From positions 806,001 through 870,000 of the forward strand of contig NZ_JAHWXP010000001.1 in NCBI RefSeq assembly GCF_019857185.1: a stretch of 64,000 bases of DNA. Reading direction: 5' to 3'. Position numbers and translations under genes: made by a program. This stretch comes from Alteriqipengyuania abyssalis. Its GTDB lineage: Bacteria; Pseudomonadota; Alphaproteobacteria; Sphingomonadales; Sphingomonadaceae. The notes beneath the pieces are model-generated. The model was given only the letters and a program-made list of their open reading frames with translations. It did not search any database and was not told where the DNA came from. How positions within the stretch are numbered: position 1 is the first letter of the stretch; each line of letters opens with the position of its first letter. Shown one piece after another: positions 1-64,000 of this stretch.

Positions 1-2
1 CG

Positions 3-425
3 GGCAATTTCGACCGCGAGGACCCGATGGTGAAGATGATCAGCCGCCGGATCGACGATTGCCTGGGCCTGCCCGGCAAGTTCGGCGAGACGATGCAGGG
101 CCAGCGCTATCTGCCGGGCCAGCAGTTCAAGAATCACCACGACTACTTCTATCCGGGCGAGGAGTACTGGAAGCAGGAGAGCAAGAATGGCGGCCAACGC
201 AGCTGGACCGCGATGATGTTTCTCAACACGCTGAAGGGCAGCGGCGCGACCGCCTTTCCCAATTGCGGTATTCAGATCGAGCCCAAGGCCGGCGTCCTGC
301 TGATCTGGAACAATGCTAACCCGGACGGCACCCCGAACGAGGATACGCTGCACGCCGGCACGCCGGTCGCCTCGAGCGCGAAATACGTCATCACCCGGTG
401 GTATCGCACCCGCAAGTGGGGTTGA
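3..425 (+). CDS. 2OG-Fe(II) oxygenase, prolyl 4-hydroxylase-like (3' part)
   Basis: The reading frame is open from the window edge (base 3), so the true start lies outside. The visible 140 residues are the C-terminal double-stranded beta-helix core of a 2-oxoglutarate/Fe(II)-dependent dioxygenase of the prolyl 4-hydroxylase alpha-subunit type. The His-x-Asp-type iron ligands fall in NHHDYF, the distal His in TLHAGTPV, and the 2OG-binding basic residue in KYVITRWYR near the end. Such bacterial enzymes hydroxylate a protein or peptide side chain; the substrate cannot be read from sequence. It converges on lysK, with 6 bases between the stops. Confidence 0.8.
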   Translation, partial: GNFDREDPMVKMISRRIDDCLGLPGKFGETMQGQRYLPGQQFKNHHDYFYPGEEYWKQESKNGGQRSWTAMMFLNTLKGSGATAFPNCGIQIEPKAGVLLIWNNANPDGTPNEDTLHAGTPVASSAKYVITRWYRTRKWG

Positions 426-431
426 GCCGGC

Positions 432-2078
432 CTAGCCTGCGGTGTTGGCCGCAGCCAGCGCCTCCGCAATCAGCTTGCGGGTATTCTCGACCCCGTAAAG
501 CGCGATGAAGCTGCCCATACGCGGCCCCTGTTCGGAGCCCAGCAGAGTCTCGTACAGCGCCCTGAACCAGTCGCGCAGATTGTCGAACCCGAACTCCTCG
601 CGCTTGCCGGTTTCGTAAACGATCGTCTGCAGGTCTTCCGCGCTCGTATCCGCAGGCACCTGCGACAATTCGCCGTCGAGCGCGGCCAGTGCGGAGGCTT
701 CGTTGGGCGTGGGCGCCCGGCGGTTGAGCGTCGGGGCGACAAAGTCGCGGTTATAGGCGAGCGCGGTGGTCACCAGCCCGTCCAGCTCCGGATGCTTCGC
801 CGGATCGGGATCCTCGATATAGTTGCCGAGGTAGGACCACACCTGTTCGCGCGTTGCGGTTGCCCCCATCACGCCGACCAGGTTGAGCAGCAGGCCATAG
901 GTCACCGGCAGGCTGTCGCCCGCACCCGGTGCTTCCTCCGCCTCATACCCGCCATTGGCGCGAGCCAGGTGCCACACCGGATTGCCGAGCTGCTTGTCGA
1001 GTGCCTGCTCGGGCAGACGCTCGCGAAACTGCCAGTAATCGTCCACCGCGCGCGGGATCACGCCGACATGCAGCTGCTTTGCGCTCTTGGGATTGGGGAA
1101 GATGTAGAAGCCGAGCGATTCCTCGCTGCCATAGGTCAGCCATTCCTCGATCGTCAGGCCGTTGCCCTTCGACTTCGAAATCTTCTCGCCCTTCTCGTCG
1201 AGGAACAGCTCGTAGATCAGGCCTTCGGGCTTGCGACCGCCCAGCACCTTGGCGATCTTGCCCGACTGGATGCCGGTATCGGTCAGGTCCTTGCCGTACA
1301 TTTCATAATCGACGCCCAGCGCCACCCAGCGCATGGCGAAGTCGACCTTCCATTGCAGCTTGGCCTGCCCGCCCAGCGCGGACTGTTCAACGACCGTGCC
1401 ATCCTCGTCGGTGAAGCGGATCGTGCCCGCTTCGGCATCGATTACCTCGACCGGAACCTGCAGCACGCGGCCCGTCACCGGGCTGATCGGCATGATCGGC
1501 GAATAGGTCGCCGCACGCTCCGCCCGCAGGGTCGGCAGCATAATGTCGAGGATCGCCTGGTTGTGCGCCAGCACCTTCTTGAGCGCTTCGTCGAACACGC
1601 CGGTATCGTACTGGGTGTGGCTGGCGATGAATTCGTAATCGAACCCGAACCGGTCGAGGAATTCGCGCAGCTTCGCGTTATTGTGCGCGGCAAAGCTGTC
1701 GTGATCGGTGCCGAAGGGGTTGGGAATGCGGCTCAGCGGCTTGTGCAGATTGTCCTGCAGCAGCTGCGCATTGGGCACGTTGTCGGGCACCTTGCGCAGG
1801 CCATCCATATCGTCGCTGAACGCAACGAGGCGCGTCTTGCCGTCTTTCGGCTTCGCGCCGATCAGCGCCTCGAACGCGCGGCGCACCAGCGTGGTCCGCA
1901 GCACTTCCTGAAACGTGCCGATATGCGGCAGGCCCGAGGGACCGTAGCCGGTCTCGAACAGCACCGGCTCGCCGCCGGGCTTCGTTCCATCGGGATAGCG
2001 TTTGAGCAGACGCTGCGCCTCCTGGAACGGCCAGGCCTTGGACACGCGGGCGGCTTCGATCAGATCTTGCATGCTCAT
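432..2078 (-). CDS. lysK: Lysine--tRNA ligase, class I
   Basis: Charges tRNA-Lys in the cytoplasm. This is the class I (archaeal-like) LysRS that many alphaproteobacteria carry in place of the class II enzyme. Signatures are the HIGH-type motif in SGLPHIGTF (about residues 49-56), the KMSKS-type loop KISKS (about 299-303), and the Rossmann catalytic domain followed by a helical anticodon-binding C-terminus. The start MSMQDLIEA gives 548 residues, a normal size. The frame stays open further upstream (ATG at 2108 and 2234), but the longest version would run into the neighbouring VOC gene, so the short start is preferred; no strong ribosome site decides it. Confidence 0.93.
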   Translation of the reverse strand: MSMQDLIEAARVSKAWPFQEAQRLLKRYPDGTKPGGEPVLFETGYGPSGLPHIGTFQEVLRTTLVRRAFEALIGAKPKDGKTRLVAFSDDMDGLRKVPDNVPNAQLLQDNLHKPLSRIPNPFGTDHDSFAAHNNAKLREFLDRFGFDYEFIASHTQYDTGVFDEALKKVLAHNQAILDIMLPTLRAERAATYSPIMPISPVTGRVLQVPVEVIDAEAGTIRFTDEDGTVVEQSALGGQAKLQWKVDFAMRWVALGVDYEMYGKDLTDTGIQSGKIAKVLGGRKPEGLIYELFLDEKGEKISKSKGNGLTIEEWLTYGSEESLGFYIFPNPKSAKQLHVGVIPRAVDDYWQFRERLPEQALDKQLGNPVWHLARANGGYEAEEAPGAGDSLPVTYGLLLNLVGVMGATATREQVWSYLGNYIEDPDPAKHPELDGLVTTALAYNRDFVAPTLNRRAPTPNEASALAALDGELSQVPADTSAEDLQTIVYETGKREEFGFDNLRDWFRALYETLLGSEQGPRMGSFIALYGVENTRKLIAEALAAANTAG

Positions 2079-2154
2079 GGCAGCAGCCTGTTGCGCAGGC
2101 TCCCCCATGTTGCAAGCGCGAATGGCCGGAGCGGCGGCGCCCCGGCCCTTCGCA

Positions 2155-2526
2155 TCAGTCGTAATTGACCACTTCGAACTCGATCCCGTCCCAGTCGAAG
2201 AAGTAGAACCGGCGGCCGGGTTCGTAATCGGCATGGTTGAAGGGTTCGAGCCCGTGGCGCTTGACCACTTCCTCCGCCGCGTCGAGGTCGTCGACCACGA
2301 AGGCGATGTGGTTGAGCGGATGGCCCTTGGCGAAATTGCCGGTCACGTGCTCACCGGTGTAAAGCGCCACATAATCGACCTCGCCCCCGACATGGATCGT
2401 GTGGCCATTGTTGAGCGATGGCCCCTCCCACCGTTTGTGCCAGCCGAGCAGATCGACCAGCAGCGCGGTGCTGCGTTCAAGATCCGTGACGGAAATATTG
2501 GCGTGTTCGAGATAACCTCTGGGCAT
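2155..2526 (-). CDS. VOC (glyoxalase/dioxygenase-fold) family protein, SoxR-linked
   Basis: A 123-residue protein of the vicinal oxygen chelate fold, a single beta-alpha-beta-beta-beta pair. It opens with YLEHANISVTDLERS and carries the typical late motif RRFYFFDWDGIEFEVV; likely metal ligands are the early His, the His of NHIAFVVDD and the Glu near the C-terminus. The start is fixed by a strong ribosome site (AAGGAGA, 8 bases upstream). Divergently transcribed from soxR with a SoxR box in its promoter, so it is probably a redox-stress gene handling a thiol adduct, an electrophile or an antibiotic. The substrate is unknown. Confidence 0.85.
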   Translation of the reverse strand: MPRGYLEHANISVTDLERSTALLVDLLGWHKRWEGPSLNNGHTIHVGGEVDYVALYTGEHVTGNFAKGHPLNHIAFVVDDLDAAEEVVKRHGLEPFNHADYEPGRRFYFFDWDGIEFEVVNYD

Positions 2527-2582
2527 CGCTGTTCTCCTTGATTGAGCGAGGCCGGATCGGCCCCGCGATTGCGATGCACGCA

Positions 2583-2613
2583 TCAATGCAACCTCAACCT
2601 CACTTGAGGTCAA
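2583..2613 (-). promoter_or_regulatory. SoxR box inside a MerR-type promoter for the VOC gene
   Basis: CCTCAACCTCACTTGAGG at 2592-2609 matches the Escherichia coli SoxR operator consensus at 15 of 18 positions, including both outer arms. On the minus strand TTGACC (2613-2608) and CATTGA (2588-2583) could serve as -35 and -10 with a 19-bp spacer. That overlong spacer is the hallmark of promoters activated by MerR-family regulators. The site lies between the soxR start and the VOC start, so SoxR probably activates the VOC gene and may limit its own expression. Confidence 0.8.
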
Positions 2614-2640
2614 GCATCAATATGCCTATCGTCGTGATCG

Positions 2641-3081
2641 ATGAAAGGGAACGATCTCCTGCCTATCGGCGAACTGGCCCGTCGCACCGGGCTCAGCGTG
2701 TCGGCCATCCGCTATTACGAGAGCAAGGGACTGATCGAACCGCACCGCACCGGCGGCAACCAGCGGCGCTTCCTGCGGTCCGACATTCGCCGGCTCAGCT
2801 TCATCCTGATCGCGCAGCGGCTGGGCCTGTCGCTGGGTGAGATCGAGGCGCAGTTCGCCCGCCTGCCCCACGGGCGCACGCCCAATGCGCGCGACTGGAG
2901 CGCGATTAGCCGCGCGATCCGCGACCAGCTCGATGCGCGAATCGCAGAGCTGGAGCGCGCACGGCAAAACCTTGACGGCTGCATCGGCTGCGGCTGTCTG
3001 AGCCTGAAGCGCTGCGCGCTCTACAACCCGCAAGACAGGCTTGCGGAAGAAGGCCCCGGGCCGAGGACGGTGCTCGGCTAG
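2641..3081 (+). CDS. soxR: Redox-sensitive transcriptional activator SoxR
   Basis: MerR-family regulator of 146 residues. The N-terminal winged helix-turn-helix (about 7-75, LPIGELARRTGLSVSAIRYY) is followed by a dimerisation helix and the [2Fe-2S] motif C-x2-C-x-C-x5-C (Cys114, 117, 119, 125, in CIGCGCLSLKRC). Oxidation of the cluster by superoxide or redox-cycling compounds converts the DNA-bound dimer to an activator. In non-enteric bacteria SoxR usually controls a few local genes rather than soxS, which fits the divergent VOC gene with a SoxR box. The stop overlaps that of the convergent S41 peptidase. Confidence 0.96.
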   Translation: MKGNDLLPIGELARRTGLSVSAIRYYESKGLIEPHRTGGNQRRFLRSDIRRLSFILIAQRLGLSLGEIEAQFARLPHGRTPNARDWSAISRAIRDQLDARIAELERARQNLDGCIGCGCLSLKRCALYNPQDRLAEEGPGPRTVLG

Positions 3082-4559
3082 TCTGCCGGGGTGCGCCGCC
3101 GCGCCATCGCCGCGACCTGTTCGACCGCGCGCCAGTGACCTGCAACCGGGTCGTCCGCCGGATAAATGTCGAGCGCAACGTCCGGCGCGATCCCGCTTTC
3201 TTCGAACACATTCCCGGCCTCATCCGCAAAGGTCTCGTTCGACAGCTCCAACAGCCAGCCATTGGGCAGTGGCTTGGCCAGCGGGGTGGAGAACGCACCG
3301 CGCGTCGTCCCGCCCACCTGGGTGACATTGGGCAGCTGGCGGAAGGCAAGCGTGGCGAGCTCGCCGCCGCTGACCGTCACATCGCTCGTCATCAGATAGA
3401 CCGGCCCGGTGAAGCGCAGGCCATCGGCGGGCGCGATGCGGTTGGGAAACGGCGCAAGGCCCGATCCGCGAGCCTGCGTCGTAAAGCCGGTGAACGCGCT
3501 GTCGGTAAAACGGCTCGGGAGAGCCTTCGCCACGCGGTCCCACCCGCCTCGATTGTTCGACAGGTCGATGATGACCGCGTCGGCATCCTGAAAAGCGCCC
3601 AGCGCCTCGTCCAGGACGCGATTCAGCTCGGCCATTTCCGCCGCAGCCCATGCATCGCTGGAGAAATCCTCGCCGGGGGTAAAGCCGCCCATGACGAACA
3701 CCTGCAGATAGCCGATCCGCACTCCGTCCGGGCCATCGATCAGGCCCCACAGGATACGGTCCTGCCCCTCATGATGCGCGCTGTCGCCAAGTTTTGCCTT
3801 GGCCTGATCGATCAGTCCGCCCAGCCATGCGCCCTCGCCGCCCTGGCTCGCGCGGATCATCGGCAGAGTCGAGCCCTGCCCGTCCTGCACCCGCCGCCGC
3901 TCGCCATCGATCGTACCGATCAGCTTGGTATGGCTGTCGGAGAGACCCTCCATATAGGCCGCCAGAGCATCCCACAGCCCGGCCTCGCTCATGTCGTCGG
4001 AGATCAGAGCGCGAAGCCGCGCGGCGCGCTCTTCATGGCCGGGCGGGCGACGATCGAAGAAGGCGTAGTGCTGCGCGAAGGCGTTGAGAAACTCGTCGGC
4101 GATGGCCTGCGGCGATGTATCGGGCGCATCGGTGCACCGTGCCGGCAGGCGGTCGAGCCGGTCGAACACGACATTGGTATCGCCCTCCAGCAGCTGAAAG
4201 ATCGCGGCGCGATTTCCGGGCAGCATCCGGAAGAAGCGATATTCGATCGAGTCCATCGTACTCTGACCGCCGTTCTCGCCGGGCGGGGTGTAGCACTGGA
4301 CGCCATCCTGATACCGCGTGACGCCGGTCTCATCGATCGCGAGAATCCAGCCATAGCCGCGCGATTTCCACACGCCTCTGGCCGCAGGCTCTGTCTTTCC
4401 CGATGAATCGACAATGCGCTTGAGCGGCGCGGCTTCCAGCCACGGCTGCGATTGAGAAGTCTGGGCCGGTTGGGCATTCAGGCCGCATGGAGCGACCAGC
4501 GCGGCGAGCATCGCTGCGGCGGCCCATCGCGGCCTGCGAACGAGAGCTTGAGAGGTCAT
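3078..4559 (-). CDS. S41-family (tricorn/CtpA-like) peptidase, exported
   Basis: A 493-residue protein with a signal peptide of Arg/Ala/Leu character ending around GLNAQ (residues 1-29); the start MTSQALV is chosen because it puts the basic n-region at the front. The C-terminal half is the S41 peptidase domain, with the conserved strand VIIDLSNNRGGWD and the nucleophile region VTVSGGELATLAF. A Lys in the CtpA position after the Ser is not evident (GGTTRGAFS), so it looks closer to the tricorn-type/retinoid-binding-like S41 subgroup than to CtpA. Probably a periplasmic protease; the substrate is unknown. Confidence 0.82.
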   Translation of the reverse strand: MTSQALVRRPRWAAAAMLAALVAPCGLNAQPAQTSQSQPWLEAAPLKRIVDSSGKTEPAARGVWKSRGYGWILAIDETGVTRYQDGVQCYTPPGENGGQSTMDSIEYRFFRMLPGNRAAIFQLLEGDTNVVFDRLDRLPARCTDAPDTSPQAIADEFLNAFAQHYAFFDRRPPGHEERAARLRALISDDMSEAGLWDALAAYMEGLSDSHTKLIGTIDGERRRVQDGQGSTLPMIRASQGGEGAWLGGLIDQAKAKLGDSAHHEGQDRILWGLIDGPDGVRIGYLQVFVMGGFTPGEDFSSDAWAAAEMAELNRVLDEALGAFQDADAVIIDLSNNRGGWDRVAKALPSRFTDSAFTGFTTQARGSGLAPFPNRIAPADGLRFTGPVYLMTSDVTVSGGELATLAFRQLPNVTQVGGTTRGAFSTPLAKPLPNGWLLELSNETFADEAGNVFEESGIAPDVALDIYPADDPVAGHWRAVEQVAAMARRRTPAD

Positions 4560-4610
4560 GAGACCCATTGATAAATCGCCCGCCATGGCGATCAAGCGGC
4601 CGCGATGTCG

Positions 4611-5138
4611 TTAGTCGAGCGGGCCCAGCGACGGGTCGAGATCACGCGGTCGCTTGAAATGGACCAGCTTGGCGTTCTGCGCGCCCAGCTCGCTCCAGTC
4701 GTCGATCGGCAGTTCGAGCACGGCGAAGGACGCGGTTGGGAACTTGACCATCGCCTCGCGGAAATCGGGCGTCTCGTTCTCTTGCGAGACCAGCGCCAGC
4801 ACCAGATCCTGCAAACCGGGATTATGCGCCGCGATCAGCACCGCGTCGGCATCGCCCGCCTTGTGCTTGATCACTTCGAGGTGAGTCTCCGGCCCGGCGA
4901 GATAAAGCCGCTGGTCGAAGGTCGGCTTTACACCGATCGCGGCCTCTTCCAGCGTCAGGCGGACGCGTTCCGCCGGGCTGGCGAGAATCATATCCCACGC
5001 GGGCTCCTGCCGCCGGATATGGCGGCCCATGATTCGCGCACCTTCGCGCCCACGCTCGTTCACGCTGCGGTCGAAATCGCGCGTGCTGCTGTCGTCCCAG
5101 TCGGACTTCGCATGCCTGAACAGGCCGAGATATTTCAC
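4611..5138 (-). CDS. SixA-like histidine phosphatase family protein
   Basis: A 175-residue branch-2 histidine phosphatase with the phospho-acceptor motif LFRHAKSDW at residues 6-14 and a second catalytic His in VLIAAHNPGLQDL. Size and motifs match the SixA phosphohistidine phosphatase group, which removes phosphate from His on signalling or PTS proteins; the actual target is not visible. Translation starts with GTG, preceded by GAGG about 9 bases upstream. The nearest upstream ATG is in another frame and stops at once. It follows the DinG-like helicase in the same orientation. Confidence 0.85.
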   Translation of the reverse strand: MKYLGLFRHAKSDWDDSSTRDFDRSVNERGREGARIMGRHIRRQEPAWDMILASPAERVRLTLEEAAIGVKPTFDQRLYLAGPETHLEVIKHKAGDADAVLIAAHNPGLQDLVLALVSQENETPDFREAMVKFPTASFAVLELPIDDWSELGAQNAKLVHFKRPRDLDPSLGPLD

Positions 5139-5165
5139 GTGATCCGCCTCATGAGCGCTGCATCC

Positions 5166-7937
5166 TCAGCCCGTCGTCGTGTCTTCACGCGCGGGCAGGG
5201 TTCCTCCCTGCCTTGCCGGTGGCCCCGCTGCAAGGCGCGATACGGCTTCGTCCAGCGTGACGCGGTGAATCGGCGTGCCAGTGGGGAAGGCGCTGAGCAG
5301 ACGGCTGGGGAACGCGGGCGAGAGCACAACGAAGTGCCCGCTGTCTTCACGCGAGCGAATCAGCCGCCCGAAGGCCTGCGCCAGCCGCGCGCGGATGATC
5401 CGGTCGTCATAGGCACTGCCGCCGCCCGCCTCGTCCGCAAAGGCGGCGCGGCGGGCGCGGTGCAGAATGGTCGGGCGCGGCCAGGGCACGGCTTCCAGCA
5501 CCACGCTGCGCAAGCTGTCGCCCGGCACGTCGATCCCGTCGCGCAGGGCATCCGTGCCGAGCAGGCTGGCGCGCGGATCGTCGCCGAAAATATCGGTAAG
5601 CGTGCCGGTGTCGATCGGGTCGACGTGCTGCGCGTAAAGCGGCAGGTTGCCGCGCGCGAGCCGGTCCGCAATCCGCGCATGGACCGCGCGCAACCGCTTG
5701 ATCGCGGTAAACAGGCCCAGGGTTCCGCCGCCCGCCGCCTCGATCAGGCGGGCATAGCCTCCGGCAAGGCCGGCAATATCGCCGCGCTTGATGTCGGTGA
5801 CGATCAGCACCTCTGCCTTGCTCGCGTAATCGAACGGGCTTGGCTGGCTGGCCAGCTGCGGGGTCAGGCCGATATGCTCCGCCCCGCTCGATGCGATCGC
5901 GCGGGCCCAGTCGGGCTCACCCTCGGGGCCGCGGTCGGCCAGAGTCGCGCTGGTCAGCATCACGCCATGCGCTGGCTCGAGCACGATCTTGGCGAAGGGT
6001 TTCATCGGATCGAGCCAGCGGCGATGCAGGCCGATGTCGTATTCGCGCGCCTCGAACCGGTCGACCGCCAGCCAGTCGACGAAATCGGGGTCGGTCGGCC
6101 CTCCGATCCTGCCGAGCAAGGCCTCCCACGCGGCAATCAGATCGACCCGCCAGGCGAGCGAGTGCCGCGCGCCTTCGATCCGTGCCCGCCCCTGCCCGTC
6201 GAGCCAGTCGGGCGCGTCTTCCAGCACCGCCTCCAGCCGCTGGCCGAGTTTGAGCAGCGGTTTGCGGATATCGGCCAGCGCGCCCTGCGCCTCTTGCGCG
6301 GCATCGACCAGCGGCCCGGGAGGATCGGCGATTTCGGTCTCGATCCCGTAGCCCGCTTCGGAGCCGCCGCTCTCGTCGCGGGCGAACACGGTTGCGCGGA
6401 CCTGCGCGAGCAGTTCTTCGAGCGGGCCCGAGGGTGCCCCCTCGCCGATCCGCCCCAGCCAGCCGTCGGCGGGCAACGCCTGCGCCGCCTCGATCGCGTC
6501 TTCCACCGCCTCGCCGCCAGCATCGTCGTAGGATGCGATGTCGGCCAGCCGCGCGGCAAGCCCGCGTCTGCGCCCGCGCGTGTTGCGTTCCGGGCCGATG
6601 ATCCACCTGCGCAGCTCGATCGCTTCCTGCCCGCTCAGCGCGGCGGCGAAGGTGCTGTCGGCGGCATCGAACACGTGATGGCCTTCGTCGAAGATCATCC
6701 GCGTCGGCGGCTGGCCATGATGGCGCCCGCGCGCGGCATTGATCATCACCAGCGCGTGGTTGGCGATCACGAGGTCCGCCTGAGCACTCGTCCGCGCGGC
6801 GCGTTCGATGAAGCACTTTCGGTAATGCGGGCACCCGGCATAGACGCACTCGCCCCGCTGGTCGGTCAGCGCGGTGATCCCGCGCCGGGGGAACAGCGTG
6901 CCCAGCCAGCCGGGCAGATCGCCGCCGATCATGTCGCCATCGCGCGAATACTGCGCCCAGCGTGCGACCAGCTGCGCCAGCACCGCGCCGCGCCCGGCAA
7001 ACCCGCCCTGCATCGCGTCTTCGAGGTTGAGCAGGCACAGGTAATTCTCCCGCCCCTTGCGCACCACGACCGGCGCGCTGCCATCGGCGCGCTTTTCGGG
7101 CCACGCGCGGCGGCTCTCGCGCCGCAGCTGGCGCTGGAGGTTCTTGGTATAGGTGCTGACCCAGAGCGTGCCCTGCGACCGCTCCGCCCACACGCTTGCA
7201 GGCGAGAGATAGCCCAGAGTCTTGCCGATCCCGGTGCCCGCCTGTGCCAGCAGCAGATGCGGCTTGCCCCGCCCCTCACGGGGGGCGAAGATGCGGGCGA
7301 CATCGCCTGAATAGGCGCGCTGCCCCTCGCGCTTCTCCGCGCCTTCGCCGGTCAGCCGGGCAAGCTGAGCCTGCACCTCTTCCTCGCCGATCGAGACCTG
7401 CGCGGGTTGCGGACGCTCCGGCGCATCCTCCCATTCGGGCAGGGTCGCGAACAGCCAGCGCTCGGCCCATTCGGGTCGCTCCACGAACGAGGCGAGCACC
7501 TGCGCCCACGGCCAGCGCGCACGGGCGAGCGATTGCAGCGTGCTCCATGCGCCGTGTCGCTCCGCCCAGTCATCGCGCCCGCACACCGCCAGCATCGCGG
7601 CGAGCGCGCGCTGGAGGAAGGCAGGCGTTGCGCCCTCGTCCTCAGGCGGGTCGATCCCCAGCGTGGCAGCCAGCCCTTTGGGCGTGGGGACGCAGAACCG
7701 CGCGGGGTGGAGGAAGGCGTACAGCTCCAGCAGGTCGAGCCCGGAGAGATCGGGATAGCCCAGCCGCGCGGCCACCAGCGGCGCGTTGAGCAGCAGCACC
7801 GGCGTATCGGCGCAGGCATTGATCGCCTGCCCCTTGCCGATCTCTTGCGTGGTGCCATCGGGCGCGGCCAGCCACAGCCCGGCATGGCTGGCGTGGAGCG
7901 CGGGCAGAGCAGGCGGTTCGGGGGTCGGCGCGGCCAT
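5166..7937 (-). CDS. ATP-dependent DNA helicase, DinG/XPD family
   Basis: Superfamily 2 helicase of 923 residues. Walker A is GTGIGKT (about 234-240), the DEAH box is DEGH (about 417-420), and a helicase C-terminal domain ends with FGRLIRSREDSGHF (motif VI). Four Cys at about 301, 364, 369 and 375 sit between motifs I and II, the place of the 4Fe-4S cluster in XPD/DinG enzymes. The first 200 residues lack exonuclease motifs, as in the alphaproteobacterial subgroup. Likely unwinds 5'-tailed or R-loop DNA during repair or replication conflict. Confidence 0.9.
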   Translation of the reverse strand: MAAPTPEPPALPALHASHAGLWLAAPDGTTQEIGKGQAINACADTPVLLLNAPLVAARLGYPDLSGLDLLELYAFLHPARFCVPTPKGLAATLGIDPPEDEGATPAFLQRALAAMLAVCGRDDWAERHGAWSTLQSLARARWPWAQVLASFVERPEWAERWLFATLPEWEDAPERPQPAQVSIGEEEVQAQLARLTGEGAEKREGQRAYSGDVARIFAPREGRGKPHLLLAQAGTGIGKTLGYLSPASVWAERSQGTLWVSTYTKNLQRQLRRESRRAWPEKRADGSAPVVVRKGRENYLCLLNLEDAMQGGFAGRGAVLAQLVARWAQYSRDGDMIGGDLPGWLGTLFPRRGITALTDQRGECVYAGCPHYRKCFIERAARTSAQADLVIANHALVMINAARGRHHGQPPTRMIFDEGHHVFDAADSTFAAALSGQEAIELRRWIIGPERNTRGRRRGLAARLADIASYDDAGGEAVEDAIEAAQALPADGWLGRIGEGAPSGPLEELLAQVRATVFARDESGGSEAGYGIETEIADPPGPLVDAAQEAQGALADIRKPLLKLGQRLEAVLEDAPDWLDGQGRARIEGARHSLAWRVDLIAAWEALLGRIGGPTDPDFVDWLAVDRFEAREYDIGLHRRWLDPMKPFAKIVLEPAHGVMLTSATLADRGPEGEPDWARAIASSGAEHIGLTPQLASQPSPFDYASKAEVLIVTDIKRGDIAGLAGGYARLIEAAGGGTLGLFTAIKRLRAVHARIADRLARGNLPLYAQHVDPIDTGTLTDIFGDDPRASLLGTDALRDGIDVPGDSLRSVVLEAVPWPRPTILHRARRAAFADEAGGGSAYDDRIIRARLAQAFGRLIRSREDSGHFVVLSPAFPSRLLSAFPTGTPIHRVTLDEAVSRLAAGPPARQGGTLPAREDTTTG

Positions 7938-7987
7938 CGCAGTCCAGTTTCGGGTCCGTGGAACGAAAAGTAAACAGCTGCGCGGGC

Positions 7988-8012
7988 GTCATCCCGGCGA
8001 AAACCGGGATCG
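7988..8012. repeat. Short palindromic element (REP-like)
   Basis: ATCCCGG and CCGGGAT form a 7-bp perfect stem around CGAAAA at 7991-8010, preceded by GTC, in the 96-bp spacer between the helicase start and the ubiA stop. The GTCATCCCGGCGAAAACCGG form is typical of small dispersed palindromes in sphingomonads. It may also serve as a weak transcript end for ubiA, but no T-run follows. Confidence 0.5.
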
Positions 8013-8033
8013 TTCGCGGCAAAAGTGCCGAAC

Positions 8034-8957
8034 TCAGGCCCCCGCGTTGCCGACCACGAAGCACGCCGCCGCGAACAGGAACCCTGCCCAGCGGTTCGCG
8101 CGGAAACGGTGCAGCGGGTTGCCCGGGTCTTTCTCGTCCAGCGTCACAACCTGCCAGCCGAGGTGCCATGCAACCGGCAGCAGCGTGAGCCACGCGACCG
8201 GGTCCGCCCGCAACAGCCAGAAGCCGAGCGCCCACAGCGCGACTGCCAGTGCGTAACATGTCGCCACGCCCTGCTTCACCTTGCCCCCCATGCGCAATGC
8301 GCTCGACCGGATGCCGACCAGCGCGTCGTCTTCCTTGTCCTGCACGGCGTAGATCGTGTCGTAGCCGATCGTCCACGCGACGCAGCCCAGATAGACCGCG
8401 ATCGCGACACTCCAGTTGGCGTCGGCCAGAGTCGCCCAGCCGACCAGCAGGCCCCAGTTGAAGGTCAGCCCCAGCCACGCCTGCGGCCACCACGTAATCC
8501 GCTTCATGAAGGGATAGGCGGCGACCAGCAGCAGGCTCGCCAAGGCGATGATCTGCGCCTGCAGCGGAAGCTGCAGCAGCACGATCAGGCCGACGAAGCT
8601 GAGCGCTGCGAGCCATATCCACGCGGTCCGCTTGCTCACCCGGCCGCTGGCGATCGGGCGACTGGCGGTGCGCGCCACCTGCCGGTCCAGCTCGGCATCG
8701 GTGATGTCGTTATAGACGCAGCCCGCGCCGCGCATCGCGATCGAACCGGCGAGAAACCACAGCAGGAGGCCGAACTGCCAGCCGGTGCCGCTCAGCCACA
8801 CGCCGAAGACGCAGGGCCAGAACAGCAGCCACCAGCCGATCGGCCGGTCGAAGCGGGCCAGCTGGGCAAGATCGCGAGGGAGCTGCGGGAGCCGCTCGAT
8901 CAGCCCCCTGTGCTCGCTGTCGGGGACGATCGTTTCGGCGGAGTCGCTGGTGCTCAT
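8034..8957 (-). CDS. ubiA: 4-hydroxybenzoate polyprenyltransferase
   Basis: Integral-membrane UbiA prenyltransferase of 307 residues that attaches the polyprenyl tail to 4-hydroxybenzoate in ubiquinone synthesis. Both Asp-rich motifs are present: NDITDAELDRQVART after the second helix (binds the diphosphate via Mg) and YDTIYAVQDKEDD in the second half. About eight hydrophobic segments are seen. The start MSTSDSAET is chosen because AGGGAG lies 9 bases upstream; the open frame continues upstream into the divergent rsmE promoter. The rsmE start is only 40 bases away on the other strand. Confidence 0.93.
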   Translation of the reverse strand: MSTSDSAETIVPDSEHRGLIERLPQLPRDLAQLARFDRPIGWWLLFWPCVFGVWLSGTGWQFGLLLWFLAGSIAMRGAGCVYNDITDAELDRQVARTASRPIASGRVSKRTAWIWLAALSFVGLIVLLQLPLQAQIIALASLLLVAAYPFMKRITWWPQAWLGLTFNWGLLVGWATLADANWSVAIAVYLGCVAWTIGYDTIYAVQDKEDDALVGIRSSALRMGGKVKQGVATCYALAVALWALGFWLLRADPVAWLTLLPVAWHLGWQVVTLDEKDPGNPLHRFRANRWAGFLFAAACFVVGNAGA

Positions 8958-8997
8958 GGACTTGCTCCCTAGCGCGCCGCGTGGCACCTGCCCAGCC

Positions 8998-9765
8998 ATG
9001 CCCGCCACCCCCGCCTGGCCCCCGAAAAGCGCCCCGCGCCTGTTCGTCGAGGACGAGCTTGGCGAGGGCCGCACGTTCGCTCTCGACGGCAATCGCGCGC
9101 ATTATCTGGGCAAGGTCATGCGCGTGTCCGAAGGCGACACGGTGATCCTGTGCGACGATGTGACCGGCGAATGGGCCGCCCGAGTCGGGCAGGTGGACAA
9201 GCGGCGAGTCGAGGTGACCGTGGTCGAGCGCTTGCGCGAGCGCGAGGCGGTGCCCGACCTGTGGCTGTGCCCCGCCTTGCTCAAGAAAGACCGTTTCGAC
9301 CTGGTGCTGGAAAAGGCGACCGAGCTGGGCGTCGCCGCGATCCGCCCGGTCGTCACCCGCCGCTGCGTCGCCGACAAGCTCAACCCCGAACGTGCGGCGA
9401 CCATCGTCACCGAGGCGGCGGAGCAATGCGCGCGCACCGCACTGCCGCAGGTGGCCGGGCCGGTGAAGCTGGACGCGCTTCTGGCCGACTGGCCCGCAGA
9501 GCGTGCGCTGTTCTTCGCCGATGAGGAAGGGGGCGAGGATGCGGCCAGCGCCTTCGCCCGCCACGGTGCCCCTTCCGCGATTCTCACCGGCCCCGAAGGC
9601 GGCTTCGACGATGCCGAACGCGCGGCGATCCGCGCCCTGCCTCAGGCGACCCCGGTCACGCTCGGCCCGCGCATCCTGCGCGGCGAAACCGCGACCATTG
9701 CCGCGATCTCGATCTGGATGGCGCAGGCGGGCGACTGGTCTCCTGTGTCAGGAGGGGAAGAATAA
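8998..9765 (+). CDS. rsmE: 16S rRNA (uracil(1498)-N(3))-methyltransferase
   Basis: A SPOUT-fold methyltransferase of 255 residues that methylates U1498 of 16S rRNA. The N-terminal PUA-like domain starts with APRLFVEDELGEG; the C-terminal trefoil-knot SAM site carries TGPEGGFDDAER and LGPRILRGETA, both diagnostic for RsmE. The start MPATPAW is the last Met before the PUA domain; the frame is open upstream but that region is the divergent ubiA promoter. It is followed 40 bases later by gshA in the same direction, which may be co-transcribed. Confidence 0.93.
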   Translation: MPATPAWPPKSAPRLFVEDELGEGRTFALDGNRAHYLGKVMRVSEGDTVILCDDVTGEWAARVGQVDKRRVEVTVVERLREREAVPDLWLCPALLKKDRFDLVLEKATELGVAAIRPVVTRRCVADKLNPERAATIVTEAAEQCARTALPQVAGPVKLDALLADWPAERALFFADEEGGEDAASAFARHGAPSAILTGPEGGFDDAERAAIRALPQATPVTLGPRILRGETATIAAISIWMAQAGDWSPVSGGEE

Positions 9766-9805
9766 TTTCCTTCCCTCGCGAGAACCAGTTTTCTAACGCC
9801 ACCCG

Positions 9806-11176
9806 ATGAGCACACGCAACGCATCGAACGAAGACGATCCCGTCATCGAGAACCGCGACCAGCTGGTCGCTCCGATGCAAGCGGGTGAAAAGCCCAAATC
9901 CGCCTGGCGGATCGGGACCGAGCATGAAAAGCTGGTCTACAAGCGCAACGACTTCCACGCGCCGAGCTATGACGAGCCCGGCGGCATCCGCGATATCCTG
10001 CTGAGTTTGCAGGATTTCGGCTGGAAGCCGGTCGAAGAAGGCGGCAAGGTTATCGCGATGAGCGGCGATGACGGCACGGTCAGCCTTGAACCCGCGGGCC
10101 AGCTCGAACTCTCGGGCGCACCGCTCGAAAACCTGCACGAGACCTGCAACGAGGCGGGTCGCCACCTCAGCCAGGTGAAGGAAATCGGCGAACGCTGCGG
10201 AGTCGGTTTCCTCGGCCTTGGCATGTGGCCCGACAAGACCCGCGAAGACCTGCCGATGATGCCCAAGGGCCGCTACGACATCATGGCGCGGCACATGCCG
10301 ACGGTCGGCAATCTCGGGCTCGACATGATGCTGCGGACCTGCACCATCCAGGTCAATCTGGACTATTCCTCCGAAGCCGACATGGCGCAGAAATTCCGCG
10401 TCGGCCTCGCGCTGCAACCGCTCGCGACGGCGCTGTTCGCCAATTCGCCGTTCACCGAGGGCAAGCCCAACGGATACCTGAGCTACCGCAGCCACATCTG
10501 GTCCGACACCGATCCGCATCGCACCGGCATGCTGCCCTTCGTGTTCGACGAGGATTTCGGCTACGAACGCTATGTCGACTACATGCTCGACGTGCCGATG
10601 TACTTCGTCTTCCGAGACGGGAAATATCTCGACGCGGCGGGTCTCAGCTTCCGCGATTTTCTCGATGGCAAGCTGTCGATCCTGCCCGGCGAAAAGCCGA
10701 CCGAGAGCGACTGGTGGGACCACCTCTCGACCGCTTTCCCCGAAGTCCGGCTCAAGAGCTTCCTCGAAATGCGCGGTGCCGATGGCGGGCCGTGGAGCCG
10801 GATCTGCGCGCTGCCCGCGCTGTGGGTCGGCCTGCTATACGACCAAGGCGCGCTCGATGCGGCGTGGGATCTGGTAAAGGACTGGTCGATGGAAGAACGC
10901 GAGGCGCTGCGCAACGCCGTGCCGAAGGAAGGGCTCGCCGCGAGCGTCCCCGGCGGCCGCACGCTGCAGGATCTGGGCAAGGACGTGCTCGAAATCGCCC
11001 GGTCGGGCCTTACCGCACGTGCGCGGTTGAATACGGGCGGCGATAACGAGACCGGTTTTCTTCAGACGCTTGACGAAATCGTCGAAAGCGGCAAATCGCC
11101 CGCGCAGCGGATGCTCGATCGCTATCACGGCGAATGGGGCGGCGATATCACCCGGATCTACAAGTACAGCTTCTAG
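9806..11176 (+). CDS. gshA: Glutamate--cysteine ligase (alphaproteobacterial/plant type)
   Basis: A 456-residue enzyme for the first step of glutathione synthesis, joining Glu and Cys through the gamma-carboxyl. It belongs to the plant-like/alphaproteobacterial class, with the early substrate-binding stretch WRIGTEHEKLVY, the core GTVSLEPAGQLELSG, and the later block ARHMPTVGNLGLDMM. Length is normal. Three glutathione S-transferase genes lie between 54.8 and 58.3 kb in this window, so glutathione is clearly in use. No gshB is seen here. Confidence 0.95.
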   Translation: MSTRNASNEDDPVIENRDQLVAPMQAGEKPKSAWRIGTEHEKLVYKRNDFHAPSYDEPGGIRDILLSLQDFGWKPVEEGGKVIAMSGDDGTVSLEPAGQLELSGAPLENLHETCNEAGRHLSQVKEIGERCGVGFLGLGMWPDKTREDLPMMPKGRYDIMARHMPTVGNLGLDMMLRTCTIQVNLDYSSEADMAQKFRVGLALQPLATALFANSPFTEGKPNGYLSYRSHIWSDTDPHRTGMLPFVFDEDFGYERYVDYMLDVPMYFVFRDGKYLDAAGLSFRDFLDGKLSILPGEKPTESDWWDHLSTAFPEVRLKSFLEMRGADGGPWSRICALPALWVGLLYDQGALDAAWDLVKDWSMEEREALRNAVPKEGLAASVPGGRTLQDLGKDVLEIARSGLTARARLNTGGDNETGFLQTLDEIVESGKSPAQRMLDRYHGEWGGDITRIYKYSF

Positions 11177-11186
11177 GCTGCGGCGT

Positions 11187-12542
11187 TCATTCCGCGGGGT
11201 GGAGCGGCTGCTGGCTTCGCCCGCGCGAGATCGCATGGCCGAGCGCCCCGATCGCGACCGTGAGCGGGCCGTTGCGGCTCATCCACGCGTGATATTCGCG
11301 ATACTTGGCATCTTCGCGCAGCAGGTGCGCCTCTTCGGTGCGCGCGCGCCAGTAGTAGATGCCCGAGACGAGCGCGAGGCCCACGACATTGCGCACCGCC
11401 TCCAGCAGGCCTCCGTTGGTGACGAGGAAGGGCAGCGCCGCACTCCACCAGAACAGGTTCTTGGAGAGATAGGCCGGGTGGCGGGTGAAGCGGTAAGGCC
11501 CGTGGGTGATCACCCCGCGATAGGTCAGGTTGGAGAACCGCAGGCCGAAGACCACCGTCGCCCAGGCATACATGCCGGTCAGCACCACCAGCCAGCCGCC
11601 CCACAGCGCCATCAGCCACGGCTCGCCCGCCAGCCAGTGCTGCCAGCCGGGAGCGTTGTTTTCGTAGGATAGCAGGCCGCCCGCGCCCGTGATCCCGTAG
11701 ACGAACGGGGGGTAGCACAGCAGCGCCGCGATCCAGCCGGCGAGAAACGGGTTCCCGCTGCGGATATGCGTATCGAGCGGGCGCATCGTCATCACGTAGC
11801 CGACCGTCCCGATCTGCACGTCGATCACGAACAGCAACGAGATGACCGCCAGCGCCAGCGCACCGGGCCGGGTCGCCAGCGCGGCAGGATCGGCGTTCAC
11901 CACCTCGGCGAAACCGCCGGGCAGGATTGAGATCATGAACGCGCCGAAGAAGCCCTTGATGATCCACGCGCGCCAGTGGCCGATGACCTTTTCGCGGTCC
12001 CACTCCTCGCGCGCGAGCAGGAAGGCCCCGAAATGCCAGGTGCCGTCGCGGGGCTCCTCCATCCGCCGGTCGATCCAGAAGATATAGGGCACCGAGAGGA
12101 TCAGCGCGGGAACCGCGGCGTAGGCCAGCACCTCCATCGCGAACAGGTAATTCCCATCCCAATACCAGCGGCAGAGCCCGTAGAGCACGGCAATCACCGC
12201 CCAGGTCGCCCACAGGCCGGTAAGCTTGGTGAAGGAGATTGCCCGCGTACTGTGGGCCGGGCCTCGCTTGCCCAGCACGAGCCCGGTCGAAGGGCGGCGA
12301 TGGACCTTGTCGACCAGGATCGACCACAGCACCATCGGCACACCACTGGCGAGCAGGCCGCATAGCGCCGCATAGGGACCGGCCAGCCGTGCATGGGGCC
12401 CGGGCAGGTCGAGCGCGGTCGAGATGTCAGGGAAGGCGCGGCAGAACGCGATCCAGCCGAGAAGCCCGGCGAGGCCGACGAGACCTACGCCAGCGGAAAC
12501 ATCGCTGCGGGGCGGTTGCGAGCTGGAGGCGTCTTCGCGCAT
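11187..12542 (-). CDS. Polytopic membrane protein with C-terminal isoprenylcysteine/phospholipid methyltransferase-like domain
   Basis: A 451-residue membrane protein with roughly ten hydrophobic segments. The last 130 residues hold the ICMT/PEMT signature: GPYRFTRHPAYLSKN, followed after one helix by YYWRARTEEAHLL and a charged KYREYHAWM tail, the SAM-binding and substrate region of membrane-embedded methyltransferases. The first 300 residues are an uncommon multi-helix extension, making the protein twice the usual length. Substrate unknown: a lipid or a small isoprenoid acid are the obvious options. It stands alone, converging on gshA. Confidence 0.72.
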   Translation of the reverse strand: MREDASSSQPPRSDVSAGVGLVGLAGLLGWIAFCRAFPDISTALDLPGPHARLAGPYAALCGLLASGVPMVLWSILVDKVHRRPSTGLVLGKRGPAHSTRAISFTKLTGLWATWAVIAVLYGLCRWYWDGNYLFAMEVLAYAAVPALILSVPYIFWIDRRMEEPRDGTWHFGAFLLAREEWDREKVIGHWRAWIIKGFFGAFMISILPGGFAEVVNADPAALATRPGALALAVISLLFVIDVQIGTVGYVMTMRPLDTHIRSGNPFLAGWIAALLCYPPFVYGITGAGGLLSYENNAPGWQHWLAGEPWLMALWGGWLVVLTGMYAWATVVFGLRFSNLTYRGVITHGPYRFTRHPAYLSKNLFWWSAALPFLVTNGGLLEAVRNVVGLALVSGIYYWRARTEEAHLLREDAKYREYHAWMSRNGPLTVAIGALGHAISRGRSQQPLHPAE

Positions 12543-12581
12543 GACGCCGCCTTAGGCCCAAAAGGGTTAAATGGTCGGTAA

Positions 12582-12605
12582 CGCGGCGGCTCGAAGGCCG
12601 CCGCG
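12582..12605 (-). terminator. Hairpin downstream of bamB
   Basis: CGCGGCGGC and GCCGCCGCG form a perfect 9-bp stem around TCGAAG, 10 bases beyond the bamB stop. The following minus-strand sequence is only moderately T-rich, so termination is plausible rather than certain. Confidence 0.45.
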
Positions 12606-12614
12606 CCACCGCCC

Positions 12615-13952
12615 TTAGCGGAACGCGGTGATGGTGCCGCTGTCGTCGAGTACGTAGAGCGTGTTGTTGGCGACGATCGGCGGGAGGCTGATCCCGGCCT
12701 TGAGCTCGGTCATCAGGTTCGCCGCTCCTTCGCCCACGCTCAGCTGCCACAGCTCACCGTTAGAATTGCCGACGTAGAGCATGTTGTTGGCGAGCACCGG
12801 ACCGGTCCAGAAGATCGGGCCCTTGCGGTCTTCCTCATTGCGATAGCGGGCGAGCTGGGTGATCCAGCGGATCTTGCCGCTGCCCCGGGCAATCGCCAGC
12901 AGGCGCGCATCGCTGGTCAGCGTGAACAGCCACTCACCTGCCAGCGCCGGGGTCGAAATCCCGGCGAGGTTGAGTTCCCACACGCGCTGGCCGGTGACCA
13001 GTTCGTAGGCGGCCATGCGGCCCCCCTGGCCCAGCGCATAGACGCGGCCGCCATCGATGATCGGATCGGCATCAATATCGGTCAGGCTGCCGACCTCGGT
13101 CGAGATCGAGGTGCGCGCCAGCGCATCGGCCCACAGCTCGCGCCCGTTTTCGTAACGATAGGCGACCAGTTCGCCCGAGCTGTAGCCCGCAACGATCGTG
13201 CCCTGCCCGGCTGCGGGCGATGCCACACCGAACACGCCCGCCTGCGTCGACGAGCCGGAGTTTTCCCATTCGATCGAGCCATCATCCTGGCTGAGCGCAA
13301 TGATCCGGTTGTCCTGCGTCATCACCAACACGAGATTGAAGGCGAGCGTGGGGGAATCGCGCAGCGGCCCGGCGGGGCTGGCGCTCCAGATTACGCTGCC
13401 ATCGGCCGCATTCAGCGCGACGACCTGGCCGGTGCCGCTGGTCGCGAACAGACGATTGCCCGCCACCGCGATGCCGCCACCGAAGGCCGTGCCGCGCAGG
13501 CCCGAGTCGATCTCCGGCCGGTACTCCCACTTGCGTGCACCGGTATCCGCATCGAACGCATGGACCGTGCCGGCAGTATCGGTGACGTAGAGCGTACCGT
13601 CGGCAACGATCGGGGCGGCGCCGAGACGACGCTTGTTGCTCGATCCCGGAATCTGCGCGCTCCACGCGCGGGTCGGGCTCGCACCCAGCGCGAGGTTGCC
13701 ATAACTCTTGCTCGGCGTACCGCTGGCCATCGCCCAGGTTTCGTTGACGCGTGCGGGAGGCAGCACAACCGAAACGCCGGAGATGGTGGGGTCGACCTTG
13801 GCACCGCTTTCGATGCGGGAGAGAACCGGCTCGCGGTTGCCCACGGTCGGGGTAACCTTCTTGTCTCCGCCGCCGAACAGACCGCCCGAACAGCCGGTGA
13901 CGAGCAGCGCCGCGAGAAGAAGCGGGGTGGCACCAATGGATCGCAAGGTCAT
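12615..13952 (-). CDS. bamB: Outer membrane assembly lipoprotein BamB (PQQ-like beta-propeller)
   Basis: A 445-residue lipoprotein, with lipobox LLVTGC giving Cys at residue 21. The body is an eight-bladed PQQ-type beta-propeller; repeats such as GTLYVTDTAGTVHAFDADTG, GGRVYALGQGGRMAAYE and NNTLYVLDDSGTITAF recur about every 40 residues. It is the scaffold subunit of the BAM complex that inserts beta-barrel proteins in the outer membrane. It sits 50 bases behind the YfgM-like gene in the same direction, the arrangement seen in many proteobacteria. The GTPase gene der, often next in this row, is not here. Confidence 0.92.
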   Translation of the reverse strand: MTLRSIGATPLLLAALLVTGCSGGLFGGGDKKVTPTVGNREPVLSRIESGAKVDPTISGVSVVLPPARVNETWAMASGTPSKSYGNLALGASPTRAWSAQIPGSSNKRRLGAAPIVADGTLYVTDTAGTVHAFDADTGARKWEYRPEIDSGLRGTAFGGGIAVAGNRLFATSGTGQVVALNAADGSVIWSASPAGPLRDSPTLAFNLVLVMTQDNRIIALSQDDGSIEWENSGSSTQAGVFGVASPAAGQGTIVAGYSSGELVAYRYENGRELWADALARTSISTEVGSLTDIDADPIIDGGRVYALGQGGRMAAYELVTGQRVWELNLAGISTPALAGEWLFTLTSDARLLAIARGSGKIRWITQLARYRNEEDRKGPIFWTGPVLANNMLYVGNSNGELWQLSVGEGAANLMTELKAGISLPPIVANNTLYVLDDSGTITAFR

Positions 13953-14002
13953 CCTCCGAAATGTCGCCCCGTCGCGGGGGCCAAGTGTTATGTGTGCGCC
14001 GG

Positions 14003-14806
14003 TTATTCCGGCTGCGCGCCCATCGGCGGCGCACCGCCTGCGCCGGCGGACCCGCGCAGACTTTCGATCAGTTCGTCGACATCGCCGACCGCATCCACAC
14101 CCAGCGAGCTCGCCATCTGGCGCGCGCGGCCGCGGATCGTGTCGGGCACGTCGTCGTCCATGGCAATTTCGCCGAACAGCTTGCCGGCGCGTTCCTTGTC
14201 GCCACCTTCGAGATAGGCCATCGCCAGGATCTCGCCCGCGCTGCCGTAATAAGGCTGGTCAGGCTGGGCGAGCGGCGTCAGGCGGCGGATCACCTCGGCA
14301 GGCTTCATCGAGTCATAGCCGGCAACGACCGCGCGCAGTTCCGCGAGATCGCGGACCGGTTGAGGCACGTCTTTGTCGGCGGCGACCTGGCTGAACAGTT
14401 CTGCGGCTTCCTTCGCCCGGCCCTGCTCCAGCGCGATGCCCGCGCGCAGCATCTGGGCCTGCGTCTTGCCGCCGCCCCGGCCATCTTCGGCCAGGGGTGC
14501 CAGCGCCTCGTCGGCCTGATCCAGATTGCCCGCCTCGACCTGGTCGAGCGCGGTCACCAGCGTTTCGGATTCGGATTCGCGGTTGCCTTCGCTCTGCCCG
14601 CTGAAGAACAGCACGGCGGCGAACGCGATCAGCCCCAGCACCACCACACCGATGATGTAGATCCCGTAACGGGTCCAGACATGGCGGTACTGGTCGGTGC
14701 GGACGGCATCGTCCACCTCGCGCAGCAGCGCTTCGTCCTGTGCGGCCTGGGTTTTGGCCTTGCGGTCGGCCGCCTTTGCGCTGTCGCGATTGGGTAACAG
14801 GGCCAC
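14003..14806 (-). CDS. YfgM-like TPR membrane protein
   Basis: A 267-residue protein with a charged cytoplasmic N-terminus, one transmembrane helix at about 49-70 (YGIYIIGVVVLGLIAFAA), and a periplasmic domain of TPR-like helices. It fits the YfgM/TPR_21 family, an accessory of the Sec translocon and periplasmic chaperone network. Its location directly upstream of bamB matches the conserved yfgM-bamB pair. The C-terminal 20 residues are low-complexity Gly/Ala/Pro. Confidence 0.82.
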   Translation of the reverse strand: MALLPNRDSAKAADRKAKTQAAQDEALLREVDDAVRTDQYRHVWTRYGIYIIGVVVLGLIAFAAVLFFSGQSEGNRESESETLVTALDQVEAGNLDQADEALAPLAEDGRGGGKTQAQMLRAGIALEQGRAKEAAELFSQVAADKDVPQPVRDLAELRAVVAGYDSMKPAEVIRRLTPLAQPDQPYYGSAGEILAMAYLEGGDKERAGKLFGEIAMDDDVPDTIRGRARQMASSLGVDAVGDVDELIESLRGSAGAGGAPPMGAQPE

Positions 14807-14935
14807 GCCTGGGGGACTTTCCTTAAAACTGCCGGGAACGGGGCGGTTCTTTAAACCATGACGCCGTCAATTCAATAGCCACCGGTTGAACAGCAGCGCG
14901 GGTGAATGGGCGCTGAAAGCACGCCCGGCTGCCGG

Positions 14936-16090
14936 TCAGCGGATCACTCCGCCGCCCAGTGCGCTGTCGTAAAGCCGGCGGTAGGCCGCAACCATGTCCG
15001 CCGCGTCGAAGTGCTTGCGCGCCTTCACCCGGTTGGCTTCCCCGATCTGCGCCCGCAAATCCGGGTCGGTGGCCAGCACCTGCAACGCCTCGCCCAGCGC
15101 GGTCTCGTCGTTCGGGCGCACGATGAAGGGCGCATTTTCCTGCGCCACCATCGCGGCGATATCCCCCACGGCGGGCGCGGCCACGGGCAGCGCGGCGGCC
15201 ATCGCCTCGACCACCGAGAGCGGGAACTGTTCGGACCGGGAAGACAGCGCGAAGATGTCGAACAGGCCGATATAACTCGCCGGGTTGGCGACGAAGCCGG
15301 GCAGGTGGACGCGGTGGGCGATCCCCGCCGCCTCCGCGGCATCGCGGATCGCGTCACGCTGCGGCCCCTCGCCCACAATCACCAGTTGCCAGTCCTCCGC
15401 CAAGTGGGCGACAGCGCGCACCAGCGCGGTGAGATTTTTGACCGGGCGCAGGCCTGCCAGCGCGCCGATCCACTGCTCGCCCTCATGCTTGATCACCCCG
15501 CGCAGCGCGTCGGGCGGCGGGCTGGCGGAGAACTTCGCAGTGTTGATCCCGTTCGGGATGTGCTTCACGCGGCCGATCGGCTGCTGCCAGGCATGCAGCG
15601 CAATCCCCTCCAGCACCTCTGACGGGACGACCAGCCCGCTGGTCTTGCCCAGCGCGATCCGCCGATACCAGTTGCGGCTGGTTTTCAACCGCTCCTGCTC
15701 GTCCTCGTTGAAGCCATCCTCGTGATGGATAAGCGGCGGCAGGCCCATCGCATCGGTGAACAGCGTGTGCGCCATCACCGCGTCCATCGCGCCCCAGTTG
15801 TAGGTCAGCACCAGATCGTAGGGCTGCATCGCGCGGGCGAGCTTTTGGAGCCGCCGCGGCAGGGGCTTGCCCTGTAGCGAGGGGAAATCACGCGGGTAGC
15901 GGACCTCCACCCCCTGCTCGATATGCTCTGCGGCACCGTACTGGCCCGGATCGGCAGAGACGATCGCATGGCGCAGCGATTCGCCGAAGGCGTTGATCAG
16001 CTGCACGCTGCGCAGCTCCTTGCCCCCCGCCGCGAAGGTGGAGTGGAGATGGAGGACGCGCGGTGCCCCTTCGCGCGCGGCGCCCGCCAT
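14936..16090 (-). CDS. Glycosyltransferase family 4 protein
   Basis: A 384-residue GT-B glycosyltransferase. The N-terminal domain begins VLHLHSTFAAGGKELRSV; the C-terminal donor-binding domain includes the hinge PNGINTAKFS, the loop LAGLRPVKNLTALVRA, and the nucleotide-sugar motif SSRSEQFPLSVVEAMAAALP with its two Glu residues spaced as in the EX7E motif. It probably adds a sugar to a surface glycan or lipid. The ATG overlaps the stop of the alpha/beta hydrolase upstream (TGATG), so the two are likely translationally coupled. Confidence 0.88.
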   Translation of the reverse strand: MAGAAREGAPRVLHLHSTFAAGGKELRSVQLINAFGESLRHAIVSADPGQYGAAEHIEQGVEVRYPRDFPSLQGKPLPRRLQKLARAMQPYDLVLTYNWGAMDAVMAHTLFTDAMGLPPLIHHEDGFNEDEQERLKTSRNWYRRIALGKTSGLVVPSEVLEGIALHAWQQPIGRVKHIPNGINTAKFSASPPPDALRGVIKHEGEQWIGALAGLRPVKNLTALVRAVAHLAEDWQLVIVGEGPQRDAIRDAAEAAGIAHRVHLPGFVANPASYIGLFDIFALSSRSEQFPLSVVEAMAAALPVAAPAVGDIAAMVAQENAPFIVRPNDETALGEALQVLATDPDLRAQIGEANRVKARKHFDAADMVAAYRRLYDSALGGGVIR

Positions 16091-16983
16091 CAAACGGTTA
16101 CCCGGGTGCGGACCTTCGCCAGCAGCGCGTCGATCGCGGCGACCGCCTCCGGCTCGTCGAGCATCGGCGCGTGTCCGGTATCGGGCACGAGGACGACCTC
16201 CATCCCCGGGTTGCGGACTTTCATCTGGCGCACGGTTTCCTCGGACAACAGATTGGACAGCGCACCGCGCACCAGCAGCAGCGGTGTGTTGCCGAGCGAC
16301 TCGAACGCCAGCCAGAGGTTGGCAGGCGGTGCCCCCCCGCTGTCCGGCGTCTCGCGGAAGGCATCGCCCAGCGCCATGTCGTAGTCGAAGCTGATCCGCC
16401 CGTTCTGCCCCAGCACCATGACGCGCTTGGCCGCCAGCAGCCAGTCGTCCAGCTGGTAGGTCGGGTGCGCGTCCTCGTGCGTTTCCTGAAGGGCGCGCGC
16501 GGCGTGCATCCAAGTCGGGAAGCTGCGCCCCTGGCCGACATAGCTGCGGATCTTCTCGAGCCCGGCCTCGTCGATCTCGGGGCCGACATCGTTGAGCACC
16601 GCGCCCGCGAGCCGATCGGGAGCGCGACTGGCGAGCAGCATCGTCATCAACCCGCCCAGCGAAGTGCCGATCGCGACGAAGCGGTCGATGCCCAGCTCGG
16701 CAAGCAGCGCCTCGACATCCTCGACATAGTTGAGCGGGGTATAGGTCGCCGCGTCCTCGGCATAGTCGCTCTGCCCGCGCCCGCGCATTTCGGGCACGAT
16801 CACGCGCCATTCGGGCGAAAGCCGCTCTGCCAGATCGGCGAAATCGCGCGAATTGCGGGTGAGCCCGTGCATGCAGATAATCGGCGGACGCCCGTCTTCG
16901 CCCCCCGGATAGTCGCGGTAATAGAGCTTGAGGCCGTCGGAACTGCGCCAAAAGCCATCGGTAAAGCGCTGATCCATGGGCAT
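16090..16983 (-). CDS. Alpha/beta hydrolase
   Basis: A 297-residue alpha/beta hydrolase. The oxyanion region CMHGLTRNSRDF is followed by the nucleophile elbow GTSLGG and a C-terminal catalytic His in PDTGHAPMLDEPEAV. It is close in layout to the MhpC/DhaA-like group, with a helical cap in the middle. The substrate cannot be assigned. Its stop codon overlaps the start of the glycosyltransferase. The start is MPMDQRF or the second Met two codons later. Confidence 0.85.
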   Translation of the reverse strand: MPMDQRFTDGFWRSSDGLKLYYRDYPGGEDGRPPIICMHGLTRNSRDFADLAERLSPEWRVIVPEMRGRGQSDYAEDAATYTPLNYVEDVEALLAELGIDRFVAIGTSLGGLMTMLLASRAPDRLAGAVLNDVGPEIDEAGLEKIRSYVGQGRSFPTWMHAARALQETHEDAHPTYQLDDWLLAAKRVMVLGQNGRISFDYDMALGDAFRETPDSGGAPPANLWLAFESLGNTPLLLVRGALSNLLSEETVRQMKVRNPGMEVVLVPDTGHAPMLDEPEAVAAIDALLAKVRTRVTV

Positions 16984-17046
16984 CTTTCAAACGTGATCTG
17001 GACGGGTCGGTTGCGCGGGAGCCCGCGCGGCCCCACTATTGCCGCG

Positions 17047-18471
17047 ATGGTCGAAATTCCGCAACAGCACCGCGACACCGGCTCCCCGCCGATCCTCGAT
17101 CTGGCCGACTGGATCGCCGATCCGGTGGAGGCCGCCGCCTTCCCGCGCACGACGCTGCGCTGGCGTAACGACCGGGCGGCGGACGATATCGGCCTCGCCG
17201 ACCTGTCGGACGACGAATGGCTCGCCCATTTCGGCCGGTTCGAAACTCTCCCCGGCAATCTGCCGCAGCCGCTCGCGCTGAGATACCACGGGCACCAGTT
17301 CCGGGTGTATAATCCGGAACTGGGCGACGGGCGCGGTTTCCTGTTCGCCCAGCTGCGCGACCAGCGTGGCCGCCTGATGGATCTGGGTACCAAGGGTTCG
17401 GGCCAGACGCCATGGAGCCGCGCGGGCGACGGGCGGCTGACGCTGAAGGGTGCGGTGCGCGAACTGCTTGCAACCGAGATGCTTCAGGCACTTGGCGTCG
17501 ATACCTCCAAGACATTCTCGATCGTGGAGACGGGCGAACAGCTGGTTCGCGGCGACGAACCCTCGCCCACCCGCTCAGCGGTGCTCACCCGGCTCAGCCA
17601 CGGCCACATCCGCATCGGCACCTTCCAGCGCCTGCTCGCCCACGACGAGCCTGAGCACATGCGCCAGCTGGTCGATTATTGCCTGACCCAGTTCCCCGGC
17701 CCGCCCCCGCCCGAAGATGCGCCCGACCGGGACGAGCCGGCGGTGCGGCTGCTGCACCAGGTGGTCGACCGGATGGCCGATCTCGCCGCCAGCTGGATGG
17801 TCGCAGGCTTCGTCCACGGCGTGCTCAACACGGACAACATGAACATCTCGGGCGAGAGTTTCGATTATGGCCCGTGGCGCTGGCTGCCCGGATGGGAACC
17901 CGGCTTCACCGCCGCCTATTTCGATCACGCCGGGCTTTATGCCTTCGGACGCCAGCCAGAGGCGCTCGGCTGGAATTGTGCACAGCTTGCCACCGCCTTG
18001 CGGCTCGTTGCCCCCTCGGAAGGCCTTATTGCCGCGCTTGAGCGCTTCGGTACGCTCTATCCCGCCCACCTTCGGAGGCGGTGGCTGTGGCGGCTGGGAG
18101 TCGACTCGCTGGACGAGCCCCGCGACGCTGCACTCATAACAGCGTGCGAGCGGCACATGCGCGAAACCGGGCAATCGCCCGACGCATTCTTCTTCTCCCA
18201 CCGGGGCGGACGGGCTGACAGCGCGGAACTTCAGGCACTGTTCGCCGGTTATGAGGCGATCGGTTCAGATCACGACTACTGGAACGACGGCGCGCCGCAG
18301 AGCATGCTGTACGACGAGGTGGAAGCGATCTGGTCCGCAATCGACCGCGACGACGACTGGCAGCCGTTGCTGGACAAGGTCGCTGCGGTCCGCAGGATGG
18401 GGCAGGCGCACGGAACTCCGCCGGTTCCCGCCTCGCGCGGAACAGGTGACGAAAGCGAAAAGGCACGCTAA
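17047..18471 (+). CDS. selO: Protein adenylyltransferase SelO family
   Basis: Pseudokinase of the SelO/YdiU family, 474 residues, which transfers AMP from ATP to Ser/Thr/Tyr of target proteins and is linked to redox stress. Conserved blocks are YHGHQFRVYNPELGDGRG, LGTKGSGQTPWSRAGDGR (nucleotide loop), TRLSHGHIRIGTFQ, and the metal-binding/catalytic HGVLNTDNMNISG with the following DYGPW. The protein ends without a Cys-rich C-terminal tail, ending instead in a polar PPVPASRGTG stretch. The ATG at 17047 is the last start before the family core. Confidence 0.92.
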   Translation: MVEIPQQHRDTGSPPILDLADWIADPVEAAAFPRTTLRWRNDRAADDIGLADLSDDEWLAHFGRFETLPGNLPQPLALRYHGHQFRVYNPELGDGRGFLFAQLRDQRGRLMDLGTKGSGQTPWSRAGDGRLTLKGAVRELLATEMLQALGVDTSKTFSIVETGEQLVRGDEPSPTRSAVLTRLSHGHIRIGTFQRLLAHDEPEHMRQLVDYCLTQFPGPPPPEDAPDRDEPAVRLLHQVVDRMADLAASWMVAGFVHGVLNTDNMNISGESFDYGPWRWLPGWEPGFTAAYFDHAGLYAFGRQPEALGWNCAQLATALRLVAPSEGLIAALERFGTLYPAHLRRRWLWRLGVDSLDEPRDAALITACERHMRETGQSPDAFFFSHRGGRADSAELQALFAGYEAIGSDHDYWNDGAPQSMLYDEVEAIWSAIDRDDDWQPLLDKVAAVRRMGQAHGTPPVPASRGTGDESEKAR

Positions 18472-18537
18472 TGCGCGCCGCTAGGCCAGAATGCGGCAGC
18501 ATAACTGCCGAGACGAGGAACTGAGGAACTGCCCGGA

Positions 18538-19953
18538 GTGCCACTTTCCGAGATTGTGTCTTTCGAACCCGCCACCGGGCGGGAACTCTTTCGCTCGTCC
18601 ATCGGAGATGTCGACGAGGCGGTGGCCCGCGCGCGCGAGGCGTTTCCCGGCTGGGCCTCGCGCCCGGTCGCCAACCGGATGGAACTGGTCCGCCGCTTCG
18701 CCAACGAAGTGCTCGCCGCAACCGACGAATTCGCAGAGCTGATCGCGCGCGAAACCGGCAAGCCGCTGTGGGAAGCCAAGACCGAAGTCGAAGCCGTCAT
18801 CGGCAAGGTCGAGATTTCGATCAATTCCTATCTCGAACGCACCGGGCAGAAGAAGCTCGACAGCGCACTGGGCGGCAGCTCCGCCGTGCGTCACAAGCCG
18901 CACGGTATCATGGCCGTGCTCGGCCCCTACAATTTCCCCGCGCACCTGCCCAACGGCCACATCGTGCCCGCGCTGATCGCGGGCAACACGGTGGTCTTCA
19001 AGCCGAGCGAGAAGACCCCGGCCGTGGGTGCCTTGCTGGTCGAGTGTTTCCACCGCGCCGGGATCGACAAGCATGTCGTCCAGGCGCTGATCGGCGGGCC
19101 GGACGAAGGCAAGGCACTGGTTGCGCATCCCGAAGTGGACGGCGTGCTGTTCACCGGCAGCGCGCAAGCAGGGATCGCGATCAACCGCAAATGCGCCACC
19201 AACCCCGGCAAGATCCTGGCGCTTGAGATGGGCGGCAACAACCCGATCGTCGTCATGAAGACACCCAAGGTGGAGGATGCGGCGCTGCTGATCGCCCGCT
19301 CCGCCTTCACCACCGCAGGCCAGCGCTGCACCGCCGCGCGGCGCCTGATCGTGACCGAAGACATGTACGACGAGACGGTTCAGGCCGTGAAAGACCTGAT
19401 CCCGAAGATCATCATCGACGAGCCTTTCGCCGACCCCGCCCCCTTCATGGGCTGCGTAATCGACAACCAGGCAGCCGACCAGCTGGCGGAGAGCTTCCTC
19501 TATCTGCTTTCCAACGGCGGCAAGGCAATCCGCCACCTCAAGCGGCCGCAGGAAGACAAGCCCTTCGTCACGCCTGCGCTGATCGACACCACCGCGATGG
19601 AAGAGCGCCCCGATGTCGAGCTATTCGGCCCGCTCTTGCAGGTCATCAAGGTGCCCGATCTGGACGCCGCCATTGCCGAGGCGAACAACACGCGCTTCGG
19701 CCTGTCGGCCTCGCTGATCGGTGGTGCTCCGGAAGACTACAACCACTTCTGGGCCAATATCCGCGCCGGCATCGTCAACTGGAACCAGCCGACCAACGGC
19801 GCCTCCTCGAAGCAACCCTTCGGCGGGCTCGGCCTGTCGGGCAACCATCGCCCGGCGGCCTATTACGCTGCGGATTACTGCGCCTACCCGGTCGCCAGCA
19901 GCGAGATCGGCCAGCCGCGCGCGAGCATGGGTGTCGGGTTCAAGACGGACTGA
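18538..19953 (+). CDS. astD: N-succinylglutamate 5-semialdehyde dehydrogenase-like aldehyde dehydrogenase
   Basis: NAD(P)-dependent aldehyde dehydrogenase of 471 residues, closest in motif pattern to AstD. The cofactor-binding GPYNFPAHLPNGHIVPAL is followed by general base Glu in LALEMGGNNP and nucleophile Cys (about 264) in TTAGQRCTAARR. AstD oxidises succinylglutamate semialdehyde in arginine breakdown by the AST pathway, but no astA, astB, astC or astE is nearby, so the physiological substrate is less certain. It starts with GTG behind a GAGG box. A strong terminator follows. Confidence 0.8.
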   Translation: MPLSEIVSFEPATGRELFRSSIGDVDEAVARAREAFPGWASRPVANRMELVRRFANEVLAATDEFAELIARETGKPLWEAKTEVEAVIGKVEISINSYLERTGQKKLDSALGGSSAVRHKPHGIMAVLGPYNFPAHLPNGHIVPALIAGNTVVFKPSEKTPAVGALLVECFHRAGIDKHVVQALIGGPDEGKALVAHPEVDGVLFTGSAQAGIAINRKCATNPGKILALEMGGNNPIVVMKTPKVEDAALLIARSAFTTAGQRCTAARRLIVTEDMYDETVQAVKDLIPKIIIDEPFADPAPFMGCVIDNQAADQLAESFLYLLSNGGKAIRHLKRPQEDKPFVTPALIDTTAMEERPDVELFGPLLQVIKVPDLDAAIAEANNTRFGLSASLIGGAPEDYNHFWANIRAGIVNWNQPTNGASSKQPFGGLGLSGNHRPAAYYAADYCAYPVASSEIGQPRASMGVGFKTD

Positions 19954-19968
19954 GCGGGCTGTCATGTT

Positions 19969-20004
19969 GAAAACGCCCCGACACTTTCGTGCCGGGGCGT
20001 TTTC
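19969..20004. terminator. Bidirectional rho-independent terminator after astD
   Basis: GAAAACGCCCCG pairs with CGGGGCGTTTTC as a perfect 12-bp outer stem, continuing as 3 more pairs after one mismatch to a TTTC loop. The A- and T-runs flanking the GC core make it active in principle in either direction; it ends the astD transcript. Confidence 0.85.
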
Positions 20005-20186
20005 CGCGACGCTGGTGGGACGCCGCGCCCTGGCCCTCCCGTGGAAGCGCCAAAGCTCGTAATTCCGGGTCGATCGGCAGGCACGCTGTTTGCCCTTCCG
20101 AATCGGCATGCGTTCATAAATAGCGGCGCTAAGCTGAACGATCAGCAACGCTTGTTCAGGCTTTCGTACAGGACTACGGCGCACTC

Positions 20187-21098
20187 GTGAGCGAGAACGA
20201 AGCACCCCGGCCTTCCGGCCTTCCGCAGGCGCTGGGCGCCTATGTCGTATGGGGGTTCATGCCCCTGTACCTGCTGCTGGTGAAGCAGGTGCCCGCGTTC
20301 GAGTTCGTCGGCTGGCGGATCGTCTGGACACTGCCGGTTTGCCTCCTCATCGTCGCCTTCCGCGGCCAGTTTCCCGCGATTCGCGAGGCTCTGAAGGACG
20401 TGCGCGCGGTGCTGGTGCTGGGGGCCAGTGCACTCCTCATTGCAATCAACTGGCTGGTCTACGTCTGGGCGATCCAACAGGGTGAGGTCTATGCGGCCAG
20501 CCTTGGCTATTACATCAATCCGCTGGTCAACATCCTGCTCGGCACGCTGATCCTCAAGGAGACGCTGAGCCGCGCGCAGTGGGTTGCGGTGGCGCTGGCT
20601 GCGGTCGGGATCGCGATCCTCGCCGCGGGCGCGCTGTCGACCCTGTGGATCAGCCTGACCCTCGCCTTCAGCTTCGCGACCTACGGCCTGCTGCGCAAGC
20701 AGGTGCCTGTCGGCGCGCTGCCCGGCCTCACCATCGAGAGCGCGATCCTGCTGATCCCCGCACTCGGGGTTGCCGCGTGGTACTGGGCGAGCCCGCAGGG
20801 CTCTTCCTTCGATAACAGCATCGCGCTCTCCCTCTCGATCATGCTCGGCGGGCTGCTGACCGCCGTGCCGCTGCTGATGTTCGCGATCGCCGCGCGGCGG
20901 ATGGACTACTCGGTGCTCGGCTTCGTCCAGTTCCTCGCGCCCAGCATCGTGTTCATCCTCGGCCTGACCGTGTTCGGCGAGGAGCTGCATCCGGCAGAGC
21001 TGTTCTGCTTCGGCTGCATCTGGCTCGCCGCGGCGATCTTCGTGTGGGACCTGCTGGTCAAGCGCCGCGCGGCGCGCAAGCCGGTCCCGGCGGCCTAG
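20187..21098 (+). CDS. rarD: EamA-family transporter RarD
   Basis: A ten-helix drug/metabolite transporter of the EamA/RarD type, 303 residues, in the inner membrane. Family marks are [20 protein letters not shown] at the start, the loop [25 protein letters not shown] in the first repeat, and [17 protein letters not shown] in the second. RarD was named for chloramphenicol sensitivity; the real substrate is not established. It starts with GTG. Its TAG stop overlaps the stop of the convergent pyrC. Confidence 0.88.
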
Positions 21099-22135
21099 CC
21101 CCCGGCAAGGCTCCACCCGATCGTCTGTCCGGCCATGAACGGCACGACCTGCGTGGCCGCTGCCGGAATGCTCTCCGGCACCGTCTGCTCGCGCTTCACC
21201 AGCGTCACCGTGCTCTCGTTCACCGGCAGGCCGTAGAAGCGCGGCCCATTGAGCGAGGCGAAGGCTTCGAAGCGATCGAGCGCGCCCTCTTCCTCGAACA
21301 CCTGCAGGTAGGCCTCCAGCGCGTGCGGCGCGTTGTAGATCCCCGCACAGCCGCACGCGCTTTCTTTGGCGTGCTGTTCGTGCGGCGCGCTGTCGGTGCC
21401 GAGGAAGACCCTGGACGAGCCGCCCGTAGCGAACGCCCGCAGCGCAAGCCGGTGTTCTTCCCGCTTGGCAACCGGCAGGCAGTATGCATGCGGCCGCATC
21501 CCACCGACCAGCATCGCGTTGCGGTTAATGTGGAGGTGGTGCGGGGTGATCGTCGCGCCGACATTCTCGCCCGCGCTTTCCACGAACTCCACCGCATGGC
21601 GGCTGGTGATATGCTCGAACGCGATCTTCAGCTGCGGCAGGTCGCGGTGCAGCGGCGCAAGGATGCGCTCGATAAACACCGCCTCGCGGTCGAAAATGTC
21701 GATCTCGGCATCGGTCACCTCACCATGGACGCACAGGACCATGCCCGCCTCTGCCATCGCTTCGAACACCGGGCGCAGCTTGCCGATATCGGTCACGCCA
21801 TGCGCGGAATTGGTGGTGGCATTGGCGGGGTAGAGCTTGGCCGCAGTGAACACGCCATCCCGATAGCCCCCGATCAGGTCCGCCGGATCGGTATCGTCGG
21901 TCAGGTAGGCGGTCATCAGCGGCGTGAAGTCCATGCCTTCAGGCACGGCCGCCAGGATCCGGTCGCGATAGGCGCGCGCCAGCGAGGCGCTCGTCACCGG
22001 CGGCGTTAGGTTGGGCATCACGATCGCGCGGGCGAACTGGCGCGCGGTGGCCGCAACCACGCTTTCCAGCATCGCGCCATCGCGCAGGTGAACGTGCCAG
22101 TCGTCGGGGCGGCGGATCGTGAGCATTTCGGTCAT
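21095..22135 (-). CDS. pyrC: Dihydroorotase
   Basis: Zinc amidohydrolase of 346 residues that closes N-carbamoyl-aspartate to dihydroorotate in pyrimidine synthesis. It is the E. coli-type Pyr[10 protein letters not shown] carries the first two His ligands, [11 protein letters not shown] the carbamylated Lys, [11 protein letters not shown] further ligands, and [10 protein letters not shown] the catalytic Asp. Start [10 protein letters not shown] at 22135. The open frame continues about 680 bases upstream through a region antisense to ygfZ, which is not part of the protein. pyrE lies 17 kb away. Confidence 0.95.
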
Positions 22136-22173
22136 GCCCCGCCCCCTAGCCCAACAGGCCCGCGCAGGGGAGC

Positions 22174-22191
22174 CCTGACACACCTGACACA
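22174..22191. repeat. Tandem direct repeat of CCTGACACA
   Basis: Two perfect adjacent copies of the 9-mer CCTGACACA, in the 213-bp spacer between divergent pyrC and ygfZ. One face of the DNA is presented with a 9-bp period, so it might be a protein-binding site or just a simple repeat. Confidence 0.5.
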
Positions 22192-22255
22192 CAGTCCAGG
22201 GATCAAAAACCCTGCCCCGCTCGCGGCCACGAGAAACAGGCGGAAGGAGTTGGTC

Positions 22256-22300
22256 ATGCAGCGCATCGCGCAACCATTGTACGCGCCGCCATGCCTGTAG
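22256..22300 (+). CDS. Possible 14-residue leader peptide
   Basis: [14 protein letters not shown] followed by TAG. The ATG is preceded by AAGGAG 7 bases upstream, a better ribosome site than that of most real genes here. It ends 48 bases before the ygfZ start. It may be a leader peptide for ygfZ or a chance match. No repeat of regulatory codons stands out. Low confidence. Confidence 0.25.
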
Positions 22301-22348
22301 GACAGCGCCGGGTGGCATGATCGCACGCGGAGCCCTATCTCGGCAGGC

Positions 22349-23092
22349 ATGACAGCTACCCGCCTTCAGAACCGCGCCGTAATCCGCCTCAGCCCGACCG
22401 CAGCCGGAGAGGATGTCGCAGGCTTCCTGCAAGGCCTGCTGACCAACGACGTCACCGGGGAACTGCCCGCCTATGCCGCGCTGCTGAGCGCGCAGGGCAA
22501 GACCATGTTCGACATGATCGTGTGGCCGGGCCGCGCGGGCGAGCATGGGGCGACGATCCTGCTCGATTGCGAGGCGCATATGGCGGACGACCTTGCCAAA
22601 CGCCTGTCGCTCTATCGTTTGCGCCGCAAGATCGAGATCGCGCGCGACGAAAGCCTGGCCGTACACTGGAGTACCGAGCCGATCGACGCGCATCCGCCCG
22701 ATCCTCGCCTCCCCGCGCTCGGCCATCGCTGGATCGCGCCCGCCGACGACAGCGAGCCTGCCGATGCGGCATGGCTGGCCCACCGCCTCTCGCTCGGCGT
22801 GCCCGAAGGCCAAGGCGAACTGGGCGACATCCTGTGGCTGGAAACCAATGCGGTCGAGCTACACGGCGTCAGCTTTTCCAAGGGCTGCTATATCGGCCAG
22901 GAAAACACCGCGCGGATGAACTGGCGGCAGAAGGTCAACCGGCGGCTGGTGGTGGTCCCGCTCGAGCGGTCGGAGGAGAAGCGGCGCAAGGCGGAGTATC
23001 CCGATCTCGGTCTGGCGGTCGATCATTTGCGGGTGGCGGATATAACCGCCGATCTGGCGCCTGGGTGGATGCGGCTGGAAGCTGCGGAGTAG
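22349..23092 (+). CDS. ygfZ: YgfZ/GcvT-domain iron-sulfur assembly protein
   Basis: A 247-residue folate-binding protein of the YgfZ/IBA57 group. The diagnostic C-terminal motif is [12 protein letters not shown] (about residues 178-189), with the conserved Cys; the N-terminal part [10 protein letters not shown] and [11 protein letters not shown] matches the GcvT fold. Members help assemble or repair 4Fe-4S clusters in enzymes such as MiaB, in a tetrahydrofolate-dependent way. It is divergent from pyrC; a REP-like pair follows the stop. Confidence 0.9.
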
Positions 23093-23102
23093 CGGCACCA
23101 AA

Positions 23103-23193
23103 CGTCATGCTGAACTCGTTTCAGCATCCAGACTACCGACCGCGCCGACAGTTCAAGCGGCAGACTGGACCCTGAAACAAGTTCAGGATGACG
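23103..23193. repeat. Paired REP-like (BIME-type) inverted repeats
   Basis: Two 28-bp arms (23103-23130 and 23166-23193) in opposite orientation agree at most positions, about 24 of 28. The left arm contains ATGCTGAA/TTTCAGCAT and the right arm CCTGAA/TTCAGG, so each arm can also fold alone. This layout, GTCATGCTGAAC..., is the common dispersed extragenic palindrome of sphingomonads. It lies between ygfZ and the convergent tetR-type gene and may stop transcription from both. Confidence 0.75.
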
Positions 23194-23333
23194 GTTCGAG
23201 CGACGACAGATCGCAAGATGTCCGCCGGACGATGCCGACGCGCCACCTCAGATCTCGTCGCCCCGGGCCCGACCCACGCCAGTGCCTTCTTCGATCAAAC
23301 GGACAAGCCGCGAGCCCGAGCGCCCAGACGCCC

Positions 23334-23939
23334 CTAAGCGCCCCGCTGCTCAATCTGCTCCAGCGAATCATCCACGAACCGCTCGGCAATGTCGCGCGCG
23401 GTGTGACTCGGCAGTTTGAGCGCGGATGACAGTGGCCCGCCGATCAGCGACTGGCCCAGCGCCAGCAGCACCACCGTCAGCGTGGATTCCAGCGCATCGC
23501 GATCCGCCGGCTGATCCGCGCCCAGCTCTTCCTTGTGCACCGTCTCGATCATCTGGTGAATCGCCTTGGCGAAAGGTTCGAGCGCGTCTTCCTGGCCCGT
23601 GGCGAGCAGCCAACTGACCAGCGCGCCCCCGCCCTCTCCATCGAAGGCGTCAAACGCCTGATCCACGATCATCCGCGGGCTCGCCCCGCCCGATCGGCTG
23701 GCGCGGATTGTCGCTGCAATCCGGTCGCACACGGACTCAGCCAGATAGACACCCAGCGCGTGCTGCAACCCGGCGGCAGAGCCGAAGTGGTGCAGCAGGT
23801 TCGCGTGCGTACGCCCGACCCGCGCGCCCACCGCCTTCAGCGTCACCGCCTGCGGGCCCGCCTCGATCAGCAGGTTGCGCGCGGCTTCGAGCGCTCCGGC
23901 GCGGGATTCTTCGGGACTCAGACGTCTGCGTGTAGCCAT
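23334..23939 (-). CDS. TetR/AcrR-family transcriptional regulator
   Basis: A 201-residue regulator. The N-terminal helix-turn-helix (about 12-58) includes ALEAARNLLIEAGPQAVTLK and the recognition helix region VGRTHANLLHHFGSAAGL; the rest is an all-helical ligand-binding/dimerisation domain. It is divergent from the PF10118 hydrolase, and the AT-rich gap holds an 11-bp direct repeat spaced at 21 bp. It very likely represses that gene and itself; the inducer is unknown. Confidence 0.88.
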   Translation of the reverse strand: MATRRRLSPEESRAGALEAARNLLIEAGPQAVTLKAVGARVGRTHANLLHHFGSAAGLQHALGVYLAESVCDRIAATIRASRSGGASPRMIVDQAFDAFDGEGGGALVSWLLATGQEDALEPFAKAIHQMIETVHKEELGADQPADRDALESTLTVVLLALGQSLIGGPLSSALKLPSHTARDIAERFVDDSLEQIEQRGA

Positions 23940-23982
23940 CGAAGCGTGGTAGTGCGCGGGGGCGGATGCGGCAAGGAACCTC

Positions 23983-24014
23983 CTACTGACATTATTGTTA
24001 ATGCTACTGACATT
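23983..24014. promoter_or_regulatory. Probable TetR operator: 11-bp direct repeat at 21-bp spacing
   Basis: CTACTGACATT occurs at 23983-23993 and again at 24004-24014, exactly two helical turns apart. Between them CATTA-TTGT-TAATG forms a small inverted repeat. The region is AT-rich in an otherwise GC-rich window. It lies between the divergent regulator and hydrolase genes, a typical place for TetR binding. Confidence 0.6.
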
Positions 24015-24023
24015 GGTGTAAGT

Positions 24024-24029
24024 TATAAT
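24024..24029 (+). promoter_or_regulatory. -10 element TATAAT for the PF10118 gene
   Basis: A perfect TATAAT, 41 bases before the ATG at 24071. No clear -35 is seen at 16-18 bp upstream; the repeat-bearing operator covers that position, so regulator binding would block polymerase. Confidence 0.5.
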
Positions 24030-24070
24030 GCACCGAACGACCGACGTTACGGAAATATGGAGTAGTCAGC

Positions 24071-24919
24071 ATGACCGCCCACGACCAAACCCTTGCCGCC
24101 AACCCCGCGATCACCATTCGCGACGAGCGCTTCAACAGGGGCACCACGCCCTCCCGCTGGTGGGCTGGCGAGCCCTTCGGCACTGCGTGGCACAACGCGC
24201 TGTCGGGCACATTCCCGCGCGGGGAAGCCTTCTTTATCGAATCGGTAAAGGCCTTTCGCGAAGGGACCGATCCCAAGCTTGCGGCGGAGATCCGCGCTTT
24301 CGTGAAGCAGGAGATCAACCACACGCGCGAGCACATCGCGTTCAACCGCCTCGCCGCAGATGCGGGCTACGACATGGAGATGATCGACCGGCGCACGAAG
24401 GAACTGCTCGACATGGCGGCGGATCAGCCTGCGATCGCCAAGCTGGGGATCACCATGGCGCTGGAGCACTACACCGCGATGATGGCGCACGAATTCCTCG
24501 CCAACCCGCAGCATTTCAAGGATTCAGACCCCGAGGTCCGTAAGATGTGGGAATGGCACGCGGTCGAGGAGATCGAGCACAAGGGCGTCGCCTACGACAC
24601 CTGGAAGCATGCGACGCAAGGCTGGACCGGGTTCCAGCGCTGGGCGCGACGGAGCATCATCATGCTGGAGGTCACCAGACGCTTCCTCAACAACCGCTGG
24701 AAGGACGCGATCGAGCTGCTCGCGCAGGACGGGATCACCGGTGCGCGCGCCCATTGGGGGCTGGCGAAGTATCTGTTCGGCACGCCCGGCGTTCTGCGCC
24801 GCTGCTTCCCGGCGTGGCTGGGCTATTTCAAACCCGGCTTCCACCCGTGGGATCACGACGACCGCGCCCTGATCGGCAAGTACGAGGGCGATTACGCGGA
24901 CGCGCTGTTGCCCGCGTAA
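24071..24919 (+). CDS. Metal-dependent hydrolase, PF10118 family
   Basis: A 282-residue, mostly helical protein of the PF10118 predicted metal-dependent hydrolase family. Conserved His/Glu pairs that could bind a di-metal site are in KQEINHTREHIAFN, MALEHYTAMMAHEFL and WHAVEEIEHKGVAYD, a ferritin-like spacing. Reaction and substrate are not known. A GGAG ribosome site precedes the ATG. The divergent TetR gene and operator suggest induction by a small hydrophobic molecule. Confidence 0.85.
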   Translation: MTAHDQTLAANPAITIRDERFNRGTTPSRWWAGEPFGTAWHNALSGTFPRGEAFFIESVKAFREGTDPKLAAEIRAFVKQEINHTREHIAFNRLAADAGYDMEMIDRRTKELLDMAADQPAIAKLGITMALEHYTAMMAHEFLANPQHFKDSDPEVRKMWEWHAVEEIEHKGVAYDTWKHATQGWTGFQRWARRSIIMLEVTRRFLNNRWKDAIELLAQDGITGARAHWGLAKYLFGTPGVLRRCFPAWLGYFKPGFHPWDHDDRALIGKYEGDYADALLPA

Positions 24920-24944
24920 AGAGTCCCCGAAGCGGCGGCCTGAG

Positions 24945-25502
24945 CTAGGCCGCCGCCGGGAGCGATCGCTCCACCTCCTCTGCCAGGTCGAGCGCATAGC
25001 CATTGGTCTGCGCTTCATAGCCGCGGGCGAGGCTGAAGTGCCGCCCGCCCTTGCCGGTGGGCAGGAAGCCAGCCTTGCGCAGCACGCGGCCCGATGCCGG
25101 ATTGTCCAGAAAATGGCTCGCGACGATGCGCGGGTGGCCGCAGGCGTGCGCTATCTCGACCAACGCGCGCGCCGCCTCGCCGGCATAGCCGCGGCCCCAG
25201 TGCGGGCGCGCGATCCAGTAACCCAGCTCCATCGTCCCATCGCCGCCACCGTCTTCGGGGGGCAGCGGGCCGATGCCGATGCAGCCGATCACCTCGCCGG
25301 AATCGGCCAGCGTGATGATGAAACGGGGCGCCTCGGGCGTGAAGGGGAGCGCGCACCACGCGCGCGCGTCGGCAGCCGAATAGGGCCACGGCGCGGTGGC
25401 GAGGTTGCGCACGATACCCTCGTCCGCAATCGCCGCGTAGACAGCCTGCCAGTCCTCGGGCCACGCGGGCCGCAGCAGCAACCTCTCGCTTCTGTGAAAC
25501 AT
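24945..25502 (-). CDS. GNAT-family N-acetyltransferase (RimJ/RimL-like)
   Basis: A 185-residue acetyltransferase. It begins MFHRSERLLLRPAWPEDW, followed by the acetyl-CoA binding segment WIARPHWGRGYAGEAARALV and the C-terminal ASGRVLRKAGFLPTG typical of the RimJ/RimL subgroup. Substrates in this group are protein N-termini or small amines; not assignable here. The start is set by AGGGGAG about 9 bases upstream. Confidence 0.85.
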   Translation of the reverse strand: MFHRSERLLLRPAWPEDWQAVYAAIADEGIVRNLATAPWPYSAADARAWCALPFTPEAPRFIITLADSGEVIGCIGIGPLPPEDGGGDGTMELGYWIARPHWGRGYAGEAARALVEIAHACGHPRIVASHFLDNPASGRVLRKAGFLPTGKGGRHFSLARGYEAQTNGYALDLAEEVERSLPAAA

Positions 25503-25566
25503 CGTCGTTTCTCCCCTCGCGCGACGCGCCCTTCCTCGGCGGGCGGCCACGGTGATAAGGGAGACG

Positions 25567-25600
25567 AAAAAAGGGAGACGGGGCTGGCCCCCTCTCCCTT
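25567..25600 (-). terminator. Rho-independent terminator of rplU-rpmA
   Basis: AAGGGAGACGGGG pairs with CCCCCTCTCCCTT (13 bp, one mismatch) around a CTGG loop. On the minus strand the stem runs straight into TTTTTT. It lies 66 bases past the rpmA stop. Confidence 0.9.
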
Positions 25601-25665
25601 GATGGCCGGATTTTACCTCCGGCGGGGCCGTCCCGGTGGACAACCCCTGTTATCGAGTTGCCCGA

Positions 25666-25935
25666 TTATTCGGCAGCTTGCGCCATAAGATCGACCGATA
25701 CGTATTTGCGGCCGAGCTTCCCGTCGTGGAAGCGCACAATACCGTCGGTAAGCGCAAAGAGGGTGTGGTCCTTGCCCATGCCGACGTTGGTGCCCGCGTA
25801 GAACTTGGTCCCACGCTGGCGCACGATAATGTTGCCCGCAACGACGCCTTCGCTGCCGAACTTCTTCACGCCAAGACGGCGGCCTGCCGAATCGCGACCG
25901 TTCCGCGAAGAGCCGCCTGCTTTCTTATGTGCCAT
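25666..25935 (-). CDS. rpmA: 50S ribosomal protein L27
   Basis: An 89-residue large-subunit protein whose N-terminal tail reaches the peptidyl-transferase centre. The N-terminus [20 protein letters not shown] and the body [19 protein letters not shown] are standard. There is no cleavable N-terminal extension of the Firmicutes type. It sits 31 bases behind rplU, with an AAGGA box 9 bases upstream, and its transcript ends at the strong hairpin just downstream. Confidence 0.98.
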
Positions 25936-25966
25936 TGCGCTTAGTCCTTATCCGTCTGGGCCGCGC

Positions 25967-26443
25967 TTACGCGTCGCCCGAATCCTTGGTGTCCGCCTTC
26001 TTGGCGGGGGCCTTCTTGGCAGCCGGCTTCTTGGTCGCAGCAGCCTTCTTCGGCGCGGCCTTCTTGGCCGGGGCCTTTTCGGTCGCCTTGTCGTCGGCAG
26101 CATCGGCCTTCTTCGCGGCGGGCTTGGCGGCAGCCTTCTTGGTGCCTTCACCCACTTCGAGGATGCGCAGCAGGGTCATCTGCTGGCGATGGCCGTTCTT
26201 GCGACGGTAATTGTGACGACGGCGCTTCTTGAACACCACCACCTTTTCGCTCTTCGCCTGAGCGATAATTTCCGCCGAAACGGATACCTTGCCTGCGTCG
26301 GACAGGCTGTCGCCCTCACCTGCAAGCAACACATCGCCCAGGGTGATCGTGTCGCCGGCTTCGCCTGCGAGCTTCTCGACCGCGATTTTGTCTCCGGCGG
26401 CAACCCGGTATTGCTTGCCGCCTGTGCGCACCACTGCGAACAT
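25967..26443 (-). CDS. rplU: 50S ribosomal protein L21 with Lys/Ala-rich C-terminal tail
   Basis: The first about 102 residues are canonical L21: [19 protein letters not shown], and the RNA-binding [16 protein letters not shown]. The remaining about 55 residues are a low-complexity tail of AKKA/APAKKA/AKKP units ending in an acidic KDSGDA. Tails of this kind occur in sphingomonad L21 proteins and resemble histone H1-like or H-NS-like basic tails. The start is set by homology; an open frame of 57 more codons upstream is leader. Co-transcribed with rpmA. Confidence 0.96.
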
Positions 26444-26537
26444 CGGTTCAACTTTCAATCGTTTAGCTGTGACGCTGCCCCTAACGGAACAGCGTGGTCG
26501 ACGGGCCACACCGTGGTGAGCCCCCCAAAGAAGGGCG

Positions 26538-26566
26538 CGCTTACGGTATGATTTGGCCGAAGTCAA
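26538..26566 (-). promoter_or_regulatory. Candidate promoter of rplU-rpmA
   Basis: On the minus strand TTGACT (26566-26561) lies 17 bases before TAAGCG (26543-26538). The -35 is good, the -10 is poor. It would give an rplU leader of about 90 bases, long enough for a regulatory fold. Tentative. Confidence 0.3.
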
Positions 26567-26643
26567 CGCCGGGTGGCCCAGAAAAGCGCCTTTGCCCACC
26601 TTCGCCTCTACCACGGCGCGGCTCGCGTGCTAAGGGTGCGCGC

Positions 26644-27216
26644 ATGTCCGCTGCCCGCCTCGCGATCGCGATCGCCACCCTCCCCGCCATGGCCACCCTC
26701 GCCGCCTGCGCCACCACGCCCGACAGCGCCTATCCCTCTCTGGGAGTGCGCGAGGCCGAATACGAGAGCGGCCAGTTTCCCCGCCCGACCGGCGATTGCG
26801 CGCCCGACGGGCCGGCACCGGTGACCGGCCAGTTCGAGCCCACGGACCCGGTCGCGCCGCCGCCTCCACCGCCCCCCGTCCTGTCCGCCGATCTCGCCGA
26901 GCGGGTCGTCCAGCTGGAAGAGCAGGCGCGCGCCGCGCATGCCGATTTCGAAAAAGCCGTGCCCGCCACCCGCGCGGCGGTTCGGGGCAGTGGCAGCGTG
27001 GGGTCCAAGGCGTGGGGCCGTGCGCAGGTCGCCTATGCGAACCTCGAATCGATCCGTGCGCGCACGGCGATTCCCTTCGCCGATCTCGATAGCATGCTGG
27101 CGATCCGATCGGTCGATGGCGAACCGGTCGAGGCGGTTGCCAAAGCGCACGCGGAAGTCGCCAGGCTGATCGCCGAGGAAGACGCGATCCTGAACGAACT
27201 CGCGCCCGCCAACTGA
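26644..27216 (+). CDS. Hypothetical lipoprotein
   Basis: A 190-residue protein with a signal peptide and lipobox LAAC (Cys about residue 22). A Pro-rich linker (APPPPPPP, around residues 71-78) is followed by a helical, Ala-rich C-terminal half with coiled-coil character (LAERVVQLEEQARAAHADFE). The layout suggests a periplasmic protein anchored to a membrane. No family recognised. An AAGG box sits about 9 bases before the ATG. It is divergent from rplU. Confidence 0.65.
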   Translation: MSAARLAIAIATLPAMATLAACATTPDSAYPSLGVREAEYESGQFPRPTGDCAPDGPAPVTGQFEPTDPVAPPPPPPPVLSADLAERVVQLEEQARAAHADFEKAVPATRAAVRGSGSVGSKAWGRAQVAYANLESIRARTAIPFADLDSMLAIRSVDGEPVEAVAKAHAEVARLIAEEDAILNELAPAN

Positions 27217-27226
27217 CCGCCCACGC

Positions 27227-27262
27227 AAAAACGCGCGGGATCGAACCAGTCGACCCCGCGCG
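27227..27262 (-). terminator. Terminator of the FNR-box membrane protein gene
   Basis: CGCGCGGGATCGA and TCGACCCCGCGCG form a 13-bp stem with one mismatch around ACCAG, followed on the minus strand by TTTTT. It lies 26 bases beyond the stop of the gene ending at 27289. Confidence 0.8.
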
Positions 27263-27288
27263 CCTCCCCCAACTCCGGGGCGAGCCGG

Positions 27289-27819
27289 TCAGGCCGAGAC
27301 GACCCCGGCAATAACCAGCACGGTGCACCCCCAGAGAACGATCAGCACCGGCAACACCATCATCTGGGCCACTGCGTCGCGGCCCTTGAGAAAGCCAGTG
27401 TGCGTCTGAATTCCGCCGCGCATCAGTTCGCCGAAGCTCTTCGCCTTCGCCTCCGGCTTGCGCCCGAGGCCCAGCCACAGCGCCGGTGCGCCGAACAGGC
27501 CGACGATGAAGATCGCGAAGATCGCCATCGGGATTGCGAGTTCGGGGGTCGACAGGCCGACACCCAGGATCGCGATGAAGCCCAGATAGAGCGCCACGGT
27601 CGCTCCGTAGAGCACGCTCGGCATTTCGAACGTGCGATCCACATCTTGGCGGATATTGGCGGTCTCGACCGCATCGGGAGCCCGATAGGTGGCGATCGCT
27701 TCGGCCAACGTGGGCTCGCTGCGTTCGAAAAGAGCGTGCGCAGCACCGCGTGCGCGGGGCAGTTCGACATGGACGATCGCCTTTTCGGCGACGGCGGCGC
27801 TGTTGAGACGTTCGGACAT
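27289..27819 (-). CDS. Unknown membrane protein under a FNR-type box
   Basis: A 176-residue protein not recognised as a known family. The first 70 residues are soluble and polar; three hydrophobic segments follow (about 70-88 VLYGATVALYLGFIAILGVG, 92-114 and 155-175), the last reaching the C-terminus. A polar GRKPEAKAKSFGELMRGG loop links the second and third. It has its own FNR box, a GAGGAG ribosome site 8 bases before ATG, and its own terminator, so it is a single-gene unit. It probably responds to low oxygen; the function is open. Confidence 0.7.
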   Translation of the reverse strand: MSERLNSAAVAEKAIVHVELPRARGAAHALFERSEPTLAEAIATYRAPDAVETANIRQDVDRTFEMPSVLYGATVALYLGFIAILGVGLSTPELAIPMAIFAIFIVGLFGAPALWLGLGRKPEAKAKSFGELMRGGIQTHTGFLKGRDAVAQMMVLPVLIVLWGCTVLVIAGVVSA

Positions 27820-27875
27820 TTCATCACTCCTCGTTGTCTTGAGGAAGGATGTGCGCCGATCGGCCGCGCCGCGCC

Positions 27876-27889
27876 TTGATCTCGATCAA
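27876..27889 (-). promoter_or_regulatory. FNR/Dnr-type box
   Basis: TTGATCTCGATCAA is a perfect match to the TTGAT-N4-ATCAA consensus of the CRP/FNR family (FNR, FixK, Anr, Dnr). Its centre lies 63 bases upstream of the membrane protein ATG, a normal place for class II activation. It also lies just downstream of moaE, within the 86-base gap. Confidence 0.78.
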
Positions 27890-27905
27890 ATCGCGCGCGG
27901 AAAAA

Positions 27906-28373
27906 TCACTCCCAGCGATTGCGGTCGGCAAAGTCCTGCGCGCGCGGTTCGACCCAGTGCCAGCCATCTGCGCGTTTCTCGCGCTTCCACAGCCACGCCG
28001 CGCTCTTGAGATAATCCATCAGGAAATCGACCGCGTGGAAGGCATCGCGGCGATGGCGCGCAGCCGCGGCGACCAGAACGATCCCCTCGCCAGGATGCAT
28101 CACCCCGATTCGGTGCCACACCAGCACCCCGTCGAGCGGCCAGCGCTTCAGCGCCTCGCCCGCCAGATCGCGCATTCCGGGCAGGGTCAGTGGCTCGTAA
28201 TGCGAAAGTTCGAGCACGCGCACGTCATCGTCGGGCCGCACCTTGCCGAGGAAGGTCGCGATCCCGCCAGCGTCGGGATGTACCGCGTTGAACGCAGCCA
28301 GCGCCTCGCCCACCGACATTCCCGAATCGAGCAGCCGCACATCGGCAGGGGTTTCGAGCGTGAGGCGCGCCAT
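27906..28373 (-). CDS. moaE: Molybdopterin synthase large subunit
   Basis: A 155-residue catalytic subunit that, with MoaD thiocarboxylate, adds two sulfurs to cyclic pyranopterin monophosphate. Family blocks are GGIATFLGKVR, the strand LELSHYEPL, WHRIGVMHPGE, and the C-terminal helix FHAVDFLMDYLKSAAWLWKRE with the catalytic Lys. The ATG overlaps the moaD stop (TGATG). Last gene of the long minus-strand run. Confidence 0.95.
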   Translation of the reverse strand: MARLTLETPADVRLLDSGMSVGEALAAFNAVHPDAGGIATFLGKVRPDDDVRVLELSHYEPLTLPGMRDLAGEALKRWPLDGVLVWHRIGVMHPGEGIVLVAAAARHRRDAFHAVDFLMDYLKSAAWLWKREKRADGWHWVEPRAQDFADRNRWE

Positions 28374-28615
28374 CAGCCGCCACTGACCGGCGGCAGCAGC
28401 GCCACCTCTTCGCCGTTCTGCGCAGCGAGATCGGCCTTGTCCGACAGAACCTTGCCAGCGCAGGCGACATGCACGCGCGGCTCGCGCAACTGCTCGGCAA
28501 CGGCGGGCGGCACTGCGGCGAGCAAACCGTCCCAATCGAGCGGGGCAGGATATTCGGCCTGCGGCACACCCGCCAGATCGCGCAACGGGCCGAGGAAGAG
28601 GACGGTCACACTCAT
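28373..28615 (-). CDS. moaD: Molybdopterin synthase sulfur carrier subunit
   Basis: An 80-residue ubiquitin-fold sulfur carrier. It ends in PPVSGG; the terminal Gly-Gly is adenylylated and thiocarboxylated before delivering sulfur to MoaE. The N-terminal strand is VTVLFLGPLRDLAG. The gene starts one base after the moaA stop and its stop overlaps the moaE start, so subunit ratios are likely tuned by translational coupling. Confidence 0.94.
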   Translation of the reverse strand: MSVTVLFLGPLRDLAGVPQAEYPAPLDWDGLLAAVPPAVAEQLREPRVHVACAGKVLSDKADLAAQNGEEVALLPPVSGG

Positions 28616-28616
28616 C

Positions 28617-29654
28617 TCAACCTCCCGTCACGGACATATGGCGCGGCTGAGTCGGCGCGAACCCTGCACCGATGCGGAAATCGTGCTTCTCCGGCTTGAT
28701 CGCCATCGCCCGGTCGAGCGCGTCGGCGACCTGCGCTTGCGGAGCATCGGATCGCAACGCAGCGCGCAGATCGACCAGCTCTCCGCCGCCAAGGCAGGGA
28801 TATAGCTGGCCGGTGGCGGTCACCCGCAGCCGGTTGCAGCCGGAACAGAAATTCTCGCTCATCGGAGTGATGAAACCGATCCGCCCGCCGGTCTCGACGA
28901 TATCGAAATAGCGCGACGGGCCGGGAGTGCGCGCATCGCTGGGCGTCAGCGTCCAGCGCGACTCCAGATCGCGGCGGACATCGGCCAGCGAGACGAAGCG
29001 ATCCTCGCGGGCCTCGTCCACCTCGCCCAGCGGCATGGTCTCGATCAGGCTGATCGCGTGGCCCTGCGCATGCGCCCAGGCGACCAGATCGGGAATCTCG
29101 CGATCGTTCACACCGCGCATCGCCACGGTGTTGAGCTTGACCCGCAGCCCCGCATCCTTCGCCGCGGCAATCCCTTCGAGCACCTGCGGCAAGGCATCGC
29201 GGCGCGACAGCGTGCGGAAGGTGTGCGGATCGCGCGTATCGAGCGAGACGTTGATCCGCCGCACCCCTGCCCTCGCCAGCGCCTCGGCATGCTGCGCTAG
29301 CTGCGTGCCATTGGTGGTCAGCGTGACCTCGTCCAATTCAGACCCGACATGGCGGCCGATGGCGCGCACCAGATCGATAACGTCGCGCCGCACCAGCGGT
29401 TCGCCCCCGGTCAGCCGGATCGTGCGCACACCGCGCGCCATGAAGCTGCGCGCCAGGACGTAAAGTTCTTCGAGTGAGAGAACCTCGACCTTGGGAAGGA
29501 ACTGCATCCGCTCGGGCATGCAATAGGTGCAGCGCAGATCGCAGCGATCGGTGACCGACAGGCGCAGATAGGTGACTCGCCTCTCATACGTGTCGACCAG
29601 CGGCGCAGCCGCAGGCCGAGCTTGCGTGTCGAGGCGATCAACCGTCCGTGTCAT
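28617..29654 (-). CDS. moaA: GTP 3',8-cyclase (molybdenum cofactor biosynthesis protein A)
   Basis: Radical SAM enzyme of 345 residues that converts GTP to the 3',8-cyclo intermediate, the first step of Moco synthesis. The N-terminal SAM cluster motif is C-x3-C-x2-C in RCDLRCTYCMPERM, followed by LTGGEPLVRRDV. The C-terminal second 4Fe-4S site is ENFCSGCNRLRVTATGQLYPC written as its Cys spacing C-x2-C-x13-C. The chain ends in Gly-Gly, as required. Starts at 29654, 29657 and 29672 are all possible; it overlaps the upstream unknown gene either way. Confidence 0.94.
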   Translation of the reverse strand: MTRTVDRLDTQARPAAAPLVDTYERRVTYLRLSVTDRCDLRCTYCMPERMQFLPKVEVLSLEELYVLARSFMARGVRTIRLTGGEPLVRRDVIDLVRAIGRHVGSELDEVTLTTNGTQLAQHAEALARAGVRRINVSLDTRDPHTFRTLSRRDALPQVLEGIAAAKDAGLRVKLNTVAMRGVNDREIPDLVAWAHAQGHAISLIETMPLGEVDEAREDRFVSLADVRRDLESRWTLTPSDARTPGPSRYFDIVETGGRIGFITPMSENFCSGCNRLRVTATGQLYPCLGGGELVDLRAALRSDAPQAQVADALDRAMAIKPEKHDFRIGAGFAPTQPRHMSVTGG

Positions 29655-30018
29655 CATCCCCAAGTCGGCCATCGCTGCCGCTCTCGCAAGGGGCACTGTC
29701 CGCCAGCGGCAGGTATTGCCCGGTGATGGCAGGCGCGCGGCCGAGGAATTCGACCATTCGGGCGAGTGCGGCGCCTTCCAGTCCGGCGACGATATTGATG
29801 CAATTGTCGGGGTGTGCGCGGGCCAGATCGCGGGCAGCAGCGCGCCGCCAGTCGGCATGGTCGAAGGGAGCGGGGTCCAGCACCACAATGACGAATTCGT
29901 AGTCTTTGGCGGCGTTGCTCACCTGCTGCGCCCAATGCGCGTGGAAGGCAGCCGCAGCGTCGAGCGCCGGCCCGGGCAAGCGCTCCACCCGGATGATCGC
30001 GGGTGCGTTGTCGCTCAC
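29638..30018 (-). CDS. Unknown protein, Rossmann-like, between folB and moaA
   Basis: A 126-residue protein that starts with GTG one base after the folB stop and overlaps the moaA start by 17 bases. It alternates beta strands (EFVIVVLDPAPF, CINIVAGLEG) and helices in the manner of a small Rossmann fold, and contains no obvious catalytic motif. The C-terminus is acidic (GDDDTDG). Family not recognised, though proteins of this pattern recur next to folB in sphingomonads as far as I recall. Placement hints at pterin or Moco chemistry. Confidence 0.65.
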   Translation of the reverse strand: MSDNAPAIIRVERLPGPALDAAAAFHAHWAQQVSNAAKDYEFVIVVLDPAPFDHADWRRAAARDLARAHPDNCINIVAGLEGAALARMVEFLGRAPAITGQYLPLADSAPCESGSDGRLGDDDTDG

Positions 30019-30019
30019 G

Positions 30020-30391
30020 TCAGGGCCGTTCGCGATGGAGCGTGATCCCGATCTTCTCGCTGCCGATCCCAATCGCCAGCTTGATGATATGCACGGTCAG
30101 CGCCTCGATCCGCTCGTCCTGCAGGAACAGCGTTTCGCAAATATGGTCGGCGAAGCTCTCGATCAGCTTGAAATGGACACCCTCGGGCACCGCCTCTGTC
30201 GCGGCATGGCGCAGGTCCATATAGTTCTTGCTCTCGGCCAGCGGCGTGTCCGGATCATACCGGTCGAGCGGCTTCATCCGCGCCTCGATCGTGATGCGCA
30301 GCGGCTGCGGCTTGCCCGTCTCTTCGGAATAGATGCCGGTGAGCACATCGGTTTCGAGATCGGCGACGCGCAGGGTGAGAGTGTCTTTCAT
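30020..30391 (-). CDS. folB: Dihydroneopterin aldolase-like protein
   Basis: A 123-residue FolB-fold protein (tunnelling fold). The N-terminal VADLETDVLTGIYSEETGKPQ and the conserved SKNYMDLRHAA, then FKLIESFADHICETLF with the pterin-anchoring Glu, are typical. In folate synthesis FolB cleaves dihydroneopterin to 6-hydroxymethyl-dihydropterin. Members lying with moa genes could act on another pterin. It is followed with one base between stop and start by the unknown Rossmann-like gene. Confidence 0.86.
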   Translation of the reverse strand: MKDTLTLRVADLETDVLTGIYSEETGKPQPLRITIEARMKPLDRYDPDTPLAESKNYMDLRHAATEAVPEGVHFKLIESFADHICETLFLQDERIEALTVHIIKLAIGIGSEKIGITLHRERP

Positions 30392-30400
30392 CGGGGCTCC

Positions 30401-31300
30401 CTAGACGCTGTTGCGCCATCTTGCGAAGATGGCAGTTGGCAGAACGCGGCCCGCCTGTCCGCCATCGACGGTTTCCTCGCGCACGCCCAGATCGCCATGC
30501 TCGATCGTGCCGGGCAGGCCCGCGAACGCCTCGTCGAGCAGCGCGGCGAGCGCGAGGCTGCTCATCCGCACGGCATACACGGTGAGGAACAGGAACCGGC
30601 TCTTCTCGTCGAGAAGCTGGCAGCAATCGGCGATCAGCGGGGCGAGACCTTCCTCGATCCGCCAGGTTTCGTTCTTCGGCCCACGCCCGAACTTGGGCGG
30701 GTCGAGGATGATCCCGTCATAGCGGTTCTCGCGCCGGACCTCGCGCGCTGCGAACTTCGCCGCATCGTCGACCAGCCAGCGGACCGGGCGGTCTTCCATT
30801 CCGGCGAGCGCCGCATTGTCGCGCGCCTGCGCGACCGATTTCTTGGACGCATCGACATGGGTGACCGGGCCGCACTGGCTGAGTGCGAGCGTGCCGACCC
30901 CGGTATAGCCGAACATGTTGAGCGTTTGCGCGTCCGGCTTGCCCGCCAGCTCGCCGCGCATCCATTCCCATACCGGGGCCATATCGGGGAAGAAGCCGAG
31001 ATGGCGGAAGGGGGTGCATTGTGCGCGGAAGCGGACATCGTCCCACGCGAGCGGCCAGCTGTCGGGCACTTCGGGCGAGAGATTCCAACGCCCGCCGCCA
31101 TCCTCGTCCGCGCCGGGAAGGAATTCGCCATCCGCCTGCCAGTCGGCGTCGCGCGGACTCCACATAGCCTGCGGTTCGGGGCGGACGAAGCGGAACTCTC
31201 CGAATCGCTCCAGCTTGCGGCCATGTCCGCTGTCGAGCAGCGCGTAATCGGCCCAGGGCTCGCCGATCATCAGCTGCGGGTCGAGGCGCAGCTGCGCCAT
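30401..31300 (-). CDS. Class I SAM-dependent (RlmI/RlmK-like) methyltransferase
   Basis: A 299-residue methyltransferase of the PF10672 type. The SAM site includes TLNMFGYTGVGTLALSQCG, and the catalytic motif IV is ILDPPKFGRG. An incomplete N-terminal domain precedes it, without a clear PUA domain. Such proteins modify 23S rRNA bases. Start overlaps the thrC stop (TGATG), so it is coupled to threonine synthase. Confidence 0.85.
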   Translation of the reverse strand: MAQLRLDPQLMIGEPWADYALLDSGHGRKLERFGEFRFVRPEPQAMWSPRDADWQADGEFLPGADEDGGGRWNLSPEVPDSWPLAWDDVRFRAQCTPFRHLGFFPDMAPVWEWMRGELAGKPDAQTLNMFGYTGVGTLALSQCGPVTHVDASKKSVAQARDNAALAGMEDRPVRWLVDDAAKFAAREVRRENRYDGIILDPPKFGRGPKNETWRIEEGLAPLIADCCQLLDEKSRFLFLTVYAVRMSSLALAALLDEAFAGLPGTIEHGDLGVREETVDGGQAGRVLPTAIFARWRNSV

Positions 31301-32694
31301 CAGCGCGTGGCCTTGGCGGAGATATAATCGCGCACCGCGTCGTAGTCGGCGGGCAGCGTTTCGAAGCGCTCTTCCAGCGCGAACAGGTCGCCGACCCGCG
31401 CGGGCAGCGCAGCCTCGATGCCGATCGCCTGCTTCACGGCGTCGGGGAACTTCGCCGGATGCGCGGTGGCGAGCGTGACGACGGGCACTGCGGCGTCGGT
31501 TGCGAGCGCGCGCGCGGCGTGCAGGCCGACCGCCGTATGCGGGTCGATCACCTCGCCGCAGCTCTCATGCGCCCAGCGCATCGCCGCCAGCGTCTCTTCG
31601 GGCGTGGCGCGCTCTGCCGAGAACATCGCCGCGATTGCCTCGCGCTGCACGGATTCGAGCGGGAGCGTCTTGCTCGACGCGAACTCATCCATCTGCGCCG
31701 CAAGCGCCGCCGCATCGCGCCCGTTCGCCTCGAACAGCAGGCGTTCGAAATTGGAGCTGACCTGGATGTCCATCGACGGGGTGATGGTCGCGTGGCTCTC
31801 ACCGACCGAATAGTCGCCGTCGCGGATCGCGCGGGCGAGAATGTCGTTCTTGTTGGTCGCGACGATCAGCCGCTCGACCGGCAGACCCATATGCGCGGCG
31901 ACGTAGCCCGCGAAGACGTCGCCGAAATTGCCGGTCGGCACGCTGAAGCTGACCTTGCGATCGGGCGCGCCGAGCTGCAGCGCGGCGTAGAAGTAATACA
32001 CCACCTGCGCCATCAGCCGCGCCCAGTTGATCGAATTGACCGCGCCAATGTCGAGCGTGGCGGTCAGCACCTCGTCCGCGAACATGCGCTTCACCATCGC
32101 CTGCGCATCGTCGAAGCTGCCGGCAATCGCGATGTTGTGGACGTTGGCTGCGCTCACCGTGGTCATCTGGCGGCGCTGGATCTCGCTCACCCTCCCTTCC
32201 GGGTGGAGCATGAAGATCTGGGCGTTCTCGCGCCCCGCAACCGCATGGATCGCAGCCGATCCTGTATCTCCGCTGGTCGCGCCGATGATCGTCAGCGGAC
32301 GTTCGCGCTTGTCCAGAAACGTTTCGAAAAACAGCCCGAGCAGTTGCAGCGCGACATCCTTGAACGCCAACGTCGGGCCGTGGAACAGCTCCAGCAGCCA
32401 GTGCTGTTCGTCGAGCTGGACCAGCGGGGTCGTCGCAGCGTGCGAGAAATTGCCGTAGGCGCGCTGGCACAGGTCGCGCAGCTCCGCTTCGGTCAGGCTT
32501 TCACCAACGAACGGCGCCATGATCCGCACCGCGAGTTCGGAATAGGGGAGCCCGCGCAGCGCGGCGATCTCCTCACGCGAAAACTGCGGCCACTCCTGCG
32601 GCAGATAGAGTCCGCCATCGCTCGCCAGCCCGGTGAGCGTGACACCTTCGAAATCGAGCACGGGCGCCTGACCGCGGGTCGAAACGTACCGCAT
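31300..32694 (-). CDS. thrC: Threonine synthase
   Basis: PLP-dependent enzyme of 464 residues converting O-phosphohomoserine to threonine. It starts MRYVSTRGQAPVLDFEGV, typical of the long-form ThrC; the PLP Lys lies in GPTLAFKDVALQLL and the phosphate-binding loop in IGATSGDTGSAAI. It is inserted between SURF1 and the methyltransferase in the oxidase/Moco run. Its TAG-to-ATG spacing from SURF1 is two bases. Confidence 0.96.
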   Translation of the reverse strand: MRYVSTRGQAPVLDFEGVTLTGLASDGGLYLPQEWPQFSREEIAALRGLPYSELAVRIMAPFVGESLTEAELRDLCQRAYGNFSHAATTPLVQLDEQHWLLELFHGPTLAFKDVALQLLGLFFETFLDKRERPLTIIGATSGDTGSAAIHAVAGRENAQIFMLHPEGRVSEIQRRQMTTVSAANVHNIAIAGSFDDAQAMVKRMFADEVLTATLDIGAVNSINWARLMAQVVYYFYAALQLGAPDRKVSFSVPTGNFGDVFAGYVAAHMGLPVERLIVATNKNDILARAIRDGDYSVGESHATITPSMDIQVSSNFERLLFEANGRDAAALAAQMDEFASSKTLPLESVQREAIAAMFSAERATPEETLAAMRWAHESCGEVIDPHTAVGLHAARALATDAAVPVVTLATAHPAKFPDAVKQAIGIEAALPARVGDLFALEERFETLPADYDAVRDYISAKATR

Positions 32695-32696
32695 TT

Positions 32697-33305
32697 CTAT
32701 TCCCCCGCGTTATCGCCGCTGCGTGCATCCTGCCCCGGCAGGCGCTTCCTCACCGCAAGCCCGTAGATCACCAGCGCGGTCATCGCGAACAGGAACCACT
32801 GCCAGGCATAGGCCATGTGATTGTTGGGCAATTCCGACGGATCGGGCTTCTGCAACGGCAGCAGGCCAGCGCGCGGCGGGTCGGCGACCAGACGCGGCCC
32901 CGGCGCGACGATGCCCGTCACCTCACCGCCATTCCACAGTGGCCCGTCGGGCACCCGGGTCCAGCCAAGCGCAATCCGCGCCTCGCCCCCGCCCTTCAGC
33001 TCGCACTGGGCGATCTGCGCCCAGCCATGCGATCCTCTGGCGTTGGTGCCGGCGACGGCAGAGAGTTCGGTCACCCGCGCGCACACGACCTTGCTGCGAC
33101 GATAGAGCCGCTGCTTGAGCGCGTCCTTGTCGTCGCCCGGCCACGCGACCAGTTCCTGATTATCGCCCGCCGCCGCATAGCGTGCGAGAAGCTCTGCCTT
33201 TTCGTCGGCCCGCCCCAGCTGCCAGAAGCCGAGCGCGATCATGACCGCAATGGCGAGCGCCACGATGATCGTGGGGATCAGCGGCAGGCGTTGCAGATAG
33301 TTCAT
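32697..33305 (-). CDS. SURF1 family cytochrome oxidase assembly protein
   Basis: A 202-residue inner membrane protein with one helix near each end (about 8-28 PLIPTIIVALAIAVMIALGF and 170-188 WQWFLFAMTALVIYGLAV) and a periplasmic domain between. The first helix ends in the SURF1 hallmark LGFWQLGRADEK, and HMAYAWQWFLFA is the second signature. SURF1 helps deliver heme a to subunit I. Start ATG overlaps the stop of the 63-residue protein upstream (ATGA). Confidence 0.92.
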   Translation of the reverse strand: MNYLQRLPLIPTIIVALAIAVMIALGFWQLGRADEKAELLARYAAAGDNQELVAWPGDDKDALKQRLYRRSKVVCARVTELSAVAGTNARGSHGWAQIAQCELKGGGEARIALGWTRVPDGPLWNGGEVTGIVAPGPRLVADPPRAGLLPLQKPDPSELPNNHMAYAWQWFLFAMTALVIYGLAVRKRLPGQDARSGDNAGE

Positions 33306-33493
33306 CGTCCAGCCTTCTGCGCATTCAGGCGATATCCGGACCCGATCAGCGCATCGCTGCATGCCAGCACCGCGCGGACCGATCGCCCCGCTGTGCACGG
33401 GGCGCACAGGCCGAAAAGGGCAGCCTCGCGCAAGGCGGGCTGCCCTTTCGTCCCGGCATGATCGCCGGAGGCCTTGCGGCCATTATCGGTCAT
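33302..33493 (-). CDS. 63-residue CxxC-containing protein between ctaE and SURF1
   Basis: A small protein that starts inside the ctaE stop (TGATG) and stops inside the SURF1 start (ATGA), so it is locked into the operon at both ends. It carries ALFGLCAPCTAGRS near the middle and ends GYRLNAQKAGR. Position and the LFGLC-x2-C pattern recall DUF983 proteins often encoded here in sphingomonads, but the transmembrane half and the second Cys pair are missing. It may be a reduced DUF983 gene kept for coupling, or a small assembly factor. Unrecognised otherwise. Confidence 0.6.
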   Translation of the reverse strand: MTDNGRKASGDHAGTKGQPALREAALFGLCAPCTAGRSVRAVLACSDALIGSGYRLNAQKAGR

Positions 33494-34356
33494 CAGTGGA
33501 CTTCGGCGCCCCAGCCACCCCAGACGTAGACGGAGATGAACAGGAACAGCCACACCACGTCGACGAAGTGCCAGTACCACGCCGCCGCTTCAAAACCGAA
33601 GTGCTGGCGCGGGGTGAAGTGGCCGAGATAGGCGCGACGCAGGCAGACGATCAGGAAGATCGTGCCGACGATCACGTGGAAGCCGTGGAAGCCAGTCGCC
33701 ATGTAGAAGGCGCTGGTATAGTTCACACCGCCGAAGCCGAACGGCGCGTGCATGTATTCATACGCCTGGATCGCGGTGAACAGCACGCCCAGGCCGATCG
33801 TCGCCCACAGGCCCAGCTTGAGCCCGTCACGATCGCCATTGATCAGCGAGTGGTGCGCCCAGGTGACCGTGGTGCCCGAACACAGCAGGATCAGGGTGTT
33901 GATCAGCGGCAGGTCGAACGGGTCGATAACGTGAATGCCATCGGCCGGGAACTGGATCAGAGCAGCCGCGCCATCCTGCCCGATCAGGTTCTGCCAGGTG
34001 CCTTCGGCAACCATCTGCAGCGGTGCCGGGAACAGCGCGAAATCGAAGAAGGCCCAGAACCAGCCGACGAAGAACATCACTTCGGAAAGGATGAACAGGA
34101 TCATGCCGTAGCGCATGTGCAGCTGGACCACCGGAGTGTGGTCGCCGGCCTGCGCTTCCTTAACGATCTTCGAGAACCAGCCCCAGAAGGTGGCGATCAG
34201 CAGCGCGATGCCTGCGCCAAGGATCGCTTCCCATCCGGTCATCGTGTGCATGAAGAAAACCATGCCCGTGGTGAACGTCAGCGCCGCAAAGGCACCGACA
34301 AACGGCCAGATGTCGGGAGCGAGAATGTGATAATCGTGGTTCTTGGCGCCGGCCAT
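33493..34356 (-). CDS. ctaE: Cytochrome c oxidase subunit III
   Basis: Integral membrane subunit of the aa3-type oxidase, 287 residues, seven helices. Family blocks are HDYHILAPDIWPFVGAFAAL at the N-terminus, FFVGWFWAFFDFALFP, and ATGFHGFHVIVGTIFLIV, with the closing AAAWYWHFVDVVWLFLF. It lies 62 bases behind ctaG. The stop overlaps the start of the 63-residue protein. Confidence 0.97.
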   Translation of the reverse strand: MAGAKNHDYHILAPDIWPFVGAFAALTFTTGMVFFMHTMTGWEAILGAGIALLIATFWGWFSKIVKEAQAGDHTPVVQLHMRYGMILFILSEVMFFVGWFWAFFDFALFPAPLQMVAEGTWQNLIGQDGAAALIQFPADGIHVIDPFDLPLINTLILLCSGTTVTWAHHSLINGDRDGLKLGLWATIGLGVLFTAIQAYEYMHAPFGFGGVNYTSAFYMATGFHGFHVIVGTIFLIVCLRRAYLGHFTPRQHFGFEAAAWYWHFVDVVWLFLFISVYVWGGWGAEVH

Positions 34357-34418
34357 TTTTCGTCTTTCCTATTCAGCGGCACCGCCCTTAACCGGGCGGC
34401 TTGCCGCGGTCCAGAGGG

Positions 34419-35000
34419 TCAGCTGTCTTCAGGCGGTTTGCGGTGGAAGGTGTAGCTCAGGGTAATCTGTTCGACCCCTTCCATGTTGGGATCGTCTAGC
34501 GCGGCCGGATCGACGTAGAAGAGTACGGGCATCCGCACCTCCTCGCCCGGCTGCAGGGTCTGCTCGGTAAAGCAGAAACACTGGATCTTGTTGAAATAGG
34601 GTGCCGCCTGCTCGGGCTCGACGTTGAAGGTCGCGGTCCCGGTGATCGGCACGGAGGAATTGTTCTTCGCGGTAAAAAAGGCGAGGTCGCGCACACCAAT
34701 CTGCACCGAATCGCTGGTGTGCACCGGCTTGAATGTCCACGGCATCCCGCTCGCGGTATTCGCATCGAAGCGAACCGAGATCGGCGGCGTGCCCGCGCTC
34801 GACGCGAGCCGTTCGGCGATCGCCGCATCGCTCTCGTTCGCCACCTGGGTGGTCCCGCCGAAGCCCGTCACCTGGCAGAACATCCGGTACAGCGGCACCG
34901 ACGCAAAGCCGAGGCCGACCATGCAGGCCGCCGCCAGAAAAGCGAGGGCCGCAATTCGCAGGTTGCGACGGTCGAGACTGGATGCGGACGCGCTCGACAT
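34419..35000 (-). CDS. ctaG: Cytochrome c oxidase assembly protein CtaG (Cox11)
   Basis: A 193-residue copper chaperone that inserts CuB into subunit I. One N-terminal membrane helix (about 15-36) is followed by a periplasmic immunoglobulin-like domain with the copper motif IQCFCFTEQTL and the conserved PLYRMFCQVTG after the helix. The start overlaps the stop of the upstream 50-residue gene (TGATG). Confidence 0.95.
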   Translation of the reverse strand: MSSASASSLDRRNLRIAALAFLAAACMVGLGFASVPLYRMFCQVTGFGGTTQVANESDAAIAERLASSAGTPPISVRFDANTASGMPWTFKPVHTSDSVQIGVRDLAFFTAKNNSSVPITGTATFNVEPEQAAPYFNKIQCFCFTEQTLQPGEEVRMPVLFYVDPAALDDPNMEGVEQITLSYTFHRKPPEDS

Positions 35001-35152
35001 CAGTCGCCCATCCGTACGATCGTGATCGCGTAAAACAGCACCGCGAAGAACAGCAGCACCGCGCCGATCGCGAGATTGCGGCCCTTGCGGGCTTCCTTGA
35101 AGCGCGCTTCTTCTTCAGGGCTCATACGGGGCGGGCGGGCGTCGTCGCTCAT
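35000..35152 (-). CDS. 50-residue single-helix protein between ctaB and ctaG
   Basis: A short gene coupled on both sides: its ATG overlaps the ctaB stop (ATGA) and its stop overlaps the ctaG start (TGATG). The protein has a charged N-terminus ([17 protein letters not shown]) and one membrane helix (about 29-46, [18 protein letters not shown]). Small proteins of this kind occur at the same place in many alphaproteobacterial oxidase operons (CoxF-like); role unproven. Confidence 0.8.
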
Positions 35153-36099
35153 GCGAGACCTCCTGCAATAATACCGGCGTTCTGCAGCACGCGGTCGATC
35201 ACCAGCACACCGAACAGCGCGAACAGGTAAAGGATCGAATAGGCGAACAGCCGCTTTTCGGGCTTCATCGTGTCGCCTTCGACGGAGCGGCGCAGGCCCA
35301 CGGGAACCGCCAGCGCAGCGAAGAACCCCGTCAGCGCGAGCGAGGCAGCGCCATAGACCACGCCTGCCGTGCCCAGATACCACGGCGCCGCGGCGAGCGG
35401 GACCATGAACAGCGCATAGGCCAGGATCTGGCGGCGCGTCGCCACCTCGCCGTGGACCACTGGCATCATCGGCACGCCAGCCTGCGCGTAATCGCTCTTC
35501 ACGAACATCGCGAGCGCCCAGAAGTGCGGCGGGGTCCAGAAAAAGATGATCGCGAACAGCAGCACCGGCGTCAGCGTGACGTCGCCGGTCACCGCCACCC
35601 AGCCGATCAGCGGCGGGAATGCACCCGCGCCGCCACCGATGACGATGTTCTGCGGCGTGCGCGGCTTGAGCCACATCGTGTAGACGACGACGTAATAGAA
35701 GATCGAGACGGCGAGGATCGCGGCGGCGAGCCAGCCGATCGCCAGCCCCATCACCAGCACGGATGCGCCGCACAGCACGCTGGCGAAGTCGCGCGCGTCG
35801 TTCCTGCTCACCCGGCCAGCGGGAATCGGGCGCTTGGCGGTGCGCTTCATCCGCGCGTCGAGCTCGGATTCGTACCACTGGTTGAACGCGGCAGCGCCGC
35901 CGGCGGCGAGTGCGATGCACAGGATCGCGGTGAAACCGAGCACCGGATTGATATGGCCCGGCGCGGCCAGCAGCCCGCACAGACCGGTAAAGACCACGAG
36001 CCGAACGACGCCCGGCTTGGTCAGCGCGAGGAAGTCGCGCCAATGGCTCGACATCGGCGTCGCTGCGGTCGGCGTGATAAGGGTCGTCGTGGTCGTCAT
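35149..36099 (-). CDS. ctaB: Protoheme IX farnesyltransferase (heme O synthase)
   Basis: A UbiA-superfamily membrane enzyme of 316 residues that adds farnesyl to heme B for the oxidase. Signatures are [17 protein letters not shown] at the first helix, the Asp-rich motif [19 protein letters not shown], and a second polar motif further on. Start is set by GGAGGAATGAC before ATG. Nine hydrophobic segments. A perfect hairpin separates it from ctaD. Confidence 0.96.
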
Positions 36100-36191
36100 G
36101 TCATTCCTCCCCTCCTGCTGGCGGAGGGGTAGCGGGACAAAGGCCTGCCCCGCCCGATCAAGCACAAGCGGGGTGCGGCCCACCCCATGGC

Positions 36192-36213
36192 CCCCTCCCG
36201 CGAACGGGAGGGG
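36192..36213 (-). terminator. Hairpin between ctaD and ctaB
   Basis: CCCCTCCCG and CGGGAGGGG form a perfect 9-bp stem around CGAA, 11 bases past the ctaD stop. No T-run follows on the minus strand, so it looks more like a processing or stabilising hairpin, or partial attenuator, than a full terminator. Confidence 0.5.
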
Positions 36214-36223
36214 AGATGCGTCG

Positions 36224-37945
36224 TTACGCGTGCGCCGGCTTGCCTTCGCCCGGCAGGTGGTTGTGGTAATCGTGGTGGTCCTCGATCACCGGCAGCGTTT
36301 CGAACTGGTGGAACGGCGGCGGGCTGGACAGGGTCCATTCCAGCGTGGTCGCACCCGGACCCCAGTAGTTCGCTTCGGCCTTCTTGCCCGCCACGAAGGC
36401 GTAGACGAGGTTGGCGAAGAAAATCAGGACCGAGATCGCGACGATGCCGTAGCCGAGCGTCGAGATGTGATTCCAGAACTCGAACTGCCCCGGGTAGTCG
36501 GGAATGCGGCGCGGCATCCCGTTCACACCAAGGAAGTGCATCGGGAAGAACACCAGGTTCACGCCGACGAAGAACACCCAGAAGTGGATGTGGGCCAGCA
36601 GTTCGGAGTGCCAGCGGCCGCTCATCTTCGGGAACCAGTAGTAGAAGCCCGCGAAGATCGAGAAGACCGCACCCATCGAGAGCACGTAGTGGAAGTGCGC
36701 GACGACGTAGTAGGTGTCGTGCAGGTTGTCGTCGATGCCGCCATTGGCGAGCACGACGCCGGTCACGCCGCCCACGGTGAACAGGAAGATGAAGCCCATC
36801 GCCCAGACCATCGGCGATTTGAACTCGATCGAACCGCCCCACATCGTGGCGATCCAGCTGAAAATCTTCACGCCGGTGGGCACCGCGATGACCATGGTTG
36901 CGGCAGTGAAGTACATCTTCGTGTTCACGTCGAGGCCGACGGTATACATGTGGTGCGCCCACACGATGAAGCCGACCACACCGATCGCGACCATGGCGTA
37001 GGCCATGCCGAGGTAGCCGAACACCGGCTTGCGGCTGAAGGTCGCCACGATCTGGCTGATCATGCCGAAGCCCGGCAGGATCATGATGTACACTTCGGGG
37101 TGGCCGAAGAACCAGAACAGGTGCTGGTAGAGGACCGGATCGCCACCGCCCGACGGATCGAAGAAGGTGGTGCCGAAGTTACGGTCGGTAATCAGCATGG
37201 TGATCGCCGCGGCCAGAACCGGCAGCGAGAGCAGCAGCAGGAAGGCGGTGACCAGCACCGACCACACGAACAGCGGCATCTTGTGCAGGGTCATGCCCGG
37301 CGCACGCATGTTGAAGATGGTGGTGATGAAGTTGGTCGCACCCAAGATCGAGCCTGCGCCCGCAAGGTGGAGAGAGAAGATCGCGAAGTCGACCGCCGGG
37401 CCGACCGAACCGCTCGTCGAAAGCGGCGCATAGACCGTCCAGCCAGTACCCGCGCCCGGCCCGACGCCGCCGGGGACGAACATCGAGAACAGCAGCGAGA
37501 AGAAGCCCGCCACGGTCAGCCAGAACGACACGTTGTTCATGCGCGGGAAGGCCATGTCCGGCGCGCCGATCATCAGCGGCACGAACCAGTTGCCGAAGCC
37601 CCCGATCATCGCGGGCATGACCATGAAGAACACCATGATCAGGCCGTGCGCGGTGATGAAGACGTTCCACAGGTGGAGCGTCTGGTCGAGCTGCGCGGGA
37701 TCGGCACCGAGCCAAGGCGCAACCACGTTGAGCACCTGGATGCCCGGCGCGGCCAGTTCGGCCCGCATGATCCCCGAAATCGCGCCGCCGATCACACCCG
37801 CACAGATCGCGAAGATCAGGTAGAGCGTGCCGATATCCTTGTGGTTCGTCGACATGAACCACCGGGCGAAGAAGCCCGGCTTGTGGTCGGCATCGTGATG
37901 ATGCTCGTCCGTATGGGCCTGGAAGGTGTCAGCAGTGGTAGCCAT
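36224..37945 (-). CDS. ctaD: Cytochrome c oxidase subunit I
   Basis: The catalytic heme-copper subunit, 573 residues, twelve helices. The CuB/heme a3 site is marked by [18 protein letters not shown] (His and the cross-linked Tyr), [11 protein letters not shown], and the heme ligands in [14 protein letters not shown]. The Glu in HPEVY is that of the D-channel end in type A enzymes. The N-terminus is a His/Asp-rich cytoplasmic tail (EHHHDADHK) before [19 protein letters not shown]. It is 74 bases behind ctaC. Confidence 0.98.
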
Positions 37946-38019
37946 GTCGCTCTGGTTCTCTTCGGTTCTACGTGACGTCTAAAAGTCGAAAATTCGTTCG
38001 CCGGACTTACGCCCGCCGG

Positions 38020-39165
38020 TCAGGCCGCCGTGTCGGCCGCGTCGCTCGCATCGAGCGGCACGGACGGCGCTTCGCCGCCATCGTCGGCAGCAGTCGGCGC
38101 ACCACCCGCAGCGGGAGCCCCTTCGGTCGCGCTCGCCGGAGCCTGGATGTCCGCCCGTTCGCCACCTTCAACACCTTCCTCGAAAGTACCGCCCTTGGAA
38201 AGCACCCACTGGCGCCACTTGTCCATCGGGACCGCTTCGATCGCGATCGGCATGTAGCCGTGGCGCGCGCCGCACAGTTCGGAACACTGGCCGTAATAGA
38301 TGCCCGGCTCCTGAATGGTCAGCACACGCTCGTTCAGGCGACCGGGAACCGCGTCGACCTTGAACCACAGGCTCGGGACCGAGAACGAGTGGATCACGTC
38401 CGCGCCGAAGGTCTGGATGCGCAGCGGCACACCGACCGGCACGACCATGCGGTTATCCACAGCAAGCTGCGCCGGTTCGCCGCGCGAGAGCGCTTCTTCC
38501 TTGGGCAGCATGTTCGAAATCACCTCGAACCCGCCTTGGTCGGGATAGGTGTAACCCCAGTACCACTGATAGCCGGTCGCCTTGATGGTGATCGCATCGG
38601 CCGGCGCCGTCTTGTACTGGCGCGCGAGCAGCGTGATCGAAGGAACCGCGATGACCACCAGGATCAGCACCGGAACCAGCGTCCAGATCACTTCGATCAG
38701 CGTGTTGTGCGTGGTGCGCGACGGCTCGCGGCCCTCACGGCGGCGATAGCGGACCACCACCACCAGCAGCAGGAAGAACACGAAGGCGCTGATGAACACG
38801 ATCACCGGCGCGAGGATGTAGTTGTTCATCCCCAGCGCGAACTGGCCATCGTCGGTGTACTGGTCTTGGAAACTCATCGACTTGAGCGCGTTGTCTTCGA
38901 ACGCGGTCGGCTGGCCCTTGATCCATTCAGGGCCGAGATGTTCGTAACCACCTTCGCTATCGGCGGCGGCATCGCCTTCGCCGGCAGCCTGATCCGCGCC
39001 CGTGGCGGTATCGGCAGCGGCGGCCTCGGTCTGCGTCGCAGCAGCCGGCGCACCCGTGTCGGGCGCGGCGGCAATGGCAGCCTGAGCGGCAAGGCCAAGG
39101 CCGGCAACAGCAAGAACTGCAATCAGGAAACGGCGGATATCGCGATAGGCGGCGGCAATTGACAT
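38020..39165 (-). CDS. ctaC: Cytochrome c oxidase subunit II
   Basis: A 381-residue subunit with a signal peptide (about 1-32), an unusual 45-residue Ala/Glu/Asp-rich linker, two membrane helices (about 115-140 and 155-175), and the cupredoxin domain with the CuA motif GQCSELCGARHGYMP plus His in VIHSFSVPSLW. The C-terminus also has an extra Ala/Pro-rich tail. It receives electrons from cytochrome c. The start MSIAAAYRD is the one that gives a signal peptide. First gene of the minus-strand run. Confidence 0.96.
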   Translation of the reverse strand: MSIAAAYRDIRRFLIAVLAVAGLGLAAQAAIAAAPDTGAPAAATQTEAAAADTATGADQAAGEGDAAADSEGGYEHLGPEWIKGQPTAFEDNALKSMSFQDQYTDDGQFALGMNNYILAPVIVFISAFVFFLLLVVVVRYRRREGREPSRTTHNTLIEVIWTLVPVLILVVIAVPSITLLARQYKTAPADAITIKATGYQWYWGYTYPDQGGFEVISNMLPKEEALSRGEPAQLAVDNRMVVPVGVPLRIQTFGADVIHSFSVPSLWFKVDAVPGRLNERVLTIQEPGIYYGQCSELCGARHGYMPIAIEAVPMDKWRQWVLSKGGTFEEGVEGGERADIQAPASATEGAPAAGGAPTAADDGGEAPSVPLDASDAADTAA

Positions 39166-39368
39166 TGTCGGTCTGACTTCCTTCGAACCTTGCAGAAACA
39201 CGGGCCCTGTAACCCATTTTAGCATGCTTGGGCGTGATTTCGGGCTCGCCCTATAGGGGCGCTTGCCGCGACTCTCAAGCGCCTCTAGACCGGAATTCAC
39301 GGGGCGTCCAATGCGTTTGGTGCAACACCAGCCCCATCACTACACAGATAACGAAGGCACGAACGGTC

Positions 39369-39950
39369 ATGACGGATGAAGAGATCATCGGTGAACTGCG
39401 GGGTTGCGACGCCCTGCTCGAAGGACATTTCCTTCTGAGTTCGGGCCGCCACTCGGCCCATTATCTGCAATGCGCGCGGGTGTTGATGGACCCTGAGCGC
39501 GCCAGCCGACTGGCCTTTGCGCTCTCTCAGAAGATCCCGCGCGATATCCGCAGCCAGATCGACGTGGTCGTCAGCCCGGCGATGGGCGGCCTTATCATCG
39601 GGCACGAAATGGGCCGCGCGCTGGGCAAGAACGCCATGTTCCTCGAACGGCCCGAAGGCACTTTCGAACTGCGCCGCGGCTTTGCCATGGAAAAAGGCGC
39701 GCGGGCACTGATGGTGGAAGACGTGGTAACCACCGGCAAATCGAGCGTTGAGGCGATCGAAGCGGTCAAGCGCGAGGGCGGCGAGGTGATCGCCGAGGCC
39801 GCGCTGGTCGATCGCTCGTCCGGCGAAGCGGACATGGGCGTGCCGTTCTTCCCGCTGATCCAGCTCTCCTTCCCGACCTATGCCAAGGGGGAGGTGCCCG
39901 AAAGCCTGAAGGCCGTGCCGATCACCAAGCCGGGGAGCCGCAAGGCTTGA
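39369..39950 (+). CDS. pyrE: Orotate phosphoribosyltransferase
   Basis: A 193-residue type I phosphoribosyltransferase making OMP from orotate and PRPP. The PRPP-binding motif is ALMVEDVVTTGKSSVEA, and the orotate site SSGRHSAHYLQCARV precedes VVVSPAMGGLIIGHE. Divergent from ctaC over 203 bases; a GAAGG box lies about 11 bases before ATG. Its stop overlaps the TTG start of the next gene. pyrC is elsewhere in the window. Confidence 0.95.
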   Translation: MTDEEIIGELRGCDALLEGHFLLSSGRHSAHYLQCARVLMDPERASRLAFALSQKIPRDIRSQIDVVVSPAMGGLIIGHEMGRALGKNAMFLERPEGTFELRRGFAMEKGARALMVEDVVTTGKSSVEAIEAVKREGGEVIAEAALVDRSSGEADMGVPFFPLIQLSFPTYAKGEVPESLKAVPITKPGSRKA

Positions 39951-41044
39951 TCCTGCGCGCAGCCCTTGGCGCGCTCGCCCTGCTGGCCGCCGCGGGCTGC
40001 GCGGCCCCCGATCTGCGCGACACGCCGCCGACGCCCGGCGCACCCGCCGCGTCGGACCCTTTTGCGCAGGCTCTCTACAACAGCGGCTTTACAGGCGAGG
40101 CAGTGGTGAGCCGGAGGCCGGGCGACCTTTCCTCGGTCTCGATCGGGCGCGCTGCGCGGGACGAAGCGGATAATCCGGAGCGGTGGCCGTGGGCATCGGT
40201 GACCAAGCAGGTGCTGGCGGTACTGGCGATGCAGCAGGTCGAAGCCGGGACGCTCAATCTCGATGCTCCGGCGGATCGCTATCTGCCCGAGGTTGCCTCG
40301 GAGAAACCCTCCCCCACCATCCGCCAGCTGTTCCAGCACCGATCCGGCCTCGCCAATCCCGACGACAGCCCACCGGATGCGACCGGCTTCCCGTCGTTCT
40401 ACTCCGACGGGCCGACCGGGCTCGACTGGTGTCTGGCCGATCGCACCGCGCCGAGCGATCAATGGCGCTACAACAACTGCGACTACATCGTGCTGGGCGC
40501 GATCCTCGAAAACGTGACCGGCCAACCGACCGAGGCGCTGCTGGAGAAGCGGATCGCCACGCCCTCTGGCTGGCGCGATACCGCACTGCTTCGCGCAGGC
40601 AGCGCGCGCGACTTTGCCGGGCGTGACCCAGTCTACACCACCCGCATCGCGCGCTACGGCACCTCTGCCGCGCTGGTCGGCCCGCTGGCAGACATGCTGC
40701 GCTTCGACCGCGCGCTGATGGCGGGCAAGTTGATCGGCGCGGAGGCCCGCGCCGCGATGTGGCAGGGCGATCCGCAGCTGGGATATATGGCGCTCGGCCA
40801 GTGGGTGTTCGACGCCCCGCTCGAAGGCTGCGATGCGCCGGTCCGCATCGTCGAGCGGCGCGGCGCGATCGGCAAATATCAGGTGCGCAACATCATCCTG
40901 CCCCAGCGCGACATGGCGCTGGCACTGACAACGACAGACGGCGAGCTCGATTTCGGCGAGATATGGACCGGCTCCGGCGCGCTGCACGATGCACTCGCCG
41001 CGCTTGCCTGCAACGCAATTGCGGGCCCGGCGACACCCCGCTAG
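39947..41044 (+). CDS. Lipoprotein serine hydrolase, beta-lactamase/class C fold
   Basis: A 365-residue lipoprotein with a signal sequence and lipobox AAAGC (Cys 18). The penicillin-recognising fold is shown by the SxxK motif WASVTKQVL and the YxN motif YNNCDYIVLG; the third KTG-like motif is not clear. Likely an esterase or D-amino-acid peptidase in the periplasm rather than an antibiotic-resistance enzyme. It begins with TTG overlapping the pyrE stop (TTGA). A second Asp/Ser-rich LQHRSGLANP block matches the family. Confidence 0.82.
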   Translation: MILRAALGALALLAAAGCAAPDLRDTPPTPGAPAASDPFAQALYNSGFTGEAVVSRRPGDLSSVSIGRAARDEADNPERWPWASVTKQVLAVLAMQQVEAGTLNLDAPADRYLPEVASEKPSPTIRQLFQHRSGLANPDDSPPDATGFPSFYSDGPTGLDWCLADRTAPSDQWRYNNCDYIVLGAILENVTGQPTEALLEKRIATPSGWRDTALLRAGSARDFAGRDPVYTTRIARYGTSAALVGPLADMLRFDRALMAGKLIGAEARAAMWQGDPQLGYMALGQWVFDAPLEGCDAPVRIVERRGAIGKYQVRNIILPQRDMALALTTTDGELDFGEIWTGSGALHDALAALACNAIAGPATPR

Positions 41045-41050
41045 AGCGCG

Positions 41051-41791
41051 ATGATGAGCACCCGCCCCCAAAAACTCCGCCTGGGCGTCAATATCGATCA
41101 CGTCGCGACCATCCGCAACGCGCGTGGCGGCGACCATCCCGATCCCGTGCGCGCGGCGCAGATCGTTGCGGCTGTGGGCGGCGACGGAATTACCGCGCAC
41201 CTGCGCGAAGACCGCCGTCATATTCGCGACGACGATCTGAAGCGCATTCAGGATGCGACCGACCTGCCGCTCAACCTCGAAATGGCGGCGACCGAGGAAA
41301 TGCTCGCGATCGCACTGCGCCACCAGCCGCACGCCGCCTGCATCGTGCCCGAGAAGCGCGAGGAGCGCACGACCGAAGGCGGACTGGACGCGGCGGGCCT
41401 GCACAACCAGCTCGCGCCGATCGTGTCGCAACTGACCGACGCGGGCATCCGCGTCTCGCTGTTCATCGAAGCCCATCCTGCACAGCTCGAAGCGGCGATG
41501 CGCCTCAGCGCGCCGGTAGTAGAGTTCCACACCGGCGAATATGCGCATGCAACTGGTGAGCAGCGCTCGATCGAACTGAAGCGGATTGCGGACATGGCGG
41601 CTCTGGCGGTGAAGAACGGGATCGAACCCCACGCGGGCCACGGCCTGACCTTCGACAATGTCCAGCCGATCGCCGCGATACCGCAGATCGCCGAGCTCAA
41701 TATCGGCCACTACCTGATCGGCGAGGCGATCTTCACCGGGCTGGAACCCGCAATCCGCCGGATGCGCGAACTGATGGACGAAGCGCGGTGA
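41051..41791 (+). CDS. pdxJ: Pyridoxine 5'-phosphate synthase
   Basis: A 246-residue TIM barrel that condenses 1-deoxyxylulose-5-phosphate with 3-amino-2-oxopropyl phosphate to pyridoxine phosphate. Family blocks are [44 protein letters not shown], and [13 protein letters not shown]. The stop overlaps the GTG start of the next gene. The pdxJ-acpS-lepB order is conserved in alphaproteobacteria. Confidence 0.97.
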
Positions 41792-42063
41792 GTGCGCCTG
41801 CAGAGATCACCCGGGCCCAGCGCTTCTGGCCGATCGCAGGGGCCATCCCCTTCCTGCTCAGCATATTCCTGCTGGGCGTCTCGCTCAACTCGGGCGCGCT
41901 GACCGTTTTCGCCGTCGTCTGGCCCCTGCTGCAAGTCGCAGGCTACACCATGACCTTGCGTCTGGCGAAGGGCGACACCTCGCACGATCTCGTCAAGACG
42001 CAGGTCATCCTGCATTATATCGCTCTGATCCTGCTCGTCGTCCTGCTGGTGCGCGCATCATGA
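41788..42063 (+). CDS. Small membrane protein between pdxJ and acpS
   Basis: A 91-residue protein starting with GTG inside the pdxJ stop (GTGA) and ending inside the acpS start (ATGA). Three hydrophobic segments (about 14-34, 38-54 and 72-89) and a short polar loop [15 protein letters not shown]. Function not recognised; the double coupling argues it is real and needed with its neighbours. Confidence 0.78.
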
Positions 42064-42461
42064 TCATCGGTTTCGGATCGGACCTGTGCAATATCGAGCG
42101 GATCCAGAACTCGCTCGACCGCTATGGCGAGCGGTTCGAGAACCGCGTCTTCACCGAGAAGGAACGCGCCAAGGCGCGGCGGCGCCCGTTCACCATCGCG
42201 GGAACCTACGCCAAGCGGTTCGCCGCCAAGGAGGCATTCTCCAAGGCGGTGGGCACCGGATTTCGCCAGGGCGTGTTCATGAAGGACATCGGCGTGGTTA
42301 ACGCACCCTCGGGCGCGCCCACTCTCGAACTGGCACATGGCGCTGCGGAGGCGCTTGCGAAAATAACCCCGGCGGGCCATGTGGCACGCGTTCACCTGAC
42401 CCTCACGGACGATCATCCATGGGCACAGGCTCTGGTGATGATCGAGGCACTTCCCGAATGA
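42060..42461 (+). CDS. acpS: Holo-[acyl-carrier-protein] synthase
   Basis: A 133-residue phosphopantetheinyl transferase that activates acyl carrier protein. The Mg-binding motifs are [12 protein letters not shown] at the N-terminus and [16 protein letters not shown] in the middle. Overlaps the gene before and lepB after by ATGA quadruplets. Confidence 0.95.
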
Positions 42462-43357
42462 GCAACCTGACCAGCATGAGCAAAAAAGACACCGCACCCA
42501 AATCCGGCGAGGACGAGAAGGTCAACTGGTTCGCCGAATTCCGCGGACTGGCGCTGATGCTGCTCGCGGTGCTGGCGTTTCACAGCTTCGTCGCGAAACC
42601 GTTCTTCATCCCTTCGACCAGCATGATGCCCAATCTGCTGGTGGGCGACCAGCTGATCGTCAGCCGCTACCCCTACGGCTACAACTGGTCTTCGGTGACC
42701 TTCCACATGCTGCCGCGCGGCAACTGGCGCATTTTCGGCGGGACGCCGGAATATGGCGACATCGTCATCCCGACCCATCCGCAGCGCAGCGAAGACTATA
42801 TCAAGCGCGTGGTCGCACTGCCGGGTGACCGGATCGCGGTGAAGAACGGGCAGATCATCCTCAACGGCAAGCCCGTGCCGCAGAAGGTCGAGCCCGCGAT
42901 GCTGCTGCCGATCGATCTCAATTCGCCCTGTCAGGGCCCCGGTTTCACCACCGTCACCGGCCCCGACGGCACCCGCAAGTGCCGCGTCCCGGTCGAACGC
43001 GAGACCATGCCCAACGGCGCGAGCTACCTGATCATCGATGCGCTGCCCGACCAGCCGCTGGATAATTATCCCGAAATCCAGGTGCCCGACGATGCGGTGT
43101 TCGTGATGGGCGACAACCGCGATGCCTCGGCCGACAGCCGCGCCTCGATCGCCAATCAGGGCCTGGGTGGCCCCGTCCCGCTCGCCAATATCGGCGGTCG
43201 CGCGGAGTTCATAACCTATTCGCTGGACGGAACGGCCAGCTGGAACCCGTTCACCTGGTTCGGCGCGATGCGCGGCGACCGGGCGTTCACCACGCTGCGC
43301 CCGACCAAGTCCGATGACGCCGCGAAGGCCGTCGAAGACAATAGCAAGGGCGCCTGA
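42458..43357 (+). CDS. lepB: Signal peptidase I
   Basis: A 299-residue membrane protease that removes signal peptides from exported proteins. The catalytic Ser is in [13 protein letters not shown], the general-base Lys in [13 protein letters not shown], and box E is [13 protein letters not shown]. One N-terminal membrane helix precedes the Ser; the N-terminal tail is polar. ATG overlaps the acpS stop. rnc and era, often next, are replaced here by a transporter gene. Confidence 0.96.
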
Positions 43358-43368
43358 CCGGATCCCCA

Positions 43369-44535
43369 ATGGCACAGCCTGACGATCCTTCGCGCGAGTC
43401 CGCAACGCCGGACAGCACCCGCGGCCCCGATACCGATAGCGAATACGAGGGCTGGGACGATGCCAGCCCGGCCTACATCTCCAATCCTCAACTGAGGCTG
43501 GAGATGCACAAGGCGATGGTGTGGGTCGGGGTGATCGGCCTGGCCGCGCTGGCGGTCTATATCTCGCAATCGCTGCTGGTGATCTTCGCCGCGCTGGTGT
43601 TCGCCTCGATGATCGACGGCGGCGCGCGCCTCATCGGCCGCTATTTGCCGATCCCGCGGACCTTGCGGATCGTCATGGTCCTGCTGCTCGCGATCGCGTT
43701 CCTCGTCTGGCTCGGCTATTTCGCAGGCTCGCAGATCGCCGAACAGGCTGCCACCCTCCCCGCCATCGTCGAGAAACAGCTGAACGACGTGATCGCGATG
43801 GCGCAGGAAAGCGGCTTCCAGATTTCGCTGTCCGACGCGCAGTCGATGGCCAACCAGGTGGTCAGCGGCGTCGGCACCGTGACCCGCGCGATCGGCGGAA
43901 TTGCAGGCATCATCGGTACCACCGCGATCATCCTGATCATCGGCATCTATGTCGCGCTGGAACCCAACCTTTACGAACGCGGCGTCGAGTGGATGGCCCC
44001 GCGTGGCGAGCGCAGCGAACTGCGCAAGACGCTCGCCGAAATGGCGCTGACGCTGCGCCGCCTGATGGCGGGGCGGATCGTCGGCATGGTGTTCGAAGGG
44101 TTCTTCACCTGGATCGCGCTGGAGCTGTTCGACGTGCCGATGGCAGCGCTGCTGGGCATCCTGACCGGACTGCTGGCGTTCATTCCCAATATCGGCGCGG
44201 TCGTCTCGGGCCTGCTGATGGCGACCGTGGGCTTCTCGGTCAGCATGGAGACCGGGCTGGCCGCTGTGGCGATCTATTTCGTGGTCCAGACCTTCGATGG
44301 CTACGTCGTCATCCCCATGATCGCCCGCAAGACGGTCGACCTGCCGCCCGCGCTGGTGCTGGGTGCGCAGCTGATCATGGGGCTGCTGTTCGGCATTATC
44401 GGCCTGCTGCTGGCCGACCCGCTGCTCGCCATGCTCAAGGTCGCGCTCGTGCGCCGGTCGGAAGCGAACCAGGCCGCGCAGGACAGCGAATACGCCGCAG
44501 CCGCTGCGGCCGCCGCAAGCCGCGCGGACGCATAG
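43369..44535 (+). CDS. AI-2E family transporter (PerM/TqsA-like)
   Basis: A 388-residue membrane protein with a 45-residue acidic N-terminal tail, eight hydrophobic segments in the 2 + 2 + 4 pattern of this family, and the signature GILTGLLAFIPNIGAVVSGL followed by FVVQTFDGYVVIPMIARKTVDL. Members include exporters and Na+/H+ antiporters; the AI-2 name does not mean quorum sensing here. An Ala-rich C-terminal tail ends the chain. Confidence 0.88.
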   Translation: MAQPDDPSRESATPDSTRGPDTDSEYEGWDDASPAYISNPQLRLEMHKAMVWVGVIGLAALAVYISQSLLVIFAALVFASMIDGGARLIGRYLPIPRTLRIVMVLLLAIAFLVWLGYFAGSQIAEQAATLPAIVEKQLNDVIAMAQESGFQISLSDAQSMANQVVSGVGTVTRAIGGIAGIIGTTAIILIIGIYVALEPNLYERGVEWMAPRGERSELRKTLAEMALTLRRLMAGRIVGMVFEGFFTWIALELFDVPMAALLGILTGLLAFIPNIGAVVSGLLMATVGFSVSMETGLAAVAIYFVVQTFDGYVVIPMIARKTVDLPPALVLGAQLIMGLLFGIIGLLLADPLLAMLKVALVRRSEANQAAQDSEYAAAAAAAASRADA

Positions 44536-44548
44536 GGGGAAAACACGG

Positions 44549-45769
44549 ATGGTACGCGCATTTCTCTACTTCATCGCGACAATGATCGTGCTCGTCATCA
44601 TCGGGCTGTTCGCGCTCAATTACTGGTCCGACAAGGCGACCGAGATCGCCTTCGTCCCCAACACCAAGTTCGTCGAGCAGGAAGCGCTGGCCGAGAACGC
44701 CTATGCCGACCCGGACATGTGGTATTCGCGCCCCGGCATCGGCACCAATGATCCCGCGCGCTACCAGCCCGCGATCGCCGAGACGCAGAACCCCCTGCCC
44801 CGCAGCGAGGACGAGCGCACGCTGGTGGAGCAAGCGAGCGAGGCCGGATCGCGCCGCGTCACCGCCGACGACGAACAGGGCGCGCCGCCCTTTGCGGTCT
44901 TCTTCGTCCACCCGACGAGCTACATCCCGACCAACCTCGACCGCGACATCCAGTGGAACGCGAAGCTGGGCAACAAGGAGGCGGAAGACCGCGCCACCCT
45001 GTTCCTGCGCGGGCTCGCCAGTCCGTTCAACCGCGCCGCGGAGATCTGGGCCCCCAAGTATCGCCAGGCGACCGTCGGTGCCTTCATCACCGACAAGCCC
45101 GAGGCGGAGCAGGCGATCGACGCGGCTTACCGCGATGTGGAACAGTCGTTCGACTATTTCCTCGAAAGCGTGGACAAGGATCGCCCGATCATCCTCGCCG
45201 GGCACAGCCAGGGATCGCTCCACCTGCTGCGGCTGCTGCGCGAGCGGATCAAGGGCCGCCCGGTGGAGAACCGCATCGCCGCGGTCTACGCGGTCGGCTG
45301 GCCGATCTCTATCGATCACGACCTGCCCGTGCTGCCGCTGCCCGCGTGCGAGCGCGCCAACGAGGCAGGCTGCATCCTCAGCTGGGTGAGCTTCGCCGAT
45401 GATGGCGACCCGACCCAGCTCCTCAGCCGCTACCGGGCGAGCCCCGGCTTCGATGGGGAGCCGCGCGGCAACGGGGCGATCCTGTGCGTCAACCCGATCA
45501 CCGGTTTCGCGAACAGCGCCGCCCCGGCGGACGACAACAAGGGCACGCTGGTGCCGAGTGAGGATCTTACCTCCGGCGAACTGGTCGCCGGTGCGGTCGG
45601 CGCGCGGTGCGACGAGCAGGGCATCCTGCGGATCGGCGACCCGCCCGAAATGGGCTCCGCCGTGCTGCCCGGCAGGAACTACCACGTCTACGACATCCCG
45701 CTGTTCTGGCGGAACCTGCAGGACGACGTGGTGACGCGCGTGCGCGAATGGACAGCCGCGAACTCGTAG
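44549..45769 (+). CDS. DUF3089 alpha/beta-hydrolase-fold protein, membrane anchored
   Basis: A 406-residue protein with one N-terminal membrane helix (about 3-24) and a DUF3089 domain. The nucleophile elbow is LAGHSQGSLHLLRLL; the early block FAVFFVHPTSYIPT is the oxyanion strand. Probably a periplasmic-facing esterase or thioesterase. AGGGGG precedes the ATG. The last 22 bases overlap ruvX. Confidence 0.85.
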   Translation: MVRAFLYFIATMIVLVIIGLFALNYWSDKATEIAFVPNTKFVEQEALAENAYADPDMWYSRPGIGTNDPARYQPAIAETQNPLPRSEDERTLVEQASEAGSRRVTADDEQGAPPFAVFFVHPTSYIPTNLDRDIQWNAKLGNKEAEDRATLFLRGLASPFNRAAEIWAPKYRQATVGAFITDKPEAEQAIDAAYRDVEQSFDYFLESVDKDRPIILAGHSQGSLHLLRLLRERIKGRPVENRIAAVYAVGWPISIDHDLPVLPLPACERANEAGCILSWVSFADDGDPTQLLSRYRASPGFDGEPRGNGAILCVNPITGFANSAAPADDNKGTLVPSEDLTSGELVAGAVGARCDEQGILRIGDPPEMGSAVLPGRNYHVYDIPLFWRNLQDDVVTRVREWTAANS

Positions 45770-46236
45770 GTGAGAGTGCCGCAGGTCTGGCCGAGACGCT
45801 GCCCGACGGGGGCGCGCTGATCGGGCTGGACCTGGGCACCAAGACCATCGGCATCGCGGTGTGCGATGCGGGCTGGCGCTTTGCCTCCGCACTCAAGACA
45901 TTGTCGCGTGGCAAGTTCGGTCGCGATCGCGACGAGCTGCGCAAGCTCATCGAGGCGCGTAGCATTCGCGGGATCGTGATCGGCCTGCCGCGCAACATGG
46001 ACGGCAGCGAAGGCCCGCGCGCGCAGGCGAGCCGCGCCTATGCGCGCAACCTTGCCGAAGCCTTCGGCCTGCCGGTGCTGCTGTGGGACGAGCGCTGGTC
46101 GACCAAAAGCGCCGAGGACGCGATGATCGGGCTCGATGTCAGTCGCCGCAAGCGGGCCGAGCGGATCGATGCCGAGGCCGCGACGATCATTTTGCAAGCG
46201 GCGATCGATGCGGCGACGGGTTCGCCGTTACTCTGA
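45748..46236 (+). CDS. ruvX: Holliday junction resolvase-like protein RuvX (YqgF)
   Basis: A 162-residue RNase H-fold protein. The first catalytic Asp is in GLDLGTKTIGIAV, and VIGLPRNMDGSEGPRAQ and LWDERWSTKSAEDAM are signature blocks, with a C-terminal catalytic Asp in IDAEAATIILQ. Implicated in pre-16S rRNA 5' maturation. Start ATG lies within the end of the DUF3089 gene. Converges on the cassette at 46228. Confidence 0.93.
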   Translation: MDSRELVGESAAGLAETLPDGGALIGLDLGTKTIGIAVCDAGWRFASALKTLSRGKFGRDRDELRKLIEARSIRGIVIGLPRNMDGSEGPRAQASRAYARNLAEAFGLPVLLWDERWSTKSAEDAMIGLDVSRRKRAERIDAEAATIILQAAIDAATGSPLL

Positions 46237-47013
46237 CCGGATCATTCCGCTCGCCACCCGTCGCATCGCAGCACTGGGGTGATGTGTGGCGAAATGCTCC
46301 GCACAATGTCTCGCATCCTCCCCGCCCAGCGCCACACCCAGCCTTAGCAAGACTTCGTTCGCGCTCGCATTGAGCACACCCGCGATCCGGCCGGCTTCGG
46401 TGTCGAAACGGTACTGATCAAACCAGCCTTGCGCGGGGTTGGCGGCGCAGATGTTGAGCGAAACGGACAGGCTCTCGGGCGGATGCTGGCAATGGACGTC
46501 GCGATGCGCGCGATAGTGCAGCACGCGCCCCTCCCTCAGCCGCGATCGCTCGACGAACCGCAGATCGACATGCTCTCCGACCTCTCCCGAGACGCTGGCA
46601 TAATCGTATTCCCAGTAGTCGCTGACATAGCCCGGGCCGAAATAGCCGACCGTCAGGAAGTCGAAATTGTGATCATGCGGCAGTCCGTAGACGAAGCTTG
46701 CCGCGCCGCTCGCCTGAAAGGCCGGATCTCCCCGCGCGGGCCAGATATTGGCGCGCAGGAAATAACCCTTGCGCGGCCCCGCCAGCATGATCGCCTGCGG
46801 GCCGTAACCGCTTGCCTGATCCTCGGCACCGGCCAGGAGATCGATCATCAGATCGCCGAGGAAGCCGCGATTGGCTGCCAGCCCGGCGAGCAGCGATGCC
46901 GCGTGCTGTAACGAACGCTCGTCCGCTGGTTCGAAGCCGTGCTCGTCCAGCTGCGCGATGCATTCTGCAAGTGTGAGCGGGGTGCAAGACGATGGCGTCA
47001 GCTCGCGAGGCAT
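46228..47013 (-). CDS. Unknown protein with cupin-like core, cassette gene 3
   Basis: A 261-residue protein that I do not recognise as a named family. A helical N-terminus is followed by a beta-rich core with closely spaced possible metal ligands (LPHDHNFDFLTVG, SDYWEYDYASVSGE, LHYRAHRDVHCQHPPESL), compatible with an iron or other metal cupin, and a helical C-terminus after DTEAGRIAGVLN. Related sphingomonad proteins are, as I recall, sometimes misnamed transposase; nothing here supports that. Start MPRELTP overlaps the preceding gene by 16 bases. Confidence 0.72.
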   Translation of the reverse strand: MPRELTPSSCTPLTLAECIAQLDEHGFEPADERSLQHAASLLAGLAANRGFLGDLMIDLLAGAEDQASGYGPQAIMLAGPRKGYFLRANIWPARGDPAFQASGAASFVYGLPHDHNFDFLTVGYFGPGYVSDYWEYDYASVSGEVGEHVDLRFVERSRLREGRVLHYRAHRDVHCQHPPESLSVSLNICAANPAQGWFDQYRFDTEAGRIAGVLNASANEVLLRLGVALGGEDARHCAEHFATHHPSAAMRRVASGMIRSE

Positions 47014-47969
47014 TGGCTTTCCCGGACCTTGGCAAGCTGTGGATAAGTTGTGCATAGCCTGTGGCGAAGTGCAGTTGCCTCGCGTGCCAGCGGATCACTG
47101 TCGCGCTCCGCAATCGCGCACAAACTCGCGAATCCACTGGCCGTGTCGAGCGCCAGCGCGTGACGCAGTGCCTGCCACCGGGCCCCCTCCCCCGCTTGTC
47201 CACAGCCCCCCTCCCCGCAGGCATAGCCCGCGAGAGCGGGTGCAGCGTCGGTTCGGCCCATCGCACCGAGCAATGCAGCAGCCAGTTCCGCGCGCCCGTC
47301 TGCAGGGCTCGGGGAGGCCCGGTGGACGATCCGCCCGGTTTCCAGCTCCACCTCTAGGGTCGGACGCGGATGGGCGGGCTCGCGTGCGACCCGCAGCAGC
47401 ACCAGGGGCGCATCCAGAGCGGCAATGGCTCGGGAATTATCGGCATCGGCGGTGAGAACCGTGCCGGGGGCAAGGCGAACTTCTTGGGCCACTGGCGGCG
47501 CACCGTCGCGCCGTGTGTAACGTACCGCCGCCGCCTGCCCCGTCAGCACCACTTCCCGGCGATCGCAATCCGAAAAGGCGATAGTGCGCGGCGCTCTGGC
47601 TGTATCCGGCTCGACCAGCACAAGCGCCAGCGTCACCGGCCCGCCGCGGTGAATGTGGACGATGCCCTGCCCGCCGGCGTAGCTGTGCCGAAAGGGCAAT
47701 TGCGCCAGTGGCTGGTCACGCCACGCAGCCAGCATGGCGGCGATGAACCGTGCAACGAACTCCTGCGCGCCGTCTTCATCGATAAGGGGTAGCAATGCGC
47801 CGCAGCGCGCGAAATCACCGGTGTTTCGCAGGGTCCGGCAATCGGCCAGAACTCGCGCGACCTGTGGCCGCCCCTGCCACTCGGCCCGCGCGGCCAGCAC
47901 GCGATCCTGCGCCGCGGCCTGCGCGCGGCTATCGCCCGCAAATTCTCGCAGCGCAGCATCGACATGCAT
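46998..47969 (-). CDS. Unknown protein with beta-core and helical C-terminus, cassette gene 2
   Basis: A 323-residue protein of unknown family. N-terminal helices are followed by a beta-rich core (HSYAGGQGIVHIHRGGPVTLAL to NSRAIAALDAPLVLLRVA) and a HEAT-like helical tail after ELETGRIVHRAS. The (D/E)xxxGRI junction and helix order mirror the next gene, suggesting distant paralogy. It starts 15 bases after the 56-residue gene, with GAGGCGAG overlapping that stop, and overlaps the following gene. The three genes form one tight unit. Confidence 0.72.
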   Translation of the reverse strand: MHVDAALREFAGDSRAQAAAQDRVLAARAEWQGRPQVARVLADCRTLRNTGDFARCGALLPLIDEDGAQEFVARFIAAMLAAWRDQPLAQLPFRHSYAGGQGIVHIHRGGPVTLALVLVEPDTARAPRTIAFSDCDRREVVLTGQAAAVRYTRRDGAPPVAQEVRLAPGTVLTADADNSRAIAALDAPLVLLRVAREPAHPRPTLEVELETGRIVHRASPSPADGRAELAAALLGAMGRTDAAPALAGYACGEGGCGQAGEGARWQALRHALALDTASGFASLCAIAERDSDPLAREATALRHRLCTTYPQLAKVRESQCLAS

Positions 47970-47984
47970 GGTCGGCGACTCGCC

Positions 47985-48155
47985 TCAGAATAAGCCGGTG
48001 GGCACTTCGGGCGGGAAGGTTTCGTAGAGGTAGACCATCAGGATCACGACCCGGTCGTCGGTCGTCGCGCTGGCCAGATCGGACAGGCTCCCGATCAGAC
48101 CAGGCGCGTCGATCAGGCCCGGCAGGCTGTCGAGCGAAAGCTTGGGCAAGTTCAT
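47985..48155 (-). CDS. 56-residue peptide gene heading the cassette
   Basis: Too short for most gene callers, but well supported: ATG preceded by AGGGAG 9 bases upstream, and its stop adjoins the ribosome site of the next gene. The peptide begins MNLPKLSLDSLPGLIDAPGL, continues with a Ser/Asp/Leu stretch, then a strongly hydrophobic VVILMVYLYE and ends ETFPPEVPTGLF. It has no Cys and no signal peptide. It could be a precursor or partner peptide for the two downstream proteins. No family recognised. Confidence 0.68.
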   Translation of the reverse strand: MNLPKLSLDSLPGLIDAPGLIGSLSDLASATTDDRVVILMVYLYETFPPEVPTGLF

Positions 48156-48278
48156 CGATGTTGCTCCCTTGAATGGCGCGCGGCTCCCCTTCCGCGCAGC
48201 GCCATTGATCCCGCGAAGCCCCGTCCCAAGCGAATTAAAATATTGTCATCGCCGCCATCTCCCGACAGATGAACGGGC

Positions 48279-48758
48279 ATGGAGAAAGAGGCCCCACACC
48301 GCGATCCGGCGAACGTCTTCGACCCGGAGAAAGCTGCGCCATTCCTGTTTGCGGGCGGGCATCCGGGCTGGCTGGGGCTGACCTATCTCGGTCACGGAGA
48401 GGACTGGACCGAAATCAGGCTGCCCTGGCGCGAGGAGCTGATGGGCGACGATGTGCGTCGCGTGATCGCCTCAGGCCCGATCTTCTCGATGCTCGACATG
48501 GGTGGCGGCATTGCGATCTGGACCCGTGCACGGCGCTTCGTGCCGATCGCCACGCTCGACATGCGGGTCGACTACCAGCGCCCGGCAGGCGAGCGCGCGG
48601 ATGTGATTGCGCGGTGCGAATGCTACCGCACAACGCGCTCTGCCGCCTTCGTGCGCGGGATCGCGCATGACGGCGATCCTGACGATCCGGTGGCGACGAT
48701 GGCGGCGGTCTACATGACCATCGGCGATTTCAATCCGGCGGGGGCGAAGAATGACTGA
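48279..48758 (+). CDS. PaaI-like thioesterase (hotdog fold), first of pair
   Basis: A 159-residue hotdog-fold protein of the PaaI/YigI group. The helix with the likely catalytic acid is ASGPIFSMLDMGGGIAIW; the strand LDMRVDYQRPAG is typical. It would cleave an acyl-CoA thioester. The next gene, also a hotdog protein, overlaps it by 8 bases, so they may form a heteromer. It is divergent from the peptide cassette over 123 AT-rich bases. Confidence 0.85.
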   Translation: MEKEAPHRDPANVFDPEKAAPFLFAGGHPGWLGLTYLGHGEDWTEIRLPWREELMGDDVRRVIASGPIFSMLDMGGGIAIWTRARRFVPIATLDMRVDYQRPAGERADVIARCECYRTTRSAAFVRGIAHDGDPDDPVATMAAVYMTIGDFNPAGAKND

Positions 48759-49179
48759 GACCGGCGAACCCGAGATCGACCTTCTGTCGCACTATGCCCG
48801 CTCGCTCGGCATCGAAGTCTCCGGCTTCGAGGACGGCGTACCGGTGCTGTGCGTTTCCGGCATCGACGCAATCGAAGGGCGCCCCGGCCATTTCCACGGC
48901 GGCGCGACCAGCGGGCTGATGGAAACCGCGGCCTACGCGCTGCTGCGGCTGGCGCTGCACGAGCGCGGCGAGCAGGCGCAGCTCAAGCCGATCAACATCA
49001 CCGTTCAGTTCCTCGCTGCGGCCAAGAAGGAACCGCTGTTCGCCAAGGCGCGGATCACCAAACTGGGTCGTCGCAGCGCGAACGTGACTGTCGAGGCATG
49101 GCAAGAAGAGCGCGACCGCCCGCGGGCAAGCGCGGTGATGAACGTGATGATCGCCCGGAGCGAACCCGAAGCCACCTGA
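48751..49179 (+). CDS. PaaI-like thioesterase (hotdog fold), second of pair
   Basis: A 142-residue hotdog-fold thioesterase. The family motif is HFHGGATSGLMETAAYALL, followed by the strand KPINITVQFLAAAKKEPL. Related in fold to the previous gene but clearly different in sequence, arguing for an old duplication or for unlike subunits. Coupled by an 8-base overlap. It converges on the PBP1A gene. Confidence 0.87.
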   Translation: MTETGEPEIDLLSHYARSLGIEVSGFEDGVPVLCVSGIDAIEGRPGHFHGGATSGLMETAAYALLRLALHERGEQAQLKPINITVQFLAAAKKEPLFAKARITKLGRRSANVTVEAWQEERDRPRASAVMNVMIARSEPEAT

Positions 49180-49197
49180 CGCACGCCGACAGGGCGA

Positions 49198-51336
49198 TCA
49201 GTTCGCCGGTGCCGGTTCCTCTTCACGTAAGGGCGCAATCTCCGGCGCAGGCCGCGGCGCATCGCTCGGCGCGTCGATCGGCGGTGCCTCGCGAATGGTG
49301 ATCCCGCTTTCGTCGGTGGTGATCTCCGCGCCGTCTTCCGCGATCGATGCCGGAATGTCACTCGCATCGGGCACGTCGAGCGGCTGGACCGGGGCGTTGG
49401 GGCTGCGCCGACGCGCGGGTGCGGCATCGCCGCTGCCCTGCGCCCGGCGCATGAACGCCTTCCAGATGCGCGCCGGCAGCCCGCCACCGCTGATTCCCTT
49501 GAGCGGCGTGTTGTCGTCGTTACCGATCCACACGCCCACCACCAGATCGCCCGCATAGCCCACGAACAGCGCATCGCGGTTGTTCTGTGTCGTGCCGGTC
49601 TTGCCGAAGTTGGGCCCCGGCAGCTGCGCCGCGCGGCCCGTTCCGCTGTTGATTGCGGTGCGCAGCAATTGCTCGATCTCGCGGTGGGTGGAGGCGGACA
49701 TGCTACGCGGCGCGTTAAAGATCCGGTCCCACAGACCGACCGGTTCACGCACGAATGCGGTCGGGCGAACAGGGTAGGAATTGCCCGCTATTCCCGCATA
49801 GGCGGCGGTCAGCTCCATCAGCGACATGCCCGCGGTGCCCAGCGCCACGCTCGGGTCGCCGCGTGCGATCGGGCTGTTGATGCCGAGGTCGCGGGCAAGG
49901 CCGATCACCCGGTCGCTGCCGACCTCGTTGAACAGGCGCACGGTGGCGACATTGCTCGATTTGGCAAAGGCCTGCTCCAGCGTCAGAAAGTCGGAATAGC
50001 GATCATCGTAGTTTTCCGGGCGATAGCTCCCTTGCGTGAAGGGGCGGTTGCCGATCGGGTCACCGGGCTTGTAGCCCTCCTGCAGCGCGGCGAGATAGAC
50101 GAAGGTCTTGAAGGTGGAGCCCGGCTGACGCGTGGCCATGGTCGCGCGGTTGAAGGCGCTTTGCGAATAGTCGGTCCCGCCGATCATCGCGACCACTTCT
50201 CCATTCGGACGCATCGCGACCAGCGCGGCCTGCGCATTGCCCAGGCCCGCTCCGGCGATCACGTCGCGCGCGATGTTCTGGAGCCGCGCGTCGAGCGTGG
50301 TGGTCAGCGACTGCTGCGCATAGCCCGGCGATGCACGGTCGCGCGCCTCGGGCAGCGCCCAGTCGGCGAAGTAGGTACCGGTCGGCAGGTCGTTGGTCAG
50401 CCGCATGTCGAGCGGCGGCGGGCGCATCGCGTCGGCCTCTTCCTGCGTGATGTAACCGGCGGAGACCAGGCTCGCCTTGACCGCGCCCATCCGCTCGACC
50501 GCGCGCTGGTAATGCTGCGAGGGCGCGTAGGCTGACGGTGCCTTCAGCAGACCGGCCAGCATCGCCGCCTGATTGGGCTTCAGCTTTTCCGGCTGGCGGT
50601 AGAAATAGTGCAGGCTCGCCGCGCGCAGGCCGTAGGTATTGTCGCCGAAATAGGCGTTGGAGAGATAACGCTCGAGGATCTCGTCCTTGGTCAGCCAGGT
50701 CTCCAGCCAGAACGCGATCAGCATCTCGCGCGCCTTGCGCGAGAGCGACTGTTCGGGCGTCAGAAAGGTGAACTTGGCGAGCTGCTGCGTGATCGTGCTG
50801 CCCCCTTGCGTCGGCCCGCCCGTCCAGTTGTTGATCGTCGCGCGTGCAAGCCCGCGCGGATCGACGCCCCAGTGGTCGTAGAACCGGCGGTCCTCGGTCG
50901 CGAGAAAGGCATTCACCACATGGTCGGGCAGGCGGTCGACCTCGACAGGCTCGTCATACACAGCGCCATTGCGCGCGATCGGGGTGCCGTCGGCCGCCAG
51001 CAGCGTGATCTGCGGCGGGGCGATCGGTTCGAGAGACTTGGACAGCGGGGCCGTGATCGCGAGCCAGATGACGATCAGGATCAGCAGGAACAGGAACGCC
51101 GCCGCACCCCGGATCGCCCAGAACCGCGTGCTGTGTGCGGTGAGGATATCGATCCCGCGATCCCACAGCGCGGGCCACATGCCAGTTCCGCGCGGGCGCT
51201 CGTCGACGAAATCCGGGTCGTCTTCCTCCCACGGATCGTCGATCATGCTTTCGGACAGGGAGTAATAGCCGGTGTGCCCGACAGGCCCGGCCTCATCCTC
51301 CTCGTCGTCGCGCCATGTCCCTCGCGGTGATGCCAT
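49198..51336 (-). CDS. Penicillin-binding protein 1A (bifunctional transglycosylase/transpeptidase)
   Basis: A 712-residue class A PBP for peptidoglycan synthesis. A 65-residue acidic cytoplasmic tail precedes one membrane helix (about 75-96). The transglycosylase domain has AFLATEDRRFYDHWGVD and GGSTITQQLAK; the transpeptidase has SxxK in RQPGSTFKTFVY, SxN in AKSSNVATVR and KTG in NFGKTGTTQNN. A disordered Pro/Glu-rich tail of about 80 residues ends the chain. Confidence 0.93.
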   Translation of the reverse strand: MASPRGTWRDDEEDEAGPVGHTGYYSLSESMIDDPWEEDDPDFVDERPRGTGMWPALWDRGIDILTAHSTRFWAIRGAAAFLFLLILIVIWLAITAPLSKSLEPIAPPQITLLAADGTPIARNGAVYDEPVEVDRLPDHVVNAFLATEDRRFYDHWGVDPRGLARATINNWTGGPTQGGSTITQQLAKFTFLTPEQSLSRKAREMLIAFWLETWLTKDEILERYLSNAYFGDNTYGLRAASLHYFYRQPEKLKPNQAAMLAGLLKAPSAYAPSQHYQRAVERMGAVKASLVSAGYITQEEADAMRPPPLDMRLTNDLPTGTYFADWALPEARDRASPGYAQQSLTTTLDARLQNIARDVIAGAGLGNAQAALVAMRPNGEVVAMIGGTDYSQSAFNRATMATRQPGSTFKTFVYLAALQEGYKPGDPIGNRPFTQGSYRPENYDDRYSDFLTLEQAFAKSSNVATVRLFNEVGSDRVIGLARDLGINSPIARGDPSVALGTAGMSLMELTAAYAGIAGNSYPVRPTAFVREPVGLWDRIFNAPRSMSASTHREIEQLLRTAINSGTGRAAQLPGPNFGKTGTTQNNRDALFVGYAGDLVVGVWIGNDDNTPLKGISGGGLPARIWKAFMRRAQGSGDAAPARRRSPNAPVQPLDVPDASDIPASIAEDGAEITTDESGITIREAPPIDAPSDAPRPAPEIAPLREEEPAPAN

Positions 51337-51477
51337 GTGCGCCTGAATACAAGAACCACATGAACCACACCAGACGATGCGTGCGGGTGCGAATGCGTGC
51401 TGCTTGCCCGCTCTGCCACGCTGGGCTAATTTCCGCCGGTTACGAAGCTATAAATCTACCAAAAAGGAAATCCGATA

Positions 51478-51705
51478 ATGGCAGCCAAATCGGCCTGCAT
51501 CATTACCACCAGCAACGAAAACCAGGGCGCCTACGGCGTGCGTTGCGACACCGACGAGAGCATCTATTTCCCGATCAGCGTGGCCGACGCGCTGGGGCTG
51601 GAGGAATTCGACGAGGTCGAGGCGATCATGATCCGCAACGACCGCGACGAGCCGAAGTGGAAGGCGATCAAGGCCCGCTATCTGGACGAGGCCGACGCGG
51701 ACTGA
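51478..51705 (+). CDS. 75-residue acidic protein of unknown function
   Basis: A small protein with a strong ribosome site (AAGGAAA, 8 bases before ATG) in an AT-rich leader. The sequence is strand-rich and acidic (YFPISVADALGLEEFDEVEA, KWKAIKARYLDEADAD). The layout faintly recalls the second half of an OB or cold-shock-like barrel, but no diagnostic RNP motif is present, so no function is claimed. Lies alone between PBP1A and cobS, convergent with cobS. Confidence 0.72.
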   Translation: MAAKSACIITTSNENQGAYGVRCDTDESIYFPISVADALGLEEFDEVEAIMIRNDRDEPKWKAIKARYLDEADAD

Positions 51706-51738
51706 GGCTGACGGCCCCGGCCCGGCAGCGCCGCGCGG

Positions 51739-52722
51739 CTATTGCGCGACGACGCTTTCGGGCAGGTCCGTGCCGAACACGCGCTGGTAGTATTCGGCCA
51801 CCAGCATCCGCTCAGCCTCGTCGCACTTGTTGAGGAAGCTGACCCGGAAGGCGAAGCCGATATCCTTGAAGATCGCGGTGTTCTGCGCCCAAGTGATGAC
51901 CGTGCGCGGGCTCATCACGGTGGAGATATCGCCGTTCATGAAGCCCTGACGGCTGAGATCGGCCACCTTGACCATGTCGGCGATGGTTTTCTTCTCCATC
52001 TCCGGCACCTTGGCGGAGACGATCGTCTGCTCGGTCTCGGCGGGCAGGTAGTTCAGCCCGACAACCACGTTCCAGCGGTCCATCTGGCCCTGGTTGATCT
52101 GCTGCGTGCCGTGATACAGCCCGCTCGTGTCGCCGAGGCCGACCGTATTCGCGGTCGCGAACAGGCGGAAACCGGGGTTCGGGCGGATCACGCGGTTCTG
52201 GTCGAGCAGGGTCAGCTTGCCTTCCGCCTCCAGCACACGCTGGATCACGAACATCACGTCGGGGCGGCCCGCGTCATATTCGTCGAACACCAGCGCGACC
52301 GGGTGCTGCAGCGCCCAAGGCAGCAGGCCTTCACGGAATTCGGTTACCTGAAGGCCGTCGCGCAGCACGATCGCGTCGCGTCCGACCAGGTCGATGCGGC
52401 TGATATGCGCATCGAGATTGATCCGCACGCAGGGCCAGTTCAGCCGCGCGGCGACCTGTTCGATATGGGTCGATTTACCGGTGCCGTGATAGCCCTGCAC
52501 CATCACGCGGCGGTTGAACGCGAAGCCCGCGAGGATCGCCATTGTCGTGTCCGGATCGAAGACATAGGTCTCGTCCAGATCGGGCACGCGGTCGTCCGCC
52601 TTGCTGAAGGCAGGCACCTGCCAGTCAATGTCGATCCCGAAGGTCTCGCGCACGTCGACCGTCGTGTCGGTCGCGGCGAGGATGGTGCTTTCGGTCGGAT
52701 TGAAGGTCTTGTCGTCGCTCAT
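51739..52722 (-). CDS. cobS: Cobaltochelatase subunit CobS (AAA+ ATPase)
   Basis: A 327-residue MoxR-type AAA+ ATPase that, with CobT and CobN, drives cobalt insertion into hydrogenobyrinic acid diamide in aerobic B12 synthesis. Walker A is [15 protein letters not shown], Walker [13 protein letters not shown], and the sensor block [14 protein letters not shown]. The start is the second of two adjacent Met codons. cobT, usually next door, is not in the window; nor are other B12 genes. Confidence 0.93.
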
Positions 52723-52816
52723 CACCCGCGGACCTAGAGGTGTTGCGCGGGCCTAGCAAGCGGGCTTTGCGCGATGGATTTCCAAACCCCGGCACCGCTG
52801 TATAGTCCTGCATGCA

Positions 52817-53665
52817 ATGCCCGGCCCTCGCCCCGATCCGCTCGACCCGCTTCGCAACGCGATTGTCCAGCAGGTGCGCGCGGCGTTCAACCAGGGCAAG
52901 GTGCCCGAAACCCGCGATCCGCCATCGGACGATGCGCTGTTCGCGAAGGATTCGCCGATCCGGATGGTCCACGCGGACGTGATGGGGATGATGATCGGCG
53001 GCATTCGCGGGCTGTTCCTGCAGATGCTCCACCCCGCGGCCTTGCAGGGCGTGCTCGACTATTCGAACTTTCGCGAGGATGCGCAGGGGCGCTTCCACCG
53101 CACCGCGCAGTTCATCTCCGTGACGACCTTCGGCCATCGCGACCGCGCGCACGAGGCGATTGCCCGGGTCAACCAGATCCACCGCAAGATCACCGGTACG
53201 CTGCCCGATGGCACGCCCTATTCGGCAGGCGACCCGCGCACGCTGGCCTGGGTGCATATCGCGGAAGCCTCCAGCTTCCTGCAAGGATACCTGCGCCACG
53301 CCCGGCCCGACATGCCGCGTGCCGAGCAGGACGAATATTACGCGCAGATGGCGGTGATCGGCCGCGCGCTCCACGCCGATCCGGTGCCGACCAGTGTGGC
53401 CGAGGCAGAGGCGATCATGCGCGAGTTCCGGCAGGAACTGACCACTTCGAAGGAAGCGCGCGAGATCGCGCAGTTCGTCCTCGCGATCCGCCCGCAGGGC
53501 TTCCCGGCGGCGTTGCAGCAGGCGATTGCGGCGGAGGCGGTCATGCTTCTGCCGCCCTTCGCCCGTTCGATGCTGGGGCTGCACCGCCCCGGCCTGACCG
53601 CCCTGCCCGCGCGTGCAACCACCCGCGCATTGGGCCGAACCCTGCGCTGGGCGATGCGGCAGTAG
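52817..53665 (+). CDS. Oxygenase MpaB family protein (DUF2236)
   Basis: A 282-residue protein of the DUF2236/MpaB group, heme-containing oxygenase-like proteins related to latex clearing protein. Family blocks are RGLFLQMLHPAALQGVLDYS with the likely axial His, FGHRDRAHEAIARVN, and LAWVHIAEASSFLQGYL. Substrate unknown. Divergent from cobS over 94 bases; converges closely on the HxlR gene. Confidence 0.85.
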   Translation: MPGPRPDPLDPLRNAIVQQVRAAFNQGKVPETRDPPSDDALFAKDSPIRMVHADVMGMMIGGIRGLFLQMLHPAALQGVLDYSNFREDAQGRFHRTAQFISVTTFGHRDRAHEAIARVNQIHRKITGTLPDGTPYSAGDPRTLAWVHIAEASSFLQGYLRHARPDMPRAEQDEYYAQMAVIGRALHADPVPTSVAEAEAIMREFRQELTTSKEAREIAQFVLAIRPQGFPAALQQAIAAEAVMLLPPFARSMLGLHRPGLTALPARATTRALGRTLRWAMRQ

Positions 53666-53670
53666 CGCGT

Positions 53671-54333
53671 TCAGCGGGGCAGGTGGAACAGGTCGACGAA
53701 GCGCTCGGCCGCCTTTGCATCCCCCTGGATCGTGGCGCCGACCGCGTCTGCCGGCTGCTTGCCGTAGAACACGCCTGCTAGCTGCGGCGCCTTGTCGGCG
53801 ATAAACACGCTGTCGGCGCCGTCGGGCGCGCCGCGCTCTATCGGGAGTTCGCCGTCGGCGAGCCGTGCGACGAAGCTCTCTTCGCCGATCCTGAAACCGA
53901 AGGTCGCGGCCCACTGCCCCGCTCTCTTGCGATCGATCATCGTCCTCAGCGAGATCATGAAGGACACGGCGGACAGCGGCAGCGTGGGATCGTGCAAGGG
54001 TGAGGTCGCGGCCCACCGGCCGAGTTCCTGAATGATCGTCTCTGCGGAATAACCCCAATCGGTCAGCTCGTAGACCTGCGATGCGGCAGGCGGCGGCAGC
54101 TTGTAACGCGTCAGCACCCCTGCCTCGGCCAGCGTGGCCAGCCGCTCGGTCAGCACCTTCGCGCTGACGCCCGGCAGGCTCGCACGCAGATCGGAAAACC
54201 GACGCGGCCCCAGCATCAATTCGCGGATGATCAGCAGAGACCAGCGTTCGCCCACCAGTTCGAGCGCAAACGCGGTCCCGCAGGCGTCGTCATACCAGCG
54301 TCCATGCATTTTAGTTTCTTTTTGTAACTTCAT
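53671..54333 (-). CDS. HxlR-type transcriptional regulator with SCP2-like C-terminal domain
   Basis: A 220-residue regulator. The winged helix (about 15-105) includes LVGERWSLLIIRELMLGPRR and LPGVSAKVLTERLATLAEAG; the second half (about 125-220, FGFRIGEESFVARLADGEL) resembles a sterol-carrier/SCP2-like ligand domain. So it may bind a hydrophobic effector. Divergent from the VOC-GST row, which it probably controls. Starts at 54333 or 54309 are possible; paired GTAAC repeats lie around the first. Confidence 0.87.
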   Translation of the reverse strand: MKLQKETKMHGRWYDDACGTAFALELVGERWSLLIIRELMLGPRRFSDLRASLPGVSAKVLTERLATLAEAGVLTRYKLPPPAASQVYELTDWGYSAETIIQELGRWAATSPLHDPTLPLSAVSFMISLRTMIDRKRAGQWAATFGFRIGEESFVARLADGELPIERGAPDGADSVFIADKAPQLAGVFYGKQPADAVGATIQGDAKAAERFVDLFHLPR

Positions 54334-54349
54334 TGTTGCCTTAAGTAAC
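54324..54349. promoter_or_regulatory. Candidate HxlR operator: GTAAC pair at 21 bp
   Basis: GTAAC at 54324-54328 and again at 54345-54349, two helical turns apart, in an AT-rich stretch covering the regulator start and the promoter of the divergent VOC gene. The short half-site makes this tentative. Confidence 0.35.
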
Positions 54350-54401
54350 CGCTGTGCGCATAAGATTCAACATCGAGTCGCGGCATGGAGAGGACGCTGC
54401 A

Positions 54402-54842
54402 ATGACCAAAATGATTTTCGTGAACCTGCCGGTAGCCGATCTGGCCGTTTCGACCGCGTTCTACTCCGCGATCGGCTTTACCCAGAACCACATGTTCTCC
54501 GACGAAACGGCCAGCGGGATGGAATGGAGCGACACCATCAAGGTCATGCTGCTGAGCCACGACAAGTGGAAGAGCTTTACCACCAAGCCCATCGTCGACG
54601 CTCATTCCGCCGCGCAGGTCGCGCTGTGCGTCAGCATGGAAAGCCGTGAGGCGGTCGACGAGATTACCGAAGCCGCAGGCAAGCACGGCGGCAAGGCCGA
54701 CATCAACCCGAAGCAGGAATTCGGCGACATGATGTATGGTCGCAGCTTCGAAGACCCAGATGGGCATGTTTGGGAGCCGATGTGGATGAACCCGGCGATG
54801 GCGACCGGCGGCCCGCCCGCCGAAGCCGCTGTCGACGCCTGA
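54402..54842 (+). CDS. VOC-family protein
   Basis: A 146-residue VOC-fold protein, starting MTKMIFVNLPVADLAVSTAF and containing the later block YGRSFEDPDGHVWEPMWMNP with a likely metal-binding Glu. Annotated widely as glyoxalase/lactoylglutathione-lyase-like; the true reaction is unknown. GAGAGGA 8 bases upstream fixes the start. First of a row VOC-GST-DUF1428-GST divergent from HxlR, which suggests glutathione-based detoxification. Confidence 0.87.
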   Translation: MTKMIFVNLPVADLAVSTAFYSAIGFTQNHMFSDETASGMEWSDTIKVMLLSHDKWKSFTTKPIVDAHSAAQVALCVSMESREAVDEITEAAGKHGGKADINPKQEFGDMMYGRSFEDPDGHVWEPMWMNPAMATGGPPAEAAVDA

Positions 54843-54854
54843 GGCGCTGCGGCC

Positions 54855-55538
54855 ATGTCGATGATGAGGCCCGACGCCCCGATTGAAATCGCCGGCTATC
54901 AGTGGGTGCCACCGTTTGCGCGCGGTTTCGTGCGCGATCTGCGCCCGCGGTGGGCGTGCGAGGAGGCGGGCATTCCATACCGCGAACGGCTTGCGGACGT
55001 GACCGACAAGCCGGGCTGGCTGCTCGATGTGCAACCCTGGGGCCAGGTCCCGATCATGCGCGATGGCGACATCGTGCTGTTCGAAAGCGGGGCGACGCTG
55101 CTCCATCTCGGCGAGAAGAGCGAGGCCCTCCTCCCGCGCGACCCGCAGCAGCGGGCGGCTGCGATCTCGTGGCTCATGGGTGCGTTCAACTCCGTCGAAC
55201 CGTGGATGTTCGAGTGGACCAACGTCACCGCGTTCGCGCGAGGCGAGGAATGGGCCAAGCTTCGCCGCCCGAGCCTGGAGGAATTCATCGCCAAACGCCT
55301 CGCCCCGCTCGAAAAGCGGCTCGGCGGACAGGACTGGCTGGGCGACACCTTCACCATTGCCGATATCGCTATGGTCACCGTGCTGCGAGCCATCGGCGGC
55401 AGCCAACTGCTGGCCGACCATCGGGCAACGCAAGCCTATGTCGCGCGCGGGGAAGCCCGCCCCGCATTTCAACGAGCAATGTCCGACCAGCTTGCCGCCT
55501 TCGACCGCAATGGGCCGCCTGCATCCCAAGGAGAGTGA
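54855..55538 (+). CDS. Glutathione S-transferase family protein (1 of 3)
   Basis: A 227-residue GST. The thioredoxin-fold N-terminus carries QPWGQVPIMRDGDIVLFESG (the cis-Pro loop and the Glu-Ser that bind glutathione), and the helical C-domain has GDTFTIADIAMVTVL (N-capping box). The N-terminus PFARGFVRDLRPRWACEEAG differs from classical GSTs in lacking an obvious catalytic Ser/Cys after the first strand. It follows the VOC gene by 12 bases. Confidence 0.88.
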   Translation: MSMMRPDAPIEIAGYQWVPPFARGFVRDLRPRWACEEAGIPYRERLADVTDKPGWLLDVQPWGQVPIMRDGDIVLFESGATLLHLGEKSEALLPRDPQQRAAAISWLMGAFNSVEPWMFEWTNVTAFARGEEWAKLRRPSLEEFIAKRLAPLEKRLGGQDWLGDTFTIADIAMVTVLRAIGGSQLLADHRATQAYVARGEARPAFQRAMSDQLAAFDRNGPPASQGE

Positions 55539-55540
55539 TC

Positions 55541-55912
55541 ATGTACGTCAACGGATTCATCGTCCCCGTGCCAGCCGGTAACAAGGACGCCTATCTCGAG
55601 GTTGCAGAGAAGTTCTGGCCAATCGCGCGCGACTACGGCTGCACCGGCCACGTCGAGGCGTGGGAGGCCGACGTCAAAGACGGCGAACACACCGATTTTC
55701 GCCGTGCGGTCGATCTCAAGGAAGGTGAGAAGGTCGTATTCAGCTGGATGACCTGGCCCGACAAGGCGACCGCCGACGCCGCGCACGACAAGATGATGGC
55801 GGACGAGCGGATGGAGACCATGTTCGGCGCACCGGACGGGAGCGATATGCCCTTCGACGGAAAACGCATGGTGATTGGAGGATTCGAGGTCATCATGCAC
55901 AAGGAAGCCTGA
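55541..55912 (+). CDS. DUF1428 family protein
   Basis: A 123-residue alpha/beta ferredoxin-like fold protein (dimeric alpha-beta barrel type). It begins MYVNGFIVPVPAGNKDAYLE and ends with MPFDGKRMVIGGFEVIM, the DUF1428 pattern. AAGGAGAG lies 6 bases before ATG, the best ribosome site in this row. Function unknown; it often sits with antioxidant or regulator genes. Confidence 0.9.
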   Translation: MYVNGFIVPVPAGNKDAYLEVAEKFWPIARDYGCTGHVEAWEADVKDGEHTDFRRAVDLKEGEKVVFSWMTWPDKATADAAHDKMMADERMETMFGAPDGSDMPFDGKRMVIGGFEVIMHKEA

Positions 55913-55961
55913 ACACGAAGGTGCAAGCCACCCTCGAGGCATCGCACGATGGAGATCGAGA

Positions 55962-56606
55962 GTGGCCGAATACACGCTCTACACCAATCCGATGAGCCGG
56001 GGGCGGATTGCCCGCTGGGCACTGCACGAGGTGGATGCGCGCTACGATCAGGTGATTGTCGAATACGGCCCGCGTGAGAGCAAGCCTGCGGCGTTCCTGA
56101 AAGCCAATCCGATGGCCAAGGTGCCCACGCTGGTTCACCACCACGCTTGCCACGACCACGTGGTCACCGAATGCGCCGCAATCTGCCACTATCTGGCCGA
56201 GATGCACCCGGATGCCGGGCTGCTGCCCGAAGCCCACGAGAAAGCGGACTATTTCCGCTACCTGTTTTTCGTCGCCGGACCGTTTGAGCAGGCAAGCATT
56301 TCCCAACGGATGGGATGGTCGAGCGATGATCCGCAGGCCCAGCGGATGCTCGGGTTCGGCAGTTTCGAGCTTGCGGTCGATGCGCTGGAAACAATGCTGG
56401 CAGGCCGCGACTACGTGTGCGGCGGGCGGTTCACCGCAGCGGATATCTATGTCGGCGCGCAGGTCATCTGGGGCGTCGATTTCGACACACTGCCCCGACG
56501 CGACACCTTCGTCGCCTATGCAGAGCGCGTCAAACAACGCGTCGCGTACCGAATAGCGGACACGATCGACGAAGAGCTGATCGCCGAACGCGGCCCACAG
56601 GGCTAG
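55962..56606 (+). CDS. Glutathione S-transferase family protein (2 of 3)
   Basis: A 214-residue GST starting with GTG behind GGAG. The N-domain has LYTNPMSRGRIARWALHEV (Ser as likely catalytic residue) and FLKANPMAKVPTLVHH with the cis-Pro, and ECAAICHYLAE binds the glutathione gamma-glutamyl part. The C-domain carries FTAADIYVGAQV. Last gene of the detoxification row; stops in the tail of the convergent DnaJ-like gene. Confidence 0.9.
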   Translation: MAEYTLYTNPMSRGRIARWALHEVDARYDQVIVEYGPRESKPAAFLKANPMAKVPTLVHHHACHDHVVTECAAICHYLAEMHPDAGLLPEAHEKADYFRYLFFVAGPFEQASISQRMGWSSDDPQAQRMLGFGSFELAVDALETMLAGRDYVCGGRFTAADIYVGAQVIWGVDFDTLPRRDTFVAYAERVKQRVAYRIADTIDEELIAERGPQG

Positions 56607-57196
56607 GCGATCGCTGCGCTTTTTCTCAGCATCTGGTAGGCTTCCACCACCCGCCTAAGCCGCGTTTCGTGGGTCCGGTCGCCGCCGTTGCGGTCGGGAT
56701 GGTAGCGGCGGACGAGTTCGGAATAGCGCTGGCGCAACCGCTTGCGATCGGCCTCGATACCGAGGCCGAGGACTTCCAGCGCCTTCGCCTCCTCCTTCGA
56801 GAAGCGCCCATCCATCGCCATTTCGGCCTCGCGCCGGGCGCGGCTCTTGATCCCGCCTGCACGGGCGGAGATCGCGTCGAGCGGGTCGTCGAACTCGCCC
56901 CAGCGCGGCATCCCGTCGACCGGACCGCTTGCGCGAAATGCAGGCGTCTCGGTCTGCCAGCCGGCGGACGGGGATTGCGCGCGCAGAATTTCTTCCGCGC
57001 TCATCCCTTCGAACCAGTCGTACCCGGCGTTGAACTCGCGTATGTGATCGAGGCAGAACCAGCGCCACTGGCCCGGCCCATCGAAACTGTTGCCATAGGC
57101 GCCGGGCGCACGAAACTCACCCGGCTCCTCGCATGTCGGGTGGGCACAAAGCCTGCCTTGCGCCTCGTGGCGGCCATGGAACCGGGTCTGTCGCAT
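56603..57196 (-). CDS. J-domain (DnaJ-like) protein
   Basis: A 197-residue protein with a C-terminal J domain (about 140-195) that keeps the HPD motif in LVRRYHPDRNGGDRTHE, so it can stimulate an Hsp70 ATPase. The N-terminal 50 residues have Cys at CAHPTCEEPG and WFCLDHIREFN, resembling a small zinc site. The J domain at the C-terminus rather than N-terminus is typical of this alphaproteobacterial subgroup. It is divergent from bolA. Confidence 0.87.
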   Translation of the reverse strand: MRQTRFHGRHEAQGRLCAHPTCEEPGEFRAPGAYGNSFDGPGQWRWFCLDHIREFNAGYDWFEGMSAEEILRAQSPSAGWQTETPAFRASGPVDGMPRWGEFDDPLDAISARAGGIKSRARREAEMAMDGRFSKEEAKALEVLGLGIEADRKRLRQRYSELVRRYHPDRNGGDRTHETRLRRVVEAYQMLRKSAAIA

Positions 57197-57250
57197 AGCG
57201 CTTTAGGATGGGCAGCGCAGAGCAAAATTGCAAAGGGATCGAACGACAAA

Positions 57251-57529
57251 ATGGCACACTCCGTAGCTGAAGAGATGGAACAGCTGCTGCGCGAGGCGTT
57301 CTCGCCCACCCAGCTGGAGATTCTCAACGACAGCGCCAAGCACCGCGGTCACGCGGGCGATGACGGCACCGGGGAATCGCATTTCACGATTGTGATCGAG
57401 GCACCGGCTTTCGTCGACAAATCACGTCTCGAACGCCAGCGGATGATCAACGCCGCGCTGGGCGATATTCCCGGCGACCGGGTCCACGCGCTGGCGATCA
57501 AGGCCACCGCGCCGAGCCATCCGGGCTGA
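57251..57529 (+). CDS. bolA: BolA family protein
   Basis: A 92-residue BolA protein with the conserved LEILNDSAKHRGHAG, ESHFTIVIEAPAF, and KSRLERQRMINAAL blocks. BolA proteins pair with CGFS glutaredoxins and take part in iron-sulfur delivery and stress control; grx4/ygfZ-type partners often lie near, and ygfZ is in the window but far. A weak ribosome site precedes the ATG. Followed by a GST gene after 5 bases. Confidence 0.93.
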   Translation: MAHSVAEEMEQLLREAFSPTQLEILNDSAKHRGHAGDDGTGESHFTIVIEAPAFVDKSRLERQRMINAALGDIPGDRVHALAIKATAPSHPG

Positions 57530-57534
57530 GCGCG

Positions 57535-58242
57535 ATGGCATATGATCTGTGGTACTGGCCGGGCATTCAGGGTCGCGGCGAATTCGTACGGCTGGCGCTT
57601 GAGGCTGCGGGCGTAGGCTATCGCGATCGCGCGCGGAGCGATGGGGTGGAGGCGCTGGTCGATGATCTGGACCGGCGGAGCGGCATTCGCCCCTACGCCC
57701 CGCCCTATCTCGTCGACGGCGATTTCTGCATCGCGCAGGTGGCGCATATTCTCGCTTGGGCGGGGGAAAAGCACGGTTTCGGCGCTGGCGATCAGGCCGG
57801 CGATCTCCAGCTCATCATGCTGCAGCTGACCATCAGCGACATCGTTGCCGAGGCGCATAATGTCCATCACCCGATCGCGGGCGACCTCTATTACGAGGAC
57901 CAGAAGGATGCCGCAGCGCGCGCGGCGGAGAATTTCCGCGAGCAGCGCATCCCCAAATTCTTCCGCTATTTCGAGGACGCGCTGTCGGCGAATGACGGCC
58001 CCTTCGTTCTCGGCGACAGGTGGAGCCATGTCGACACCTCGCTGTTCCAGTTGGTCGAGGGGCTGCGCTATGCCTTCCCGCAGCGCATGAAGGCGATCGA
58101 GGGCGATTATGCGAAACTGATCGCCTGCCGCGACGCGGTGGCGGAGCTGGATGGCATCAAGGACTATCTCGCATCCGAGCGCCGGCTGGCGTTCAATGAG
58201 GACGGCATCTTCCGCCACTATCCGGAGCTCGACGCAGCATGA
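57535..58242 (+). CDS. Glutathione S-transferase family protein (3 of 3)
   Basis: A 235-residue GST of the sigma/eukaryote-like type. It opens YDLWYWPGIQGRGEFVRLAL, with Tyr and the GRGE region as the glutathione site; YAPPYLVDGDF is the cis-Pro loop and QVAHILAWAG the next. The C-domain includes RWSHVDTSLFQLVEG. Its stop overlaps the start of the pirin gene (ATGA). Confidence 0.9.
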   Translation: MAYDLWYWPGIQGRGEFVRLALEAAGVGYRDRARSDGVEALVDDLDRRSGIRPYAPPYLVDGDFCIAQVAHILAWAGEKHGFGAGDQAGDLQLIMLQLTISDIVAEAHNVHHPIAGDLYYEDQKDAAARAAENFREQRIPKFFRYFEDALSANDGPFVLGDRWSHVDTSLFQLVEGLRYAFPQRMKAIEGDYAKLIACRDAVAELDGIKDYLASERRLAFNEDGIFRHYPELDAA

Positions 58243-59132
58243 TCGGCGGCCCCATCGAAGCGACCATCACCCCGACCAATCACGACCTCGGCGATTTCGA
58301 GGTGCGGCGCGCGCTGCCATCGAAGCAGCGCCGCATGGTCGGCCCGTTCATCTTCGTCGACGAGTTCGGCCCGGCGCATCTGCCGCCGGGCGGCGGGATG
58401 GACGTGCGCCCGCATCCGCATATCAACCTCGCCACGGTGACCTGGCTGTTCGAGGGCGCGATCGACCATCGCGACAGCATCGGCACCTTTTCCACCATCC
58501 GCCCCGGCACGGTTAACCTGATGACCGCAGGCAGCGGGATCGTTCATTCGGAACGTTCGCCCGAAAGCGAGCGGGGCGGCGGCCCGCGCATGTTCGGGAT
58601 GCAGACCTGGCTCGCCCTGCCCGATGGTCGCGAGGAGATCGACCCCGCATTCGAGGCGGTCGAGGACCTGCCGGTGATCGAGGATGCGGGCGCGCGCGCG
58701 ATTATCATCATGGGCGACCTATGGGGCGAACGCGCCTCCACCACGACCTATGCCGACACGATCTATGCCGAGATCGTGCTTGCCCCCGGAGGCCAGATCC
58801 CGATCGAAACCCCGGCGGACGAGCGCGCGCTGATGGTGGTCGATGGCGCAGCAACCATCGATGGCGAAGAGCTGCCGCTCTACACGCTGGTCGTGCTCAA
58901 ACCCGGCGATGCGCCGCTCCTCAGGTCGGAGAAAGGCGCGCGGGTGATGCTGCTGGGCGGAGAGAGCTTCGCGACCAAGCGGCACGTGTTCTGGAACTTC
59001 GTCAGCTCGGACCGCGAGCGGATCAACCAGGCCAAGGAAGACTGGCGCGAAGGCCGCTTCCCCAAAGTGCCCGGCGACGATCAGGAATGGATTCCCCTGC
59101 CCGACAAGCCCAAAACGGTCACCTATCCCTGA
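58239..59132 (+). CDS. Pirin family protein
   Basis: A 297-residue bicupin. The N-terminal metal site has DVRPHPHINLATVTWLFEG (two His) with later SGIVHSERSPE (His, Glu), the full iron-binding set of pirins. Bacterial pirins have quercetinase activity or modulate central metabolism; role not assigned. Overlaps the GST before it and is 10 bases before the SDR gene, so the two or three may be one unit. Confidence 0.93.
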   Translation: MIGGPIEATITPTNHDLGDFEVRRALPSKQRRMVGPFIFVDEFGPAHLPPGGGMDVRPHPHINLATVTWLFEGAIDHRDSIGTFSTIRPGTVNLMTAGSGIVHSERSPESERGGGPRMFGMQTWLALPDGREEIDPAFEAVEDLPVIEDAGARAIIIMGDLWGERASTTTYADTIYAEIVLAPGGQIPIETPADERALMVVDGAATIDGEELPLYTLVVLKPGDAPLLRSEKGARVMLLGGESFATKRHVFWNFVSSDRERINQAKEDWREGRFPKVPGDDQEWIPLPDKPKTVTYP

Positions 59133-59142
59133 AGGAAAAATC

Positions 59143-59964
59143 ATGAGCGAAGTTTTCGCCGGCAAGGTCGGCTGGATCACCGGTGCATCCTCCGGTATCG
59201 GCGCGGCGCTGGCGCGGGCCTTGTCGGGCGAAGGGATGCACGTGATCCTGTCGGGCCGCGACGAAGCGCGGCTGGCCGAGGTGGCGCAGGATTGCGAGAC
59301 CGAGACGCTGGTGCTGCCTTTCGACGTGCGTGACGAGGATGCGATGCACGCCGCTACCGAGAAGGCGATCAAATGGCGCGGCGGGGTCGACCTGTTCGTC
59401 GCCAATGCGGGCATATCGCAGCGCAGCCGCGCGACGCAGACCGCGATGCAGGTCTATCGCAACATCATCGATATCGATCTAACCGCGCAGATCGCCGCCA
59501 CGCAGGCACTGCTACCGCATTTTGCCGTGCGCGGGAGCGGGCATCTGGTGTTCGTCTCGTCGGTCGCGGGCAAGATCGGGATTCCGCTGCGGACCGCCTA
59601 CTGCGCCGCCAAGCATGGCCTGGTCGGCTATGCCGACGCGCTCCGCGCCGAACTCTCCCAATCGGGCGTATCAGTGCATGTCGCGTGCCCCGGATCGGTC
59701 GCAACAAATGTCAGCCGCAACGCGCTGAGCGCCGATGGCTCACCACGCGGGCGCAGCGACAGCGTGATCGACAACGGCATGCCCGCCGACGAAGCAGCGC
59801 GCCGCATCCTCGACGGCGTGGCAAGCGGCGAGCGCGAGATCATCGTTGCGCGCGGCGGCGAGAGCAGCTGGGGCGAACAGCGCCGGACGCCAGACGCGCT
59901 GTTCGATCAGGTCGCGGCGATGGTCGCCAACGGCTACATGGACAAGATCGAGGGTGAGGGATGA
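59143..59964 (+). CDS. SDR family NAD(P)-dependent oxidoreductase
   Basis: A 273-residue classical SDR. The cofactor motif is GWITGASSGIGAALARAL (TGxxxGxG), the structural NAG is VANAGISQRSRA, the catalytic Ser is in VFVSSVAGKIG and the catalytic YxxxK in YCAAKHGLV with a Tyr two residues earlier. Substrate unknown. Stop overlaps the next ATG. Confidence 0.92.
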   Translation: MSEVFAGKVGWITGASSGIGAALARALSGEGMHVILSGRDEARLAEVAQDCETETLVLPFDVRDEDAMHAATEKAIKWRGGVDLFVANAGISQRSRATQTAMQVYRNIIDIDLTAQIAATQALLPHFAVRGSGHLVFVSSVAGKIGIPLRTAYCAAKHGLVGYADALRAELSQSGVSVHVACPGSVATNVSRNALSADGSPRGRSDSVIDNGMPADEAARRILDGVASGEREIIVARGGESSWGEQRRTPDALFDQVAAMVANGYMDKIEGEG

Positions 59965-60863
59965 CGATGGAACAGACACGGGTAAAACTGGCCAACGGGA
60001 TCGAGTTGGATGTGCTCGATGAAGGGCCCAAGGATGCGCCCGCGCTGATCTTCCTTCACGGCTTTCCCGAAAGCCATCGGACTTGGCGCCATCAGATCCC
60101 CCATTTTTCCGATCGGTTCCGGTGCATCGCCCCCGACCAGCGCGGCTACCGCGGATCGTCCAAGCCGCAGGAAGTGGATGCCTATCGGCCCGACAAGCTG
60201 ATCGGCGATATTTTCCAGCTGGCCGATGCGCTGGACGTCGAGACATTCACGATCGTCGGCCACGACTGGGGCGGCGCGATCGCCTGGGGGGTTGCGCTGG
60301 GCGGGCAGATGAATGGCCGCGTCACGCGTTGCGTCATCGCCAATGCACCGCACCCCGCGATCTTCCAGAAGCTGTTGTTCACCGATCCGAACCAGCGCGA
60401 GAGCAGCCAGTACATCCGAGGCTTCCGCGACACCGCGAACGACGATCTGGTGCGCGAGCACGGGCTCGTCGGCATTCTGATGAAAGAGGTGCGGTGGGAC
60501 CGGCCCGATGCGATGGAGGCCGAGGAGCGTGAGGCGCTGCTGAAGGACTGGCAGGACCGCGACGCAGCCTTCGGCATGCTGAACTGGTACCGCGCGAGCC
60601 CGATGATCGTGCCGCCGATGGATGCACCGTTCGAGGTGCCAGCGGACTACCAGCCGCCGCAACTGCCCAATCTGTCGATCCCCACGCTGGTGATCTGGGC
60701 GATGGACGATCTCGCGCTGCCGCCGGGCAACATGGTCGGCATGGACGAGATCATCGACGACCTCACGATCGAGAAAGTGACCGGTTGCGGCCACTTCGTC
60801 CCATGGGAATCGCCGGCCAAGGTCAACGCGGCGATGGATGCGTTTCTGGGGCGGACGGCCTAG
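59961..60863 (+). CDS. Epoxide hydrolase-like alpha/beta hydrolase
   Basis: A 300-residue alpha/beta hydrolase. The oxyanion motif is FLHGFPESHRTW (HGxP) and the nucleophile elbow VGHDWGGAIAWG (Asp), the combination seen in soluble epoxide hydrolases; His is in GCGHFVPWESP. Substrate not known. Coupled to SDR by ATGA. Confidence 0.9.
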   Translation: MTMEQTRVKLANGIELDVLDEGPKDAPALIFLHGFPESHRTWRHQIPHFSDRFRCIAPDQRGYRGSSKPQEVDAYRPDKLIGDIFQLADALDVETFTIVGHDWGGAIAWGVALGGQMNGRVTRCVIANAPHPAIFQKLLFTDPNQRESSQYIRGFRDTANDDLVREHGLVGILMKEVRWDRPDAMEAEEREALLKDWQDRDAAFGMLNWYRASPMIVPPMDAPFEVPADYQPPQLPNLSIPTLVIWAMDDLALPPGNMVGMDEIIDDLTIEKVTGCGHFVPWESPAKVNAAMDAFLGRTA

Positions 60864-61966
60864 ACCGCCTCCCACTCGACCCAGGCACCGTGAGGATGCG
60901 CAACGCCGAGGCGCTGCCATTCCTCACCGCCCCCTTCGTTATCGGGCCAGTAGCGCACCGACAGTTCGTGGCGGTGCGTGTCGCGGTCGGCCTCCAGCGA
61001 AATCCACGCAAGCGGGGCGTCTTGCGTGGCCTTTGCGCCGGCTGCCTCGATCGCTTCGGTCACCTTCTCGCGCTGATACTCGGGCACGTATTGCCACACG
61101 ATCGAGTGCATGATCACGCGGGTCACGCCGGGCTCCGCAGGCTCGGCCAGCACCTTCTCCACGAAGACATCCGCGCTCTCCCGCGCGATCTCGGGCGGCA
61201 TAGTATTGGCCGCCGCGATGGCCGCATCCATCCGCGCGAATCGCTCGGTAAATTCGGGCCAGATATAGGCCTTGAGCCGCAGCGCCTGCGCCGGATCGGT
61301 CAGGTCGACCGGTGCAATGTCGCACCCGCGCGCCCCGACGATGTCGTACGCCGTGTCTGGAGGCGGAGGGCCGCGCCATTCGGGCACCAGCCGCATCTGC
61401 GCGCCGCCTGGCCCGGCAGTCATCCCGCCCAAATCGAAGAAATAGCGGCGCATCATCAGGTTGATCCCGGCGCTCGACCCGATCTCGTTGAGCGCGAATT
61501 GCGCCGGAAGACCCTTGTCGGCGAGCCACAGCATCGCCGCGGCATAGGCCCAGCTGCGGCCCGCCTCGTTGGTCTGCGGCGGGCCGTCGAGCCACGGCAT
61601 CAGGAACGCCTCGTGCCGCTCGATCGCGTCGGCGACCACGTCCCGCGGATTGCTGACCCGCTGGCGCAGATAGATCGCCGACAGCGCAGCATCCTGGTCG
61701 CCCAGATGCAGCGCATGCAATCCACCCGCGATTCTCAGCGGCAGCGCATCGGCCAGCGGCGCGCCTGCCCATTTGCGCACCCGGCGCATCACCGCCCCGC
61801 CCCGCTCCGTATCGAGCAGGCCCAGCAGCGCCTCGCAGATTTCCGCGGTCACCGGCGCGCCGTTGTCGCGGCAATAGGCAACCTGGTTGGCAAACGCGCG
61901 CTTCACCGCCTCGAACCCTTTCGCCTGTGGATCGACCTTCTCGTATTTCGCTTCGTCGCCTGACAT
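60860..61966 (-). CDS. DUF2332 family protein
   Basis: A 368-residue protein with the DUF2332 pattern: an N-terminal [20 protein letters not shown], the glycine-rich [19 protein letters not shown] and the later [17 protein letters not shown], which resembles a methyltransferase-like Rossmann core. Function unknown. The start [10 protein letters not shown] is preferred; upstream in frame is only the region antisense to hisG. It converges with the epoxide hydrolase by a 4-base overlap. Confidence 0.85.
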
Positions 61967-62015
61967 ATCTCGCGCGCAATTGCCCTTTCGTCTCGCTCGC
62001 CCTATCTGGCGCTCC

Positions 62016-62684
62016 ATGCCGCAGAGCGACCTCACTTTCGCCGTGCCCAAGGGCCGACTGCTCGACGATGCCCTGCCCGTGATGGAACGCGCGGGCGTGG
62101 TGCCCGAGGCGGGCTTTCACGACAAGGCCAACCGTGCACTATGCTTCGCAACGACACGCGAAGACCTGCGCCTGATCCGCGTGCGCGCGTTCGACGTGGC
62201 AACCTTCGTCGCGCATGGCGCGGCGCAGATCGGGATCGTCGGATCGGACGTGATCGAGGAGTTCGACTATTCGGACCTCTACGCGCCGGTCGATCTCGAC
62301 ATCGGCCATTGCCACCTCGCGGTGGCGCAAGCGGTCGATGGCGAGGATACCGATGGGGCGAGCCACGTGCGCGTCGCGACCAAATATCCCAACATCACCC
62401 GGCGGTTCTACGAACGCGCGGGCGTGCAGGCCGAATGCGTCAAGCTGAACGGCGCGATGGAGCTTGCTCCGTCGCTGGGCCTTGCGGGGCGGATCGTCGA
62501 TCTCGTCTCCACCGGGCGCACGCTCAAGCAGAATGGCCTCGTGGAGACGCAGCGCATTCTCGACATTACCGCGCGGCTGATCGTCAATCGCGCCGCGCTG
62601 AAGACCGACGCCCGCGTTGCCGAGCTGGTCGAGACATTCCGCCGGGAAGCGGAAGCGCGCGCCAATGAGAAGGCAACAGCCTGA
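62016..62684 (+). CDS. hisG: ATP phosphoribosyltransferase, short form
   Basis: A 222-residue catalytic subunit for the first step of histidine synthesis. It begins [15 protein letters not shown], with the PRPP-binding [18 protein letters not shown]. The C-terminal regulatory domain of long HisG is missing, so it should need HisZ as partner; hisZ is not in the window. Its TGA overlaps the hisD ATG. Confidence 0.95.
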
Positions 62685-63973
62685 TGGAAATCCTCAACGC
62701 CAGCGCCCCCGACTTTGCAGACCGGTTCGACCGGGTGGTCAATGCCCGTCGCGAGAGCGCGGATGACGTCAGCCGCGATGTCGCGGAAATCATCGCCAAG
62801 GTGCGCGCGCATGGCGACCGCGCGCTGTCCGATCTGACCATCCGGCTCGACGGGCACACGCTCTCGTCCGAAGAGGACTGGCGCATCCCCGCGTGGAAAT
62901 GCGAGCAGGCTTACCAGGATCTGGATGCCGGGCTTCGCGATGCCCTCACCCTCGCAGCCGATCGGATCCGTGCTTATCACGAAGCGCAAAAGCCCAACCC
63001 GCGCGATTATACCGACGATGTCGGCATGCGGCTGGGCCATCGCTGGACCCCGGTCGATGCGGCAGGGATCTACGTCCCCGGCGGGCGCGCGGCCTATCCT
63101 TCCTCGCTGCTGATGAATGCGATCCCCGCGCGGGTTGCGGGGGTCGAGCGGCTGGTGGCGGTCACGCCCACGCCCAAGGGCGAAGCCAATCCGTTGGTGC
63201 TTGCCGCCGCGCATATTGCCGGGCTGGACGATATCTGGCGCGTCGGCGGGGCTCAGGCGATTGCCGCGCTCGCCTATGGCACCGATCGGATCGCGCCGGT
63301 CGACGTGGTCACCGGGCCCGGCAATGCCTGGGTCGCGGAAGCCAAGCGGCAGGTCTTCGGCACAGTCGGGATCGACATGATCGCCGGCCCGAGCGAGATT
63401 CTGGTGATCGCGGACGGTCAGAACGATCCCGCCTGGATCGCCGCCGACCTGCTCAGCCAGGCCGAGCATGATCCCAGCTCGCAGAGCATCCTCATCACCG
63501 ACAGCGCCGATTTCGCCGCGCAGGTGGAAGACCAGGTCGATGTGCAGGCCGCAATGCTCGCCACCGGCAAGACCGCGCGCGCTGCGTGGGATGCGCATGG
63601 CGCGATCATCGTCGTGTCCACGCTCGACGATGCCATGCCGCTCGCCAACCGGATCGCCGCCGAGCATGTCGAGCTGGCGGTCGACGATCCCGAGGCGCTG
63701 TTCGCAAAGCTGCGCCACGCGGGCAGCGTGTTCCTGGGGCGGATGGTGCCTGAGGCGGTCGGCGATTATGTCGCCGGGCCAAACCATGTGCTTCCGACCG
63801 GTCGCCGCGCACGCTTCGCCAGCGGCCTCTCGGTGCTCGACTTCATGAAGCGCACCAGCTTTATCGAGGCGAATGCCGATGCGCTTGGCGCAGTCGGCCC
63901 CGCCGCCATCGCCCTTGCCGAGGCCGAAGGCCTGCCGGCCCATGCCCAGTCCATCAGATTGCGATTGAAATAA
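62684..63973 (+). CDS. hisD: Histidinol dehydrogenase
   Basis: A 429-residue zinc enzyme that oxidises histidinol to histidine in two NAD-dependent steps. Family marks are GIYVPGGRAAYPSSLLMNAI, VTGPGNAWVAEAKRQVFG, AGPSEILVIAD, and LSQAEHDPSSQ with the zinc/catalytic Gln and His. It ends LPAHAQSIRLRLK. Stop overlaps the next gene start (TAATG). Confidence 0.97.
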   Translation: MEILNASAPDFADRFDRVVNARRESADDVSRDVAEIIAKVRAHGDRALSDLTIRLDGHTLSSEEDWRIPAWKCEQAYQDLDAGLRDALTLAADRIRAYHEAQKPNPRDYTDDVGMRLGHRWTPVDAAGIYVPGGRAAYPSSLLMNAIPARVAGVERLVAVTPTPKGEANPLVLAAAHIAGLDDIWRVGGAQAIAALAYGTDRIAPVDVVTGPGNAWVAEAKRQVFGTVGIDMIAGPSEILVIADGQNDPAWIAADLLSQAEHDPSSQSILITDSADFAAQVEDQVDVQAAMLATGKTARAAWDAHGAIIVVSTLDDAMPLANRIAAEHVELAVDDPEALFAKLRHAGSVFLGRMVPEAVGDYVAGPNHVLPTGRRARFASGLSVLDFMKRTSFIEANADALGAVGPAAIALAEAEGLPAHAQSIRLRLK

Positions 63974-64000
63974 TGTCCGGAAACAACACCCGATCGACCG
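63973..64000 (+). CDS. Start of a downstream gene, probably nusB (partial)
   Basis: Only nine codons are seen, MSGNNTRST, with the ATG overlapping the hisD stop. The order hisG-hisD-nusB is common in sphingomonads, and NusB proteins often start with a short polar tail before an R-S-A-type stretch, so nusB is likely. The assignment rests on gene order and memory. Confidence 0.45.

Follow-up and report, generated by a model that had tools for sequence, protein, structure and literature searches.

The cassette described here consists of three genes on the minus strand, in the order peptide gene, gene 2, gene 3, and is located in the window (the whole stretch of 64,000 nucleotides that was analysed). 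The features of the cassette and its conserved flanks are as follows.

47985..48155, minus strand: peptide gene, encoding a precursor-like peptide of 56 aa (sequence, ORF, tblastn homologues)
48164..48170, minus strand: AAGGGAG, ribosome-binding site of the peptide gene (sequence; the 20 nt upstream of relatives were also displayed)
47979..47986, minus strand: GAGGCGAG, ribosome-binding site of gene 2, overlapping the stop codon (TGA) of the peptide gene (sequence)
46998..47969, minus strand: gene 2, 323 aa, predicted cupin without conserved metal ligands and with a HEAT-like helical tail; predicted peptide-binding partner
46228..47013, minus strand: gene 3, 261 aa, predicted 3-His thiol-dioxygenase-fold cupin with a short helical tail; predicted peptide oxidase
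46669..46677, minus strand: codons of H113-D114-H115 in gene 3; H113 and H115 are predicted metal ligands 1 and 2 (78/78)
46492..46494, minus strand: codon of H174 in gene 3, predicted metal ligand 3 (78/78)
45751..46236, plus strand: ruvX, conserved flank on the gene 3 side, overlapping the 3' end of gene 3 (Pfam RuvX, synteny)
48279..48758, plus strand: 4HBT (PaaI-like) thioesterase gene, conserved flank on the peptide side (Pfam 4HBT, synteny)

The ATG of the peptide gene is preceded by AAGGGAG at a spacing of 8 nt, and genes 2 and 3 share 16 nt in the window. Sequence and ORFs bore out the coordinates, the sizes, the tight order, the overlap of GAGGCGAG with the peptide stop codon and the gene 2/gene 3 overlap, all as given in the original prediction. 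The median distance from the peptide stop to the start of gene 2 was 14 nt (first-start rule), and genes 2 and 3 overlapped in 71 of 79 loci. Within the cassette region no promoter-like site was found in a promoter scan, one terminator-like site was found where 1.5 were expected by chance, and repeats were short and unremarkable. The recognised flanks in the window are ruvX, thioesterases and other chromosomal genes. Of the flank names used below and in the comparison of loci, only RuvX and 4HBT were assigned by family scan; DUF3089, LepB, AI2E, PBP, CobS and MpaB were named by eye.

Relatives of gene 3 were present in 24 of 98 genomes (window genome included), all from the window's own family; among the 10 genomes of its genus, 9 have one. 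The window genome contains one copy. Public genome contigs yielded 111 gene 3 relatives, of which the best 80 were retained as loci. The titles of these 80 are mostly Erythrobacter-, Novosphingobium- and related Sphingomonadales, and the closest named relative among the best 80 of 111 is Citromicrobium bathyomarinum (gene 3 93% identical; L026). Profile searches were positive in 3 of 289 genomes of the class, all from the window's family and including the window genome (two profiles agree), and in 10 of 299 genomes of the phylum, one of which (G493) belongs to another class. Within the class and the order of G493 the numbers were 2 of 185 and 5 of 247, respectively, with G493 included in both. 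A match in G856, with an internal stop on a short contig, was left aside. Cassette relatives were found in 2 of 72,556 plasmid records (Alteromonas stellipolaris and Vibrio sp. ED002), and in both the cassette genes are annotated as 'hypothetical protein'.

Gene 2 accompanied gene 3 in 79 of the 80 loci; L097 was missed by tblastn and has the ORF. Partial or chimeric versions of gene 2 occur in L031, L045, L062 and L096. In the congener locus L003 (L003:1-1516) unrelated ORFs replace the peptide gene and about two thirds of gene 2, while a 105-aa ORF of the gene 2 tail remains and gene 3 is open. The chimeric gene 2 of L045 (L045:5075-6013) joins a foreign N-terminal part to the tail region that is also left in L003.

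The peptide was searched by tblastn with the low-complexity filter off, in a set of 105 loci that holds some genomes twice. Of the 105 loci, 94 had a homologue at E <= 1e-3, and 99 at E <= 10, in a position 0.7-1.7 kb upstream of gene 3. Outside this position the loci gave no matches at E <= 1, and ten of them had one at E <= 10. Since matches are abundant upstream and nearly absent elsewhere in the same loci, the association of the peptide with gene 3 is beyond chance. For the best 80 of 111 relatives, the peptide was found upstream of gene 3 in 76 loci at E <= 1e-3 and in 78 at E <= 10. The match was weak in L101 and L103, and tblastn did not find the peptide in L045, with its chimeric gene 2, or in L062, where the contig begins inside gene 2. 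In 25 hand-chosen pairs the mean pN was 0.106 and the mean pS 0.38, indicating purifying selection on the peptide.

The peptide starts with a segment of the type LPxIxLxxLPxLxxxxGxxGS, followed by a variable linker of 5-18 residues and a semi-conserved tail consisting of DD and a hydrophobic, I/V-rich run. In the close family the N-terminal part is conserved through FGS, with G22 in 78/78 and S, A or T at position 23 in 77/78. We take this segment, with its leader-end-like G22-S/A/T23, to recall double-glycine leaders. Cysteine was present in only 6 of the 78 close-family peptides; that most are Cys-free argues against oxidation of a peptide thiol in the manner of CDO. PqqA and mycofactocin are precursors of cofactors. 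A cofactor precursor of this kind was ruled out, because no reactive residue is universal in the peptide: Y44 (Y 74, H 3, W 1 of 78) and D34 vary in a few of the 78 rows, and neither is kept in the divergent peptides.

In the AlphaFold model of gene 3, a helical N-terminus is followed by a cupin core and a helical tail, and the predicted fold resembles that of thiol (cysteine) dioxygenase. The three predicted metal-ligand histidines (H113, H115 and H174) were invariant in all 78 aligned sequences; alignments A1, A2 and A3 use 77, 76 and 77 of the 80 loci, respectively, after length and position filters. Metal binding had been proposed from the His/Asp/Glu-rich core of gene 3, and this stands as a predicted 3-His pattern for gene 3 only, gene 2 having no invariant His. 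In the Citromicrobium-type loci gene 3 measures 260-265 aa, versus a median of 299.5 aa for the 80 loci. It ends some 35-40 residues early there (window:46228-46240), so that the helical tail is shortened in that lineage.

Comparison of gene 3 with the CDO_I profile placed the HxH...H pattern in register at weak similarity (E 0.0097, prob 4). CDO_I (PF05995) was absent among the 11 Pfam families matched by any of the 78 gene 3 members at E <= 1. In CDO, a Tyr and an Arg are used on small thiols, the Arg binding the carboxylate. Five of six CDO_I matches served as comparison rows (L157 was left out, having no suitable ORF). The Tyr, at the end of the SxHxY stretch, was present in all five of these bacterial rows, one of which is below the family cut-off, and an Arg two residues past a conserved Tyr was present in four. 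At the corresponding positions gene 3 has M (54), V (9), L (8), C (5) or I (2) at position 189 and P (65), A (12) or G (1) at position 72, two after Y70 (78 sequences each). R87 was considered as the equivalent of CDO Arg60 on account of its 26-residue spacing to HxH. This was dropped, because in the profile alignment R87 falls on another strand, four residues ahead of the conserved Trp. R87 was kept in 77/78 sequences of alignment A1 and in 14/14 of alignment A4.

The predicted fold of gene 3 is that of small-thiol dioxygenases, and the whole locus could accordingly be read as a housekeeping complex: gene 3 would be a dioxygenase for a thiol or related small molecule, gene 2 would have a structural role, and the peptide, as a small subunit, would serve regulation or stability without ever being modified. 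The lack of a universal reactive residue in the peptide (see Y44 above) agrees with such a role. However, the Tyr and Arg that act on small thiols in CDO are not conserved in gene 3, and we consider this explanation rather unlikely.

The AlphaFold model of gene 2 has a helical N-terminus, a cupin core similar to that of gene 3 and a HEAT-like helical tail. Its alignment contains no invariant His, and the metal site is absent. When profiles were built from diverse rows, 216 columns of genes 2 and 3 could be aligned (prob 91, E 1.1e-6), and the (D/E)xxxGRI junctions fell in register; profiles of close rows (A1 versus A2) gave nothing useful (prob 0.5, E 0.13). Fold and diverse-row comparison together support gene 2 as a paralog of gene 3 without metal site. 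The shared architecture and the distant paralogy claimed in the original prediction were therefore upheld, by models and junctions in the first case and by fold and profile alignment in the second. A strong match to a family of unrelated function would have spoken against that prediction; the curated families scanned (Pfam and NCBIfam) gave none over the cores of genes 2 and 3 and matched the tails alone, with HEAT_2. None of the cassette proteins showed a recognisable regulator or DNA-binding domain. An RRE was likewise not recognised in the Pfam and NCBIfam scans, whose models are not built for RRE detection.

RuvX was present at 69 of the 80 loci, a first thioesterase at 45 and the permease-like neighbour AI2E (named by eye) at 52; several loci end at contig edges. 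Distances of ruvX and gene 3 were correlated (Mantel 0.72, n=64), which indicates an old, largely vertically inherited locus. After removal of the ruvX+DUF3089 signal, residual distance correlations were 0.73 for gene 2 and gene 3, 0.65 for gene 2 and the peptide and 0.52 for gene 3 and the peptide (n=62, p 0.001 each). The empty site was inspected in 6 of 12 cassette-less genomes. In four of the six, nothing separates ruvX from the thioesterase gene; in the remaining two, no thioesterase was found beside ruvX. These clean empty sites show that the cassette is dispensable. An old chromosomal locus inherited vertically between ruvX and a thioesterase gene is what a housekeeping complex would lead one to expect, but its clean absence in 4/6 genomes argues against an essential subunit.

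One genome (G035) contains two cassettes, the second of which (L119, G035:C1:719000-731900) has its own 39-aa peptide, its own gene 2 and a gene 3 that is 37% identical to that of the window. A phage or defence origin was set aside: a search of phage records with gene 3 of L125 gave no match, none of five proteins matched PADLOC-DB at E <= 1, and matches to PHROGs were weak (best 0.064). At the edge of an IMG/VR contig (L133:3-2600) a gene 3 relative stands next to ORFs judged by eye to be tyrosine-integrase-like and phage-type; this is possibly host DNA next to a prophage.

Fourteen distant cassettes were compared: L116-L122 from the window's family, L115, L127 and L134-L136 from another class of the phylum, and L125-L126 from plasmids. 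Twelve have a peptide of 36-52 aa with a hydrophobic C-terminus upstream of gene 2. In all 12 of these peptides, which were picked by eye from the ORFs, the most hydrophobic 10-residue stretch lies in the C-terminal half, versus 47% of 581 control ORFs. A mechanical rule was also applied (nearest ATG ORF of 30-70 aa that ends between 350 nt ahead of gene 2 and 25 nt within it). By this rule the nearest ORF was such a peptide in 11 of the 14; in L116 it was the second ORF, L126 had other ORFs only and L127 none. On the same strand, no such peptide was found in L126 and L127. On the Vibrio sp. ED002 plasmid (L126:2816-8465), short gene 2/3 relatives without a recognised peptide have a Tn3-type transposase/recombinase region on one side and a restriction-modification system on the other. 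In L127 (G826; L127:4573-7708) a Cupin_8 (JmjC-like) protein adjoins genes 2 and 3, and a leader-like peptide ORF (5650-5802) is located on the opposite strand. In L125 (L125:6624-6961) gene 2 is preceded by two different short peptides in a row, an arrangement like that of two-peptide systems.

ABC export-type genes adjoin at least three of the 14 distant cassettes (L116, L125 and L136). For nine of them (L115, L116, L119, L125, L126, L127, L134, L135 and L136) the reading of the flanks went further than about 2 kb, so exporters near the other five may be missed. At L116 stand a divergent C39-peptidase ABC exporter and HlyD (best model TIGR03796, 1.5e-146, below cut-off). The L125 cassette, on the Alteromonas plasmid and with two peptides, is preceded by Yip1, HlyD and a MacB-type ABC pair and followed by an ABC-2 pair; among the MacB/LolD-type models that match its ATPase is NF038007 (9.9e-68, below cut-off). 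At L136 an ABC ATPase stands with a membrane-like protein for which no family was found. A Yip1 protein is also found downstream in L134, and RND-pump-like ORFs were seen by eye upstream in L115 and L135. C39 peptidase matches were obtained in 8 of 13 genomes tested, adjoining the cassette only in G584. No dedicated exporter was recognised (by eye) beside the window cassette, and the product may therefore stay in the cell in the window's lineage. The lack of a recognised exporter there, with no C39 peptidase match in any of five genus genomes, would fit an unmodified subunit; the export-type ABC genes at L116, L125 and L136, which in L116 include a C39 leader peptidase, argue against it.

An unmodified hydrophobic bacteriocin or toxin, for which genes 2 and 3 would provide immunity, antitoxin or carrier proteins, could also account for the short peptides and their hydrophobic tails, for exporters of the C39/HlyD and MacB types near some relatives, for presence/absence polymorphism and for plasmid copies. 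We regard this as improbable: the intact and highly conserved metal-ligand pattern of gene 3 is unexpected for an immunity protein, and long vertical retention and the lack of a PADLOC match also argue against it. A third alternative starts from the thiol-dioxygenase scaffold, which includes ADO and PCO, protein-oxidising O2 sensors. Oxidation of a cytoplasmic peptide by gene 3 could report O2 or iron status, with gene 2 as the read-out. Vertical conservation and the absence of recognised dedicated export genes beside the window cassette are compatible with such a regulatory module, but the cassette proteins contain no recognised regulator or DNA-binding domain and exporters adjoin some distant relatives, so that we give it very little credence.

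The explanation we favour, with a modest degree of confidence, is a peptide-maturation operon of the RiPP type, in a class not yet described, in which gene 3 oxidises the peptide core and gene 2 binds the peptide. Its observed support consists of the conservation as a unit, the predicted folds, the ligand pattern of gene 3 and its absence from gene 2, the paralogy, and the export-type genes beside some relatives. The last of these strengthens the peptide-modification or peptide-partner system that was originally predicted; genes 2 and 3 may also be partners of the peptide that leave it unmodified. A precursor-like peptide gene is conserved beside the cassette genes, as expected of a RiPP operon and as the original prediction presumed (76/80 loci at E <= 1e-3; 12/14 distant cassettes), and the predicted 3-His thiol-dioxygenase-fold cupin with its invariant ligands would be a plausible modifying enzyme in the operon.

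In the proposed mechanism, the peptide would be the precursor, with its N-terminal part through Gly22-Ser/Ala/Thr23 as recognition or leader segment and the stretch from the variable linker through the I/V-rich tail as core. Gene 2, its metal site lost, would bind the peptide, and gene 3, as a putative mononuclear Fe(II) 3-His enzyme, would use O2 to oxidise the hydrophobic core; removal of the leader and export of the product would also belong to the pathway. The change is probably not a thiol oxidation, because most of the peptides are without Cys. More specifically, and only tentatively, we propose a new RiPP class. This would combine a 3-His thiol-dioxygenase-fold maturase, acting on a mostly Cys-free hydrophobic core, with a catalytically dead HEAT-cupin paralog as peptide receptor, at a chromosomal locus that is dispensable in Erythrobacter-type Sphingomonadales and lies beside exporters in some other bacteria.

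Several findings count against maturation of the peptide. The vertical inheritance at a single site (Mantel 0.72) is unlike most bacteriocin loci, the neighbours of the window cassette are ordinary chromosomal genes, and C39 peptidase was found in none of five genomes (that of the window and four congeners). The CDO Tyr is absent from gene 3 and similarity to CDO is weak (E 0.0097, prob 4). ABC genes adjoin only 3 of the 14 distant cassettes, nine of which had their wider flanks read; L126 and L127 show no same-strand peptide of this kind; and L003 keeps an open gene 3 without the peptide and most of gene 2.

If maturation is nevertheless correct, a thiol-dioxygenase scaffold would serve as RiPP maturase on peptides mostly without Cys, and the pair of enzyme and dead paralog would be an alternative to RRE-type leader recognition. 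Miners built on known enzyme families would be expected to miss the cassette, its genes being annotated as hypothetical proteins in the two plasmid records and their cores matching none of the curated families scanned. The divergent peptides would be ready test substrates. Among the literature matches listed (titles and abstract openings, most subscription papers being beyond reach), there was no description of the operon, nor a RiPP paper joining cupin and cysteine dioxygenase, nor one linking cysteine dioxygenase with a precursor and leader peptide; the single listed paper on thiol dioxygenase and ribosomally synthesized peptides concerns a sulfonamide antibiotic.

Gene 3 shares with the thiol dioxygenases (CDO_I, PF05995; mercaptosuccinate, 3-mercaptopropionate and ADO/PCO) the predicted cupin fold, the N-terminal helices and the HxH...H pattern in register. 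It differs in having no CDO_I Pfam match, M/V/L/C/I for the Tyr, no Arg at Tyr+2, an extra helical insertion before HxH and a HEAT-like helical tail. The partner paralog and the peptide gene are further differences. With double-glycine leader bacteriocins and microcins that have C39 exporters the likeness lies in L116, whose peptide stands beside a C39-peptidase ABC exporter and HlyD. Unlike these, the window genome has no C39 match, and the cassette has two dedicated cupin proteins and a vertically inherited locus. The likeness to Darobactin-type export (DarD) concerns the exporter only, through the L125 ATPase (NF038007); no radical SAM family was found among the eight L125 proteins scanned.

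The MNIO (DUF692) RiPP systems with a partner protein (PMC12257519) combine, as proposed for the cassette, a small precursor, an iron oxidase and a partner protein in one operon. According to that source, the MNIO is a TIM-barrel, multi-iron enzyme and the partner PbsD carries an RRE. PbsQ, the cupin of the cluster, is JmjC-related and not thiol-dioxygenase-like. In our cassette, unlike the MNIO system, genes 2 and 3 are both predicted cupins, and the Pfam scans of the cassette proteins gave no DUF692 match. By analogy with the MNIO systems, O2-type chemistry on the peptide would be expected. For the enzyme families tested (DUF692 and CDO_I) the cassette falls outside the described classes, and in its way of working it would resemble RiPP systems whose iron oxidase acts together with a partner protein.
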